DNA of 64,000 bases. Origin: Actinostola sp. cb2023. Taxonomy: Eukaryota; Cnidaria; Anthozoa; Actiniaria; Actinostolidae. The DNA is taken from positions 141,501 to 205,500 of the forward strand of contig JAUJYZ010000098.1 of the NCBI GenBank assembly GCA_033675265.1, written 5' to 3'. The notes below the pieces were generated by a model, which saw only the letters and a program-made list of their open reading frames with translations, ran no database searches and was not told the DNA's origin. The translations under genes and the position numbers were made by a program. Positions within the stretch are counted from its first letter, which is position 1; each line of letters opens with the position of its first letter. Below, piece after piece: positions 1-64,000 of this stretch.

Positions 1-934
1 TTGCTCTCTATAAATTTCTGTTGCATGGCTTACGTGGGGTCAGTACACCCCCTTGAGCTTCAATGGCACCTCATTCACACCTGACACTAGGAGGCCCTTA
101 GAATACTTGCACGAAATCCCTTAATCCCTTTTAGACCATGAAGTCACTCTATCGGCAAAGTAGGCCAAAATAACATATTTTATATCGGTGATTTTTTGTC
201 TTTTGTCTGTTTTCAAGGCTATGTAATTTCATTTGGAAGCCTCGCTCGCTATTTTCTATCGCACGGGTTGCTATGGGTTACGTGCACCCCCTTGGCGCTT
301 GGTTTACACCTCACTCCAGGAGACCCTTATGCTACTACTGCCCTTAATTGCAGCGTAATTGATAAGGATTTGTGGTCGAATACTTCAACTGCGCTTAATA
401 GGGTAGTATTTACATTACATACCGCCATTTGTAGAACGTTGTCTTGTGAGTACTACTGGATGTCATCTCAGTTCAGTGCGTGGTCCAAGACGTAAAGATA
501 ACTTAATCAGTTGAGAAGGATTTGTGGTCGAACACAACAACCGAGCTTTAAATCAAGGTACGATTGCAGCCACCACTTTGCGACCACTTTATGTAGGCTC
601 GGACAACGGCTCAGGCCATGCACATACACCATTCTATATATTATCGCCACCCCGTCAATGCGACCGGGATGTTTTGGCCCTTATGTGTTCGGACTACCGG
701 GGTTTCACTGCAACTGTCGAAACCATCTGAAATACATATACACATAGAAGAATATCAATAACATGTTTTACTTGTAAATCAGATCGCCAGTTATTTTAAA
801 TCATAAAGAAATCAAAATGCCGTCCAAAAACTGAACAGCTGATTTTGAAGCCGGAAATCTCGACAACAAAAACCGTTTCGCAAATTGATTCAAATTTTGT
901 CTAAAAATGTAACTTTTTAAAAACTGATTAGCAT

Positions 935-935
<1 letters not shown>
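1..935. other. Gene-free stretch, no assigned content
   Basis: No reading frame here resembles a known protein. A short imperfect direct repeat built around GGATTTGTGGTCGAA occurs near 366 and near 519, so part of this is probably degenerate repeat DNA. Nothing else is recognisable. Confidence 0.4.

Positions 936-968
<33 letters not shown>
936..968. repeat. (TAA)n microsatellite
   Basis: About eleven TAA units are followed by an AT-rich tail. Such a tract can be the 3' end of a retroposon, but no diagnostic body is seen. Confidence 0.8.
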
Positions 969-1447
969 GTTTATTCACAATTCATCACACGTACACGAAA
1001 ATAAACAAATATAATAATATATACATGAAAATACATGAAAAATTGTGAAAGGAGGTGAAAGAGGTTATCCCTTTCTAGTCCACCTCCTTAACATAATTTA
1101 CAAAACAGTTTACAATATAATATCCTAAAATATATAAAACATTGAAATTTTCAAATGTCTATAAAATTGTTTATTTTCTCTCTGCGCTTGAATGTCGTTC
1201 ACGCTAGCCTTGTTGCAAAATACTTGTTTATTTTGTCTGAATGTTAATAGGATTGGCAAAACATCTTTTGTGGAATTGTTTCAAATGCTTCCAACGGGGA
1301 GTTTAGAAAGGATTATGGACTTAGTTTCTCTCCGCCTGCTTGACGCCGGGCATTTCTTCGACTTTAGAGCTGCTACACTTCTTTAACTGAAGAATCAGTA
1401 TCAACACAATAAAATAAATAAATTGTTTCCAATTTCGTCTACAAATA

Positions 1448-1615
1448 CAGGGCCGTACATAACCCAAAATCCAAAAAAAAATTAAAAATTAAAAAAAAAA
1501 AAAAAAAATTAAAATTAAAAATTAAATTTTTTAAAAAAAAAACTTTTTTGGTATCTTTTTCGCCTGCTAGGGAGGGGGAGTTGTCCCCCCTGCCCCTATG
1601 CTTTGTACGGCCCTG
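1448..1615. mobile_element. 168-bp MITE, CAGGGCCGTAC ends, 5-bp target duplication
   Basis: The element begins CAGGGCCGTAC and ends with its exact complement GTACGGCCCTG. AAATA lies directly outside both ends (1443-1447 and 1616-1620), giving a 5-bp target-site duplication. The interior is poly-A/T plus a C-rich segment. CAGGG termini with a 5-bp duplication suggest a non-autonomous hAT-like element; this class call is inference. A relative in opposite orientation lies at about 37317-37480, with the same order of poly-C block and GGTATCTTTTTCGCC-like segment. Confidence 0.7.
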
Positions 1616-1620
1616 AAATA

Positions 1621-3867
1621 TGAATGTGAGCACATCCTGGAGTTCCTCACCGCCCGCTTCGTTCCTCTCTTCGACTTTTGTTCGTACTTCAAACAAAACA
1701 TTTCCAAAGAATTCGCAAAAACATTCGATAGAATAACTTCAACTCTTTTCACAAGGAACCCAAGTGAGAACAAATGTGGGCTTGTTCTCCAACCGCATGC
1801 TACTCTCTTCGCACACATGTCAAAACACGCTCAAAATACTCCGGTTACATTTCTAAAGATTCCCCGTTTCGTTGCGCCTTTGTGCTCTAATCAGGTTTCG
1901 CCTCGAGCGAGTATTCTAATGGGATGCTTTTGTAATGCTTCTCGACCGCCGACGTCTCCCAGCCTGACCGCAATGAACGTACATTGTACGTATCTCGGGG
2001 TCGGAGATAACACTTTTTAATAGATGAGTGTTTACGCTACTTTGTTTTTTTTTTTGTTTTTTGTTTTTAATCATTAATTCCTCGGTTGTAATGATTACTT
2101 CTCGATCTTTATCAAAAAAAAAAAAAGAAGCTCTTAACCGTACAAAACGCTAAACCAAACTAATGCAGAGTGCAAGTATGTGAGAATGAACCTAGGACAC
2201 CGTGTAGAAAAGGACTCAGGTTTTTGGACATTAGTCCTTCGTCGGAGAAAGGAGAAAGTGACAAGAAAACCAAGGGGTTTGTTTATATAGGGTTGGGATG
2301 TAGTAATGAACCAATGAGATTTGGAAAAGGACGACCAACGGAACGGATCGAAGAGCAAAAGCCTTGGAAAAAAAAACAACAACAAAAGATGGTAATGAAT
2401 GCGAAGCTTTCGTCCATCTCATCACTTTCTTATTGGTTCATTAACTACAACCTTTCGCTACGCAAATCGTTGATCAAATTCCTTGTTGTTATGCTTGGAG
2501 TAATGCCCGCGAAGCAGAGATTTTGTAAGATGTTCTGTGGTGTATTTTACGAAATTATTTGCTGCTTTTCCTGGTCTGTTTATTTCCTCCTTTCGAACAA
2601 CCCCGTTCAGAATCCCCCAAACCGCAAACGCGCGTTTCAAAACATTCCCAATTTAACCCCATTATCAAAACAACTCGAAGAAATCTACCTGACCGGGCTG
2701 AATAATTAATGACGTCATCTACGCATGCGCGCTAGATTCCAATTCGCCCCAATTTACGCTTTGGGCCTACCTCTACAGATGTGCTGAACACCGGTAGTCC
2801 TACATTGCCCGTGGATCCAGGAAAGACACGGACTACTTCGAACGTCACCTCAACCACTTTCCCCTCGAAGGTTTGTACTTTAGATCGTAGTTGGAATGCG
2901 TGCTGCTTTGGGTGATGCTGCTCGATGGCGTCACAATTTGATTGCTATAATTTGCTTATTTTGATGTCGGATAGTAAAGTTGATCTTATCGGGACCTAGA
3001 GCAATGCATGTTTTCTGATTTTCTACGGAGTCAAGGTATTTTTAGGATGTTCTACTTTGGGAGTTATTGAGATGTTTGGCCGCATTCCGTATCATGGTCT
3101 GTACTGCGCTCTCTGTACGCTGCGACTCGCGCATAAATCATTTATCAAGGAAAACTCCACTTATCTCGATCAACGGTAGATCGGAACGCGATCGATGGCG
3201 TCAAATGCTTTGTCTGTTAAAGATACTATTGCAACAACAGACTTGACCCAAAAAAAACACACTTACAGATGGCTGCCAGAACATTTTAAACTGACTCATC
3301 TTTTCGAATCAAAATTTGCCACAAATTGTTCACTGAAAGCAGCGAGATATGACCGTAAAGTGTACACGGCGAGGACGTTTTCGGATTCCTTCTCAGAGGA
3401 CGCAATTTCAGAGGCGAAAGCTGTAAGACATGGTTGAAAGCGTGACGGAGAGAAAAGCTATTTTCTTGGTGTGCTTGAGAGTTCGTCAGGTGTGTGTTTT
3501 TCGCTGTGTTGGTCAGTGATACTGTCGAGATTTCGAGATAAGATGCGACGATAGTTGAGCAGAAAGATGAGAACTTCGCATACAGCACCGTTAAGCCCAG
3601 CAAATCCAGGCCATTTAGGCATCGCAACACAGTACGGTGTAGTATAGGATCGTACTAACTTGTGAGGAACATAGTATAGACGGTACGGCGCAGAACAGAA
3701 CACATTTTGTTAGGTTTCAGTGCGGTATGGTCCCAGTCTTTGGGATGCGCTTCGGATTGAAATTAAGAAAATCATCTCAATTGGCGTCGACATTTTAAAG
3801 AGCAATTCAAAGGTTTACTCTGAGGTTAGCGCTTTATTATATGTACATGTGTATACTGTTATTTAGA
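1621..3867. other. Gene-free stretch with unassigned open frames
   Basis: Open frames at 1598-2020 and 2170-2709 (both plus) lack recognisable domains, and no consistent splice chain links them. T-rich and A-rich tracts occur near 2041 and 2113. A CRE-like TGACGTCA lies near 2710. Nothing else is supported. Confidence 0.35.
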
Positions 3868-4040
3868 GTCGTTTTCGTATGAGAAGAAAACCTACGGCAT
3901 GGAGTTACGGTCACAGTACGGAATCGAAGACATCTATTCAACCAATCACAGCGCGCAAAATCATCGCTCAACCAATCAGAAATGCTTGGACACGGGACGG
4001 TCGTCACCGCACGACACGAACCGTAACTACTTCTACTCGT
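3868..4040 (+). repeat. Dispersed repeat, inverted partner at 30236-30440
   Basis: The segment containing CCTACGGCATGGAGTTACGG and CAACCAATCACAGCGCGCAA recurs in opposite orientation at about 30236-30440 with scattered differences. It carries no plausible gene, so it is a dispersed repeat of unknown class. Confidence 0.7.
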
Positions 4041-5952
4041 ATACGTAAACGACTCTACTGTACTTTAGTACAGTTGTTTTTAGTGTAGTGTAGTATACTT
4101 ATAGTTACCTATATTCATTTTTTTGTAAAGTACATGAACATGAATTGACTTCGACCGACACTCACTCCGGTACGTGAGAGCCGGGAGTGAGTGTGTTTGA
4201 GTGTCTGATTGAGTGTTATCACAATAAACTTCAATGCAATCAAAGTGTTTAGGGTACAGGTCGGACATCCAACCTTTGATACAGATTACAAATCAAGTAT
4301 TAACTTTTCTATGTGCGCCATAACGAGAGATGCTTTCATGTCGATCCGGCTAATTTAAAGGACGTTGTTCATTGGTCGAGTTTCTAAACGGTTTTAATTA
4401 CGCATGATTTTTTTTAAATTCCACGACACTTCATGTGCAACTACTTCGTTGAACTGAGATGAACAAATCGATTACAACAGGATTCTTGATGCTCCATATA
4501 TTTGTACCCCTATGTAAATTATAATATGTGTATGTAGTATAAAACTTGAAGTAGAGACAGGAAACTTCTGATTGTTGAATATACTTTTAATTAAAAGTTT
4601 CGGCCCTTATTATTTTTATTTTTTATTTTTTACTGAAGAAGGCCGAAGGGCAGAAACATGTAATTACGGTAACTGAACTTTGTTGGACAATTAAAAGTTG
4701 CCTGCCTTGACTACAATTTTTATGCTACATTTTCACATTGGAGTGCATACTGAATCCTGGAGGGTCCTTTTATTGGGAGTTCATCGTTGAACATTTCACT
4801 TATATCTCTACTGATTTTACATATATATATGAGAACTGTTATTACAAAATGGGGCTTCGTCAACAAGACACCTTTTAAGAAATCAGACATATTGTTGTAT
4901 CAAAATCACCTAGGATGTTGTTTCAACTCAAAGTGTGGCTATGCCTTCACGAAACAGGTCAATCCCTCACTTTCTCATGATTCCACAAGCTAATGTTGTG
5001 CCAAAATCACTCCTAAGATATATTTTTTCTCGGGCATGCGCACTATCAAAAAACTCGAGTTTTTCTACGTGAAACCATCAGTACGCTGTTGGCTTTTGAT
5101 TTTTGGGCCAATTTGATGCTAGGAACACAACATGAGAACTGTTATTACAAAATGGGGCTTCGTCAACAAGACACCTTTTAAGACTTGGTAGAACGGTTTT
5201 CGAAGAGCGCTCAACTTATCAGGTATTAACATGAAAACAAAAGAAATCATGATACAGAACTATCAAAGCACACATGGACCCTAAAAGACGATAACAAATC
5301 CTTTCACATCAAGTGGAAAGTACTTAGAAAATGCCAACCCTACAATAATATTAATAAGAAATGTAACCTATGCCTTTACGAAAAGATTATAATAATCTGT
5401 AAGAAAGATCTGTGCAGCCTAACAAACGTAACGAACTAGCAAGTTCTTGTCGCCACCGAAACAAATTACGTGCTCAGGAACTTTAAAATGACGTAACAAA
5501 GCTGTTACCTAGCAAAAAATGTATATTTTACCGCCGGCATTCAAAATTTACTGGTCATTCGTTGTAATTGCCTGAAGAGTGTGGTCATCCTTTGATCATA
5601 CGAAACAGAGCTGTAGCAATCAAGCGATGAATCACTCCTGAAGTCTAGAACCGTTTAATAAGATGAAAAATATATACTGAATATATTTATGTTTTTCTTC
5701 CCCTGTTTTTGACGCTCCTTGTTTACTAGGCTAATACTCCTGATAAACACATATTCCAATATGGCGTAATTATGTAATATCTATGTAATATACGGTAGAC
5801 AATAAAGTGTCTAGGGCTGAGGGAACGAGGCTTTTGATTGGTGGAGAGGACCGTGCCGGTTTCTTATTCTATCCTCCCCAGACAAATGTGGTTTGTGTTT
5901 GGTTGTGTATCTTGATTGATGAAAATGATTATTTATAATTCATGGGGACAAT
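4041..5952. other. Gene-free stretch with a 51-bp duplicated segment
   Basis: A 51-bp sequence beginning ATGAGAACTGTTATTACAAA is present at 4829-4879 and again, identical as far as read, at 5132-5182. Otherwise no exon, RNA gene or element ends are recognisable. Confidence 0.5.
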
Positions 5953-6063
5953 ACAACAGCAATCATAACCGTAGCAGAGATCTGTAAATACAACAGCAAT
6001 CATAACCGTAGCAGAGATCTGTAAATACAACAACAATCATAACCGTAGCAGAGATCTGTAAAT
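5953..6063. repeat. Three tandem 37-bp units
   Basis: Three nearly identical head-to-tail copies contain AATCATAACCGTAGCAGAGA. The third has a single G-to-A change (ACAACAGC to ACAACAAC). Confidence 0.9.
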
Positions 6064-6194
6064 CGGATACAGAATCATCCTAATATTTGCATAGATTTTA
6101 ACTTTGATATTCGGTTAAACTGTTTCATGTCATCGAAATTTTAGTAAAACATAAAGTTATACCCTTCCTCCCCTTCCTTCTCTTCCTGGCGTTA

Positions 6195-6510
6195 TATACA
6201 CCTATTTCAATAAAGGTTGTCGAGAACATCAGTCCGTAGGCGATAGGTTAAGTTATAGGTCGTTCCAAGACCGAACTGCATTAAGGTAACAGCTTGCATA
6301 GCCAAAAATGGCACTTAATTCCTGTATGAAAAGCTGTATGATATCGTAACTAATTGATTTCAAACAGGACAAGACAAATTTTGAATCGAATTTTCTCTGG
6401 CATCCACGACATTCAAGCTGTTACCATAATGCAATTCGGTCTTGTAACGACCTATAACCTATCGCCTATGGACTGATGTCTTCGACAACCTTTTTTGAAA
6501 TAGGTGTATA
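6195..6510. mobile_element. Foldback MITE, TATACACCTATTTCAA ends
   Basis: The left end TATACACCTATTTCAATAAA is mirrored at the right by TTGAAATAGGTGTATA. Complementarity continues inward through the GTTGTCG and CCGAACTGCATT blocks. The same family recurs at 20458-20711, and one end alone occurs near 30056. No coding content. Confidence 0.8.
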
Positions 6511-6691
6511 CATCGTTGGATTTGATAAGTCACATACAAAATGAGTGTCCCTTTTTGTATCTGTTCTACTGATCCCAGCCGCCTACGGCTCGAATGCTTG
6601 ATATTAACTAGCTGATAAAAGTCCTTGAATCTCATTATATACTTTCGACTGAGGGGCAAACTACCCCCCATGTGCCATCAAGCAGAGAGTA

Positions 6692-7111
6692 TTAGCCACT
6701 TCCAAATCGAGCAGGGGACTGGTACCAAGTCCGTAAAACTAATTCAATTTGATACTAGTAAAATTGGGCATCATTTTCTGAGAGAGCAGATCAAACTTAG
6801 CTAGTCTGCAAAGTTTGGTGAACTTCGGCTTAATATTGACGATGTTAGAGGGCATCAAAGATGTCTATTTTCCCATACAAACTCTGTAAATTTTTGACGT
6901 TGTCCATCCAAACCATACATTCACTGTAAAATTTTGGCTGGACAACACAGTTTCAAAAGTTTATAATTCCGACAGAATTCGCCCAAATCACATCAAACTT
7001 TGCACAGATGCTAATTTCAACATGCTCTTTCATGTCATGAACTTAATTTCGTAATTGAATTAATTCTAATAAACTCATTCCCAGTCCCCTACTCGATTTG
7101 GTAGTGGCTAA
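6692..7111. mobile_element. Small inverted-repeat element, TTAGCCACT ends
   Basis: The left end TTAGCCACTTCCAAATCGAG is complementary to the right end CTCGATTTGGTAGTGGCTAA, followed by the GGGGACTGG / CCAGTCCCC pair. Related ends (TTAGCCACTTTAGAAACGAG) bound an element at 53094-54095. The interior is non-coding. Confidence 0.7.
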
Positions 7112-7163
7112 TTAGAGTACTGTATATTCAGTTTTTTAATGAAAATTCCTCACAAGACCGGAA

Positions 7164-7925
7164 ATGACGTCTATTGATATCTGGCAATTGGTCGAAGGCC
7201 GTTTGTTATTAGAGTACAGACAGACTTGTGACGCCATAAAATCAATTCTCGAAATATTATATAAAACATTTAGATTCCATTTTGCCTTGTGGTTGGTGCT
7301 CTTCATGCTATTAGTTGTTAGGTTGTTGTTGTTATCGTCCTTCTTCTTGTTCTTCTCTTTAATGCTGCTGCTACTGATTAGATGTTAGCTGTTGTTGCTT
7401 GTTGAAAATGTATCTTTGTTCGCATTACTAATTTACGTCGTAGTTTAATAATCTTATTTCTCCCTGTGGTTGTTGCTCTTCTTGGTCTTAATTGTTATGT
7501 TGTTACTTTTCTTTTTCTTTTTGTTGAATGTTAGCTGCTGTTACTTTTGTTATTGTTGGTTTTCATTTAATTTGTTCTTAATGTTCTTCATCTTCGTGCT
7601 TCTGGTTGAATTAGATGTTCTTGCTTTTTGTTTTGTTTTCTTTGTTGTTGTTCTCCACTTTCTTCTTCTTTTCCCCCTCCTTCGTCTCCTTTTCCTCCTT
7701 CTTCTCCTCTTTCTCTTCCTCCTCTTCCTCTTTCTCTTCCTCCTCCTCCTCCTCCTCCTCCTCCTCCTCCTCCTCCTCCTCCTCCTCCTCCTCCTCCTCC
7801 TCCTCCTCCTCCTCCTCCTCCTCCTCCTCCTCCTCCTCCTCCTATTCCACCTCTTCCTCCTCTTCCTCATCTTCCTCCTCCTTCTCCTTCTCCTTCTCCT
7901 TCTCCTTCTCCTCCTTCTACTCCTC
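7164..7925 (+). repeat. T/C-rich low complexity grading into (TCC)n
   Basis: T-rich sequence grades into a long (TCC)n tract centred on 7738-7845 and (TTCTCC)n near 7880. All plus frames stay open only because of the base composition, giving poly-Leu, poly-Ser or poly-Pro; the minus strand gives poly-Arg. No protein is claimed. If transcribed on the plus strand it is a very long polypyrimidine tract upstream of the candidate acceptor at 8015. Confidence 0.85.
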
Positions 7926-8015
7926 CTACTAGTTGCTACTGTTATTGTGTTTGATTGTCGCCGGCTGTCATTGTTATTGTTCGTTTCGTCATTATGTCAT
8001 ATTTCTCCATTTCAG

Positions 8016-8130
8016 GAGGGTCCATCCAGCACCACCGGCTCACCAATAACAACCAATCATGTATGGTATGAATCGACAAGATTCAGACGAACAAGTGAAG
8101 GCAACCAGTGGCAAAGGACCACTCGTAAAG
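8016..8130 (+). CDS. Candidate internal exon, unknown gene
   Basis: A strong acceptor (TTTCTCCATTTCAG) precedes 8016, and possible donors GTAAAG (8125) or GTGATG (8131) follow. Only one of the three frames is open across the interval, encoding about 38 residues rich in Ser, Thr and Arg. All candidate donors leave one base, which does not match the phase needed to join the exon at 12104. So either another exon intervenes, the donor is wrong, or this is not part of that gene. Low confidence. Confidence 0.25.
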
Positions 8131-8380
8131 GTGATGATGATGTTGATGATGATGATGATGGTGTTGATGATGATGTTGTTGATGGTAGTGATGGTGATAT
8201 TACTGTTTGGTGATAATGGTAGTGGTGTTGATGGTGGGTGATGATTGATGATGATGATAGTGGTTCATGGTGGATATTGGTGGCAAAGTAGATAATGGTG
8301 ACGATGTTGGTAGAGATAATTTGATAGTAGTAGTGGTGGTGATGGTGGTGGTTATGATACAATACTGGTGACAGTAGATG
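8131..8380 (+). repeat. (GAT)n/(GGT)n microsatellite
   Basis: Runs of GATGATGAT and GGTGGTGATGG fill the interval just before the satellite. No coding evidence. Confidence 0.85.
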
Positions 8381-8405
8381 ATGGTTCACCGAGATACTTG
8401 ACTAA

Positions 8406-11400
8406 ACTACACATCACACACCCATACAGTTGCTCTGCATGCGATCAAAGTCTTACTACACATCACACACCCATATAGTTGCTCTGCGTGCGATCAAAGT
8501 CTTACTACACATCACACACCCATATAGTTGCTCTGCATGCGATCAAAGTCTTACTACACATCACACACCCATACAGTTGCTCTACATGCGATCAAAGTCT
8601 TACTACTACACATCACACACCACCCATACAGTTGCTCTGCGTGCGATCAAAGTCTTACTACACATCACACACCCATATAGTTGCTCTACATGCGATCAAA
8701 GTCTTACTACACATCACACACCCATATAGTTGCTCTGCATGCGATCAAAGTCTTACTACACATCACACACCCATAAGTTGCTCTGCATACTTACTTACAC
8801 ATCACACACCCATATAGTTGCTCTGCATGCGATCAAAGTCTTACTACACATCACACACCCATATAGTTGCTCTGCATGCGATCAAAGTCTTACTACACAT
8901 CACACACCCATATAGTTGCTCTGCATGCGATCAAAGTCTTACTACACATCACACACCCATATAGTTGCTCTGCATGCGATCAAAGTCTTACTACACATCA
9001 CACACCCATATAGTTGCTCTGCATGCGATCAAAGTCTTACTACACATCACACACCCATATAGTTGCTCTGCATGCGATCAAAGCTTACTACACATCACAC
9101 ACCCATATAGTTGCTCTGCATGCGATCAAAGTCTTACTACACATCACACACCCATATAGTTGCTCTGCATGCGATCAACCCATATAGTTGCTCTGCATGC
9201 GATCAAACTTACTACACATCACACACCCATATAGTTGCTCTGCATGCGATCAAAGTCTTACTACACATCACACACCCATATAGTTGCTCTACATGCGATC
9301 AAAGTCTTACTACACATCACACACCCATATAGTTGCTCTGCATGCGATCAAAGTCTTACTACACATCACACACACCCATATAGTTGCTCTGCATGCGATC
9401 AAAGTCTTACTACACATCACACACCCATATAGTTGCTCTGCATGCGATCAAAGTCTTACTACACATCACACACCCATATAGTTGCTCTGCATGCGATCAA
9501 AGTCTTACTACACATCACACACCCATATAGTTGCTCTGCATGCGATCAAAGTCTTACTACACATCACACACCCATATAGTTGCTCTGCATGCGATCAAAG
9601 TCTTTACATACACATTGCTCACACCCATCATAGTCTTACTACACATGCTATGTTGCTCGCATCAAAGTCTTACTACACATCACACACCCATATAGTTGCT
9701 CTGCATGCGATCAAAGTCTTACTACACATACCCATATAGTTGCTCTGCATGCGATCAAAGTCTTACTACACATCACACACCCATATATATCAAAGTCTTG
9801 CTCTGCATGCGATCAAAGTCTTACTACACATCACACACCCATATAGTTGCTCTGCATGCGATCAAAGTCTTACTACACATCACACACCCATATAGTTGCT
9901 CTGCATGCGATCAAAGTCTTACTACACATCACACACCCATATAGTTGCTCTGCATGCGATCAAAGTCTTACTACACATCACACACCCATATAGTTGCTCT
10001 GCATGCATGCGATCAAAGTGCTCTTGCGATAAAGTCTTACTACACACACACACCCATATAGTTGCTCTGCATGCGATCAAAGTCTTACTACACATCACAC
10101 ACCCATATAGTTGCTCTGCATGCGATCAAAGTCTTACTACACATCACACACCCATATAGTTGCTCTGCATGCGATCAAAGTCTTACTACACATCACACAC
10201 CCATATAGTTGCTCTGCATGCGATCAAAGTCTTACTACACATCACACACCCATATAGTTGCTCTGCATGCGATCAAAACTACACAATATAGTCTTGCATG
10301 CGATCAAAGTCTTCTACACATCACACACCCATATAGTTGCTCTGCATGCGATCAAAGTCTTACTACACATCACACACCCATATAGTTGCTCTGCATGCGA
10401 TCAAAGTCTTACTACACATCACAAAGTTGCTTATGCGATCAAAGTCTTACTACACATCACACACCCATATAGTTGCTCTGCATGCGATCAAAGTCTTACT
10501 ACACATCACACACCCATATAGTTGCTCTGCATGCGATCAAAGTCTGCATGCGATTAAACTTACTACACATCACACACCCATTAGTTGCTACAAACATCAC
10601 ACACCCATATAGTTGCTCTGCATGCGATCAAAGTCTTACTACACATCACACACCCATATAGTTGCTCTGCATGCGATCAAAGTCTTACTACACATACACA
10701 TCACCCATATAGTTGCTCTGCATGCGATCAAAGTCTTACTACACATCACACACCCATATAGTTGCTCTGCATGCGATCAAAGTCTTACTACACATCACAC
10801 ACCCATATAGTTGCTCTGCATGCGATCAAAGTCTTACTACACTTACTACATCACACACCCATATAGTTGCTCTGCATGCGATCAAAGTCTTACTACACAT
10901 CACACACCCATATAGTTGCTCTGCATGCGATCAAAGTCTTACTACACATCACACACCCATATAGTTGCTCTGCATGCGATCAAAGTCTTACTATCACACA
11001 TCATATACACGATCAAAGTCTTACTACACATCACACACCCATATAGTTGCTCTGCATGCGATCAAAGTCTTACTACACATCACACACCCATATAGTTGCT
11101 CTGCATGCGATCAAAGTCTTACTACACATCACACACCCATATAGTTGCTCTGCATGCGATCAAAGTCTTACTACACATCACACACCCATATAGTTGCTCT
11201 GCATGCGATCAAAGTCTTACTACACATCACACACCCATATAGTTGCTCTGCATGCGATCAAAGTCTTACTACACATGCAGTTGCGATGCAAAGTCTTACT
11301 ACACATCTTGCTCTGCATGCGATCAAAGTCTTACTACACATCACACACCCATATAGTTGCTCTGCATGCGATCAAAGTCTTACTATATAGTTGCTCATGC

Positions 11401-12040
11401 ACACATCCATATAGTTGCTCTGCATGCGATCAAAGTCTTACTACACATCACACACCCATCAAAGTCTTACTACACATCACACCCATATAGTTGCTCTGCA
11501 TGCATCAAAGTCTTATCACATCACACACCCATATAGTTGCTCTGCATGCGATCAAAGTCTGCATGCGATCAAAGTCTTACTACTACACATCACACACACC
11601 ATATAGTTGCTCTGCGTGCGATCAAAGTCTTACTACACATCACACACCCATACAGTTGCTCTGCATGCGATCAAAGTCTTACTACACATCACACACCCAT
11701 ATAGTTGCTCTACATGCGATCAAAGTCTTACTACACATCACACACCCATATAGTTGCTCTGCATGCGATCAAAGTCTTACATCACACACACAGTTGCTCT
11801 CACACAAAGTCCCATACAGTTGCTCTGCATGCGATCAAAGTCTTACTACACATCACACACCCATATAGTTGCTCTACATGCGATCAAAGTCTTACTACAC
11901 ATCACACACCCATATAGTTGCTCTGCATGCGATCAAAGTCTTACTACACATCACACACCCATATAGTTGCTCTGCATGCGATCAAAGTCTTACTACACAT
12001 CACACACCCATACAGTTGCTCTGCATGCGATCAAAGTCTT
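8406..12040 (+). repeat. 49-bp tandem satellite, about 74 units
   Basis: Head-to-tail 49-bp units run through TTGCTCTGCATGCGATCAAA and then ACACATCACACACC. Most units are identical, with a CATATAG start and a CTGCATGC centre. Variant units (CATACAG, CTGCGTGC, CTACATGC) cluster at both ends of the array. Truncated or scrambled units occur, for example near 9178, 9600-9660, 10010-10040, 10275-10310, 10985-11010 and 11275-11310. As 49 is not a multiple of three, three units give a 147-bp cycle with one in-frame TAG. The 40-90 residue open frames are therefore a by-product and not genes. Each standard unit contains one TGCATG. Confidence 0.97.
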
Positions 12041-12103
12041 TAATACGAAGATTCCAATGTTCTTTGACTTATTCCTCTTCTCTTCTTTCGCACTTTTCTC
12101 TAG

Positions 12104-13352
12104 AAATTGACTCGCTTATGCTCTACAAAGCACCACCCTCGTCTGGCACGTATCTTTCGCTACATTCTGTGTTTCTTGTTTGGTGGTCTTATCGGGCTCA
12201 TCCCTTACTTCATCTTCTTGGTGGAGCTGTGCAAAGGTTTGCAATATTCCTGTATTCAAGAATATGCTGGTGAGATGTGCAACATAGCACTCTCTGTCTT
12301 TATCCCAGTACAGTAGAACCCCTCCTTATTAGGACCACCCCGTTAATACGACCACTTCGCTACAAAACTGTGGGGTTAATGTTCTCTATTTTCATCACGT
12401 GATATCTATTCGTATCACGTGGTATGTTAATCACGTGACATCTATTCGTATCACATGGCATGTTCATCACGTGACATATATCCGTATCACGTGCCATGTT
12501 CATCACGTGACATCTATTCGTATCACGTGGCATGTTCATCACCTGACATATATTCGTATCACGTGCCATGTTCATCACGTGACATCTATTCGTATCACGT
12601 GCCATGTTCATCACCTGACATATATTCGTATCACGTGCCATGTTCATCACGTGACATCTATTCTCATCACGTGGTATTTTCAGCACGTGACATGTCACGT
12701 GCCCATATGCAAATTGTGTCGATGAAATATCCCTCAGTTTCTTCTCATTTTGTTTCTCATTGTCCCAGTTTTTCTTCTATTTACTTTCCATTCCCGCTTT
12801 TCTTTTCCACCTTGTTCATCTCACGCAGCGAGTCTTGCGGTCAAGAATGTCTATCTTCCTTCTTCGCCCAATGGTGACAGTGACATACTCATCGCAAGAA
12901 ACAGCGAAAAGGGAATCACGAAACTACCAGCATTCACCAGACCACCAGGGGGTAGGTTTGTATTCAGTCGACCAATCATTGGTCTCGTTCCAGGGACGCT
13001 CCTTGTTGTGCTTGTAACGCAATACAGCATGTTGGGCACTTTGCAGTATGGTGGAAGTCTTTCTGTCTATCTCATCTTCGAGGCAATAATAACCTCTGTA
13101 GCTTAATTATAGTATTAGTTCACATCAGGTGACTTTTGAGTCATTCTCTTGTTGGTGTTTTTTTAATGATGATGATGGTAATCATAATAATAATCATAAT
13201 CATAATCATAATAATCTTTAATGAGGATGCCTAGATCACTATAGAGTGCTTTTCACTAAGGTCCTAAAAGAAAATGACAACTGAAAATGAAATAAATGAT
13301 TACAATAAAACTATGGTGATGACGATTATGATGGTGATGATGATTATAATGG

Positions 13353-13383
<31 letters not shown>

Positions 13384-14818
13384 AATGGTAGTCGTGATGG
13401 TGATGATGATGATGGTAGTCGTGATGGTGATGGTGATGATGATCATGGTAGTTGTGATGGTGGTTGTGATGGTGGTGGTAATGGTACTGTAATCGTAATC
13501 ATAATCATAATCATAATAATCTTTAATGAGGATGCCTAGATCACTATAGAGTGCTTTTCACTAAGGTCCTAAAAGAAAATGACAACTGAAATTGAAATAA
13601 GTGATTACAATAAAACTATGGTGATGACGATTATGATGGTGATGATGATTATAATGGTGATGGTGATGATGATGGTGGTGGTGGTAATGGTAGTCGTGAT
13701 GGTGATGATGATGATGGTAGTTGTGATGGTGGTGGTGGTAATGGTAGTGGTGATGATGATGATGGTAGTCGTGATGGTGATGGTGGTTGTGATGGTGGTG
13801 GTAATGGTAGTGGTGATGATGATGATGGTAGTTGTGATAGTGATGACGATGATGGTAGTTGTGATGGTGATAGTGGTTGTGATGATGGTGGTTGTGATGG
13901 TGGTGGTAATGGTAGTGGTGATGATGATGATGGTAGTTGTGATGGTGGTTGTGGTGGTGGTAATGGTAGTGGTGATGATGATGATGGTAGTGGTGATGGT
14001 GATGATGATGATGGTAGTTGTGATGGTGATGATGATGATGGTAGTCGTGATGGTGGTGGTGGTAATGGTAGTGGTGATAATGATGATGGTAGTCGTGATG
14101 GTGATGATGATGATGGTAGTTGTGATGATGATGATGATTGTACTGGTAACGATGATGATGATGATGATGATGATATTTTATCTTTATTTATAGTTTCAAT
14201 GCCTGCGTCGCCTGTACCAACCACATTACGAAAAACACTTGCACCAACTAGAATTGTAAACAAAGATATTTCAGGTTTGATACGAAATCATTTTACATGC
14301 TTTAGCATGACTGACAATCCATTTCCCAATTATCCCATTCAGAAATCATTCATTCATCCCATCCCATCCCATTCGATCGTATCTTATCGTCTCCTGCCCT
14401 GTACTTTGCTACAATTTGCTGTCCCATCTCGTCTTTCCCACTCTCCCCCTCATCTCATATCCCATCCTTCTCTTTCTATCATTTCCCATCTATATTCCAT
14501 TCACTTCTATTCCATCCCATTATCTTTGTTTAATTGATTGTTTTTCATGTAAAACTCGGTTTCACTATTATTATTATTGTCAGTTGAAGGTAAAGGGAAC
14601 GATGACATCACCCTCAAGTGTGTCGGAACGATGACCGTTACGCGAGTCATCGCCTTTGGTATCCCTGGTGACCAGAAAGCGGTGTCGGCCTTTAACAAAT
14701 ACTGCCAAGCGAACAAGGAGAAATTGGACAAGACAAACATCTGTTTCGTCAGTCTGAAGCGAGTTTACAAATCCAATTACCCGCCATTCATCAGCACTAA
14801 GGTGATTTACCGATGCAG
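12104..14818 (+). CDS. Three joined exons of an unidentified, possibly membrane, protein
   Basis: Three exons with good splice sites share one frame. Exon 12104-12236 follows TTTTCTCTAG and ends before GTTTGC. Exon 12829-12951 follows CTCACGCAG and ends before GTAGGT. Exon 14584-14818 follows TTATTGTCAG and ends before GTATGT. Entry phases are 0, 1 and 1, and both joins keep the frame open, which is the main evidence for a real gene. The translated piece is about 163 residues. Exon 1 has a basic stretch and then a strongly hydrophobic span (RYILCFLFGGLIGLIPYFIF) that could be a membrane helix. Exon 3 is soluble-looking with scattered cysteines and lysines. The last exon leaves phase 2, so the gene continues beyond 14818; neither the first nor the last exon was located. 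I do not recognise the family. The introns hold a CACGTG-rich 36-bp array (12.4-12.7 kb) and GAT/GGT microsatellites (13.2-14.2 kb). Confidence 0.5.
12395..12705. repeat. 36-bp tandem array dense in CACGTG
   Basis: About eight units of 36 bp alternate TATTCGTATCACGTGGCATG and TTCATCACGTGACATC. I count fifteen exact CACGTG palindromes, plus degenerate CACATG and CACCTG versions. CACGTG is the core E-box of bHLH factors (established); use here is inference. The array sits in the first intron of the unidentified gene. Because 36 bp is twelve codons, periodic open frames appear on both strands and should be ignored. Confidence 0.9.
13165..14180. repeat. GAT/GGT microsatellites with a duplicated ~170-bp segment
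   Basis: The segment containing CTTTAATGAGGATGCCTAGA and AAGGTCCTAAAAGAAAATGA occurs at about 13190-13360 and again at about 13493-13660. Each copy runs into long GATGATGGTGGT tracts. The layout suggests unequal duplication of a microsatellite-bearing unit within an intron. Poly-Met/Val and poly-Ser/Pro frames across it are composition artefacts. Confidence 0.85.
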
Positions 14819-15028
14819 GTATGTCACGCGTGAGCCTGCGTGACAAATGCGATTGCGTGACAAGAGAACATTATCCGTGTTTATTTTATAGAAATAGCTT
14901 CGTAAAAAAAAAATTGTATAGAAACATTGTAGAGTTCGATTAAGAAATCTTCGTTTAATTCATCGCATATCTTGCGATGTTCCTCGAAATCTGTATTCAG
15001 ATTGTAAAACATAGAGAGAATTAAAATC

Positions 15029-15506
15029 TGTCACGGCGTTTGAACAAGTTTGGCTATTTTTAGAACACGAAATTGACCAATCACTGTTGCTGCAAATTGA
15101 CGAGTTGCTGCAAATAAAACGAGTTGCAGCAAATAAAACGAGTTGCTGCAAATAAAACGAGTTGCTACAAATAAAACGAGTTGCTGCAAATAAAACGAGT
15201 TGCTACAAATAAAACGAGTTGCTGCAAATAAAACGAGTTGCTACAAATAAAACGAGTTGCTACAAATAAAACGAGTTGCTGCAAATAAAACGAGTTGCTA
15301 CAAATAAAACGAGTTGCTACAAATAAAACGAGTTGCTGCAAATAAAACTAGTTGCTACAAATAAAACGAGTTGCTGCAAATAATAAGCAATTATTGGACG
15401 AGGTTGAGCAAAATATCGTGATTTGTCAGTGGCGAGCAGATTAATTATTTGCCGATGCCGAAGGCAGAGGCAAATAATTAATCTGCGAGACACTGACAAA
15501 ATCACG

Positions 15507-15540
<34 letters not shown>

Positions 15541-15917
15541 ATCATTCGACTCATTTCTATCAATAAGGAATTTATTGAATATAAACATCAAGAAAAAATA
15601 TTGTAAAACAAGCTGCCATGTTTACACTGTGAATGATCAATTAAGTGCGCATGCTCAGACCGTTATTTGCAGCGAACACTGCTTAATCTTCATTGCGCAT
15701 GCTCAGACCGTTATTTGTACGCAGTTATTTGCAGGTCTTTCAGCCAATCAGAACTGCGGATAGAAATGAGTCGAATGATAAAACGAGTTGCTGCAAATAA
15801 AACGAGTTGCTGCAAATAAAACGAGTTGCTGCAAATAAAACCGGAAGTGCACAGTGATTGGTCAATTTCGAGAAATCGTGTTCTAAAAACAGCCAAACTT
15901 GTGCAAACGCCGTGACA
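15029..15917. mobile_element. Foldback element with internal 19-bp minisatellite
   Basis: The left end CTGTCACGGCGTTTGAACAA, then AGTTTGGCTATTTTTAGAAC, is complementary to the right end (GTTCTAAAAACAGCCAAACT ... GCCGTGACAG). Just inside the left end are about 15 copies of the 19-mer GAGTTGCTRCAAATAAAAC (15098-15382). Three more copies in the same orientation lie at 15779-15838. The centre holds another inverted repeat built on ATCGTGATTTTGTCAGTG-like arms (about 15385-15530). No transposase frame and no clear target duplication. Confidence 0.7.
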
Positions 15918-16354
15918 GAGACCCAATATGTAGCATGGATGCTCCTACTTATGGGCTCCTGGAATATAAATAACCTGAAGTTTGCAATAAAATAATTTTT
16001 GCTGTGTTCTTCGACCTCCCGACCTTCCCCGCGTGGATTTTATGACTTCCCATAAGGGATGGACCATTTGATCGTTGATGGGGACGGGGGTTAAATCTCC
16101 CCCAAAAAATATGGAGCAAGCTCTTCCACCTTTAAAAAAATATCGTGCAAGAACAAGTGCATCAAAAAAAATATCGTGCATTATTGTGACACCAACTTCA
16201 GCTTTTTTCAAGTTTCTTTTTTAAATTTGGTTGACCTAAATTTGCATTTTTTTCGTCGTCAGATTCGGGTATAGATTGTTCATGTGGGATACCTGTGTGG
16301 GATACCTGCGTGGGACAGGTCTTGAATTTCAAATTCAAAACCTAGCATTGTAAC
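15918..16354. other. Gene-free stretch with A-rich repeat fragments
   Basis: Two copies of AAAAATATCGTGCA lie at about 16136-16180 and two more at about 17767-17818, so these are remnants of a shared repeat. No gene evidence. Confidence 0.4.
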
Positions 16355-17215
16355 CCAAGGGGCGTAGCGTGCATTATCATATGACCCGTATTTCCCCGTG
16401 CGCGCGCTCTTAATAAAACCATTGGGAAAACGTCACGTGCATGGTAAGGGCCGGACGTACCCGGACCGGAAAAAGCCGTCCGGCCCTGCTCGATTTTTGT
16501 CAGGAGATTTTTTATGCTTTTTTTGCAGCAAAATTAATTTGTTTTTAAAAATGTGAACAACAAAAGTGAACAATTTTTTTTTTTTTTTGATAAAATGTTT
16601 TGATTGGTTCTTCTAGCGTAATCGCGCGTTTGTGTTCTTGAATGATGCTTAGTACCAAAATGGTCCATATGAAATGGTCATATGATAAAATGAATGAGTT
16701 AGGTCGGGCCGGACGGGAAAATATTTGGCTCTCGGTCATTCTGTACGGACCGAGCGCATGACCTCGAGCCGAATATTTTCCAGTCCGGCCCTCCCACTCA
16801 TTCAATTAAATAAGTACATAGTATGCACGTATACACATGTGCGTACAATAAAATCATTAAAATATAAATATTAAAAAAAAAAGAAATCTAAGACAAAATC
16901 GCAAGAGCTGACTAGTGAAATTATGATATCCGGGAAATGGCACTTCAGGCGTTATTGTAGTTAGAAGCAGTCCCAGTGAACAGTCTCTCAAACAAAATAA
17001 ACTACAAAAAACCCTGAGTGATCAGCATTTTACTCTATATATTTGTGTAGTGAGAAAATCCGCTGGAAAACGAAGAAAATGGTATTTCCAAGGCTCTAGA
17101 TTTCAAAATTTCCAGGGGGAGTATGCCCCCTGACACCCCTGACACCCCCAGAAGCGCGCGGCTTCAGCGCTCGTTTCTCTGTGCGTACATTGGAGAAAAA
17201 AACATGCTACGCCTC
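16355..17215. mobile_element. Decayed GGGGCGTAGCGTGC element with a nested insertion
   Basis: Left end AAGGGGCGTAGCGTGC and right end GCATGCTACGCCTCTG form an imperfect terminal inverted repeat. The subterminal block (CGCTGGAAAACGAAGAAAAT, then TTCCAAGGCTCTAGATTTC) matches, in inverse orientation, the better-preserved element at 46617-47371. No target duplication remains. Confidence 0.65.
16447..16792. mobile_element. Nested small element with AGGGCCGGAC ends
   Basis: AGGGCCGGAC at 16447 is mirrored by GTCCGGCCCT ending at 16792. Further complementary pieces (TCCGGCCC/GGGCCGGA, AATATTTGGCTC/GAGCCGAATATT) lie inside. It interrupts the decayed element at 16355-17215. The class is unknown and no target duplication is seen. 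Confidence 0.5.
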
Positions 17216-17239
17216 TGAAAAGTATTGCAACGCGAGCAT

Positions 17240-17435
17240 TGAATACTTGATAACTAATAGAAGATGACTCTCCGTGCTTCTATACAAAAATAATGCACGC
17301 TGAGGTCTTGAAAGCTGATAGTGGATGCAGGAGCGGAACGCGAGTGCATTCAGCAACTTTCAAGACCTCAGAAGTGCATTATTTCTGTATAGAAGCAAGG
17401 AGAGTCATCTTCTATTCGCTTTATGATATAAAACT
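17240..17435. repeat. Short foldback repeat
   Basis: AATAGAAGATGACTCTCC, then TGCTTCTATACA and AATAATGCAC, are mirrored by GTGCATTATT, TGTATAGAAGCA and GGAGAGTCATCTTCTATT across an 80-base loop. It would form a long hairpin. Confidence 0.7.
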
Positions 17436-19310
17436 AGTTTTAAACAGGTTTTCTGCTTTGTTTTCGCTGCTCCGTACTTTTATAACATAATACTGCGCAC
17501 GCTCAACAACCAATCAAATCGCGCGTTGTTGGGAGGTACACATAGTTTATATTATAAAAGCTTATACTCCCTAGGATTTTTCTGTTTCAGTGGAAATTTC
17601 ACCATTCATTGATTGATGGCATGTAAATTATTTAATAAATCATGATGTAAGTAGAACAACAGTCTGTACAGATAATAAAATAACAAAGGTAATTTAATAT
17701 ACAATTTTCAATATTATCAATTTGGCAACTGAATAGATATTGGCAAACAAAAATAAGTTTGGTTAAAAAAAATATCGTGCAAGGGCCTAAGTAAAGGCAG
17801 TGAAAAAATATCGTGCAACATGAAAAGGTGAAAAAAAAGATCGACCATACTTTAAATCGCCCCCACCCCCCATCAAAAATGTCCGCCCCTAAGTGGACAC
17901 CTATGGCCCCAAGGGCGACCGCTTACGGGAGGTTCCACTGCCGGCGTCACGTAAATCGAGTAGTCGCGAAACGCACGAGGAATCACACAACACAAACTTG
18001 GTTCATGCATCGCCGATATGCTTCAAAGTAAACCGATGCTAGACCAGTAATTCGGAAATTGTAATTCCCGCTATTCATCCTTTTTTTTCTCCCATCCTTT
18101 TTCCACTTTCTTTTTTCTTCTTTTCTTTCTTTATCTTGTAACATCCTATGTATTATTTCCTATACTTCTCCTATTTTCTCTCTCTTTCTCCCTTCTTCGT
18201 CTCGCTGATTTAGGGAATCATTTACTCGCACTCGCCCTTTAGGAGCTTGCACTACTATTACCTCTTTCCCTTCCATTCCGTCCTCCTTTTCAACCGCCCT
18301 CGTATTTCCTCCCTCGCAATCGTCTTATCTTCTGCGGCTAATTATTTCATCTTTTTTTCTCGAACTTTTCTCATCTATTTTCCTCTCTCTACTTTATTTT
18401 AAGCTAAAAATACATAGTTTACTGATAATATCACATTTATTTGAAAGATCTGACAAATTAAGTAGTACAGTATGTCCTGAAAAAACCCTGTCGGACATAT
18501 CCCAGAATTCTCTGCTCTATGACATGCGCAGTTGACAAAACAAATTCTGTATTTATCTTGTTTTGGATTTTCTGGTTTTATTACTTGGGAGAATTAGTTC
18601 TATACTAGCTTCAATAAAGCTGTTTTAACAATATTTTTGGTCGTTCTCCTTAAAAGATCCAAAATTTCGAATCGAATCTATCGCGAATGAAGCCGCCTCT
18701 TGAGAATTTTACCGACTCGTTCGCGATCCTTCTCAGCTAAAAGTTGAATTTATCTCAAACGATTTCATGAGAAACAAAACGATAGTGTGAATGATTTCAA
18801 AGACTTTTTCGGGACGCCTAAAGGTCTTTGTGAAGTCTGTGAGCAGGTGGGATAGATTCTAGTGGTCTCCGTGCATGCATATCATGCTGCGTGATTTTTT
18901 TCCCCAACGTGCCTTCTTTGCTAATTTTGCATCTAATGCGTGTTCCGTATTAAATTGATCGCGCCGAAAAGGCCAGACCCAAGACCCTCAGCAGTATTAC
19001 CATCATCGAGATTTATATTCATCGATCTTTGCTGGCAAACAACTAGTTATATAATTCGCGGTTTTAAAAACTGCATCAGTAGACTCGCCTTGTGCAATCC
19101 GACCGCTTCTCTATCATACGAATGCTCAACTGGATTCAAAAACAAAATGATGAACTCCATCGATAAGCTGGTTGTTTTTCCCCTTTCTTTTGTGTTAATC
19201 AATTCCAAATGTTAGTTTGTTTTTAAAAATTGACGCGAGGACAATTTAAAATCGTTTCCCGCGGAGCTGCTTTCATTATCCGAGGGAGGAAATACACATT
19301 ACTAAAACAA
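17436..19310. other. Gene-free stretch
   Basis: T/C-rich low complexity occupies 18070-18400. The open frame at 18940-19215 shows no domain or splice context. No gene, RNA or intact element is recognised. Confidence 0.4.
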
Positions 19311-19862
19311 TTCTTGGCTTTCACATGACGTCATCAAAAAGCTAAAATCCAAACTATTCACCTCACAAAACTGTTTGTTGGATATGTTGTTTATATCGTT
19401 ATAAGAAAATTCTTACCAAAATAATTTTGTAATTTAGATGTTTGGTTTTCGTTTTATTGCGAGTCAAATTCTGTCACGCAATACAGTCACGCATTTTCAA
19501 AAGCCATAGAAATAGGAAAATTCGTTTGAAATAATACGATTTTAACTTAGTAGATGATGGGTAACTTTATTTTGATGAATATAGCTATTGAAAACTTGAA
19601 GTATTTGCAATTAAACATGATTTTCAGTCTTCGTGATTTGGCCGCCATGTTGGTGTCGCTCGATGCGACACCAACATGGCGGACCCATACATTTTAACTA
19701 AATTATGAGCATAAGGGATCGCTCATATCTTCGTATCTAAAACTTCTTTTAACTAAAACTTCGGCTGAGATATATGGTTTTGGCTGCTCTTTCGGCCTAT
19801 GAAGGTTTTGTTCTATATAAGTCCTGGGAAAATGTTCGATGACGTAGGTGAAAGCCAAGAAT
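19311..19862. mobile_element. Inverted-repeat element, TTCTTGGCTTTCAC ends
   Basis: TTCTTGGCTTTCACATGACG at the left is mirrored by GACGTAGGTGAAAGCCAAGA at the right. It contains a perfect 18-bp-arm palindrome at about 19642-19682 (CCGCCATGTTGGTGTCGC and its complement around TCGAT). No coding content. Confidence 0.65.
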
Positions 19863-20457
19863 AGCGACGTTTCACTCTAATTTCGGCTCTAAATATCCGA
19901 GTATTTTCTCGTTAACCTATGCTATCAATACATAACGGTTTGAAATCTGACCAGTTTTATCATCAATATTCTCGTCAATGCTGCCTGGTGGGAGGTGACC
20001 GGACGTCCTTTGAATCAGCACATTCTGTTTTAGATTAGAATCCTTCCAGAAAGGAAGTACGCTTTGCGCCTCCCTTACATCTCTCATTGAAAAGGGTTTT
20101 TTATTGTCCACAGCGGCTCTTGTAATGTTGGAGATGGTTTCTAAAGATGTACTGAATGTTATGCTAAGGGAAATGTATGTATTTCAATGGGTGTAAAAAG
20201 GTGTTGTGTGGAGCCGAGATTAGAAACTTTTCGGGCGGGAAAAGCAAATCCAAATTGTAAAGTTTTCGCGTCTCCAAAGACAATTTCAAACGCTCGAATG
20301 GTTATCAATTTGCTTCATTTGTTCAATTATCTTCTGAGCCGAGTTTATGGGTGCATGGCGGACAAAAACCACTAGATCCTCGAGCATGCACTTCACTTGC
20401 TATTTCCTGTTTACCCTCGTTGAAACAAACTTGAAGTGAAAGTGGCGCTTTAGAGTA

Positions 20458-20711
20458 TATACACCTATTTCAAATAACGTTGTCGCGTTCAAAGCAACAA
20501 CCATCAAGCCAAGACTGAAGTGAATGCTGGTTTTGTGTTGTCAAATTATTCAAATCAGACCTATTTTCTATGGAACGAAGTGTGATATGCAAACAAGCAC
20601 GTGAAAATGTTCACATTTTGTAATTAGTCCTTATTAGTCGAGCATTCACTTCGGTCTTGGCTTGACGCTTGTTGCTTTGAACGCGACAACGTTATTTGAA
20701 ATAGGTGTATA
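20458..20711. mobile_element. Foldback MITE, TATACACCTATTTCAA ends (copy 2)
   Basis: TATACACCTATTTCAAATAA, then CGTTGTCGCGTTCAAAGCAA, is complementary to the right end, which finishes TTATTTGAAATAGGTGTATA. Complementarity extends inward through CAAGCC and AGTGAATGC. It is the same family as 6195-6510 and ends 11 bp before a second, unrelated palindromic element. Confidence 0.85.
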
Positions 20712-20722
20712 CGTAGTCCTAC

Positions 20723-21092
20723 TAATGAGGGTTTATCATGTAATTTCAAAACTCATAGGACAAAAAAAATGATTATCATAGCTGGAAAGAGCTCATTGAA
20801 ATTAGTAAAATGTGAAGTTTTGAAAAGATCGCTTCACAAATTGCGAAGATATGAATTTTCAAAAATTGAAATTTTGTATGAAAACCTTTGTTGGTAGGCA
20901 AGAGTTGCCTCCAAGCGTAAATTTCCAAAGGTTTTCATATAAAATTTCGATTTTTGAAAATTCATATCTTCGCAATTTGTGAAGCGATCTTTTCCAAACT
21001 TCACATTTTTACTTATTTCAACGAGCTCTTTCCAGCTATGATAATCATTTTTTGTCCTATGAGTTTTGAAATTACATGATAAACCCTCATTA
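20723..21092. mobile_element. Near-perfect palindromic MITE, TAATGAGGGTTTATCA ends (copy 1)
   Basis: TAATGAGGGTTTATCATGTA at the left and TACATGATAAACCCTCATTA at the right begin arms of about 170 bp that pair almost base for base (AAAATGATTATCATAGCTGG, AGATCGCTTCACAAATTGCG). The loop is short. Further copies lie at 27833-28212 and 53146-53502. Both arms appear open in some frames because they are the same sequence; no protein is implied. Confidence 0.9.
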
Positions 21093-22006
21093 TTCACACT
21101 TTTTATGCGGAAGACCGCTGACAAACATTTTTAAAGCGTCATTTTCGTACGAATTATATATTTTTTGCTCTTTCTATAGATCTTCAGCTTTTAATTAAAT
21201 AAAGACTTGAGAAGTAGCAAAAGCCGTGTACGAGTATCCTGCCAGAAAACGTTGGATCTAATGTATAGATCTAAATGGTCAAAAACAATGTTAAATACCG
21301 CTTAAAGTGAATAGGACTGGGCGCTAGTTAATTAAAAACCTCGCCCTAGGCGTTCTCCTCTGAGGTAGGCTAGTTATTTATGCTTAATCGTAAACGTTTT
21401 GAGCGGAATCTAGAATCCCAGTCGTACGTGAGAAAGTTCAAATAATGTAAAAAAAAGTTCCCCACATCATTTTCGTCAACCACCCCCTTGTGACGTCATG
21501 TGATGACGTCACAAACTCACGTGTGTATTGAATGACGTCAACGGTGAAGAAAATATGGTAGATTAAAGTTTATAATAACAATAAAACATTTATAAAGCGT
21601 TTATACATTGCTGTTCTAAGCGCTTTACAATAATTTTACGAATTAAAAATAGAAAATAAATAAATTCCTAAAAATGTTATTTTTTTAAATTTAATTCAAT
21701 TTTAAAGTCGATAATGTTCAGTTGGTAGTCATTTCAGGTGAATAGCTTGGTAATCCAAGGGGACAAAATGGCGCCAGGGTCTTAAAAATAAGGTTTTAAA
21801 CATCTTCCGTTTGAAGAACGAAGGTTTTAGTAAATGCTAATATTAGTCTATTCATTTCCTTCCAATAATTCTCCTTCATGTAAAAAAAACTCATTTTGCA
21901 TAAAGGAATTGGATTTTATCCAAATGTCTTGTCATTAACATTTATTCGTATGCATGGTTTGATAGAGAGATTCAATTTAAACACACGAAGGCGTTTAGAC
22001 TGAGTA
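21093..22006. other. Gene-free stretch with clustered TGACGTCA
   Basis: Three TGACGTCA palindromes lie within about 21490-21540, two of them nearly adjacent, near a CACGTG. No adjacent gene start was found, so a regulatory role is unsupported. The remainder is AT-rich with no recognisable feature. Confidence 0.4.
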
Positions 22007-22189
22007 AAGCCGCATCTACTCGAACAAGTTTTCCTTGACAAGTTTTCCTTGACAATAAGGAAAAATTGACAATTTTTTGTCATCTACACGAGCAAGTTTT
22101 CCTTGACAAGGAAAAATTGCCGATGTTTTTGTCGTCTACACGAGCAAGTGTTCCTTGTCAAGGAAAATTTGCTCGTGTAGATTCGGCTT
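22007..22189. mobile_element. 183-bp MITE, AAGCCGCATCTAC ends (copy 1)
   Basis: The ends are AAGCCGCATCTACTCGAACA and its near-complement GCTCGTGTAGATTCGGCTT. The interior repeats ACACGAGCAAG-TTTTCCTTGACAAGG three times, spaced by TTTTTGTCGTCT-like linkers. A second copy lies at 55032-55227. The adjoining TA-containing sequence is suggestive of a target duplication but not decisive. Confidence 0.8.
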
Positions 22190-23753
22190 AACTTCGACAG
22201 AGCGACCTGCTTAGAAAGTGAACGTGTTTGATCCTGATTTTACTCTAAACACCGCCTTATTTTGATCCTGGATTTTGGACTTATTGTTTTAATTATTTAT
22301 TTCCCTGAGCTTCTAATAACAACAGTAATGGACGGGTTGTTTACGACACAATTTGTAGTAGAAAACCTGCTTCTTTGTATCAGCTCAGACAAAAATGTTG
22401 CCGGGTCATCAAACGGCTGACCGTTTTCAGTAGTTATCGAACTCTGAATCTATACGAACATTAGCATATTGACTCACACTGATATCAATATTATTACACA
22501 GTGATTTAATATTCAATAGAACATGGGCTAAAAATAAGGCTTCTAGACTAGTAATTTCGACGAAGCCACTAAACTGGAAGCTGGCTATCAAAAAAGGCGG
22601 GAAAACAAAGACTGCTCTAGTCAAAATAGTGATGACTCAGAGTCAAAACGTGTTATGTTTAATCCACTAGAGAGAACTACGAGTACATTACCATACTGGA
22701 AAAGCCGGCGCGCGCGCGGACCTTGGATTTTCTCCCTTTTTCCCGCCAAAATTTGTTTTTCATTTCTGGCTCTGTGCATTTGTCATATACTATTCATCGA
22801 TGCCTAATTATTCTATCGGCTGCCATTTATTAATATTGAACACTTAAGCTTGAAAGAATTGAAGACAAATAGATCTTGGATCTTAATTAGCTAAAACTGA
22901 AGGACTTTTGGTAAACGTGTGGAATATTTGGACAGGAGAATTGAGTCAGTAGAGACGATATTTGCTCGGTTAATTTGACGACTCTGCGATCAAATATATT
23001 CGCTAGTACTTCCTGCGAATACGTGAGGGCTTTTTGGGGATAAACTCACTAGTGTGGGCGGAACCAATCAATCTTATTGTCGCCGCTTTCTGAAATTAAA
23101 TTGTGGTCAATTCAGTTGGAAATTCTATCCCAGTCGACGACACATCAATCATGAAAAATATATATATTTAAATACGAGTTGTTCTGTTTTCAGTGAGCAA
23201 ATAAAGCTTATATTCCGGCTCTGTGTTGACGATGCCGGCACACATTAATACCACATATATAGCTAGAGAAAGTCGAGATTCCCACACGAAAGCATCCCGG
23301 AAAACTCGTCCCAAGTGACGTACTTATTTACGCCATTTCAGTGCCATACAGCTGGGCCAATTACGAGTGAATGAACCAGGGCACATGTTCATTGTAGGCG
23401 CTCGAGAATCGAATCTTAACATAGTTTTTACCAACTCCATTTTATAGCTATAAGAGGAAATTACATCACATGTAATAAAGTCAAAATAACCTCACGTCTT
23501 TTAGCGAGCTCATGATTATTCATGATGCATTTTTTGGAGAGAGAGCCGAGCGGAGCCGGAATAAATAAGATGGAACTAAAGAAGGTGCAGAGACGTCGAG
23601 ACTTGGCAGATGCAAAGAGGAGGGAGTGTTAAAATGCTATACAAGAAAATAGAGATCAGTGTGAAGGCTTAAAAGCTTAACATTCACGAATTAGCTTGGC
23701 AATCAATACCGAGACGACGACTGAACGAGAACGCATCACAGTTACTCAACACC
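22190..23753. other. Upstream region of GPCR 1
   Basis: No exon is evident. The AT-rich 5' flank contains purine-rich sequence near 23540-23640 that could be 5' UTR. The ATG at 23754 follows CACC, a favourable start context. No TATA box or transcription start is claimed. Confidence 0.35.
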
Positions 23754-24914
23754 ATGAACAGCAGCCGCTCATTCAACGGAACTCGGGTGGAAAAAGACAG
23801 TGAAATTATCGCTAAAAGCCTTCAGACTTCAGCATACGCTGTCGTGTTTGTGTTATCGTTCGTTGGAAACTCGATTGTACTTATTGTGATGAAGAAGAAC
23901 GTGAATGGTGCACGGAAAGTGGTCACCAACGTACTCATAGCACACATGGCGCTGGCAGATATTATTACAACCATTTGTGGTATCCCAGTTATGATTTGGA
24001 GAATCTGGAAGGGAGATGACTGGATCGATGGAGGTATATTCGGAAAAATACTCTGCAAAGTTGACGTTTTCGTCATAGAAGTAGCGTTCGCTGTTTCGGC
24101 TTTCGCAATTGCACTCATCGCGTTGGAGAGATATTTGGTGATTTCCTACCCTACGAGAAAGATCCTGACTGCCCCGAGAGCTTTTGGTGTTGGTTTAATT
24201 GCATGGCTTTGCTCTGCTATTTTCTACTCTCCAAAACTCTACACTCTGAGAGTGACGAAGCATAACAATACGTATGCCTGCTTCTCGCAATATACCCTCA
24301 TTAAACCCTGGAGACTGATCGAGATAGTGCTTTTTCTGGCTTTGTTCTTCGTCACGTTTGGACTGTACGTAGCCATTATCATCAAAGTCCGTTGCTATAA
24401 CAGCACAACTCCTCAAACTAGACCCCGCCAGATAGCACGGAAGAAAATGAACAGACGCGTTCTCTGTCAGAGCATGGTCATTATTTTCGTACATTACTTT
24501 TGCTGGATTCCATACTTGATTGTATACATGTCGTGTCTTTTCTCCAAAATGTCCATAAGCTTTTGTCAATCTAGGATTTTAATTCGCTTCTTGGCGATCT
24601 TTTTTGGATACTGCAATGCAGCGGCAAACCCTTTTGTGTACGCAACTCTAAGCGAGAGTTTTCGCTCAGGATTTCGCCAGCTGATCTACCGCGATTTTTT
24701 CAGCTGTGGCGAGAGTACACTTCTAGAAAGCCCCACAGTAAATCAAGTAAATCTAAGAGTCTATCAAGAACAACCGCTACCAACGAGAAATGGCTTCTGT
24801 GATTATAGTACAGGTCATTCACCGCCCAACAACCCACCGCCACAAGCCCCTACCAACCGAGACACGAAGCTCGAGTTGGTGGGATTGAGACTCGTGAATA
24901 TGAGAAGCGTTTGA
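23754..24914 (+). CDS. Class A (rhodopsin-like) GPCR 1, intronless
   Basis: This single-exon gene encodes 386 residues with seven hydrophobic segments. It should be a plasma-membrane receptor coupled to G proteins. Hallmarks in order: two possible N-glycosylation sites (N2, N8); GN at 38-39 in helix 1; LAD at 67-69 with the conserved Asp69 in helix 2; Cys101 and Cys176 for the extracellular disulphide; ERY at 125-127 in place of DRY; a basic third loop (RQIARKKMNRR); CWIPY at 250-254 in helix 6; and NPFVY at 292-296 as the NPxxY motif. A cysteine follows helix 8. Length is normal for the family. It resembles peptide- or amine-receptor-like orphan GPCRs expanded in anthozoans, but no helix-3 Asp typical of amine receptors is seen, so the ligand is unknown. 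Its closest relative in the window is GPCR 2. The start is preceded by CACC. Confidence 0.93.
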   Translation: MNSSRSFNGTRVEKDSEIIAKSLQTSAYAVVFVLSFVGNSIVLIVMKKNVNGARKVVTNVLIAHMALADIITTICGIPVMIWRIWKGDDWIDGGIFGKILCKVDVFVIEVAFAVSAFAIALIALERYLVISYPTRKILTAPRAFGVGLIAWLCSAIFYSPKLYTLRVTKHNNTYACFSQYTLIKPWRLIEIVLFLALFFVTFGLYVAIIIKVRCYNSTTPQTRPRQIARKKMNRRVLCQSMVIIFVHYFCWIPYLIVYMSCLFSKMSISFCQSRILIRFLAIFFGYCNAAANPFVYATLSESFRSGFRQLIYRDFFSCGESTLLESPTVNQVNLRVYQEQPLPTRNGFCDYSTGHSPPNNPPPQAPTNRDTKLELVGLRLVNMRSV

Positions 24915-25042
24915 AGTGGAATTGGACAAGAATCTCTTGACTCTATAATTGAACACACCTGTGTTTAACTAGTCAAAACGCGCAGCGATGAATCACTGAG
25001 AGACGGGAATCATGCACGAAGAGTGCCACGTTATATTTCATT

Positions 25043-25048
25043 AATAAA
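25043..25048 (+). terminator. Possible polyadenylation signal of GPCR 1
   Basis: AATAAA lies about 130 bp downstream of the GPCR 1 stop codon. The position fits a short 3' UTR; cleavage has not been shown. Confidence 0.4.
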
Positions 25049-25449
25049 GTGATGGAAGATAATCCCCCCTAAAAAATTAGTCATCCGAAAGAAAATATCA
25101 GTAATTAAAAACAGTGTATCTTTTCGAAAACCTTTCTTCAGACACATTTAGTCGTAACACGCCTCAGGCCAACCTATTAGTTCGAGGGGTATAGAGCGCC
25201 ATTGTTTTAATTAATTAACAGAATTTTAAATAATGAAATAAAAAACTGGAAAAAATAACAAGGAGTCCTCAGACTGACTTCCCACCCAATCACGTAGCAT
25301 GTAGTTTTAGTGCGTTTCCTAACGAATGTCAATATAATTGTCTCTGCTGTCTATAGCTACGGTCTTGATGTATCATTATACGGTATCATATCCGGCACTT
25401 TGATTACTAAGGCTTTTTTTAGTGTAATGAATATTCAGCAAGGCTTTTC

Positions 25450-25579
25450 TTATTTATAATAATAAAAATAACAACGATAATAATAACAACGGGAATAATA
25501 ACAACGGGAATAATAATAACAATAATGATGATAATAATGATAAAATTTAACGCTAATAAAATCTTGAATGTATTCTGCA

Positions 25580-25658
<79 letters not shown>

Positions 25659-25910
25659 ATAATAATAATAATAATAATCATAATAATAATAATAATGATA
25701 CTGAGTGATTCCAATAAACCTAAACTAACTACACCAATACACACTATTAGACACTCACTCTTTTGTTTTCTTTTGTTCCTTTACATCTAATAAACATTGA
25801 CAGCTAATTAGTACTCTAATGATAATAAGAGTAATGATAATAGTAATAACAATAATAATGATAATTATAATAATAATAGTAATAATAATAATAGTAATAA
25901 TAATAGCAGT
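25450..25910. repeat. (AAT)n and (ACT)n microsatellites
   Basis: Imperfect AAC/AAT runs (25450-25560) lead to (AAT)n, (CTA)n and again (AAT)n at about 25580-25695. A second AAT/AGT-rich tract covers 25818-25910. Non-coding. Confidence 0.9.
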
Positions 25911-26268
25911 TCTAAGGGCATCATATAACAATCTCGATGCTCTTACAAGATTTGCCAAGCTATATATGTAAATCTATGAAAATAATATAAAATTTCCATT
26001 TTAGCATAACTAACTGGCCGATTTTTCTGTTCTCATTTCTTTATTCATCCATTTGTTCTCTCTTTCTCTTTTTTTTTTCTTTTTTCATCCTTGTTTCTTT
26101 TATTCCATTTTCTTCCCATTTCATATTCTTCACTTTCCCGTTTAGTATTCACATTTCCTTCCCATTTAACGTGTCTCCATTTCCTGTCTAATTCGGGACG
26201 TCAGTTTATCGTACAATCAGGATCAAAACAAACATATAATATTCCAGATTTTTCGCCGCCTGCTGGTC

Positions 26269-27759
26269 GGTCCACAGGCAAACCACAGTGATAAAGTGAC
26301 ATTTTCTCTAAAAACTACCGAATAAATTTGTTTTAATAAATTTTAGCCCGAGTATATGCACCATTGTGCCCCACCCTCCCCCACTGAATCGGAATCAGTC
26401 AACCGGAGGACGTATATTATTACAAGGTAGGCAACTTTCAGGATTCCTGTGGTGAATCTCAAAACAAATCTGCTAAAATATATATCAAATCTTGTGAAAA
26501 CTCATCCCTAAATCCGTCCAGTTACTAAAATACCTTCAATCTATCATGTCAGCTCAATTGTTTGGTTGTATTTTGAAGAAAATGCTGGTTTTGGGTCCAA
26601 GGACGCAAAAAACAGCTTTCGTACTATGTGCCGACAGTTAGGCTTCGACCAGCGCAGTCCTGGGGACGAAAATGTGGAGCAAAAATAACCCGCGTACCCC
26701 TTCCCTTGTATTCCTTTACTCGCCTGATCAAATGGACAAACGCAACCCTACATTGGCAAACATTCGACTTCCGCTTTCGTAACATTTAAATATTCATCGC
26801 GTGTGAATTCTTTGACGCATGCAAGTTTTGCAAGACGGAATAATACAATACACTGCACAATAATTACAAGCAAAAATTAAACTACAACATACAGATGAAT
26901 GACAGTAACATTTTTGAATGTTATTCTTAACTTTCACTTCTCAGTTGAATTTCGTCCCAGATTGTTATCTACAATGCACATTTATTTAGTTACTGTTATT
27001 CTAATGTCAAATAAGTCCGCAAATAAGCGTTATTCATTTCGAATAATCAGTGGGAAAGCAAACGAAATATTTGCATTGAATTATACAAATTACAAAACAC
27101 CTTGTACTTTCTTCATAATTTCAGTAGACTATAACGAACGAAAACCCAAGCTTTCTTGTAATTATTGTACAGTGTATTGTATTATTCCGTCTTGCAAAAC
27201 TTGCATGCGTCAACGGAATTCACACGCGATGAATATTTAAATGTTTACGAAAGCGGAAGTCGAATGTTTGACTATGTAGGGTTGCGTTTGTCCATTTTAT
27301 CAGGCGAGTAAAGGAATACAAGGGAAGGGGTACGTGGGTTATTTTTGCTCCACATTTTCGTCCCCAGGACTGCGCTGGTCGAAGCCTAACTGTCGGCACA
27401 TAGTACGAAAGCTGTTTTTTTGCGTCCTTGGACCCAAAACCAGCATTTTCTTCAAAATACAACCAAACAATTGAGCTGACATGATAGATTGAAGGTATTT
27501 TAGTAACTGGACGGATTTAGGGATGAGTTTTCACAAGATTTGATATATATTTTAGCAGATTTGTTTTGAGATTCACCACAGGAATCCTGAAAGTTGCCTA
27601 CCTTGTAATAATATACGTCCTCCGGTTGACTGATTCCGATTCAGTGGGGGAGGGTGGGGCACAATGGTGCATATACTCGGGCTAAAATTTATTAAAACAA
27701 ATTTATTCGGTAGTTTTTAGAGAAAATGTCACTTTATCACTGTGGTTTGCCTGTGGACC
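26269..27759. mobile_element. 1.5-kb inverted-repeat element, ~600-bp arms
   Basis: Starting at GGTCCACAGGCAAACCACAG (26269) and ending at CTGTGGTTTGCCTGTGGACC (27759), arms of roughly 600 bp are near-identical complements around a ~300-bp AT-rich centre (about 26870-27165). Differences are few, for example CCCGCGTACC against CCCACGTACC. Flanking sequence outside the strong arms keeps weak complementarity (CCAGATTTTTCG/CGAAATCTGC), so the true ends may be slightly further out. No target duplication was identified, and the open frames inside are arm artefacts. Non-autonomous foldback transposon of unknown class. Confidence 0.85.
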
Positions 27760-27832
27760 AACATTCCGATCGAAATCTGCTTTATTCGAATGAATAATCC
27801 ATACAATATGACTGCAGTCTCAAAGCCCATGG

Positions 27833-28212
27833 TAATGAGGGTTTATCAGGTAATTTCAAAACTTATAGGAGACATAGGACAAAAAAATGATTATCATAGC
27901 TGGAAAGAGGTCGTTGAAATTAGTAAAAATGTGAAGTTTGGAAAAGATCGCTTCACAAATTGCGAAGATATGAATGTCCAAAAATCGAAATTTTATATGA
28001 AAACCTTTGGAAATTTACGCTGGTAGGCAACTCTTGCCTACCAACAAAGGTTTTCATACAAAATTTCGATTTTTGAAAATTCATATCTTGGCAATTTGTG
28101 AAGCGATCTTTTCCAAACTCCACATTTTTACTAATTTCAACGACCTCTTTCCAGCTATGATAATAATTTTTTTGTCCTATAAGTTTTGAAATTACCTGAT
28201 AAACCCTCATTA
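27833..28212. mobile_element. Near-perfect palindromic MITE, TAATGAGGGTTTATCA ends (copy 2)
   Basis: Same family as 20723-21092 and 53146-53502, with matching ends TAATGAGGGTTTATCAGGTA and TACCTGATAAACCCTCATTA. The left arm has a small internal duplication (TAGGAGACATAGGACAAAAA), so the arms differ slightly in length. Confidence 0.9.
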
Positions 28213-28384
28213 TTCAGATATCTTGATATGACATTTGGTATGTTCTGTTGGGATTTGAATATGACGGTTCAGTTCATTAATCCCACAATCCTTTGCGCGC
28301 AAAACTCTATTGCAAATTTGAGCCTCAGAATTGTTGACCTGTGGTTTCCCTCTCAAAAGCAGGCGCACTCAGCCCGCTCTGCCC

Positions 28385-28572
28385 TGCGCTCAGTCTTAGT
28401 CCCGACCCGTTTCTATCCCGCTCAGTCCTAGTCCCGACCCGTTTCTGTCCCGCTCAGTCCTAGTCCCGACCCGTTTCTATTCCGCTCAGTCCCAGTCCCG
28501 ACCCGTTTCTATCCCACTCAGTCTTAGTCACGATTAGTCCCGACCCAGTCCCGACCCGTTTCTATCCCGCTC
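28385..28572. repeat. ~32-bp tandem repeat, about six units
   Basis: Units of the form GCTCAGTCCTAGTCCCGACC-CGTTTCTATCCC are repeated with point changes. No coding or structural role is visible. Confidence 0.85.
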
Positions 28573-30235
28573 TGTCCGCTTGTCTAATTCATTAGCAAAT
28601 TACACTGATTTAATCCACGAGTTATTCAATGAGCGACTTTGATTTTCAAATGTTCGCCAAGGCGTCACTCGCGTCAACACTAAACGGATGTTTTCTCATA
28701 TAGCCATTTCCAGCAATTTGATTGGTTCCCAGTCAGTTCAATTACCATTAAAATAAGATACATTATTTTGTAACTAAAACTAGCATTGTCTTGATAGTTC
28801 GAGTATCTTGTTTTTCTTTTCTATATCGCGTCCTTGTGTTCAATTTCTTGTGTCCGGTCCCGATTTGTAGTAGATCAAGAGAAGTGACGTCAGTCCGACG
28901 TGTTCTCAGATCGATCTATTTATACAAATGTTTTCCATTGTCTAAGACTGACCAATCAGAGTGCAACAAGTAAAATGAAGAAATGGGATCGAGAAACGAT
29001 CACGTGGCCAGCAGTATCATCTCAAAAATAACCTGACGGTGAACAGTTTTGCTCATACGGCTTTTACCTTTTATGGTAACAAAGAGAAGATACAGCTTAT
29101 CGCTCTGCTTCGTAGTTGACATAACTGTCGGTATAGAGAACGAGAGCTTGCATGCCAAGAAAACAAATCGCGACTTTCAGATTAAATTGTAAATGCTTTA
29201 TAAGAAATGGCAGAGTTTCCGGTATATAAAAGAGAGCCGTAAGAAGTGTTAAAACTGACTTCATTGTAAAAATATGTAGCAAACGTTGAAAAAAAAGTAG
29301 AAGCGAGAAAAAAACAAAAACAAATAACATTTGGACCTCACAACCATGTATGAGGTTATCAGGCTTATCAACATAAAACTTCAAGGTGTTTCTCTGACCG
29401 TTTTAATTTTCAAATGTACAATTCATATCATGCAAATGAGGTTTGGCGTGCGAGCGCGCAGACGCAGTGTGCTTATCGGCCATATCAGCTCACCGTCAGG
29501 TGAAACTCGCTATTAAAACCAAAGTCGCTCAAGCCAAAGCCGATAAGCGAAAGTGATCCAAGAAAAAAATGAAGAAACGAAGTGAGTTTACAATTTTGAC
29601 TTCGATGCTGATTACATCGCAGCTACTGAACACAACAGGGTAGTAAAGGGGTGACGCGTGATTCTAAAATAGCGCGTGAAACGCGAGCTAGCGTTACGTG
29701 TGAACGTGATAACGTGACCGTTCCCTTTGGCCGACTCGTGCAGATTAGTGATCAGTAACTCCAGTGTTAAACTCTGTGAAACGTGATCGTCTCTTTCCAC
29801 CAAACGTCTAGTCATCATTTTACAATTATATTATTTTAATACTGTAATTTCCTATTGGTTCATAATAATCCACCATTACACAGTTATTATATAATGCTTT
29901 TTTGAATTTCGGCTCATGATTCGTGAATTCCAGATATTTTGGTCCGTGACGCGTGAATTTAGTATCAAAAATGGCGTGCGAAGTATGATCCCAAGGTTGG
30001 AATTCGAACTTGTATTTAATTAATTATCTAACTAAATGTATAGACGTATTTTGGAAGTATACACCAATTTCAAAAAATGTCGCTGTTAAAGCAACAACAA
30101 ACTAAGCCCGCAGAGGACGTCGGTATTTTTATATAACTCGTAATTAATTTATTCATATTAAATCGGCATAATAGCTTTACTTTATGGCCAGCCAGCGCTA
30201 TGCCAGTATATAGGGCCCTTCAGTGACGGTCTTGG
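28573..30235. other. Gene-free stretch
   Basis: No exon chain is seen. A single end of the TATACACC MITE family occurs near 30056 (TATACACCAATTTCAAAAAA, then GCTGTTAAAGCAACAAC), so this is a truncated copy. The rest is unassigned AT-rich DNA. Confidence 0.4.
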
Positions 30236-30440
30236 TGTACAAGACAAGGACGGGCACTGACTTTTTGCGTGACCGTGCCGTGCGGTGACCAAGCATTCTG
30301 AATGGTTGAGTGATGATTTTGCGCGCTGTGATTGGTTGAATTGAATGTCTTCGATTCCGTACCGTGACTGTAACTCCATGCCGTAGGTTTCCCACTCATA
30401 AACGACTCGGTCATTGTCGCGTACCGTGAAATCGTTCAAT
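30236..30440 (-). repeat. Dispersed repeat, inverted partner of 3868-4040
   Basis: The reverse complement carries CCTACGGCATGGAGTTACAG and AACCAATCACAGCGCGCAAA, matching the copy at 3868-4040. The open frames on this strand are shared with that copy by descent of the repeat and have no domain support. Confidence 0.7.
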
Positions 30441-30442
30441 CT

Positions 30443-30897
30443 CGGTTAAAAACCCTCTCCGGTTATAAGCCCCTCCGGTTATAAGCCCCTCCGGTTATAA
30501 GCCCTTCGGTTAAAAGCCCCTCCAGTTATAAGCCCTCCGGTTAAAAGCCCCTCCGGTTATAAGCAATACAATACAATACAATAAATTTATTAGCATTTCC
30601 CAACAGGGATTTTCAATACTAATTTACAAATTTACAAGCCAACCGGTTATAAGCCCCTCCGATTATAAGCCCCTTCGGTTATAAGCTCCTCCGGTTATGA
30701 GCCCCTCTGGTTAAAAGCCCCTTCGATTATAAGCCCCACCGGTTAAAAGCCCCTCCAGTTATAAGCCCTCCGGTTATAAGCCCCTCCGGTTATAAGCCCC
30801 GCCGGTTATAAGCCCCTCCGGTTATAAGCCCCTCCGGTTATAAGCCCCTCCGGTTATAAGCCCCTCCGGTTATAAGCTCCCATGTTATAAGCCAGTC
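30443..30897. repeat. 16-bp tandem array (CCTCCGGTTATAAGCC)
   Basis: Roughly two dozen units of CCTCCGGTTATAAGCC, with variants (TTAAAAGCC, CGATTATAAGCC), fill the interval. About 75 bp of unrelated AT-rich sequence interrupts it at 30565-30640, beginning with five AATAC units and containing AACAGGGATTTTCAATACTA; this looks like a retroposon tail inserted into the array. Confidence 0.9.
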
Positions 30898-31034
30898 AGC
30901 TGCTAACGGAAATTAGTCATTGTCCTCCAAGCCCCTCCCTCAAAGAAACCTTACGAACTTGTACAAGCCTTATAAGGGCTTATTTTGTATAACCGGGATT
31001 TCCTTCCTTCTCTATTTACTTGTTTCTCTTTCAG

Positions 31035-31091
31035 ATTCCGAATTGCATTCCTGTAGATGCATGCCAGATAGCGTGTAATCTGAACAAACCG
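31035..31091 (+). CDS. Candidate 57-bp internal exon, unknown gene
   Basis: A strong polypyrimidine tract and acceptor (TTGTTTCTCTTTCAG) precede 31035, and a good donor (CCG|GTGAGA) follows 31091. The 57 bases are open in only one frame, giving 19 residues with three cysteines (IPNCIPVDACQIACNLNKP). It does not fit the phase left by the exon ending at 14818 and no partner exons were found. It may be an exon of an unseen plus-strand gene or a chance match. Confidence 0.25.
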
Positions 31092-32271
31092 GTGAGATCT
31101 ATTTCGGGAGAGAATAATTATTATCAGGGAATGGGTTGGAAAATGAGGTGTGGTGTGGCCGGTGTGGTGTGGTGTGGTGTGGTGTGATGCAGTGTAGTGT
31201 TCGTAAAGCTTAAAATATCGCCAAATAAAGCTGCAAAACTAACTGACTAAGTAAAGACGTTTTGGGCATATGGTTTTTAAAAGTGTTTTAATATGTGATC
31301 GTATGAGTCATCACCGCCGGGAAAATTGAATTTTGGCTGCATTTATACTTTACACGTACACCATATGACGTGTCCATTCTCTGTCAGACGCTCTAAGCTC
31401 ATTAGCCGTTTAGCGTTCATCCCGGACAAGCCGCATCTATTTTTCAAACACGCCCCTCATTTGTGACCACTTTACAAGCCTCGTCTCTCTTAATCTTTCC
31501 GTTGAATAATGTTAGCACCTTGTGTAGCGACCGTCTACCGGTGACCATCTTGCCTGGCCGAATAAGGGTGGTCGCTTTCGCGAGGTGCCATTATAGTATT
31601 TTGTTATTTTTGATGTAGAGATTTTAAAAGGCCACTACTAAATAGCGTTATGAGTTATGAGTTATGAGTTATGAGTTATGAGTTATGAAGTTATATCAAG
31701 TTATCAGTTGTTTCGAAGTTAGACCAAAAAAATATGTACGAAGTTGCAAATTTCTATTTTTAAAATCCTATAGCTGTTACAAAGAGTACAAAAGAGTACA
31801 ATACTTGTATGTTTTGTGGATCTGCAAGGATAATGTCAATCAATACGAGAAATGTCACGCAAGTTGTAACCGAACAGCTTTGTTGTATTTTCGCTCTTTC
31901 GATTCTAACAAGCCCGCAACAGTGATAGTTTTTGGTGTCTGCATGGCTATGTTAGTGTTACATCTTGCGAGGTTTAGACGATAACAGTAACAAATGTTTC
32001 GCTGGCTGACGTCTTCTATCCCACTATGTATGGTAACGCTCTTAGTATTAAAATAATAACGCACATCGTGGACATATTGCGGACAATCACCAAAGGTCAC
32101 AAATCAGATCATACTGCGGTCAGTATTGCGTTATACACTAAGAGTACTAAGGGTTACAAGTTTTTATAACTTTGTTAGTGATTGTGATTTTTGTAATCCT
32201 CGGGATGGTATCCTGTAAAATGCTACTTTAATAAAGGAGAATCACAATCACAAAGGAACAGATTTAAAATA

Positions 32272-33771
32272 CGCTGTGGCTATATGCCCGGCAGCCGGCA
32301 CAGGGAGCCCAAGCTCATTATCTGTGAAGACGGTTGTTTAATTTGCATATTTACAGTAAATGTATGTGGCTTTAAAACATCCCTCCGTATTTCAAGATTT
32401 TTCGTAAATAATAAAACTTTTTTTTCACTGTGTTGTTCTTACTACTTTCGATGCTGTGACGGCGTTTCAGCGCCATTAGAGCGTAAACACGCTCTAATGG
32501 CGCTGAAACGCCGTCACAGCATCGAAAGTAGTAAGAACAACAAAAACCGCTGGATCCTCGAGCATGCACATTAGTGAAAAAAAAGTTTTATTATTTACGA
32601 AAAATCTTGAAATACGGAGGGATGTTTTAAAGCCACATACATTTACTGTAAATATGCAAATTGAACAACGGTCTTCACAGATAATGAGCTTGGGCTCCCT
32701 GTGCAGCCGGTCGCGGTCTTAAATTGACTAAATGCCCGGCAGTTTGAAAATTTCGCAAAATTCTACTGAAACACTCAATGTAACCCGAATGAGAGTATTC
32801 TATCTTTGTTTACAAATATCAAGCGATTCTAGAAACACTAGTGGTTTTGTCGTGGACGATTTTCTCGAGCTTGAGTTCTCTATGAAATCGACATTTTCAT
32901 GCATCAACACTCACGGGAACGGTCTCAAATAGACTATATGCCCGGCAGTCTGGAAATTTCGCAAAATTTCCACAGAACAACGACTGACTTCATGAAATCA
33001 AACTCTTCTCAGTTTTTGTTGAGAACTGTCAAGCGCTTCTCAGCTAGTGATTTTATGGGTTTTTATTCAGTTGGGCACAGAATACGAGGAACGAATTTGA
33101 TTCTTGATTGCCGGACACTGAAATGCCTAGCCTCCTATATAAAGCAGACGCGTGTCCAGGCTTCCGTTTTACTTCGAATGAAGCCTGGACACGGGTCTGC
33201 TTTAGGAGGCTATGAAATGCCCAGCAGTTCAAACTTTTGCAAATAATTCGAGAAAACGATTTACTTCATGGGCTGCGAAATCTTGTGAGGTAAGCGTGAC
33301 CTCGGTGGCGTGACTATACGTGTGACCAGGATGCCTGAATAAAAATCCATAAAGCTCATGAGAAGCGCTTGACAGTTCTCAACAAAAACTGAGAAGATTT
33401 CATGAAGTCAGTCGTTGTCTCGAATTATTTGCGAAATTTCAAGACTGCCGGGCATATAGTCTATTTGAGACCGTTCCCTTGAGTGTATTAAACTGTTCAT
33501 AGTCTGCCGGTCACTGAAGCTCGGCAAAATCGTTTCTAGAATCGCTTGACAAGTGCCACGAACATGTCGATTTCATAGAGAACTCAAGCTCGAGAAAATC
33601 GTCCACGACAAAACCAGTGTTTCTAGAATCGCTTGATATTTGTAAACAAAGATAGAATACTCTCATTCGGGTTACATTGAGTGTTTCAGTAGAATTTTGC
33701 GAAATTTTCAAACTGCCGGGCATTTAGTCAATTTAAGACCGCGACCGGCTGCCGGGCATATAGCCACAGCG
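32272..33771. mobile_element. Mutator-like foldback element B, nested in A
   Basis: The 1,500-bp element starts CGCTGTGGCTATATGCCCGG and ends with its complement. TTTAAAATA flanks it exactly on both sides (32263-32271 and 33772-33780), a 9-bp target duplication. Inside, modules each headed by ATGCCCGGCAG (near 32286, 32752, 32938; complements near 33447, 33713, 33748) are arranged symmetrically. One module is itself a palindrome (32295-32718) whose core (TGTTGTTCTTACTACTTTCG ... complement) is a further hairpin at about 32440-32542. No transposase. Its position inside A shows it arrived later. Confidence 0.85.
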
Positions 33772-33836
33772 TTTAAAATATTTCAAAATACACTATGGGT
33801 CAGTGCTACTTAGGGGCAATAGAGGGGATTGAATCC

Positions 33837-33837
<1 letters not shown>

Positions 33838-33890
<53 letters not shown>
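33838..33890. repeat. Poly-G homopolymer, about 50 bp
   Basis: An uninterrupted G run is flanked by GATTGAATCCCC. It could form G-quadruplexes, and its true length is unlikely to be assembled accurately. A similar run lies at about 52818-52870. Confidence 0.9.
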
Positions 33891-33893
<3 letters not shown>

Positions 33894-33899
33894 TGGGGG

Positions 33900-34300
33900 T
33901 GGCACTAAGGGTATTTTTGGGTAGGGGTGTGCCGCGGACACCTCAAAACCCTGACCCTATCCCAGACCTAAAATTTTGATTTTCCATACCCTATCCCAGA
34001 CTAAAGCTTTAAAATGTATACCCTATCCCAGACTAAAGCATAAAAATGTATACCCTATCCCAGATTGAAAGCGTGTTGTTAAAGGAATATGTAAACTGAT
34101 AGCGACTGATAATGGCCTTATTGCGGAAACCATACCCTATACCAGACCAAAACGTAACCCATCCTAGACTAAAAGTGCAAAAACGATACCCTATCCCAGA
34201 CCTAAGGAGCTCAAAAACCATACCCTATCCCGCGGCACATACCCGTATAGCATATATCGGGGGAGTACCCCCCGGGATTGGATCCCCCTGGTTGTATGGT
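33900..34300. repeat. Repeat rich in ATACCCTATCCCAGAC
   Basis: ATACCCTATCCCAGAC-type segments recur about six times with spacers of 20-40 bp, ending in a CCCGGGATTGGATCCCC block that mirrors GGGGATTGAATCCCC near 33820. This looks like a separate decayed repeat that landed inside element A. Confidence 0.6.
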
Positions 34301-34685
34301 GCATTGCATCATTCTCATGCGATCGAGTGATCAAAGGTTTTTTTTTTTAGTGTGATCAGTTAAAATTCAGTAATATTTAAAATTATGATATTATATATAT
34401 TGACATCTCGCAAGATGTAACACTAACATAGCCATGCAGACACCAAAAACTATCACTGTTGCGGGCTTGTTAGAAGCGAAAGAGCGAAAATATAACAAAG
34501 CTGTTCGGTTACAACTTGCGTGACATTTCTCGTATTGATTGACATTATCCTTGCAGATCCACAAAACATACAAGTATTGTACTCTTTTGTACTCTTTGTA
34601 ACAGCTATAGGATTTAAAAAATAGAAATTTGCAACTTTGTACATATTTTTTTGGTCTAACTTCGAAATAACTGATAACTTGATAT

Positions 34686-35015
34686 AACTCATAACTCATA
34701 ACTTATAACTCATAACTTCATAACTCATAACTCATAACTTATAACTTATACCTCATAACTCATAACTCATAACTTATAACTCATAACTCATAACTCATAA
34801 CTCATACCTCATAACTCATAACTCATAACTCATAACTCATAACTTATAACTCATAACTCATAACTTATAACTTATACCTCATAACTCATAACTCATAACT
34901 TATAACTCATAACTCATAACTTATAACTTATATATACCTCATAACTCATAACTCATAACTCATAACTCATAACTCATAACTCATAACTCATAACTCATAA
35001 CTCATAACTCATAAC
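34686..35015 (-). repeat. Heptamer tandem array (ATAACTC), about 47 units
   Basis: Units of ATAACTC with occasional ATAACTT and ATACCTC variants fill the subterminal right part of element A; the left end has only about five (31651-31686). They resemble telomere repeats in format but not in sequence. Confidence 0.95.
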
Positions 35016-35164
35016 GCTATTTAGTAGTGGCCGATTTTAAAAGGAGTAATCCCACCAGAGTAGGCTCAATTTCCGGCCTTGAGTGAATTCTGGGCTTCTT
35101 CTATCAATCGACTGTTTTAGTGTGTCGGGCTGATTAGACGGCATACTGTAAACGGACTGGACTT

Positions 35165-35470
35165 GGACTGGACTGGACTCAAAAACTGTAAAACATGGAC
35201 TGGACTCAAAAACTGTAAAACATGGACTGGACTCAAAAACTGTAAAACATGGACTGGACTCAAAAACTGTAAAACATGGACTGGACTCAAAAACTGTAAA
35301 ACATGGACTGGACTCAAAAACTGTAAAACATGGACTGGACTCAAAAACTGTAAAACATGGACTGGACTCAAAAACTGTAAAACATGGACTGGACTCAAAA
35401 ACTGTAAAACATGGACTGGACTCAAAAACTGTAAAACATGGACTGGACTCAAAAACTGTAAAACATGGAC
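35165..35470 (+). repeat. 27-bp tandem array, 11 units (left arm of element C)
   Basis: The unit is TGGACTGGACTCAAAAACTG-TAAAACA. As 27 bp is nine codons, several frames on both strands stay open; these are not genes. Confidence 0.95.
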
Positions 35471-37159
35471 TAAAAAACAGCTGAACAGGTGAATTAAATA
35501 ATTAAATCTTTCTCCGATGAAGGGCCAAGGCTCGAAACGTCACTAGTAAAGTTTTTAACTTTTAACTTAAAAGTACTATTTTTTACGGTGTTACAGTTTT
35601 CCTTTTACCTATCTTATATCAATTTAATAAACCTTTTTCTTCTTCTTGTGGCTATGATCTAGGCAAAAACGACGAAAATTCCTTCACTGATATATAGCTG
35701 AGAAGCGTCATCTGCGAGAAATAGTACTAAAAGCATATAATACTGCACATGGAGCATGGTAACGAAATAACAGCCGAATATGACTAAGATATCAAAATGC
35801 TAAAGACAACAAAACACTGGCCATAAGGCCTATTCAGCTGTTCGTATCTTAGTTTGTCACATATCAATGATAAATTATTTGTAATATAAAATTTATCAAG
35901 TTATTACAATACAGCCCTTTGTGTTTATGCGTCATTTTCAAAGAGTGTCGCTAACGAATTTCTATAGTTGCGGGGTGGGTATTCTATAATCAGCTCCGGC
36001 ATTATTGAATAGGTTCATTGCGGGTTTAACATTGTTTTGACTTGATCTGATCACGGCATATATGTTCCCATCACGCACTCATCGCGGCACATGATGAGAC
36101 AAAAGCGTTTGACAGACATTTTGATAGGGAAAGTTCAGTTTAGGACTGCATGTAGCTACTACTGTGAAGCCAGTAATAACATGAATAGACAATGATCAAG
36201 AAGAGAAATGAAGGAAAGAAATTATGGAGAAAATAAATGTAACGTCAAAAGAAAATGATGTGATGTCGGTGTAACAAAAATAAAGACAAACGTTTGACTG
36301 ATAAAGCGTGACTTTCAAGTGTTCACTAGTTTACACAAGGGAGCGCGATTAAAATTATGATATCGTTTACACGATAATGATGATATCAACGGAAACTGGC
36401 GACTACGAAAAATGCCATTCAAATTTTAATCAACAAGAATATTTGGCAATCTTAACAATAATTTATCTGAGAGAACAGATATAAGACATATAATAGAAGT
36501 GTAACTATAAATAGGCAAACTATCCTTGTGTGGAGAGTTCTAAAACTTTACACTACGTGCAGGCCGTAAAACGGAAATTTAAATGGCGTGCTGAGATACA
36601 GAAGATAAGAAAAAGATAATAGTAAAATGATAGAATAACAAAAGAACATGCAATGGTGTACTACCATCTGAACCCAAACTGCGTTGCCATTCGCCATCTA
36701 ACCTACATTCCTGCTTTGTGCAAGGTGCCAGAAGACCTCAAACCATTTTTAACAACTAAGTACACAAAAGATTCAATGTTGTGACGTGACGCTTGTGGCG
36801 TGACGCTATTTTATAGACTAGTTTATTTAAGTATTTGGTTTCCTTTATATGGTTTCCTTTATAAACGTTAGAGATATGCTTTGGCAGACCTCGTACAATT
36901 TGATCACAGTTGACGAGTTAATTGCTTCTTTTTTTAGAGGAGATGGATAACACCTTATATTAGTCTCCTTCGCAGCCGCCTGGGTGGTGGCTAAAAGGAC
37001 CTCATTAATATAAAACAATAGAACGATGCAGTAACACAATAGATTCGTTCTATTGTTTGGTCGGCCAAGGGCGGTTTGGGTTATGGAAACAAGCCTTTAC
37101 CAGCCGCCTGAGGTCAAGTCACGCTACGCGGGCCCGCACACGCCCCAGCGTGACTCAAG

Positions 37160-37240
37160 GAGCAAGGATGGCACAGTTGGTTAGTGCTCGGCTTTCTGTG
37201 TGGAGGTCCCGAGTTCGATTCCCAGTGACCTCGCATCCTT
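37160..37240 (+). mobile_element. tRNA-derived SINE head
   Basis: A RNA polymerase III A-box match (TGGCACAGTTGG, 37169-37180) and B-box match (GAGTTCGATTCCC, 37211-37223) are about 30 bp apart, as in tRNA genes. A D-stem pair GCAC/GTGC is present. The acceptor and T stems do not pair fully, so a working tRNA is unlikely; this is the 5' head of a tRNA-derived SINE. Its 3' limit is not clear (perhaps about 37310). Confidence 0.6.
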
Positions 37241-37316
37241 GTTTCGACTTCTTTCCATTCCATGTAGCTCTTTGTAGCTTTAAATACCCTTAATACGGAG
37301 CATTGATGGAAGGATG

Positions 37317-37480
37317 GCAGGGCCGTACACAGGGGCAGGGGAGGCAGTTGCACCCCCCCCCCTTCCCCCCTAGCAGGGCGAAAAAGATACCAAAAAGTAC
37401 TGAGAACTGTACTATTTTTATTTATTTTTTGCTGTTAAATATGTACTGACCCCCCCTTGAATTTTGGGTAATGTACGTAC
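37317..37480 (-). mobile_element. Degenerate relative of the CAGGGCCGTAC MITE
   Basis: It starts CAGGGCCGTACACAGGGGCA, continues with a poly-C block and GGCGAAAAAGATACCAAAAA, and ends near CCCTTGAATTTTGGGTAATG-TACGTAC. This is the inverse order of the copy at 1448-1615. The right terminus is eroded. Confidence 0.6.
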
Positions 37481-37765
37481 ACCTAGAAATCCGATGATAT
37501 TTCATCCCTTGATTTGTACTACTATTCGTGTAGAAACGTACGTAACACGAGAGACATATATTTGAAATCAAAAAGCTCTTCCTTTTAAGAAATGAGCCCA
37601 GAATTCTTTCGAAAGCACTCACGTTTTTGGCATTTTAATTGTTCAGTTGATGTAACATGCATAGGATAATAATTATATTATAATTATACTTGCACTGTAT
37701 CATATATGTCATACTATGTCATAACATACATACTCTCTTACCGTTTAGAGAGTAGATTAGATCAA

Positions 37766-37965
37766 GTCCATGTTTTACAGTTTTTGAGTCCAGTCCATGT
37801 TTTACAGTTTTTGAGTCCAGTCCATGTTTTACAGTTTTTGAGTCCAGTCCATGTTTTACAGTTTTTGAGTCCAGTCCATGTTTTACAGTTTTTGAGTCCA
37901 GTCCATGTTTTACAGTTTTTGAGTCCAGTCCATGTTTTACAGTTTTTGAGTCCAGTCCAGTCCAA
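37766..37965 (-). repeat. 27-bp tandem array, 7 units (right arm of element C)
   Basis: Same unit as at 35165-35470 but inverted (TGTTTTACAGTTTTTGAGTC-CAGTCCA). Confidence 0.95.
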
Positions 37966-38007
37966 GTCCAGTCCAGTCCAAGTCCAGTCCTGTATGCCTG
38001 ATTAGAC

Positions 38008-39968
38008 ATGTATTCGTAGTGTTTACAACGCAGGCAGTCAGAATCAGGGTACCCAGCGCTAATAGAGCTAAAATTTTATATTACGACGTTCGCTAAGAAA
38101 TATTAATCTAACGATATTTTTACGCCGATTTTCGTAATCAGCGACTTTTTTAACAATGGAATAAGTTTTTTAATGTCTTTAATTCCCACTGGAGAGTCCC
38201 ATAAGTCCTGTCTTATTGACGGTATTTTTTTAGATCTTTCAAAACGAAATGTACTTCTGCATGCGTGTTTAATAGCTTCACAGTGAGTTCCATGTCATAC
38301 GTCTAGCTTCTCGCGTCAGTCATCGGGCTAAACCGCCTAATTCGTCATGAGTTCCAACGCCACTCAGACCGCGCAGCGTTTAGATTCGTTTTAAGCTGTA
38401 ATTTCGAGCGTCTTCTTAGTGGAACGCTTTCCTTGATTTTGCACAAGTGTCTTTGAGCTAGAAGTGTGCGCTATCTATTAAAAGTGTGCGCTATACCACA
38501 CCACAGCGATTCATTGTACTCTTGCTAACGATGGGTTCCTTGTTCTTACAGCTTTCGTTGCGTTCATTTTACTTTGCAGTTTAATTGCAGTTGCAGCATA
38601 ATCGTCATTGCCTCTGTGTACCCAGCAACCACTACGCGCCGCTCTAGCCACCGCGCGCACAGCGCATGAGTGTATTTCATTGCTCGCATTGCCTAGAAAC
38701 GTATCCTCGTCCAAACCACGTCTTTGTCAATCCAATGTTCCTTCGTCAACATGTCTGTGTAAAGGTTCATTTGTTTCGGACAACGGAACGCGTATTTGTT
38801 CAAAAAGACATTTACCTTTCAAGCTCCGCATCTGCTGCCATGTAAACATGATTACAAAGCCCTATTTAAACAGTAAGATCAAAACTAAGCTTGCTTTGTT
38901 CAGATGTCACTTTAGTAACTTTGAATTGCCTTTTGAATGGGATGCGCGTGGCATCGGTTGCACTTAATACTCAAAAACCATGTCTCCAAGGTTCTTATCC
39001 CCGTCACATATTAGACTCGATTGCCATCGATATCTCATTTTCTAGATGACAGAATCCATTTTTATTATCATTGAATAACTATGACGAAATTTTCAATTGT
39101 AAAAAAAAAATTTTTGCAAGCTTCGAGCATCCAAATTGATAAATCTTCTCTAATATCGGCTTCTTTGGCAGGCGTTTTAGTGCCAAACTCAGTTATCAAT
39201 AATTAAAAGTCGAGTAGCAGTGTTTGTCAAAATAGCACTATAAAACACTTGGTTTTTGTGTGTGTCAATGCGTTGAGTTATCAGTGGCCATTACAGTAAA
39301 TGATATTTTTTGAAGGAAAAGCCGTTGACATATGTTTCCTTATCTTCAAGATCAATTTCTTTCCTTGATGATACTTTTCACCTTCACTCTCGCGCGAAAA
39401 GGCAATGTCTTTAACCCTGCTCTCCGGATGTACACGAATAAAGCTATGGCAATAAAACCTACAGTAAAAATTCAGAAATTCATGAGCAATAGAAAATGAA
39501 AATGAATTCATTTTTAGATATACTTATAGATATTTTTGGTTAGTCAGTATTCTAAAGTTCGCCTTTGGCATATGGGTTACCGTAACGTTCTAGACGTATT
39601 GCTATTAGCAGAATTCAATCTACCCGGCTCACTCACTCGATTCCATTAGATCATTGGCCCAGAAATTATTCGTAAAGGAAACACTTGGGCGCTAATAAGA
39701 CCGAAGACTGACATATATAGGCCTCGACGAAGATGATTAGATCAATTTTCAAGTACAATACCCACATGTAAAAAAAACTGGTGTTTTTGACTTGACTATG
39801 GCCAACTCACACCTGCGGATCATTGACTCTCGTCTCCTAAAACTATCCTTTAAAGGTAATGTGCGTCACTGGTTTATTAAGTTATGCACATTTTCCATGA
39901 CTCGCCAAACGTGCTTCAGTCGGAGAAACTCGAGAAGATATTGTAATTTCGAAAAACTACCGTTTGTA
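38008..39968. other. Gene-free stretch
   Basis: The open frames at 38608-38967 (plus) and 39281-39511 (minus) have no recognisable domain or exon context. No element ends were identified. Confidence 0.4.
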
Positions 39969-40251
39969 TTACAGCGAAAATCCTTGTATCGCGACCTTTC
40001 GTTTTGAAAACTTCAGTTGGATTTTGGGTTTTTCTGTTCCGACAATCACTATATATGTCCATTTCTTGAGTACAAAGTTAACTCAGCATAAACATCATTA
40101 TTTAAAGTACTAAATAGTGACATTTCTATTGTTTTCTATTGTATTTAGTACTAATTAGTGCAAAAATATATATTGGCGGAACAGAAAAATCCAAAATCCA
40201 GCTGAAATTTATACAAAACGAAAGGTCGCGATACAAGGATTTTCGCAGTAA
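39969..40251. mobile_element. ~280-bp MITE, TTACAGCGAAAATCC ends
   Basis: TTACAGCGAAAATCCTTGTA, then TCGCGACCTTTCGTTTT, is mirrored by AAAACGAAAGGTCGCGATAC ... GGATTTTCGCAGTAA. The internal GATTTTGGGTTTTTCTGTTC pairs with GAACAGAAAAATCCAAAATC. Non-coding. Confidence 0.8.
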
Positions 40252-40664
40252 GAGGAGGGATTTTATTAGTTTTGTTAGCATATTAGCAAGCGGTGTTTGG
40301 CCATTTTAAGTTTAGATGACACTGACAGATTGTAATATCCTTATTACATCTTAACTTCCTTTACTCTTGTACCATAAGAATAAATATATGCGTTTGTATC
40401 ATTTACTACTTGACGTAATTGAAAAATAGCACTGACAGGTTCTGAGAACTACATTCATTAAAGGGCTACTGACGCGATTTTTGGACATTTTCCGTTAAAA
40501 TCGGAAAGCAATTAGTTTTCATACTGCTCAGTCGACAAAAGCAATGTTTTTGAAAAAAAAAGTAATATTTAGATAGATTTGGCGCGTTTATCCTTACCAC
40601 AGGAAGCCCGGTCATACGTTTTTAATAATTAATGATGTGACGTCACAGCCAGAACACGATCAAT

Positions 40665-41487
40665 ATGGCGAGCGACATGGCGAGCAGTAATGGTAGTAGT
40701 GATAGTGACACATCATCGAGCTCTAACGAAGGGTGTTTCGAAGTCGACACAAACATATATAAAACCATACAGTTTTGAACCCCATTATGATGCAAGCGAA
40801 ATTGAAATTGAGCAAATGTCTACAGATGAAGTCGAAGATGATGCGATTGATGGAGTTCATCGTAGAGATCACCGAGACTGGTACAAACTTTAACTTTACG
40901 TAACATGTACTGTATTGATTTTATAACCTCCAGAATGAATGATTTTTAGATATGAAATATTTTCGTTTTGAAATCTATGTGTACATGTGTCTGTTTTCGA
41001 GTGCATTACATTTATAAAATCTGTCTAGCTTTGTACGCGTTTTCTTGTCGTTTCTCTTTATCTACAAAGGTGTTCTTGTGAAAACTGTCAGCGAATGGGA
41101 ACCGATAGGGAGTGTGTTTGCTGTCGTGAATGCGAAGGAACCTTTAGCAAACTGCATGACAACATCGACTATTACAGACAAGATAACATGTTTGACTGTA
41201 TTACAAATCATCCTGGATTCCAAGCCATATGTTTGAACCCTTTTGTTTTGCAAGTTGCATGGTTGTCCTACAAACAGCACTATGCTAATGCCTATGAAGG
41301 CCCTGATCACAAGAAGTACAGGCACATTGCCTATAGGCAGTACATCAGATGGGTCCATGGGTTTGTTGGAAAAAATATTCGTAGTGTTATTCCATCATGT
41401 GCTGTGTGCTGCATCCAGGCCCATTTCCCACCCCCAGGGTTAGAAGAAGACTTTGAATTTACAGGTTTCATGCTACCAGATTTATAA
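40665..41487 (+). CDS. P2X7-type zinc-binding ballast-domain protein of the Kolobok element
   Basis: Two exons, 40665-40880 and 41070-41487, are joined at a GT-AG intron (donor GACTG|GTACAA, acceptor TCTACAAAG|G). The join recreates a WCSCENC motif, which supports it. The protein starts MASDMASSNGSSDSD, is acidic and Ser-rich, then has PYSFEP, WCxCxxC, ECVCC, CIT..HPGF, AYRQYIRW, IPSCAV and a GF near the C-terminus. These follow in order the Cys/His framework of the cytoplasmic ballast region of vertebrate P2X7, a zinc- and guanine-nucleotide-binding module (established). No channel part is present. The N-terminal frame meets the rest through one extra A in the run 40761-40764, a frameshift that may be genuine or an assembly error. 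It lies convergent to the transposase inside the same terminal repeats, so a transposon accessory role is inferred; the function is unknown. Confidence 0.85.
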
Positions 41488-42013
41488 GAACTTCTAGATT
41501 GCAAGTTTATTTTGTCTATATTTAGTTGTAACTACGATTATAATGTACATGTATGGTGTCATAATAGACCTCTTTAGCTTCGTATGTAAATTGCCCATTT
41601 CAAATCATGTGATGTAAGAGATCTATTGTTAGCTTTTTGGCATCAGCCTGTTTTGAAACAGTTACCGCAAGGATTTTCTCTCATTTTGTTTTCAATAAGC
41701 TTAAATAGATATGAGTAGATTAAGAGTTCATTGCCTGATTCTTAGATTAGTTGCGAATTGTTACAATTATGCTTCATATATATTTATTTAACCATAGTAG
41801 ATAATGAATATAGAGTAGTACAATTTCTGGAAACAAATTTTAATATCATATGATATCATAATATTATGATATCATAACTTGTAGAGTGATTTTACTTAAC
41901 CTGTGAAATACAGTAAAAAGCTTCATATAACAACCTAGATTTTTCCAGGTTAGCCTAAAATGGTTTTCATATATTTGGTGTCTACTGATAATTATTTATC
42001 TATAAGAGTAAAA

Positions 42014-44350
42014 TTACACCCTTGCAAATCTTGTTGTATGTTCTGCAACAGCTTGGTCTTTGTCTGGCCGAGTAAAGGCTGAGCATAATGGTGGTGGATT
42101 GGCAACTCTGTGCATCACACGCTGACCATTTTCAACTGCATGGGTTAAACTTATGAGTAGGTCATCTACATAACCATATGAACAGTCTTCCAGAATCTTC
42201 CTTACAATATGACCACCTTTCTTGTACTTGGGGTAAATAATGTTGTACTGCTCTTCATTTTGTAAATTTTTCTTTTGGGGTCTTGAACTGTTTTCATTGT
42301 AATGTAAGGCTGCAAGATACAATCTGCTCCTCATACCATCATATGAGAAATGAAACATCTTTGGGGCAAACTGGTTTACTAAACTGTGATAACCCTCCAC
42401 TACAGATGTTTGACCATGTTTTGAACATTTTGCAATATCTTTGATTAAATTCTTGTCTAAGATGATTTTTTCTAGTGCCTCGAATACCTCTGTGTCTGGT
42501 TGTAGCCACTTGATTGACCTTATTTCTGTGACAGGTAGGTCATCATGAGCACAATTTGGGAACAGATCACTATGCCCATCATGCTTGTTCTGTACATGGT
42601 TAATGATAGACCTCCACTTAGCCTCAATCAAGTCCTTGTTGTTGTGCTCTGAGGACGTCACTGACCAATAAAAGTGATTAACGATAGATTTAATCCACTG
42701 GCCTATTACTTCATAGTTTTTCTTTTTGGCTAGAGCCTGCAATTTCTTTTTGATGCTTTTGGCAACATGCCAGCAATCATAAAAGTGATCCACAACTTCC
42801 CAGTCTTCTCTTATCCATTTGTTAATTTGTTTGTGTCTGTCAGTAACTACATCACGAACATTCAAATTAAACAGGTTAAAGACATCTACCATTTTTTTTC
42901 AGTCCCATCAACTCCATTGCATTAGATGATGTGGTTTCATTGCTCTGTACGAGCTCAACAGTCAGTACTTTATTGTTTGTTAATTCTATGGCTGTATATG
43001 ACCCATACTTAGCACAGTGCCCCATACTATCACACCTGCCGTCTCCTCCAACAATCAGTTGCTCATCTTTTAGTTCCACTAAGTAACTGTCTCGCTTTGA
43101 AAGCCATATCTCGGATACGACCTGGTGAAGATATCTTTGTTGGTGTCTAAAGAACGTTCTTGGGGAAATGCAAGCTATGCTTAGTGAGGTCAACAAACGT
43201 ATTACTTTGGAAGGTAATGCACCAGTAAATAGAATAGAGCCACTAAGTAAAACATTGCCATATGGAGTTCCTTTAATTTCTGGTTGGCTCCTCCATTCTC
43301 TCAATGTTTTACAGCAAAGACATTTGATGAAGACAATAAGCATACATCCAGACAACTTTTGATATAGTTGAACATCAGTAGAATAGCAGGTCAGACAAAT
43401 AGATAACAGTAGAAGTAGCTTGTTATGAAAAACGATATATTTGGGTTCCTTGTGCGGCTGACACTTGTCTGTGTACGGTCGCATTTCATCAGCCCGAACT
43501 TCGTCTTCGCTATCCGAAGCATTTTCGTCGAATTCTGGTTGGTACAGTTCGATCTCTTCTTCTGGTGTTTCATTTTCACTCTCCTCGCTTTCAACCTCCA
43601 ACTCCAAGTCTGTCTTTCTTGTTCGTTTCCTACGGCTATAGCTAGGTCTGGCATTACACATTGTACACCAACGTTTCTAGTTTTAATTTTATTTTTTGGG
43701 ATAGGTGGATTCCACTTTCGAGTTTGTGTACCTTGTTCCTTTGCTTTTGTGGAACTGATCGCTTCCTTGTGTTCACAATTTTCGGCTGTGCTCGTGGACG
43801 TCGCCGCTTCTGACAGCTGTTCAAGAAGTCTTCTGGTCTCGCGTTTTTTAAATGCAGACCTGCAGGTTGGGGTTTCTGCTGGCGATGGAGTACCCAATAA
43901 CAACTGGCTACTATGAATAGTAGGAACTGCAGTTATTCTATTAAGAAGCAAACTGAAAGAGAAAAAAGTTGACAAATTGTTTACATGTAAGTTACTGAAA
44001 TACCCGGTGATATAGTCACGAACATAGTCACGAACATGTCACTTTATACAATCAAAATTGACAAAAATGAATGAAAACGAAGCTTATAAAATATTATACA
44101 AAAGTAGTAGACCACAGAGTACAATGAAAACTTACCGTTTCGCTAGACATGCTTTAAATTGACCAAGATTAGTGAAGCATTCGTCTTTGAAGTGCTTTCT
44201 ACAAAGTACAGATCTTGAACTAGGTGACCATTTATCCCTTTTTAATTGTACAAATTTTGTCCATGCCCGGGCAATATTCTTATCTGAAGGCCACACATAC
44301 AGCTCATTATCTTTATGGTCACATTCAGCAGCTACACAACGACTTGGCAT
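42014..44350 (-). CDS. THAP-domain Kolobok transposase, frameshifted copy
   Basis: Exon 1 (44350-44136) encodes a THAP zinc finger: C5-x4-C10, C50-x2-H53. It splices (AAACG|GTAAG to TTTCAG at 43953) into exon 2 from 43952, which restores the AVPTI motif that normally closes a THAP domain, so the join is convincing. A Ser/Glu-rich linker follows, then the catalytic region with GGDGRCDSMGHCAKYGSYT, TDRHKQINKW and SVVEGYHSLVNQFAPK, the likely DDE-type acidic residues, and a WHVAK motif. Two frame breaks occur: a repeated GT near 43656-43660, and an eight-T run at 42892-42899 (one base too many). Either the copy is inactivated or the assembly has indels in simple runs. THAP proteins bind DNA; the product would act in the nucleus on the element's terminal repeats. 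Confidence 0.88.
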
Positions 44351-44452
44351 ATTTATTTAGTTGTAAAAATTCGAAGAAACAATGAAGTATTATAAAGTAA
44401 TCGGTGTGTGACTTGTGTTTACGCAACTCTGGGTTACGGGGAGTTCTGGCTG

Positions 44453-44460
44453 TGACGTCA
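44453..44460 (-). promoter_or_regulatory. CRE palindrome upstream of the transposase start
   Basis: TGACGTCA lies about 100 bp upstream of the transposase ATG and is mirrored by the one at 40638-40645, 20 bp upstream of the ballast-protein ATG. Both stand about 175 bp from their respective element ends within GTGACGTCACAGCCAGAAC, so both gene promoters seem to be built from the same subterminal inverted repeat. CREB/ATF binding is inference. Confidence 0.5.
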
Positions 44461-44657
44461 CTGCCTCGTTTTCGCGTGCCGCGGGAAATTCTAAAAACTG
44501 CTTTCTTCTCGGCTTCATAAATGATTGTTTTTAAGGATAATTAATGATTTTTTTTTTTAATCGTAATTAAAAAACCTAATACTTTTTATCAACTTTGTCA
44601 AAAATGTGCCAAAAAATCGCGTCAGTAGCCCTTTAAAAACGTGACAGAGAGGTTTTT

Positions 44658-45848
44658 CTAGCGAGTTGTAACAATGACAATTCTGGGGAATTCCTTCCCC
44701 GTCTCTTGAATCTCCTCGCCTCGCAGCTCAACAGTTTCAGAGCCGTTTCCATCGAGATTTAACTCTATTAAATGTGGTAGGTTTTCAGTTCGCGTTTCGG
44801 CTCCGTTTTCTTGAGGTTTTTCGTGTCTTGTTTGACCGTTCGAACAGACCCTAGAGTTGCGGAAATTTGCTGTTGGAGTGACTCTCGCTCCACACGAAGC
44901 TCTCATGTTTTGCATCACGGCTTTGCAGCCTTTGCGAAAGCTCTCGTTTGTTGCTGTGTAGAGAATGGGGTTGAGGGCAGCGTTACTGAATCCAAGAAAA
45001 AATATCACAAAACCGTGGAAAATCCCCGTATTTTGGCACACGTTCATTATCTTTAGCCTAAACACGACGCATGTGACATAGATCCATAGATACGGCAGCC
45101 AGCATAGGTAATGAATCGTGATCACCCCAAGACCCTGTCGGATCACTCGACGGTTCTTCCGGCTGCGTGCTATTTGACTAGTTTCTGTAAGAACGCGTCC
45201 CGGAATGGAATTTCCACGCGTGACTTTCAGAACAATGGCAATGTAGAGGAGCAATGTGACGAGAAATAGGACCGTGTAGAGGCAAGCTTCGATCTCCCGC
45301 CACGGTCGTATTTGATCAAATCTGCTATCACAGTACATGTTGTTGGCGTGTTTGAATACGTTGATGCTGTAGAGTTTTGGGGCATAGAAGCAACACGCCG
45401 TGACCCAGACTACGGCGCTAATAACGTGAGCTTTCTTGACCGTAAGGATCTTCTTTAGAGGGTAAAACACGGACAGAAATCGCTCCACGGCGATGACGCC
45501 AATGCTCAGAGCAGACACGGCAAAACCGACCTCGATGACATACGCGTGCGACTTGCAAACAACCACACCGAACCAACCAGAGATCAGCCATCGACGATTG
45601 TATAATACGAGTGTTATCATGTACGGCACCCCGACAACCGTGGTGATCAGGTCAGCCGTTGCCATGTGGCAGATAGTCGCGCTCATGACAAGCTTTTTCA
45701 GCCCGTTTTTGTCTTTTTTGTAAGTGACGATCACGAGAAGGTTTCCCACTAGCGACACCACCATGACTACAGAATAAGCACCGACTTGCAATCCCTGGGA
45801 GATGAGTTCATTTTGGCTGCTTCCTTGGCTGCTATTCCCTCCACTCAT
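44658..45848 (-). CDS. Class A (rhodopsin-like) GPCR 2, intronless
   Basis: Single exon, 396 residues, seven hydrophobic segments; a plasma-membrane G-protein-coupled receptor. Motifs: N5 glycosylation site; GN 35-36 (helix 1); Asp66 in ATADL (helix 2); Cys98 and Cys173 for the disulphide; ERF at 122-124 in place of DRY; CWLPY at 249-253; NPILY at 293-297; and a long polar Glu/Arg-rich tail. The motif spacing and local matches (IEV.FAVSA, VHY.CW.PYL-like helix 6, SFR.G after helix 7) make it a paralogue of GPCR 1, which lies 20 kb away pointing towards it. The ligand is unknown. The Kolobok transposon lies 21 bp past the stop codon (TTAA at 44633-44636), so the original 3' UTR is displaced and polyadenylation probably depends on transposon sequence. 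Confidence 0.93.
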   Translation of the reverse strand: MSGGNSSQGSSQNELISQGLQVGAYSVVMVVSLVGNLLVIVTYKKDKNGLKKLVMSATICHMATADLITTVVGVPYMITLVLYNRRWLISGWFGVVVCKSHAYVIEVGFAVSALSIGVIAVERFLSVFYPLKKILTVKKAHVISAVVWVTACCFYAPKLYSINVFKHANNMYCDSRFDQIRPWREIEACLYTVLFLVTLLLYIAIVLKVTRGNSIPGRVLTETSQIARSRKNRRVIRQGLGVITIHYLCWLPYLWIYVTCVVFRLKIMNVCQNTGIFHGFVIFFLGFSNAALNPILYTATNESFRKGCKAVMQNMRASCGARVTPTANFRNSRVCSNGQTRHEKPQENGAETRTENLPHLIELNLDGNGSETVELRGEEIQETGKEFPRIVIVTTR

Positions 45849-46611
45849 GATGGCGAATTGTCGGTTTTCTCCAGCTCAGCTCGAAGACGTGTTCAAACCC
45901 CGAAGAAATTCACATCTATGTGCTTGGTTTTGTAGGCGAACACTTGGAATTTGACTGACGACCTGGGTCGCTTGCTAAGCCAATCAGTGACGTCCTCGGT
46001 TGCAATTAAAGTTATTTTCTGTCACAAACGCCTTCTCAGTGGAAATTGGAATTTTATGCAGCAAATTCAAGAGAATTCACTGACGAATCGGGATAATCAC
46101 ATCGCATATCTCAGTGTAATTGAATCACAATGTGGTTTCGATGTTTTCTCATTTCAGAGTTGTAGTCATTCACTCGGTATAATTCCTTTTCGTCCGTTGT
46201 TGTTGAGGCATTTTAAAACTCGCGTGAACAAACGCATTCGGATATGAAAAAACTTTGAACAAAAATTGTTATTATTATTATTATTCGCAACTGAGAAGAT
46301 TGGAATTGACAAAGCGAACACGGCTTCACTGGTAGCTTTGAACTGTCGGGCTTCAACGCTTGCTTTCCATCACAGTTTCATCTCTGATCGAAAAATACTT
46401 TAATGAGGATGTTTACATCAAAGAAGTTCATATTTTTCCTATCATGAATGAGTAATTGTTATTAAACTGTTTAAAAAGGCTAAGTGGTTGAGGATTTAGT
46501 CTATCTTTTTAATTTACAAATAAAACAAAGCAAAACTACAAAACGAAACCAGACTGTGAGGACTTGAATGAAGCACTTTTAGCGGCGTAACATCGTTTGA
46601 CTAGGTCAGAT
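45849..46611. other. 5' flank of GPCR 2
   Basis: The open frame at 45951-46247 (plus) has no recognisable domain. The interval presumably includes the GPCR 2 promoter; no specific site is claimed. Confidence 0.3.
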
Positions 46612-46616
46612 AGATC

Positions 46617-47371
46617 CAGGGGCGTAGCGTGCTTTTTTTGCAATGTACGCACATAGGAACGAGCGCCGAAGGCGTGAGCTTCTAGGGGGGTAAGGGGGCA
46701 TGCCCCCCCTGAAAATTTAGAAATCTAGAGCCTTGGAAATGCCATTTTCTTCGTTTTCCAGCGGACTTTATCGCTATATAAATACATATAGTAAAATGCA
46801 TTTATCACTCAGTTTTATGGGGGGATTTATGTAAAGGTTATATAAAGGATTTATGTTAAGGTTGTGTAAATGATTTTATGAGTATTGGTTGTGTAAAGGA
46901 TTTATGTATAGGTTGTGTAAAGGATTTATGTAAAGGTTATGTAAAGGATTTATGTAAACGGGTTATATACCGCTACCGTTATATATAGCGATATAATAAC
47001 CCGAGGCGAAGACAGTTTTTTGGTATTTATTTTGTTTGAGACTGTACTAACTACAATCATCATTATACATGCCTACAATGACTGACTGAAAGGGGAAATT
47101 TAGTGGGGACACAATCTGACGAGTGGCGAAGGTGCAAACTCTTAGGGGGATGCGGGGGCATGCTCCCCGAAATTTTTTTGAGGTGTAGGGTCTCCAAAAT
47201 AGCATTTTCCTGCCTTCTGAGTAGTTTCCAGCAAGTAATCTGCGTGAGCTGTTAAGATTTTGTCTTAGATTTCATTTTAAATATTTTTATGTTTTTTATA
47301 ATATATACATATATTAAGGATTTTAAATTGTACGCACGTGCGTAAGTGCGTATATGCACGCTACGCCCCTG
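46617..47371. mobile_element. 755-bp non-autonomous element, CAGGGGCGTAGCGTGC ends
   Basis: CAGGGGCGTAGCGTGC and its exact complement GCACGCTACGCCCCTG bound the element. AGATC lies directly outside both ends (46612-46616 and 47372-47376), a 5-bp target duplication. The interior has imperfect tandem TATGTAAAGGTTATGTAAAG-like units (about 46815-46960) and G-rich/C-rich subterminal blocks, with no transposase. The CAGGG end and 5-bp duplication match the element at 1448-1615, suggesting hAT-like elements using five-base targets; class by inference. A decayed relative is at 16355-17215. Confidence 0.8.
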
Positions 47372-47376
47372 AGATC

Positions 47377-49291
47377 TTCCACAAACCGCTCGAGTTCAAT
47401 TACGAGTATAGAAGACATCCAATATAGACATAAAAGCGTATATGGTCAAGCAATTTGAAAAGCTCAGCATGAAGGAACATTATAATTACAGCCGGCGCTC
47501 ACTTTAATACTCCTTCCGACAAAAAAAACACCAAGGATTCTTTTTGAGTTGAAACTGACAGTTAGATATCATTTTTGCATTATTTAAAAGCTGTCACCAT
47601 TTGCATGTCAGTGGTATCTTCCTTTTTACTTTGGTTTTATTAATTTGAAAAACAAAGAAATGCCGACTCATGAGGAGAGAGTTGAGAGAATTATATCCTT
47701 TTTTCCCCGTGAAACTCCAGAAGCACAGCGTTATTTTTGCTGACCATCCGCGGCGCTCTAGGCGATGAATCAAGTCAGTGTTTATCCCTTGCGTCCTCAT
47801 GAGATATAAATCTAAAGCAAGCATTCAACTACTGTAGTTCTAATTCACTGGAATCACGATTCGCGAATGTAATTTGTCAAGCGTTGAAGCACACACACAT
47901 GCAGTGGAAAGGAGCGCTTATTCGCGACGAAGCAAAAATGTTGAAACGCGCACGGCGCGTGCAAAACCGAAGAACAAACAAACACGAACAGATAATTTCA
48001 GAAATTATGAATACTAAGATTCTATCAATAAGTAATGGCCGAAACTTGGGGGTAAAAGATTATGTAAAACGATAGCTCGACGTTAACTCGATGCACTGAT
48101 GTTTTTGAGCAGTTATGGCTTTGCACGCCACAGGAAAATAATCGCCCCGTTGGGCCCGAGTGGTCAGTGTAAAGCCAGTTTCGATAGTGAAAACCAGACG
48201 TAAGCGCGTTTAAGCGTACGTGCAATTTAGTGAATTTCGTTGTAGCTCGGAAAATTAAGGTGGGCAGTCCCATAGTGCACCGCGCAAGATGCTAGTTACC
48301 AGGTTTTCGCGCCATTCCCGTCAGAAATGATGCAACATCTATTTTGGTGGCAAAATTAGGATTTATCTGTAGACCCAGTCCTTTTTCGACGTGTTCGCAC
48401 ATGTTTCAGGTAGCACGGGTGGAAGGGCAAGGTGCCCCCGAGGGGCGGAGCACAAAGGGGAGGGACTAACTACCTTGGGGAAAACATGCATGATTGTTCG
48501 ATTATATATGACCATTTAGTCATAGTCAAAAATGGAAAACCCTTAGAAATAAGATCAGTCAGGAACCTCCCACTCATTGGACGTACTTGTGCTTATGGTT
48601 GCGTCGGGCACGTTTACACTACAAACACTTGTGCTTGCGTCGCTACATGCTCGAGAATCCAGCGGTGCTCTTCGGCGCGGGCGATGTTTCATCCGAGTCC
48701 ACGCCGAATATATACTCATGCAGTAAAGCTGTAGACATTTGGTGTGTTATTTTTTCATTACCATATTCTTTACATTATAATATTCCTTTGAGAAGTTTCC
48801 TTTAATTATCTTACTTCGACATGCCTTTTTGCCATTTTTCTTTTCTACGGCTGAATAATCTTTTTTTCACTTTACAACGAACAACAACAGAAATTTCTCA
48901 ATCTTTAGCCATCGAATTTCGAGTTTAGATTGTTGGAGTCGTCCAATTTTAATTTAAAAATTGTTGATATATTTTAGCGACCACGTATGCGCCTTGGGTA
49001 AAGCCGAAAATTCAATTTCGTCCCCAGGGCCCTCTCACTCCGCCATGGCAGCGAAGGACAGTGACCTGGGGACAAGGTTGAAGGGAGCTCTTCCAATTTT
49101 GAGTCAGTGACTTATTAACTAACATTGTGATTCATGACTTAAATGTCACATAAATAGCTTCGAGATTCGTTTGCTTGCATTTAAGCCGTAAATGGGAGCA
49201 ACGTACTGTTCCATTGATAATATCGTAAAACTGTGAATGGTTAAAGAAAAGCGGAATACCATCCATAAGTCCACTGTAAACTACTTGTAGC
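47377..49291. other. Gene-free stretch
   Basis: The open frames at 47594-47824 (minus), 48025-48273 (minus) and 48432-48805 (plus) show no domain or splice context. No RNA gene or element ends are recognisable. Confidence 0.4.
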
Positions 49292-49455
49292 TATAGACCG
49301 AATGCAATAATGGCGTCCAATTTCAATTGCCATTGTTCTGGACTGACTACCCTCGTGTTCATGTGGAAACACAAAAGCATTTTCACCTGTATGAGGCTTG
49401 TCAGTCCAGAACAATGGCAATTGAAATTGGACGCCATTATTGCATTCGGTCTATA
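49292..49455. mobile_element. 164-bp palindromic MITE
   Basis: TATAGACCGAATGCAATAAT, then GGCGTCCAATTTCAATTGCC and ATTGTTCTGGACTGAC, is mirrored exactly on the right; the loop is about 50 bp. Non-coding. Confidence 0.85.
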
Positions 49456-49955
49456 CGTATCAGTGGAAATGGTTACCTGTATGACCAAGAGCCGTGAGGG
49501 ACTAAGTCGAGGCTTCGACCACAGGTAACCCATTTCCCGCCAAATCTCGTCTCCACGCACAAACTAAAGCTGCAAGTAGCTAACGACACCTATAGCTTTA
49601 GAAACTTCTTGTTTTCCTAGCCCACGATACAGTATATCCAGCGGTAGAAGCACTAATAATAGGAACAGTGTCACGTGATACGATTTAGAAGATTATTGGA
49701 CGACAACAATCTAAAAACGAAATGACTGGCACAGGAATCCCGTGCGCATGGCGCAAACCTATTTACAAACATCCCAGTACCCAACCGATCGAATGCATTG
49801 CCTCAGCAAGAAACTAGAATGAATTCCCTTTCTTCCTTGGTTGCCGCTGATACTGTGCTCGCAAGGAATTGTGGTTATAATAGGGGGAAAGCCCGCGGCA
49901 AATATTTCAATTTGCAAAATTTAAGATTTAATTTGAAAAATGGCGTTGGGATTAG

Positions 49956-50457
49956 AATAAGCCCTCTCACGGTTTTTCGCCGCCATTTTGAATTGGGGCA
50001 AACTTGGCAAAATTTATAGAAATCTGGATCACTTTGACTTGCCGTAACTTCGCTCGATTTTGTTGGATTTTCAAAATGTAAACTCCGATATTCAGCAGGC
50101 ATGCATATCAATTGTCGGACTGAAAATAAGACCAATGTAGGTGTTTTAACTACCTTTCTCGAGTCAATCTTCTTTTCGCGAATGTATCTTAAAATTTCGA
50201 GCTAATTTGCATATTCACGCGTCGAACGTTTTATTTTGAAAACAAAACAAACAAATTGTCGATTTGTAGCCTTCCAATACCCATCATATTATAGGTCATA
50301 AATAACAAAGAAAACATATTTTCTAAAATGGTAAGTTTTTGAAAATCCAACGAAATCGAGCGGAGGTACGGCAAGTCAAAGTGATCCAGATTTCTATTAA
50401 TTTTGCCGAGTTTGACCCAATTCAAAATGGCGGCGAAAAACCGTGAAAGGGCTTATT
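49956..50457. mobile_element. ~500-bp foldback element, AATAAGCCCTCTCACGG ends
   Basis: AATAAGCCCTCTCACGGTTT, then TTCGCCGCCATTTTGAATTG, pairs with the right end (CAATTCAAAATGGCGGCGAA ... GGGCTTATT). The inner arms (CTGGATCACTTTGACTTGCC and complement) extend to about 130 bp. Non-coding. Confidence 0.85.
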
Positions 50458-50904
50458 ATATCTTTCTTCTCTCCTACTAGACTCCACTTGAGTCTTTGGT
50501 ACCCTGTTTTTTCCCCCTTCACAATTCCAGCTTGACAGGTTTATTTTACCCACAATTCATTTCAAGCCGCACTATCAGTGACAACCAATTACCCTACCTA
50601 AGCTAACTTTTTCCTTTCTAAATAAACTCTTTACAACCTATCTTTACCACGATACTTCTCATGAAGCCTTATATCCCAGGCCCATGTTTTAAATAGGACT
50701 GTACAATGTCATTTCATATATACCATAATACTGACCCCGTCATGACGATGTGGGGGCAATTTAATAGGCCAGGGTAGTTAACCCCCCCTCTTCTCCCCCC
50801 ATAGTCATATGCGAGGGGGGAAAGGGGGTTAACTACCGTCCAGTCATCCGTCACATTCCAGGATTGAATACCTTGTTAATAGATTTCTTGATATCTCACG
50901 CCAA
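50458..50904. other. 3' flank of the zinc-finger gene with a short palindrome
   Basis: AGGGTAGTTAACCCCC at about 50773 is mirrored by GGGGGTTAACTACC ending near 50840, with C-rich and G-rich runs between. It may be a small MITE. No other feature is seen. Confidence 0.5.
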
Positions 50905-52818
50905 TCAGCTTTCAGATTTGCTTGCATTAGACCACCGTCTCTCCTCCCACACGACTTGGTGGCGGTTGAGCAAATGTTTCTTCAAGTTGTGTGGAATGAT
51001 AAACTTGGCGCCGCAAAGTTCGCACTGATAGGGGCGTTCCCCCGTGTGACACCGCACGTGCGCCTTCAGGACGTTGGAGCGCGCGAAAGTCTTTCCACAG
51101 TACACGCACTTGAAGGGTTTCACCTTCTGGTGGATCGCCATGTGTTGATTTAAATTACCGCTTAAATTAAACCCCCAGCCGCATATTTTACACTTGTAAG
51201 GCCTCTCCCCGCTGTGCGATCGTCTATGTCGCTCCAGAGCCGCAGACGTGTCGAATTCCTTTTGACACTGCTCGCATCGAAACGCAACACCGCTGTCCGT
51301 AGCGCTCCGCGGGTAGTTCGGCGGGTACGGTGTTAAATTAGTAGCCGCCGCACTAGTAGAAATACCCGGTGTACCGGGGTGCATGGGGGGAATCCCCGTC
51401 ACGCCATCGTGTCCCAGAGACTCTCGTATCGAACTACTCGGCAAATAACTACAATGGTCGCTGTCCAACGAACCGTGGGCTCCTTCGGTGGTAACCATGG
51501 TGATACCGTTTGTTTCTAAGTTGCTACACGTTGCACTGGAAGGACTACTGCGTTCATCAAACGGCTCCGCCTTGACTCGAACCGTATTTTCTAGCCGAAC
51601 AATTGCCGTCGGAAACTCCGACACGGCGTCGGTAACTTCGTTGTCGTCGGTGCTGGTTCGGGAGTGGCTTCTCGGGTAGTGTCCCACGTGGTCGCGAATC
51701 CGGCCCGAGTAGTGTGATGACTCGATGTCGTCATCACCTTCCATGGCTTGCGATCTACCTTCTCCACTGCGATACAGCGTTGCAGCCATGCCACAGTCAG
51801 AGTCATTACCCGCCGAGTAGCTTTCTTTCTCGTCACTGTCCACCATTAGAGCATGGTTCTCGTTTTCCTCCAAACTCGAATCGTGCTCAGTAGAGCTGCC
51901 GTCAGACCGCTGACCATGGTAATGGCCGTGCTCGTCCGTGACACTCTGCTCTGAAGAAGGGGGACTGGACTCTAGTATCCGTTGGTGGCAGTTTGACGCC
52001 TGCATTAGCGGCCCCCCTCGGTCTTCCTTCGGTGGCGAGGGAGTTCCTTCGGAGGACAGTCGGCCATTCTCGTGACCATTCCCTCCAGTACTGTCACAAA
52101 CGACCAAGGAGCTCGGCTCGTCGGCGCTCTGTCGGTGTTCGTCTAAATTCGAACTGGTACTTAACCTTCGGACTGGTTTCGGATATAGAAACTTCTTGAC
52201 ACTAATTCCCGGTGATTCAGTTACATTATCTGGTACCATCAGTGTGATCTTCCTGGGATACGCAGTCTTGTGACTCGACCGTTTACGCCGCGAGGGCGTG
52301 GTCGTGGGCTTAAAAGTTAACGGACTTTTCCGTGGAACAATGTTAGCAAACGAGCCCGTATGGGGTAAAATGCCCGGTATCTGACCCGGGGTAGCGCTAG
52401 ATATTACATTACTGATTATCGGCGACGTAGTCATGTGCATGAGTGTTGCCTTGGTGTTCGCCGACGTCGCATTCACGTGACCTGACGTCTGTAGTAATTG
52501 GCTGACGGGCGCGTAAGTGAGACCAGGTGGATTGACTGGCCATCCTGCAGGGATTACCGTAGCGCTCTGTACCTGGCCGTTTGGTCCCATTGTAAGAAAT
52601 GGTTGTCCCATTTGATACTCGGGCAGTCTTTGCGAAGGCTTTGGTTGCTCTGGAAAAAAAAGCAGCCAATTTAAGGGACTTGTCAGAAATTAGCAGGGGG
52701 GAGGAGGGGGTGGAAAATGGGGGAGGGTCATAACTTTTTAAGCCCCTGAAAAGGGAGGGTCATGAAAAAATAGGCAGCGAAAAAGGGAGTATTTTGCGGG
52801 TATTTTAGGCGAAGCCCA

Positions 52819-52852
<34 letters not shown>

Positions 52853-54419
52853 CAGGGGGGGGGGGGGGGGTCGCTAGGGAAGGGTCACAACATTTTCAAC
52901 GCTCAAATTAAAATCTCCACTCCCCCTCCCCCCTGTCAATTTCTGACAAGTCCCTTAAGTGCTTCGTTGACACTTTAGATTCGATAAATGGAGTGGAACT
53001 GGCTGAGAAATTCATTGCTAAGACTATACTGTAACACTAACGCTGAAACGCTCAAAAGAATAGCCTACTTCACATCCGCACAATTCAGTTCTATTAGCCA
53101 CTTTAGAAACGAGTGAAGGACTGGGAACGAGTATTAGAATTAATCTAATGAGGGTTTATCAGGTAATTTCAAGACTCATCGGACAAAAAAATGATTATCA
53201 TAGCTGGAAAGAGCTCGTTGAAATTAGTAAAAATGTGAAGTTTGTAAAAGATCGCTTCACAAATTGCGAAGATATGAATTTTCAAAAATCGAAATTTTGT
53301 ATGAAATAAGCTTGGAAGCAACTCTTGCCTACCAACAAAGGTTTTCATACAAAATTTCGATTTTTGAAAATTCATATCTTCGCAATTTGTGAAGCGATCT
53401 TTTCCAAACTTCACATTTTTACTAATTTCAACGAGCTCTTTCCAGCTATGATAATCATTTTTTTGTCCTATGAGTCTTGAAATTACATGATAAACCCTCA
53501 TTTAGAAATGAACCCCATCACAAGAAAGAGCAAATCAGAATTAGTAAGTTTCAGGAGTTTGATAGGGTTTGGACAAAGCAGCAACTGAACTGCAGACATT
53601 TAAAAACTGCAAAAATTACAAAGAAATGTATGTTACTCGGAACAAGTGTCCAAACATACATTTCTTTGTAAATTTTGCGATATCTGGAAAGCTGTTACTC
53701 GTTCAACATCTAACAAAACCTACCGAAACTTTGTCAGTAATATTGCTAATTCTGAGAATCAGATGCTAGCGCTCTTTCTTGTAATGGGTTCATTTTTTAT
53801 TTATGCCCCATTCACACCAAAACGTGTTTAGTTAAACTGGGTTTTTCTAGCTTCTATAATCTGAGAGCATCTAATTTCACAAGAATCAAACTATCTGGTA
53901 TTTATACTGTGTAACACAAAGGACAGTTTACCAGCAGTTTTGTGCCAAAGGTTGCGTGGCGTTTGTAGATAATTTTCTAAACCTGTTTAGTTAAACCACT
54001 TTAAAACATGTTTTAGCCTCGGTGTGAACGGGGCATTTTTAGATTAATTCTTAAAACTCGTTCCCAGTCCTTCACTCGTTTCTAAAGTGGCTAATTCATG
54101 CTACGTCATTAGCAGCATGCCAAGCGTTTTCGCGCCAATTTCGCGCGTCCACCAAATCAGTCACCAGATCTCTCGCAACGCAGATAAAAGGCCACTACTC
54201 ACCAAATGCAATAATATCATATTTTTCTTGTGTTAACGTCGATTTCTCTAAGGTCACCAGGCACGGCAAAGGTTCGTCTGTCCTTGGTCGTAGCGCTGCT
54301 ATTACTGTTCCTTTATTTTTAGGGTCTGCATTGTATAACATCTTGATAACGCTGAGGGGGGTTCCTCGTTCCACCTTGAGGACAGGTTTTCCTTCCTTAT
54401 ATAACAGAACCTGCAACAT
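50905..54419 (-). CDS. C2H2 zinc-finger protein, 653 residues, two exons
   Basis: Exon 1 is 54419-54203, exon 2 is 52649-50905. The donor (ATTTG|GTGAGT) and acceptor (TTTTTTTTCCAG) join in phase 1 and give exactly 653 codons plus stop. Residues 1-72 form a compact, charged N-terminal domain (LQVLLYKEGKPVLKVERGTP ... ALRPRTDEPLPC) that I do not recognise. Residues 86-520 are low-complexity, rich in Ser, Thr and Pro, with acidic patches and a basic RRKRSSHK segment near 193-200 that could be a nuclear localisation signal. Four C2H2 fingers close the protein: C531/C534/H547/H551, C559/C562/H575/H579, C587/C590/H603/H607 and C615/C618/H631/H636, with TGERPY-type linkers. It is probably a nuclear DNA-binding regulator; the target is unknown. 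The start has A at -3 and lies just below a CRE cluster. The intron is packed with transposons. Confidence 0.9.
52675..52954. mobile_element. 280-bp TTAA-flanked MITE in the zinc-finger intron
   Basis: TTAA flanks both ends (52671-52674 and 52955-52958). The termini GGGACTTGTCAGAAATT and AATTTCTGACAAGTCCC are exact complements. A ~30-bp and a shorter poly-G run lie inside. TTAA targets fit Kolobok or piggyBac relatives; the ends differ from the full Kolobok element in this window, so it belongs to another family. The nearest end is about 25 bp from the splice acceptor. Confidence 0.85.
53094..54095. mobile_element. 1-kb element, TTAGCCACTTTAGAAACGAG ends, hosting a palindrome
   Basis: TTAGCCACTTTAGAAACGAG, then TGAAGGACTGGGAACGAG, pairs with CTCGTTCCCAGTCCTTCACT ... 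AAGTGGCTAA at the right. The palindromic MITE 53146-53502 lies inside near the left end, so it inserted later or is part of the unit. Ends resemble 6692-7111. All of this is intronic. Confidence 0.75.
53146..53502. mobile_element. Near-perfect palindromic MITE, TAATGAGGGTTTATCA ends (copy 3)
   Basis: Same family as 20723-21092 and 27833-28212. The arms pair over nearly their whole length around a short loop. It lies in the intron of the zinc-finger gene, so its transcript would contain a hairpin of about 165 bp. Confidence 0.9.
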
Positions 54420-54429
54420 GGTCGAGAAA

Positions 54430-54549
54430 TGACGTCATGATATGGAAACGACGTCATGATGAGTAAAGTTTTTAAGAAATAAATTATTATCATTATTATT
54501 AAATGACGTCACGATAGCGAAATGACGTCATGATAGCGAAATGACGTCA
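54430..54549. promoter_or_regulatory. Cluster of four CRE sites at the zinc-finger gene start
   Basis: Exact TGACGTCA occurs at 54430, 54504, 54523 and 54542, with one-mismatch CGACGTCA at 54449 and another degenerate copy near 54561. The last three exact sites are spaced 19 bp apart within a small tandem unit (CGATAGCGAAATGACGTCA). They lie 11-130 bp upstream of the ATG on the minus strand. TGACGTCA is the classical CREB/ATF site (established); control by cAMP or stress signalling is inference. Confidence 0.55.
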
Positions 54550-54575
54550 GGTTAGTAAAATAACGTCTGGTAGCG

Positions 54576-55031
54576 AAACGGTTACCGTAAATAACTTCAT
54601 AGTAATGGCATGAGCGGATATATAAACACTGTGAAAGAGTCACAAGCGTTTTTTTTTTTGCAATAAAAAAGGTGACTGGAAAAACTATTTCGTTCCCTCA
54701 GTCTCAGGGAGGTCTAAAAGAGATCTCTGGAAACCATTGACAGTCTTAACCAGAGCGCAAAAGTGAATTTTCCAGAATTAAAAGTGTCCACTAAAAGTTG
54801 GTTGAAAAGAAGTACTTCGGACTTGACCGGTATTTGCAACCGCTGGCGACAGTCAGTCCGATTCGGTTAGCACAGGCAACAAGGTAATTGATCTGGCACT
54901 TGGCTGTGATTGACACATGGTCTCAAACAGCTGCAAAGGGCATGGGAATCAGTAAGGGATCTCATATACGCGCCACCGACATTGCCACAACTTGCATAGC
55001 TGCATATGATTGCATTTGATCACAATCTATA
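54576..55031. other. Distal 5' flank of the zinc-finger gene
   Basis: No exon or element is recognised. It probably contains promoter sequence beyond the CRE cluster. Confidence 0.3.
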
Positions 55032-55227
55032 AAGCCGCATCTACACGAACAAGTTTTCCTTGACACGTTTTCCTTCACAAGGAAAATTTGACAATTTTTT
55101 TGTCATCTACACGAGCAGGTTTTCCTTGACAAGGAAAAATTGGCGATATTTTTTGTCGTCTACACGAGCAAGTCTTCCTTGTCAAGGAAAACTTGTCAAG
55201 GAAAATTTGCTCGTGTAGATTCGGCTT
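55032..55227. mobile_element. 196-bp MITE, AAGCCGCATCTACACGA ends (copy 2)
   Basis: Same family as 22007-22189, with ends AAGCCGCATCTACACGAACA and CTCGTGTAGATTCGGCTT and the same internal TTTTCCTTGACAAGG modules. It lies about 800 bp upstream of the zinc-finger gene start. Confidence 0.8.
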
Positions 55228-58200
55228 TAACTATGATTGGATCAGTCGTGAAGCGAGCGAGCATTACAGTTTGCGCCTAAAGACAACACGCATCTATTGT
55301 CTTACGTCAAATCTGGTAAACATGTTTGTCGCTCGACAACAGCAAATCTACAAATCTACAGCACGTAATGATTTTTAGCAGCAGTATATTAAATCAATGC
55401 AATCTCTACCAGAGCTTCTACACACGTACACAGACAATGTATTTTATTAGTATTGCATTTAGTGTATCTTAGCTCGTAATTTAGCTCGTACGAAAAAAAA
55501 ATCAACTGCTTTAGTCATTGTTGTAAAGTTTACCGAATGAATAACTTATTTACACTATCAAAATTATTCTAGTATGTATTGTGCTTAGCATATTATTCTT
55601 GTATTCATTGCTTGTCAAACCATTCAAGTAAAGTAAAGCAACATGTACTGTAGCTTGCACATTATGTCAAATTAGGTACAAACATTGCAGCCCTTTTCGC
55701 AGTTTTCTTTTTCCTTGAACAGCGTGGGGGGAAAGAGGAATACTTATACACAGAAAAGAAGGCTGTGTCTGTGGCTGCTACAAGTAGGTCTGTTTAGACT
55801 TCAATTCATGCCTTTATTTTCGGCACGCGTGTGACTGCCAGCTACCTGTTCTATGGATTTATTGTTTTGTAAATGACCGTAAATTACAAGTGCGTTAATG
55901 CACACTTATAACGACCATTCTTTGGTCGTTTGGTCAAGATTAATAATCTGTTCATCAACTTTACAATAGCGTTTTGTTTTCGGAATAGAACAACAATAAT
56001 TACTTTCAAAAAAGCTCTGTCAGTGGGCCGCCTTTTTTCAAAAAAACGTCAATACAGTCAAAGGAAAAACGCATTCGAAGTTTTTGTGTATTTTTGCGAG
56101 GTTGTGAATTGAAAATTCGCTCTGAAAGATCAAACATTAAGTAGGATTTGTTTTCCCGCCAAAAGTGAACTGAAAAAATTCACTCGAGTTTGTAAAAAAA
56201 CGTGTTTGGGATTAATTAGGGATTACAGATGCAAGGAAATTCAACACAAATCTAATCCTTATCAGACAATAATCATTACATGAGGATTACAAAGGTATAA
56301 CAACATCTCTTCTACGCGTGTAAATCAAGAGTTCATCCGTGAATGGAGCGTTGCACGAAATGCGTATGCAACTGAGACGCTGCCGCTCAAAGTTGCCATC
56401 TGTCAAAGTGTCAAGTTCACAAACCGTTTCTAGCAGCTCACATGTCAATCACTCGCTGTCCAATCAAATTAAAATTCTTTTCAAATTTGCATTGCTTTGT
56501 TCAACGAGTTTCGGTGCAAAACTGTAACAACTTTGCGCCTGTCTGTAGGTCTTTTAGTTGCAAAGAAAAGCTACTTAAAAACGTGCATGTTAGGGCAATA
56601 TCGCGAGCACGCTTTGCGGTTTTGAAAGCGCACGATTCAGTTCCCGCCTAAAACGTTTCGTGCATGCACGTTTGCATGCTAGCTCCGTGAGAGCGTAAAC
56701 GATTGATTTCCACAGACGGAACGAGTCTGGAAAACCAATAAAACGTTTCGAAAAGCTTCGACATTGAGTAACGACTTTGCATAGTCGTGTAACATTAACT
56801 GACAGCCATTTTAGACTAGTTCAGTGCTTAACAGAACACTCGGCATAATTGCAACGGACTCACCTCCATTCTCGGCACCGCAAAACACAGAATGAACAAC
56901 AAAATCTCTCGAACAATGGACACGATGCTTGTCCGATCTCTTTTGTCGTTGATGCAGAACCGTTAATCGGCCTCACAATAACACACCACCAAAACCATGG
57001 GCCACACAAAGAAAGCCAAGTTGCGGGATCATCAAGTTCTTTGTGCTAACGCTAAGAACTGCACAACAAGAGACCGACCGGTGGTTGTATTGTGTCCATA
57101 AGTTTATGAGACAAGCAGAGATCAAGTTAGCTTAGTCACTTGCAAAATATTCAAATTTTCAACGAATTTGCATTTTAAAATTGCAAAAGTAAGCAAACAC
57201 GGATCAACAATGGCAGCTCACAACAATGGACTGCAGCCTTTACTCTTGTGTCAAATTTTAAGCTTTTACCTATTAAATCTGAAATCTCTTTAGAATAATT
57301 GTATTTATAGATGTACCAAAACCATGAACGTTTTTTGAGTTATGTGTACAATGAAATTTTCCTTGAGAGCCGGTGAGATACAAAGGACTTTTTATAGCAA
57401 TTCAATACTAATGTTGACAAAAGCCATCAAACAGAAAACACTGAATATCTGATGCAGCGGCAAAGACTGTTTGTGGATCCAATTTGATTTAACGACTAGA
57501 AATGACTTTGCTAGCCCACATACCAATATATCCGAGTTTTCTGAAAACAGATCTGAATTCATTCTCCCTAAAAAATTCAAGATTTCAAAGGCTATTTTTG
57601 TATATATATACCACATGCACAGCCGAATATATATATATTATGCACAGTCTATTATAACTTGGCAAATCAGTTCCCTAAATAGACGAACTGCCGCAGAAAA
57701 GCAGCCGTCAGTTTTGGCGTAAAGTTTCAATTTGAATTCGACAGTTGAAAGTGTTCGTAATATATTAAATGTCCGAAAGTTAAAAATATTTTAAAATATT
57801 TTGTTCAAAAAGCACCGACTGAAAATTATGAGTCCAATATATTTTCCACTGTACCATTTTCGCTTGAGGGGACTTTGCGGAAATATTATTTCCGAATCTT
57901 TCGCTTCGCAACATTTGCGTAGGCTGTTGTGAAATGCATACTTATACACTTCGCTATATTTATTCCAATTTTTTTTTAATTCCGCCGGACAAAAAAATAC
58001 AGTATTATTACACTAGTCTTAGTAGCAGAAACTCCTTTACACCTAAAATAATAACGTCAAAATCATGATATTTTATATAACTAGTGGTCTATAAATAGCT
58101 GAACACGTACCTCGAGAACATGACTATTTTATGAACATCCTACATTCCTTTAGCGTTGCATAATGGTATATTCTTAGAACACATACGTACGCAAGTCAGA

Positions 58201-60821
58201 CGTATAATAAATGTTAATGATCATCAGGTCAAGCACTCGAGATACTTGGAGAGGGAAAACAAACTTGCAATCCTTTCCTACAAATTAAACTTGAAATTAC
58301 AGAGGCCAAACTGTGTGACAGAAAGATTGCTTGAATATTTGTACAATAAGTTTTTCCCTTTTAAAACTTTCAAAAAGCGAGATAGAGTTTGGCAATCATA
58401 GGTTGTTGCTTGGCTTAATCTAGTATGGAAAGATTAGGAATAGATCATTTGAAAGTCATATAAAGCTTATAGAAACTGTGATGTCTGGAACCTTACAAAC
58501 TGTCCAAACCAATATGGTCTTGGAAGTTTCTCAAAATATGCAATGCTAGACTCTCATAAATGCCATAATTAGTTGCCTGGCTTGTTCTGCGTTTTTCTTT
58601 TGGGCCAAACTCCAGAACACATGTATGTGTAGCATTTTCTAGAACTTTTTTCACAGCAATTATTAATAGCAATATCTCATGAATGACAAATGTAAAGTGC
58701 AGGAATCCTGCCTCAAATAAAATTAAAATTGTATCTACGTACAACATTGTAATAGATGTATATTATTGGAATTACAACAATGACATCTCTGTGTATATAC
58801 AATTACATTAATAAACAATATTACAAAGCTTCTAATCCTGATTCAATTGCCTCAAGATGCAAAGTAAGATGGCTGCGAAGGGAAGACTAGAACAGAACAA
58901 ACAAGTTGTTATTTGTTACACTGCCAAATATTCAGTTCATGCATATATAGTAAAATCAGCATTTTTTTTAATTATTGTAGAAGGACATTTTGCAGTATTC
59001 ATAAAATTTAACACGTTTTTCTTACATCTCAATAGTTTTGCATAAAAAAATTGGACAACTAATATATACAGGTCTATAAGATATGGTCTGTTTCTTATAC
59101 GAGGAAGTGATGACTTGGATGTATAAAAATGAAGAGCGAATCAAAGTCCGCATTGTTATAATAGTCACAAAGATGCAGCTGGTTTGTTTTATATTACAGT
59201 ATAATTTGAAAAGCATGTACATGCGCATGGTTATCTTATTATGATATATGTACAGTTGAGACGAGGAAATTTGGACACGAGAGAAACAGAATTAACAACA
59301 ATGGTTTCAAGCATATTGCATCATTACTGATGACATTGAATTGTTCATATAAGAGTTCATATTGACACAATGATGGCACACCCAAAATAAATGCCAGTAT
59401 TCTTAGTTCTACATGCACATATGAAGTTAACACCCCCCTACACGAAGAACGCCATAGTCTGTACTAGGATAGACCAATAAAGCATCACAAATACTACTAC
59501 ACTGCTAAACAGCCAAGAACAGATATATTTCCAATTCAATGCCATATCTGACAATGGGGCTACTGAACATGGACTGACTGACGTTAATACACAGCAGCAG
59601 CAACAATAATTAAGTTAAAGAATGAAAGCCAGACCTCTGAAAGATTATATAAAATACACTCAATATCATAAATGGAAATTGTGAGCAGATATTTTCACAG
59701 TCAAGAAATTTTTGTGTCAACTAAATCAAGTTTCTTTGTACGACTTCTTTGAATGGGAGTTATAACATTTTTGTGTGACGTACATCTGATTCAATAGAAG
59801 TAAACATTGCAACAACGTAAATTTAGCATATTGCCTGGACCCAAAAAAATTCACTGGATCAAAATCAAATTATAAAGTACACACACAACTTGATAATGTT
59901 ACAAATTATTAGTTTATATAATCAAAGGGTTTCCGCGGACCAGACAAAAACAAGACGATTTTTTGACCAACGTAGTACTTACTCTACACTGGCAGCTGTT
60001 GCAGACACACATTCACCTTATTTTGGCCCGATATTTGTCGACTAAATATAGAAATCTTGAAAATCAAAACCAAAACTGAACTAAAACGATTCAAAACATT
60101 ACAAGGAATTCGCAATAACTGGTGTTGAGGATTTACTAGTTGATATAGAATGTACACATTACGTTCAACACCAAACAAAAGAATGTGGAGGGCAATAAAG
60201 AAACTGAATATACATATATATATAGCTAACTGTTCGCTGTATTTGAAGTTGGCCATGCATTTGGCCGTATTTTTCCCCGTCGTGAACATTCCACTGCTTC
60301 AAAAAAGAAAATACCGGTCTCTATATACGACGCATGGGCTATCTGTACTCTCATTTACAAGATCAGAAATTTGAAAATACAAGACGAGGGGCGAGGATAT
60401 AGGTTGGTATTGTGCGAACAGGCGATCTTGTTGGAATAACGCCAATCATGGTTCCAAATTCGAAAATACTGTTGGGCCAAATTCGAACAGAGCGGACTAA
60501 ATTCAACCACGGTTGTACATATACAGCCTTTGAATTCATTGGCTGGTCAGATCGGAGAGGATTCTATGAGACAGTTGAGATCAGGTCATTGAAATGCCGT
60601 TTGAATTAGTAATCATGGCATGCCGGTTGAAAACGAATAACGATTAAACGTGTGTAAACCTGCATCTCAATAAAAAACAACAGTTTCAGAACCCCGATCG
60701 GCAAATCGGCAATCTCGATTGCATGACGCATTTCAGAGCCAGTCGAACCAGCGTAAATAAATCGCCCTGAGACGTCCCGAGCAAAAGTTACGCAGTTCTC
60801 AAACGAGACTTTGAAATTACG
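55228..60821. other. AT-rich gene-poor region
   Basis: Many short open frames occur on both strands, for example 57471-57722, 58156-58401 and 59984-60289. None has recognisable motifs, a coding-like acceptor/donor pair that extends the frame, or a neighbour to join. No transposon ends, tandem arrays or RNA genes were recognised. Introns or UTRs of unseen genes could lie here. Confidence 0.4.
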
Positions 60822-61073
60822 TTACACTCTGTGCTGCGATCGCGTGCTGCCGAGTCGGCGTATTTTTTCTGCTATGTAAAATTCTCCTTTTCCCGGTAGT
60901 AACCCTACATCCTGGTCCACAAGAACCTCTGTCATGCTTTGGCATAGAGTAATCTTTGTGAAATGAAGCGATCGGTGAGTGTACATAGTTTCTACAGTGC
61001 CCTTTACCTCATTTTCTTTCAGTGGAATCACAGGATGCCCTGTTTCAGACGCCATGTTGGTAGAACAAAACAC
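60822..61073 (-). CDS. Possible small gene or first exon divergent to GLTP
   Basis: An open frame of 83 codons starts at 61073, with a second ATG at 61055 (MASETGHPVIPLKENE). After 16 codons from the second ATG there is a good donor (GAG|GTAAAG at 61008/61007). So it could be either a first exon ending at 61008 or a short unspliced protein. The composition looks protein-like, but I recognise no family and found no downstream exon. The head-to-head position with the GLTP exon would fit a shared promoter; speculative. Confidence 0.3.
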   Translation of the reverse strand: MFCSTNMASETGHPVIPLKENEVKGTVETMYTHRSLHFTKITLCQSMTEVLVDQDVGLLPGKGEFYIAEKIRRLGSTRSQHRV

Positions 61074-62364
61074 TTCCCATCATTCACTTCGGGTGTCGGA
61101 GGCGGGAACATTCATCTAACTGCCCCAAACAAAGGACTAAAGCCCTCGAAGCTTTTTCCGCAGACTGATATTTGCCCGAATATCTCAGCATTTGGTTTTC
61201 TGCGAGTTCCTGTTTAAACCCGACAGAATCTAAAAAAAGACTTGAGCTGGAAGGAGGATGAGGCTGTCATGACGCAAAATTTCGATACCGAAAAAAAAAA
61301 TTGACGCGCGCGTGGGCCGGTGCGGGCAAATAGTGTTTTTGGCCACAAGCCTGTGCTTATGTATATTCTTTAAAAATTCACCACCAAAGTCATTCAATTT
61401 CAACTGATTAACTGAATAGGGAGATGATGAACAATTGCTGTTTTCTTCTTCTATATTTAATTCAGGCTATTTTGATCCCGACTAATTATGGGGCGGGCAA
61501 TGTGTAGCCCAGAACAAAAGGCTAGTTTGTATCCTTTCGAAACAAAACTTTTAACTTGTAATGGTAGAAAAGGGAAGTTGAAAGGTAGGTTTGGTAGGCA
61601 ATTTTTACTGCAAGTTTGTCCGTTAGGATTCAGTTTTCACGGCCACTGTATGTGTGCTTCATGTTGCCTAGGAGCAGTACACTTCTCGGCAAAACTTCAG
61701 TTCATTCATTCATTCGGTCGTGCTAAAAACGCTAAGCAAATGAACACATTCGCTTCCTTTTCAGCAACGTAAAAGTGAAACCCCGACTTCTCCGCCGGCT
61801 GTTCAGACGCAAGGATACTGAACACAATTTTAAAATGAATATTTCCGAGGCGACTGAACATATATTGACCGTCATGGCCATTGAATCAGAGAGTCCATTG
61901 AACAGTTTGCGAGGGTTTGAAATGCTTTTTACAGTCACGCAAAACAACTACACGTCGTAGCTTCCTTCTCATGTTATGATATGATAAAAACACGCGAACA
62001 GTGACAACAATTTCGCTATTTTAGACTTCCCTAGCTATCTATCCTATAAGATGACATCCCTTTGTCTGAGATGCCGGCCGAAGGAAGTATAACATATCAT
62101 TTGGCATCAGATATACACATTCGATACTGAATTTTATCATTTTTGATGGTCAATATCAAACAAATTTGCCTCTGCCACGGGCGGGATTTATGTAGACATT
62201 ATGTCCTCGACAGTTTGATATAATTTTTACATTGTAAATGTGATTTTTTCCTAAAAGCTAAAACTGGTGTATTTTACACTTACCCTCCCCTCCCATAACT
62301 AAATTGAATCTCGGCAAAAACGTGCCCAGTCCCCTTGGCCAACCCCGTTGCCATCTTGAAATCA
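61074..62364. other. Upstream region of the GLTP exon
   Basis: It presumably contains a 5' UTR exon, because the coding exon at 62503 opens at a splice acceptor. The open frames at 61488-61772 and 61775-61960 (plus) lack support. No exon boundary is claimed. Confidence 0.3.
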
Positions 62365-62466
62365 ATCAAGCAGGTGGGTTTTATAATTTTGGGGAAAAAA
62401 TTCTTATTATTGAGAATCAAGCAGGTGGGTTTTTATAATTTTGGGAAAAAAATTCTTATTATTGAG
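62365..62466. repeat. 51-bp tandem duplication beside a splice acceptor
   Basis: Two consecutive copies of a 51-bp unit begin ATCAAGCAGGTGGGTTTTAT (62365-62415 and 62416-62466), differing by a shift of one base between the T and G runs. The second copy ends about 36 bp before the GLTP exon. Confidence 0.95.
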
Positions 62467-62502
62467 AATTTTGCCGCATGTTTTTTGCTCCTTTGTCTCT
62501 AG

Positions 62503-62626
62503 ATTGAACACAAGAACATGACGTTTTTCTCGCAAGCCAAGTATCGGTTCCTAGAAGTGCCAGAGGATGGAAGGATTGAGATCGATCCATTCCTGAAGGC
62601 ATGTGCAGAAATTGTGCCATTCTTCG
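62503..62626 (+). CDS. Glycolipid transfer protein (GLTP) first coding exon, partial gene
   Basis: The exon lies between acceptor CTTTGTCTCTAG and donor TTCG|GTAAGT. The ATG at 62518 opens MTFFSQAKYRFLEVPEDGRI and continues to EIDPFLKACAEIVPFFG, the N-terminus of the GLTP fold: the F-F start, an I..D/E.FL.A helix and the V.PFF segment followed by G in related proteins. The fungal HET-C2 and animal GLTP N-termini have this layout. GLTP proteins carry glycosphingolipids between membranes in the cytosol, and the family's conserved Asp/Asn/Trp/His binding residues lie in exons beyond the window. The exon ends in phase 1, so the gene continues past 64000. A single-domain GLTP is favoured over a PH-GLTP (FAPP2-like) protein because an ATG sits where single-domain members start; an in-frame upstream exon cannot be excluded. 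Confidence 0.75.
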
Positions 62627-63373
62627 GTAAGTAGGCCCTGATCAAGTATTCTCGAACACTTAATCAATGGGTTCACGTTTATGGATTTAGCATTTGTTAT
62701 TTTCACCCTTAATTCTGTTAGCACGTCTTTGATGTGATTTTCAGCGAGAGACGGTCGAATTCGATTTCCATGTGAATTTTATATTTATAAGCTTAAATCA
62801 GTTCTTGAGCATATTTTGACAGTACATGTAAGCTTATGTTTCAATATTTGATGGAATACTACGACCACGGCGGTTAGTGGATCGCTGGCTGGATAATACT
62901 ATCAAAAGCTTTCATCAAAACAAATGCCTTCAAGAGAATACTTGCAACTGTAAACGCTATTATGATGCCATTAACTCCACATGATATGCATAATAATGTG
63001 AGGCACAAACATTGATACAATTGTAACAAGTTCTCAGTTAATTTGTTGACAGCATTACTTGAAATCCCACAATAGAGATTCTTCATTTATCTGTTTACTC
63101 GTAGCAACACGAGTCTATAATTCAAGTACTCTAGTTGTGTATTAAATGCATTCACTGATTCAGTGCTCAAAAATTTGTAATCTTGTCTGTCATTTTCTGT
63201 GTTGATCTGTGACCAGATTTTTCAGTCAGTCTGATCAGTCACCAATATTTATTGTCCCTCTGGACATAACGTTCCATTCTATCTCAGTCTATAGATGGTC
63301 ATTTTCCTAGCGTTTAATATCTCATTTAATTTCTTATTTTTCTCCTCTGCGAAATTAGTCCAGTCAATCTGTG
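62627..63373 (+). other. GLTP intron, no further exon seen
   Basis: AT-rich intronic sequence. No exon with the required phase-1 entry and GLTP-like content was recognised before the window ends. Confidence 0.4.
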
Positions 63374-63730
63374 GTTTGAGATCAAACTAATTGCAATAGA
63401 ATGTTTTTCACTGTTAAGATATCAAGAGAGGTGACCTAAGTAACATACTAAAAATCCCAAAAAATCCCTTCGGTGGAACATCTCGAAAATTGTAATTAAA
63501 GATATTGATGTTTTACCACAGGGTTCCCGCACCATGAAAAAAAACAGCCAAGCTGTTGTTTGAGGTCAAACAAATTGCAACAGAAATAATTTTACTTCCA
63601 TATGATAGAGAGGAGTGACCTAAGTAACATATTGAAAATCCCACAAAATCCCATAGAAGAAACATCCCAAAATTTGAATTAAATATTTTCATGCCACACC
63701 ACAGGGTTCCCACATCATAAAAATGTAATA
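63374..63730. repeat. Diverged ~184-bp tandem duplication in the GLTP intron
   Basis: GTTTGAGATCAAACTAATTG (63374) and GTTTGAGGTCAAACAAATTG (63558) start two similar units, each containing GTGACCTAAGTAACATA and ending with CACAGGGTTCCC. There are many substitutions between copies, so the duplication is old. Confidence 0.8.
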
Positions 63731-64000
63731 TCCCACAAAATATATTCTTTCGAAATGATTTTCGAAGTTTTTCAGATTACAAGTGTCTGAGAATGATAAA
63801 ACAAGTTTGACAACTTTGATATTGGTCTTTTTGAGTAAAAACAAACAGGAGTTTTTGGAGGGAGGGTTAGGGAATTAACTGCATGGTAAACTCTTATAAA
63901 TAACCACAAATTGGCTCTTGAAATTGATAACTTACCCATACCACTTATATTATAGTATGGTAGTTTGGTACTACTCCATGTAAGGGTGACTGACTGTTCA
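63731..64000. other. Intronic remainder at the right edge
   Basis: No feature seen; presumably still within the first GLTP intron. Confidence 0.3.

Follow-up and report, generated by a model that had tools for sequence, protein, structure and literature searches.

The 64-kb window (the whole stretch of DNA analyzed here) contains a Kolobok DNA transposon of 4171 bp at positions 40462 to 44632, flanked on both sides by TTAA target sites. The left target site occupies positions 40458 to 40461 and the right one positions 44633 to 44636, 21 bp from the stop codon of a GPCR gene. The element combines TTAA insertion and inverted ends with two convergent genes, one for a THAP/DDE transposase and one for the protein KolX, and its sequence makes it very probably a degraded Kol0-lineage transposon with two genes. 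Its terminal inverted repeats (40462 to 40482 on the plus strand and 44612 to 44632 on the minus strand) match perfectly over 21 bp, or over 25 nucleotides with TTAA included; over 30 nucleotides including TTAA, reaching position 40487, the two ends are 93% identical. The end pattern TTAAAGGGCTACTGACGCGATTTTTKG, with up to 3 mismatches allowed, is found twice in the window (at 40458 on the plus strand and at 44636 on the minus strand) and not once in 100 shuffles. The left repeat starts with AG and the termini, AG...CT, follow the 5'-RR...YY-3' rule of the Kolobok superfamily. The TTAA target duplication typical of this superfamily is present on both sides in the window and at the left end in all 8 left-end loci inspected, a set that includes the window copy as L001; the window's own genome has 16 left-end matches in total. 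Farther inside lies a second, subterminal inverted repeat, GTGACGTCACAGCCAGAAC, complementary at 19 of 19 positions, at 40637 to 40655 (plus strand) and 44443 to 44461 (minus strand). It includes the palindrome TGACGTCA, and the 10-mer GTGACGTCAC occurs in the window solely at these two sites.

The transposase is encoded on the minus strand in two exons. Exon 1 (44136 to 44350, splice ends predicted from the sequence) encodes a THAP domain (PF05485, 31.9 bits against a cut-off of 23.9), which is usual in the Kolobok superfamily (PMC6004289). Exon 2 (42014 to 43952, exon start likewise predicted) contains the DDE core, a DCWH motif, and a zinc finger; its frame is broken twice, near 43637 to 43667 and near 42894 to 42904, and the window copy matches in three pieces. 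Over 90% of the query, it is 98% identical to an uninterrupted 661-aa protein that itself lacks the THAP exon. The DDD/E catalytic residues and the C/DxxH motif, conserved in an alignment of 32 rows, correspond to D320, D387, DCWH 408 to 411, and E535 of the transposase P0036, and the open reading frames in the window have the same DDE and DCWH letters. Between the second D and the E lies an H2CH-type zinc finger with invariant H468, H473, and H485 and a nearly invariant C483.

KolX, the second gene of the Kol0 lineage, is encoded on the plus strand, tail-to-tail with the transposase. Its exon 1 (40665 to 40880) encodes an acidic, Ser-rich segment with an IKPYSFEP motif and is followed by a GT...AG intron (40881 to 41069) and by exon 2 (41070 to 41487), which contains the P2X7 ballast domain (P2RX7_C, Pfam ID PF20478; 51.4 bits against a cut-off of 23.5). 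The GT at 40881 and the AG ending at 41069 join HRDW|CSCENCQRM and thereby create the WCxCxxC motif; the cysteine motifs of the window copy are WCSCENC, ECVCC, DCIT, and PSC. P2RX7_C is the sole Pfam domain found in this open reading frame, and the P2X channel domain is absent from it. KolX is present in seven of the eight left-end loci, the eighth (L003) consisting of 212 bp of left end followed by unrelated sequence. In three of them (L004, L006, and L007), splicing yields an uninterrupted frame of 212 codons. In L008, exon 1 is open and exon 2 is broken late, and the window copy, L002, and L005 have the same frame break in exon 1, with an additional break in exon 2 of L005. Thus, both genes are broken in the window copy, and open copies are found elsewhere in the genome. 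The initial annotation had described TTAA targets with matching ends, a THAP transposase on the minus strand, and a spliced ballast gene on the plus strand. All of these are borne out, and the borders that it gave are exact; the broken frame of exon 1 had been missed.

A second protein of this kind is already known from Kol0 elements. Kojima and Bao described it in 2022 under the name KolX, found it clearly similar to residues 476 to 595 of P2X7, with a fold that includes 7 conserved cysteines, and concluded that the fusion of a P2X4-like gene to KolX gave rise to P2X7 (PMC9587614). Both the ballast domain as a standard Kolobok protein and the origin of the P2X7 tail are therefore published, and the suggestion in the initial annotation that Kolobok elements were the source of the P2X7 domain agrees with that paper but is not new. 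By the published description, the window element shares with Kol0 elements that encode KolX, such as Kolobok-1_XT, the TTAA targets, the RR/YY ends, a DDE transposase with C/DxxH, and a second gene whose product has the ballast fold with its 7 conserved cysteines. It differs from them in sequence only, apart from its broken frames; the subterminal TGACGTCA repeat was not found mentioned in the available parts of that paper. No further account of the link between Kolobok and P2X7 was found in the literature searched, which lay mostly outside subscription journals. One candidate for a second account, PMC9319628, was set aside, as the parts consulted name Kolobok and P2X7 in unrelated places.

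Stand-alone proteins with a ballast domain, referred to as ZCD proteins, and Nanor were described by Rump et al. in 2020 (PMC7016195). Like KolX, these are small proteins with a variable N terminus and a C-terminal ballast domain. However, fewer than 10 ZCD proteins per species were reported there, whereas the window's own genome (424,152,321 bases) contains at least 150 matches to PF20478, all above the cut-off (150 scored of 295 candidates). No match was found in any of the 14 control genomes. The main text of PMC7016195 contains no word beginning with "transpos," and before 2022, as in that paper, genes for stand-alone ballast proteins were presented as belonging to the host. This would fit the view that a host gene happened to become enclosed by transposon ends, but such an origin has hardly any probability left once the genomic neighborhoods are considered. 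At 13 of the 16 left-end matches, a PF20478 match lies 603 to 665 bp downstream on the same strand; at one more (C512), it lies at 5.4 kb, and two (C996 and C78) have none near. Searches with the transposases P0036, P0096, and P0118 (67 of 1464, 57 of 1128, and 68 of 932 candidates scored, respectively) yielded 76 merged loci. A PF20478 match is found within 2 kb of 47 of these, always tail-to-tail, within 5 kb of 55 (54 tail-to-tail and 1 on the same strand), and within 10 kb of 59 (58 tail-to-tail and 1 on the same strand), leaving 17 with none. The same tail-to-tail pair of transposase and ballast gene is shared by several unlike Kolobok families. Chance capture was rejected on the 13 left ends, the 55 transposase loci, and the 22 of the 30 best PF20478 loci that have the C terminus of a transposase within 1.5 kb in a profile search, all 22 tail-to-tail.

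Of the 57 loci from the search with P0036 alone, 44 are paired, whereas 1000 uniform placements gave 0.25 on average and never more than 3; this count likewise speaks against chance capture. Conversely, one of these transposases was found within 5 kb of at least 55 of the 149 merged PF20478 loci, leaving 94 with none of those found; the figure of 55 is a lower bound because the transposase searches scored only part of their candidates. With 150 of the 295 PF20478 candidates scored, 21 of the 76 transposase loci have no match within 5 kb, and 8 of the 30 best PF20478 loci have no transposase by profile within 1.5 kb. The piggyBac-linked proteins of PMC9587614 had been considered as the source of short PF20478 matches covering profile positions 143 to 192, but the matches at L041 to L043 adjoin Kolobok-type transposases; these three of several tens look like parts of intron-split KolX genes. 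The idea in the initial annotation that ballast genes are transposon cargo is therefore upheld in that the gene is part of the element, a transposase-based count of neighboring ballast genes giving the pairing that it anticipated and copies consistently lacking the gene not being found; "cargo" is the wrong word for what is a regular gene of Kol0 elements.

KolX sequences were aligned in 50 rows, 38 from genomic loci and 12 from a protein search; two rows (L039 and L040) repeat L025 and L026, leaving 48 sources. Several of the invertebrate database matches are named "P2X purinoceptor 7-like." The seven zinc cysteines (477, 479, 482, 498, 499, 506, and 572 in rat numbering) form a predicted zinc site; at each of these positions, the 47 to 49 rows that have a letter there show C with at most one exception. 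KolX shares these cysteines, R546, A549, Y550, R551, P570, C572, and I577 with rat P2X7, and most of these residues, as well as the fold, with the vertebrate ballast domain (PF20478; PDB entries 6u9v and 6u9w). In contrast to P2X7, KolX has no channel, and two positions are specific to it: G562 (50 of 50 rows) and R566 (48 of 50), where rat P2X7 has D and F in an ungapped part of the alignment. These two residues are candidates for a use of the transposon's own. Of the five GDP contacts in rat P2X7 listed in PMC7016195, KolX retains R546 (49 of 50 rows), a basic residue at 547 (50 of 50), and R578 (39 of 50; the exceptions are Q in 6 lettered rows of the window family, K in 2, and a gap in 3), whereas 47 of 50 rows have V in place of R574 and no row has K at position 583. 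The window family keeps only R546 and H547. In a wider set, which was found starting from the window and hence consists mostly of sequences of its own type, R546 is present in 135 of 139 sequences, H547 in 138 of 139, and R578 in 127 of 137. The only PDB fold matches of KolX that stand clearly above the rest are those to P2X7. A viral relative was considered and rejected, as none was found in viral_contigs and no viral fold match with an E value of 0.001 or less was found in BFVD.

The N terminus of KolX is acidic and rich in Ser. In 15 rows, at least 50 residues precede the first cysteines. Of these rows, 10 contain the motif [PA][YF]xFEP (PYSFEP in the window copy) and 2 more contain YxFEP; the other 3 are metagenome open reading frames with neither motif, which look like intron read-through. 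Silent and replacement changes were compared in 13 pairs of KolX genes, five of them divergent and eight close and partly overlapping. In the five divergent pairs, silent change per site far exceeds replacement change: one pair has 54.2 changes at 82 silent sites and 51.8 at 284 replacement sites (dN/dS of 0.13), and the other four are saturated at silent sites. Together, the eight close pairs have 9 silent and 10 replacement changes, and one pair (L033 and L034) has 4 replacement changes and no silent ones. We conclude that selection maintains KolX as a component of the transposon.

Position 547 divides KolX into two types, with H in 22 of the 50 rows, including the window family, and K in 28. 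H547 has been reported to be absent in invertebrates (PMC7016195), yet it is present throughout the H-type clade. K-type KolX genes are likewise found inside Kolobok elements, among them a 9-kb family. One copy of this family, C1438, extends from a TTAA at position 2045 of the joined locus to a TTAA at 11076 to 11079, its last 19 bases match the inverted first 19 at 16 places, and it contains KolX and a transposase in several pieces, arranged tail-to-tail. It is 99.956% identical to the copy C1014 over 9036 bases. Against the K-type profile, the rat P2X7 tail reaches 63.2 bits, compared with 39.5 against the H-type profile. The P2X7 donor therefore probably had closer relatives than the window family, although this comparison has a thin base in one rat sequence and plain identity to the two types does not separate them (means of 0.275 and 0.286). 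A tree including the P2X7 tail, as proposed in the initial annotation, was built but did not place it: the rat branch had a length of 5.14, and the program warned of long branches.

KolX might be a regulator of the element that sets its expression, either by binding the TGACGTCA-bearing repeats ahead of both genes or by recruiting a host factor. The perfect 19-bp inverted repeat lies 9 to 28 bp upstream of the KolX ATG and 92 to 111 bp upstream of the transposase ATG, and an acidic, Ser-rich N terminus is a feature of activation domains. We nevertheless regard this role as rather unlikely. There are 12 copies of TGACGTCA in the window, and none was found inside the 9-kb element with the other type of KolX; the site thus lacks generality. 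DNA binding by the acidic N terminus is also improbable. About equally doubtful is a role in processing DNA ends, in which the zinc fold would do the nuclease or helicase work of sister lineages. Accessory proteins of those lineages include a His-Me finger, a lambda-type exonuclease, a DEDDh exonuclease, and RecQ (PMC9587614), so KolX, standing in the same place, may do the same work, and the conserved basic residues R546 and R551, together with R566, would fit. However, no nuclease motif was recognized in KolX by eye, its clear PDB fold matches are to P2X7 only, and the change from H to K at position 547 between the clades means that they share no catalytic histidine there.

The preferred but weakly held reading, to which we give an even chance, is that KolX is a trans-acting transposition cofactor. 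The transposase would recognize the transposon ends through its THAP domain and cut with its RNase-H core. KolX would act in trans, since three distinct copies (the window copy, L002, and L005) carry the same broken KolX, as a zinc domain that is folded and preceded by an acidic, disordered N terminus whose [YF]xFEP motif might dock a partner. The conserved basic trio R546, H/K547, and R578 might bind an anionic ligand that is required for assembling or processing the transposon ends, be it a guanine nucleotide or a DNA end. That the ligand is a guanine nucleotide is improbable, somewhat more so than either of the other two roles; the guess comes from the P2X7 site and by analogy with the P-element transposase, which requires GTP for end pairing and joining (PMC7776569) and shares a THAP domain and an RNase-H core with the Kolobok transposase. 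P-element transposase was not among the 50 fold matches listed for each fold search, an absence that decides nothing. Several observations count against the cofactor reading: R574 and K583 are missing, R578 is Q in the window family, the pair L033 and L034 shows 4 replacement changes against 0 silent ones, 21 of 76 transposase loci, up to 94 of 149 PF20478 loci, and 8 of the 30 best are unpaired, and no KolX biochemistry was found in the literature searched. An extended version is more speculative still and quite improbable: the P2X7 donor would be a K-type KolX, KolX would supply the Kolobok end complex in trans with a guanine nucleotide, like the built-in domain of the P element, and the GDP/GTP site of P2X7 would be an inherited transposon cofactor site.

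In the literature searched, the connection of Kolobok with P2X7 is documented by short sections of a single paper (PMC9587614), to which the present analysis adds genome counts, the tail-to-tail pairing, the 9-kb family, the two KolX types, and the score preference of the rat tail. It also suggests that many invertebrate genes with "P2X purinoceptor 7-like" database names may be transposon genes. With at least 150 ballast matches and a 9-kb family whose copies are 99.96% identical, this genome offers recently moving elements in which the job of KolX can be tested, and that job is perhaps the original one of the zinc- and guanine-binding module of a drug-target receptor.

The right TTAA target site of the Kolobok transposon lies 21 bp from the end of a single-exon gene for a rhodopsin-type GPCR (window positions 44658 to 45875, minus strand; 7tm_1, 108.8 bits). 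The transposon thereby follows closely on the stop codon of this gene and is perhaps located in its 3' untranslated region.

Another mobile element is perhaps represented by two tandem arrays of a common 27-bp unit, found in opposite orientations at 35154 to 35471 and 37762 to 37974. These arrays are about 2.4 kb apart and 100% alike over 213 nt, and might form its ends. Other repeats in the window include a 3.6-kb satellite with a 49-bp unit (8406 to 12040), two dispersed arrays with similar units of 52 to 53 bp and 14 bp (22024 to 22172 and 55049 to 55209), and two runs of about 52 G residues, at 33839 to 33890 and, in an imperfect form, at 52819 to 52870.

The ballast domain is also found fused to an N-terminal “TAHP” domain in a tick protein listed by Rump et al. 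(2020; PMC7016195). “TAHP” here is probably THAP, and this protein may represent a read-through or fusion of both Kolobok genes.

Locus L003 (G000:C996:203554-206670) retains the TTAA and 212 bp of the left end of the window's Kolobok family, followed by unrelated sequence, and is a possible nonautonomous derivative. Loci L024, L025, L026, and L028 belong to a K-type family of Kolobok elements about 9 kb long, with Lys at the position of rat P2X7 residue 547; L039 and L044 extend L025, and L040 and L045 extend L026. Where compared, copies of this 9-kb family are 99.7 to 100% identical. Judging from sequence, this family is recently moving in the genome of Actinostola sp. cb2023.
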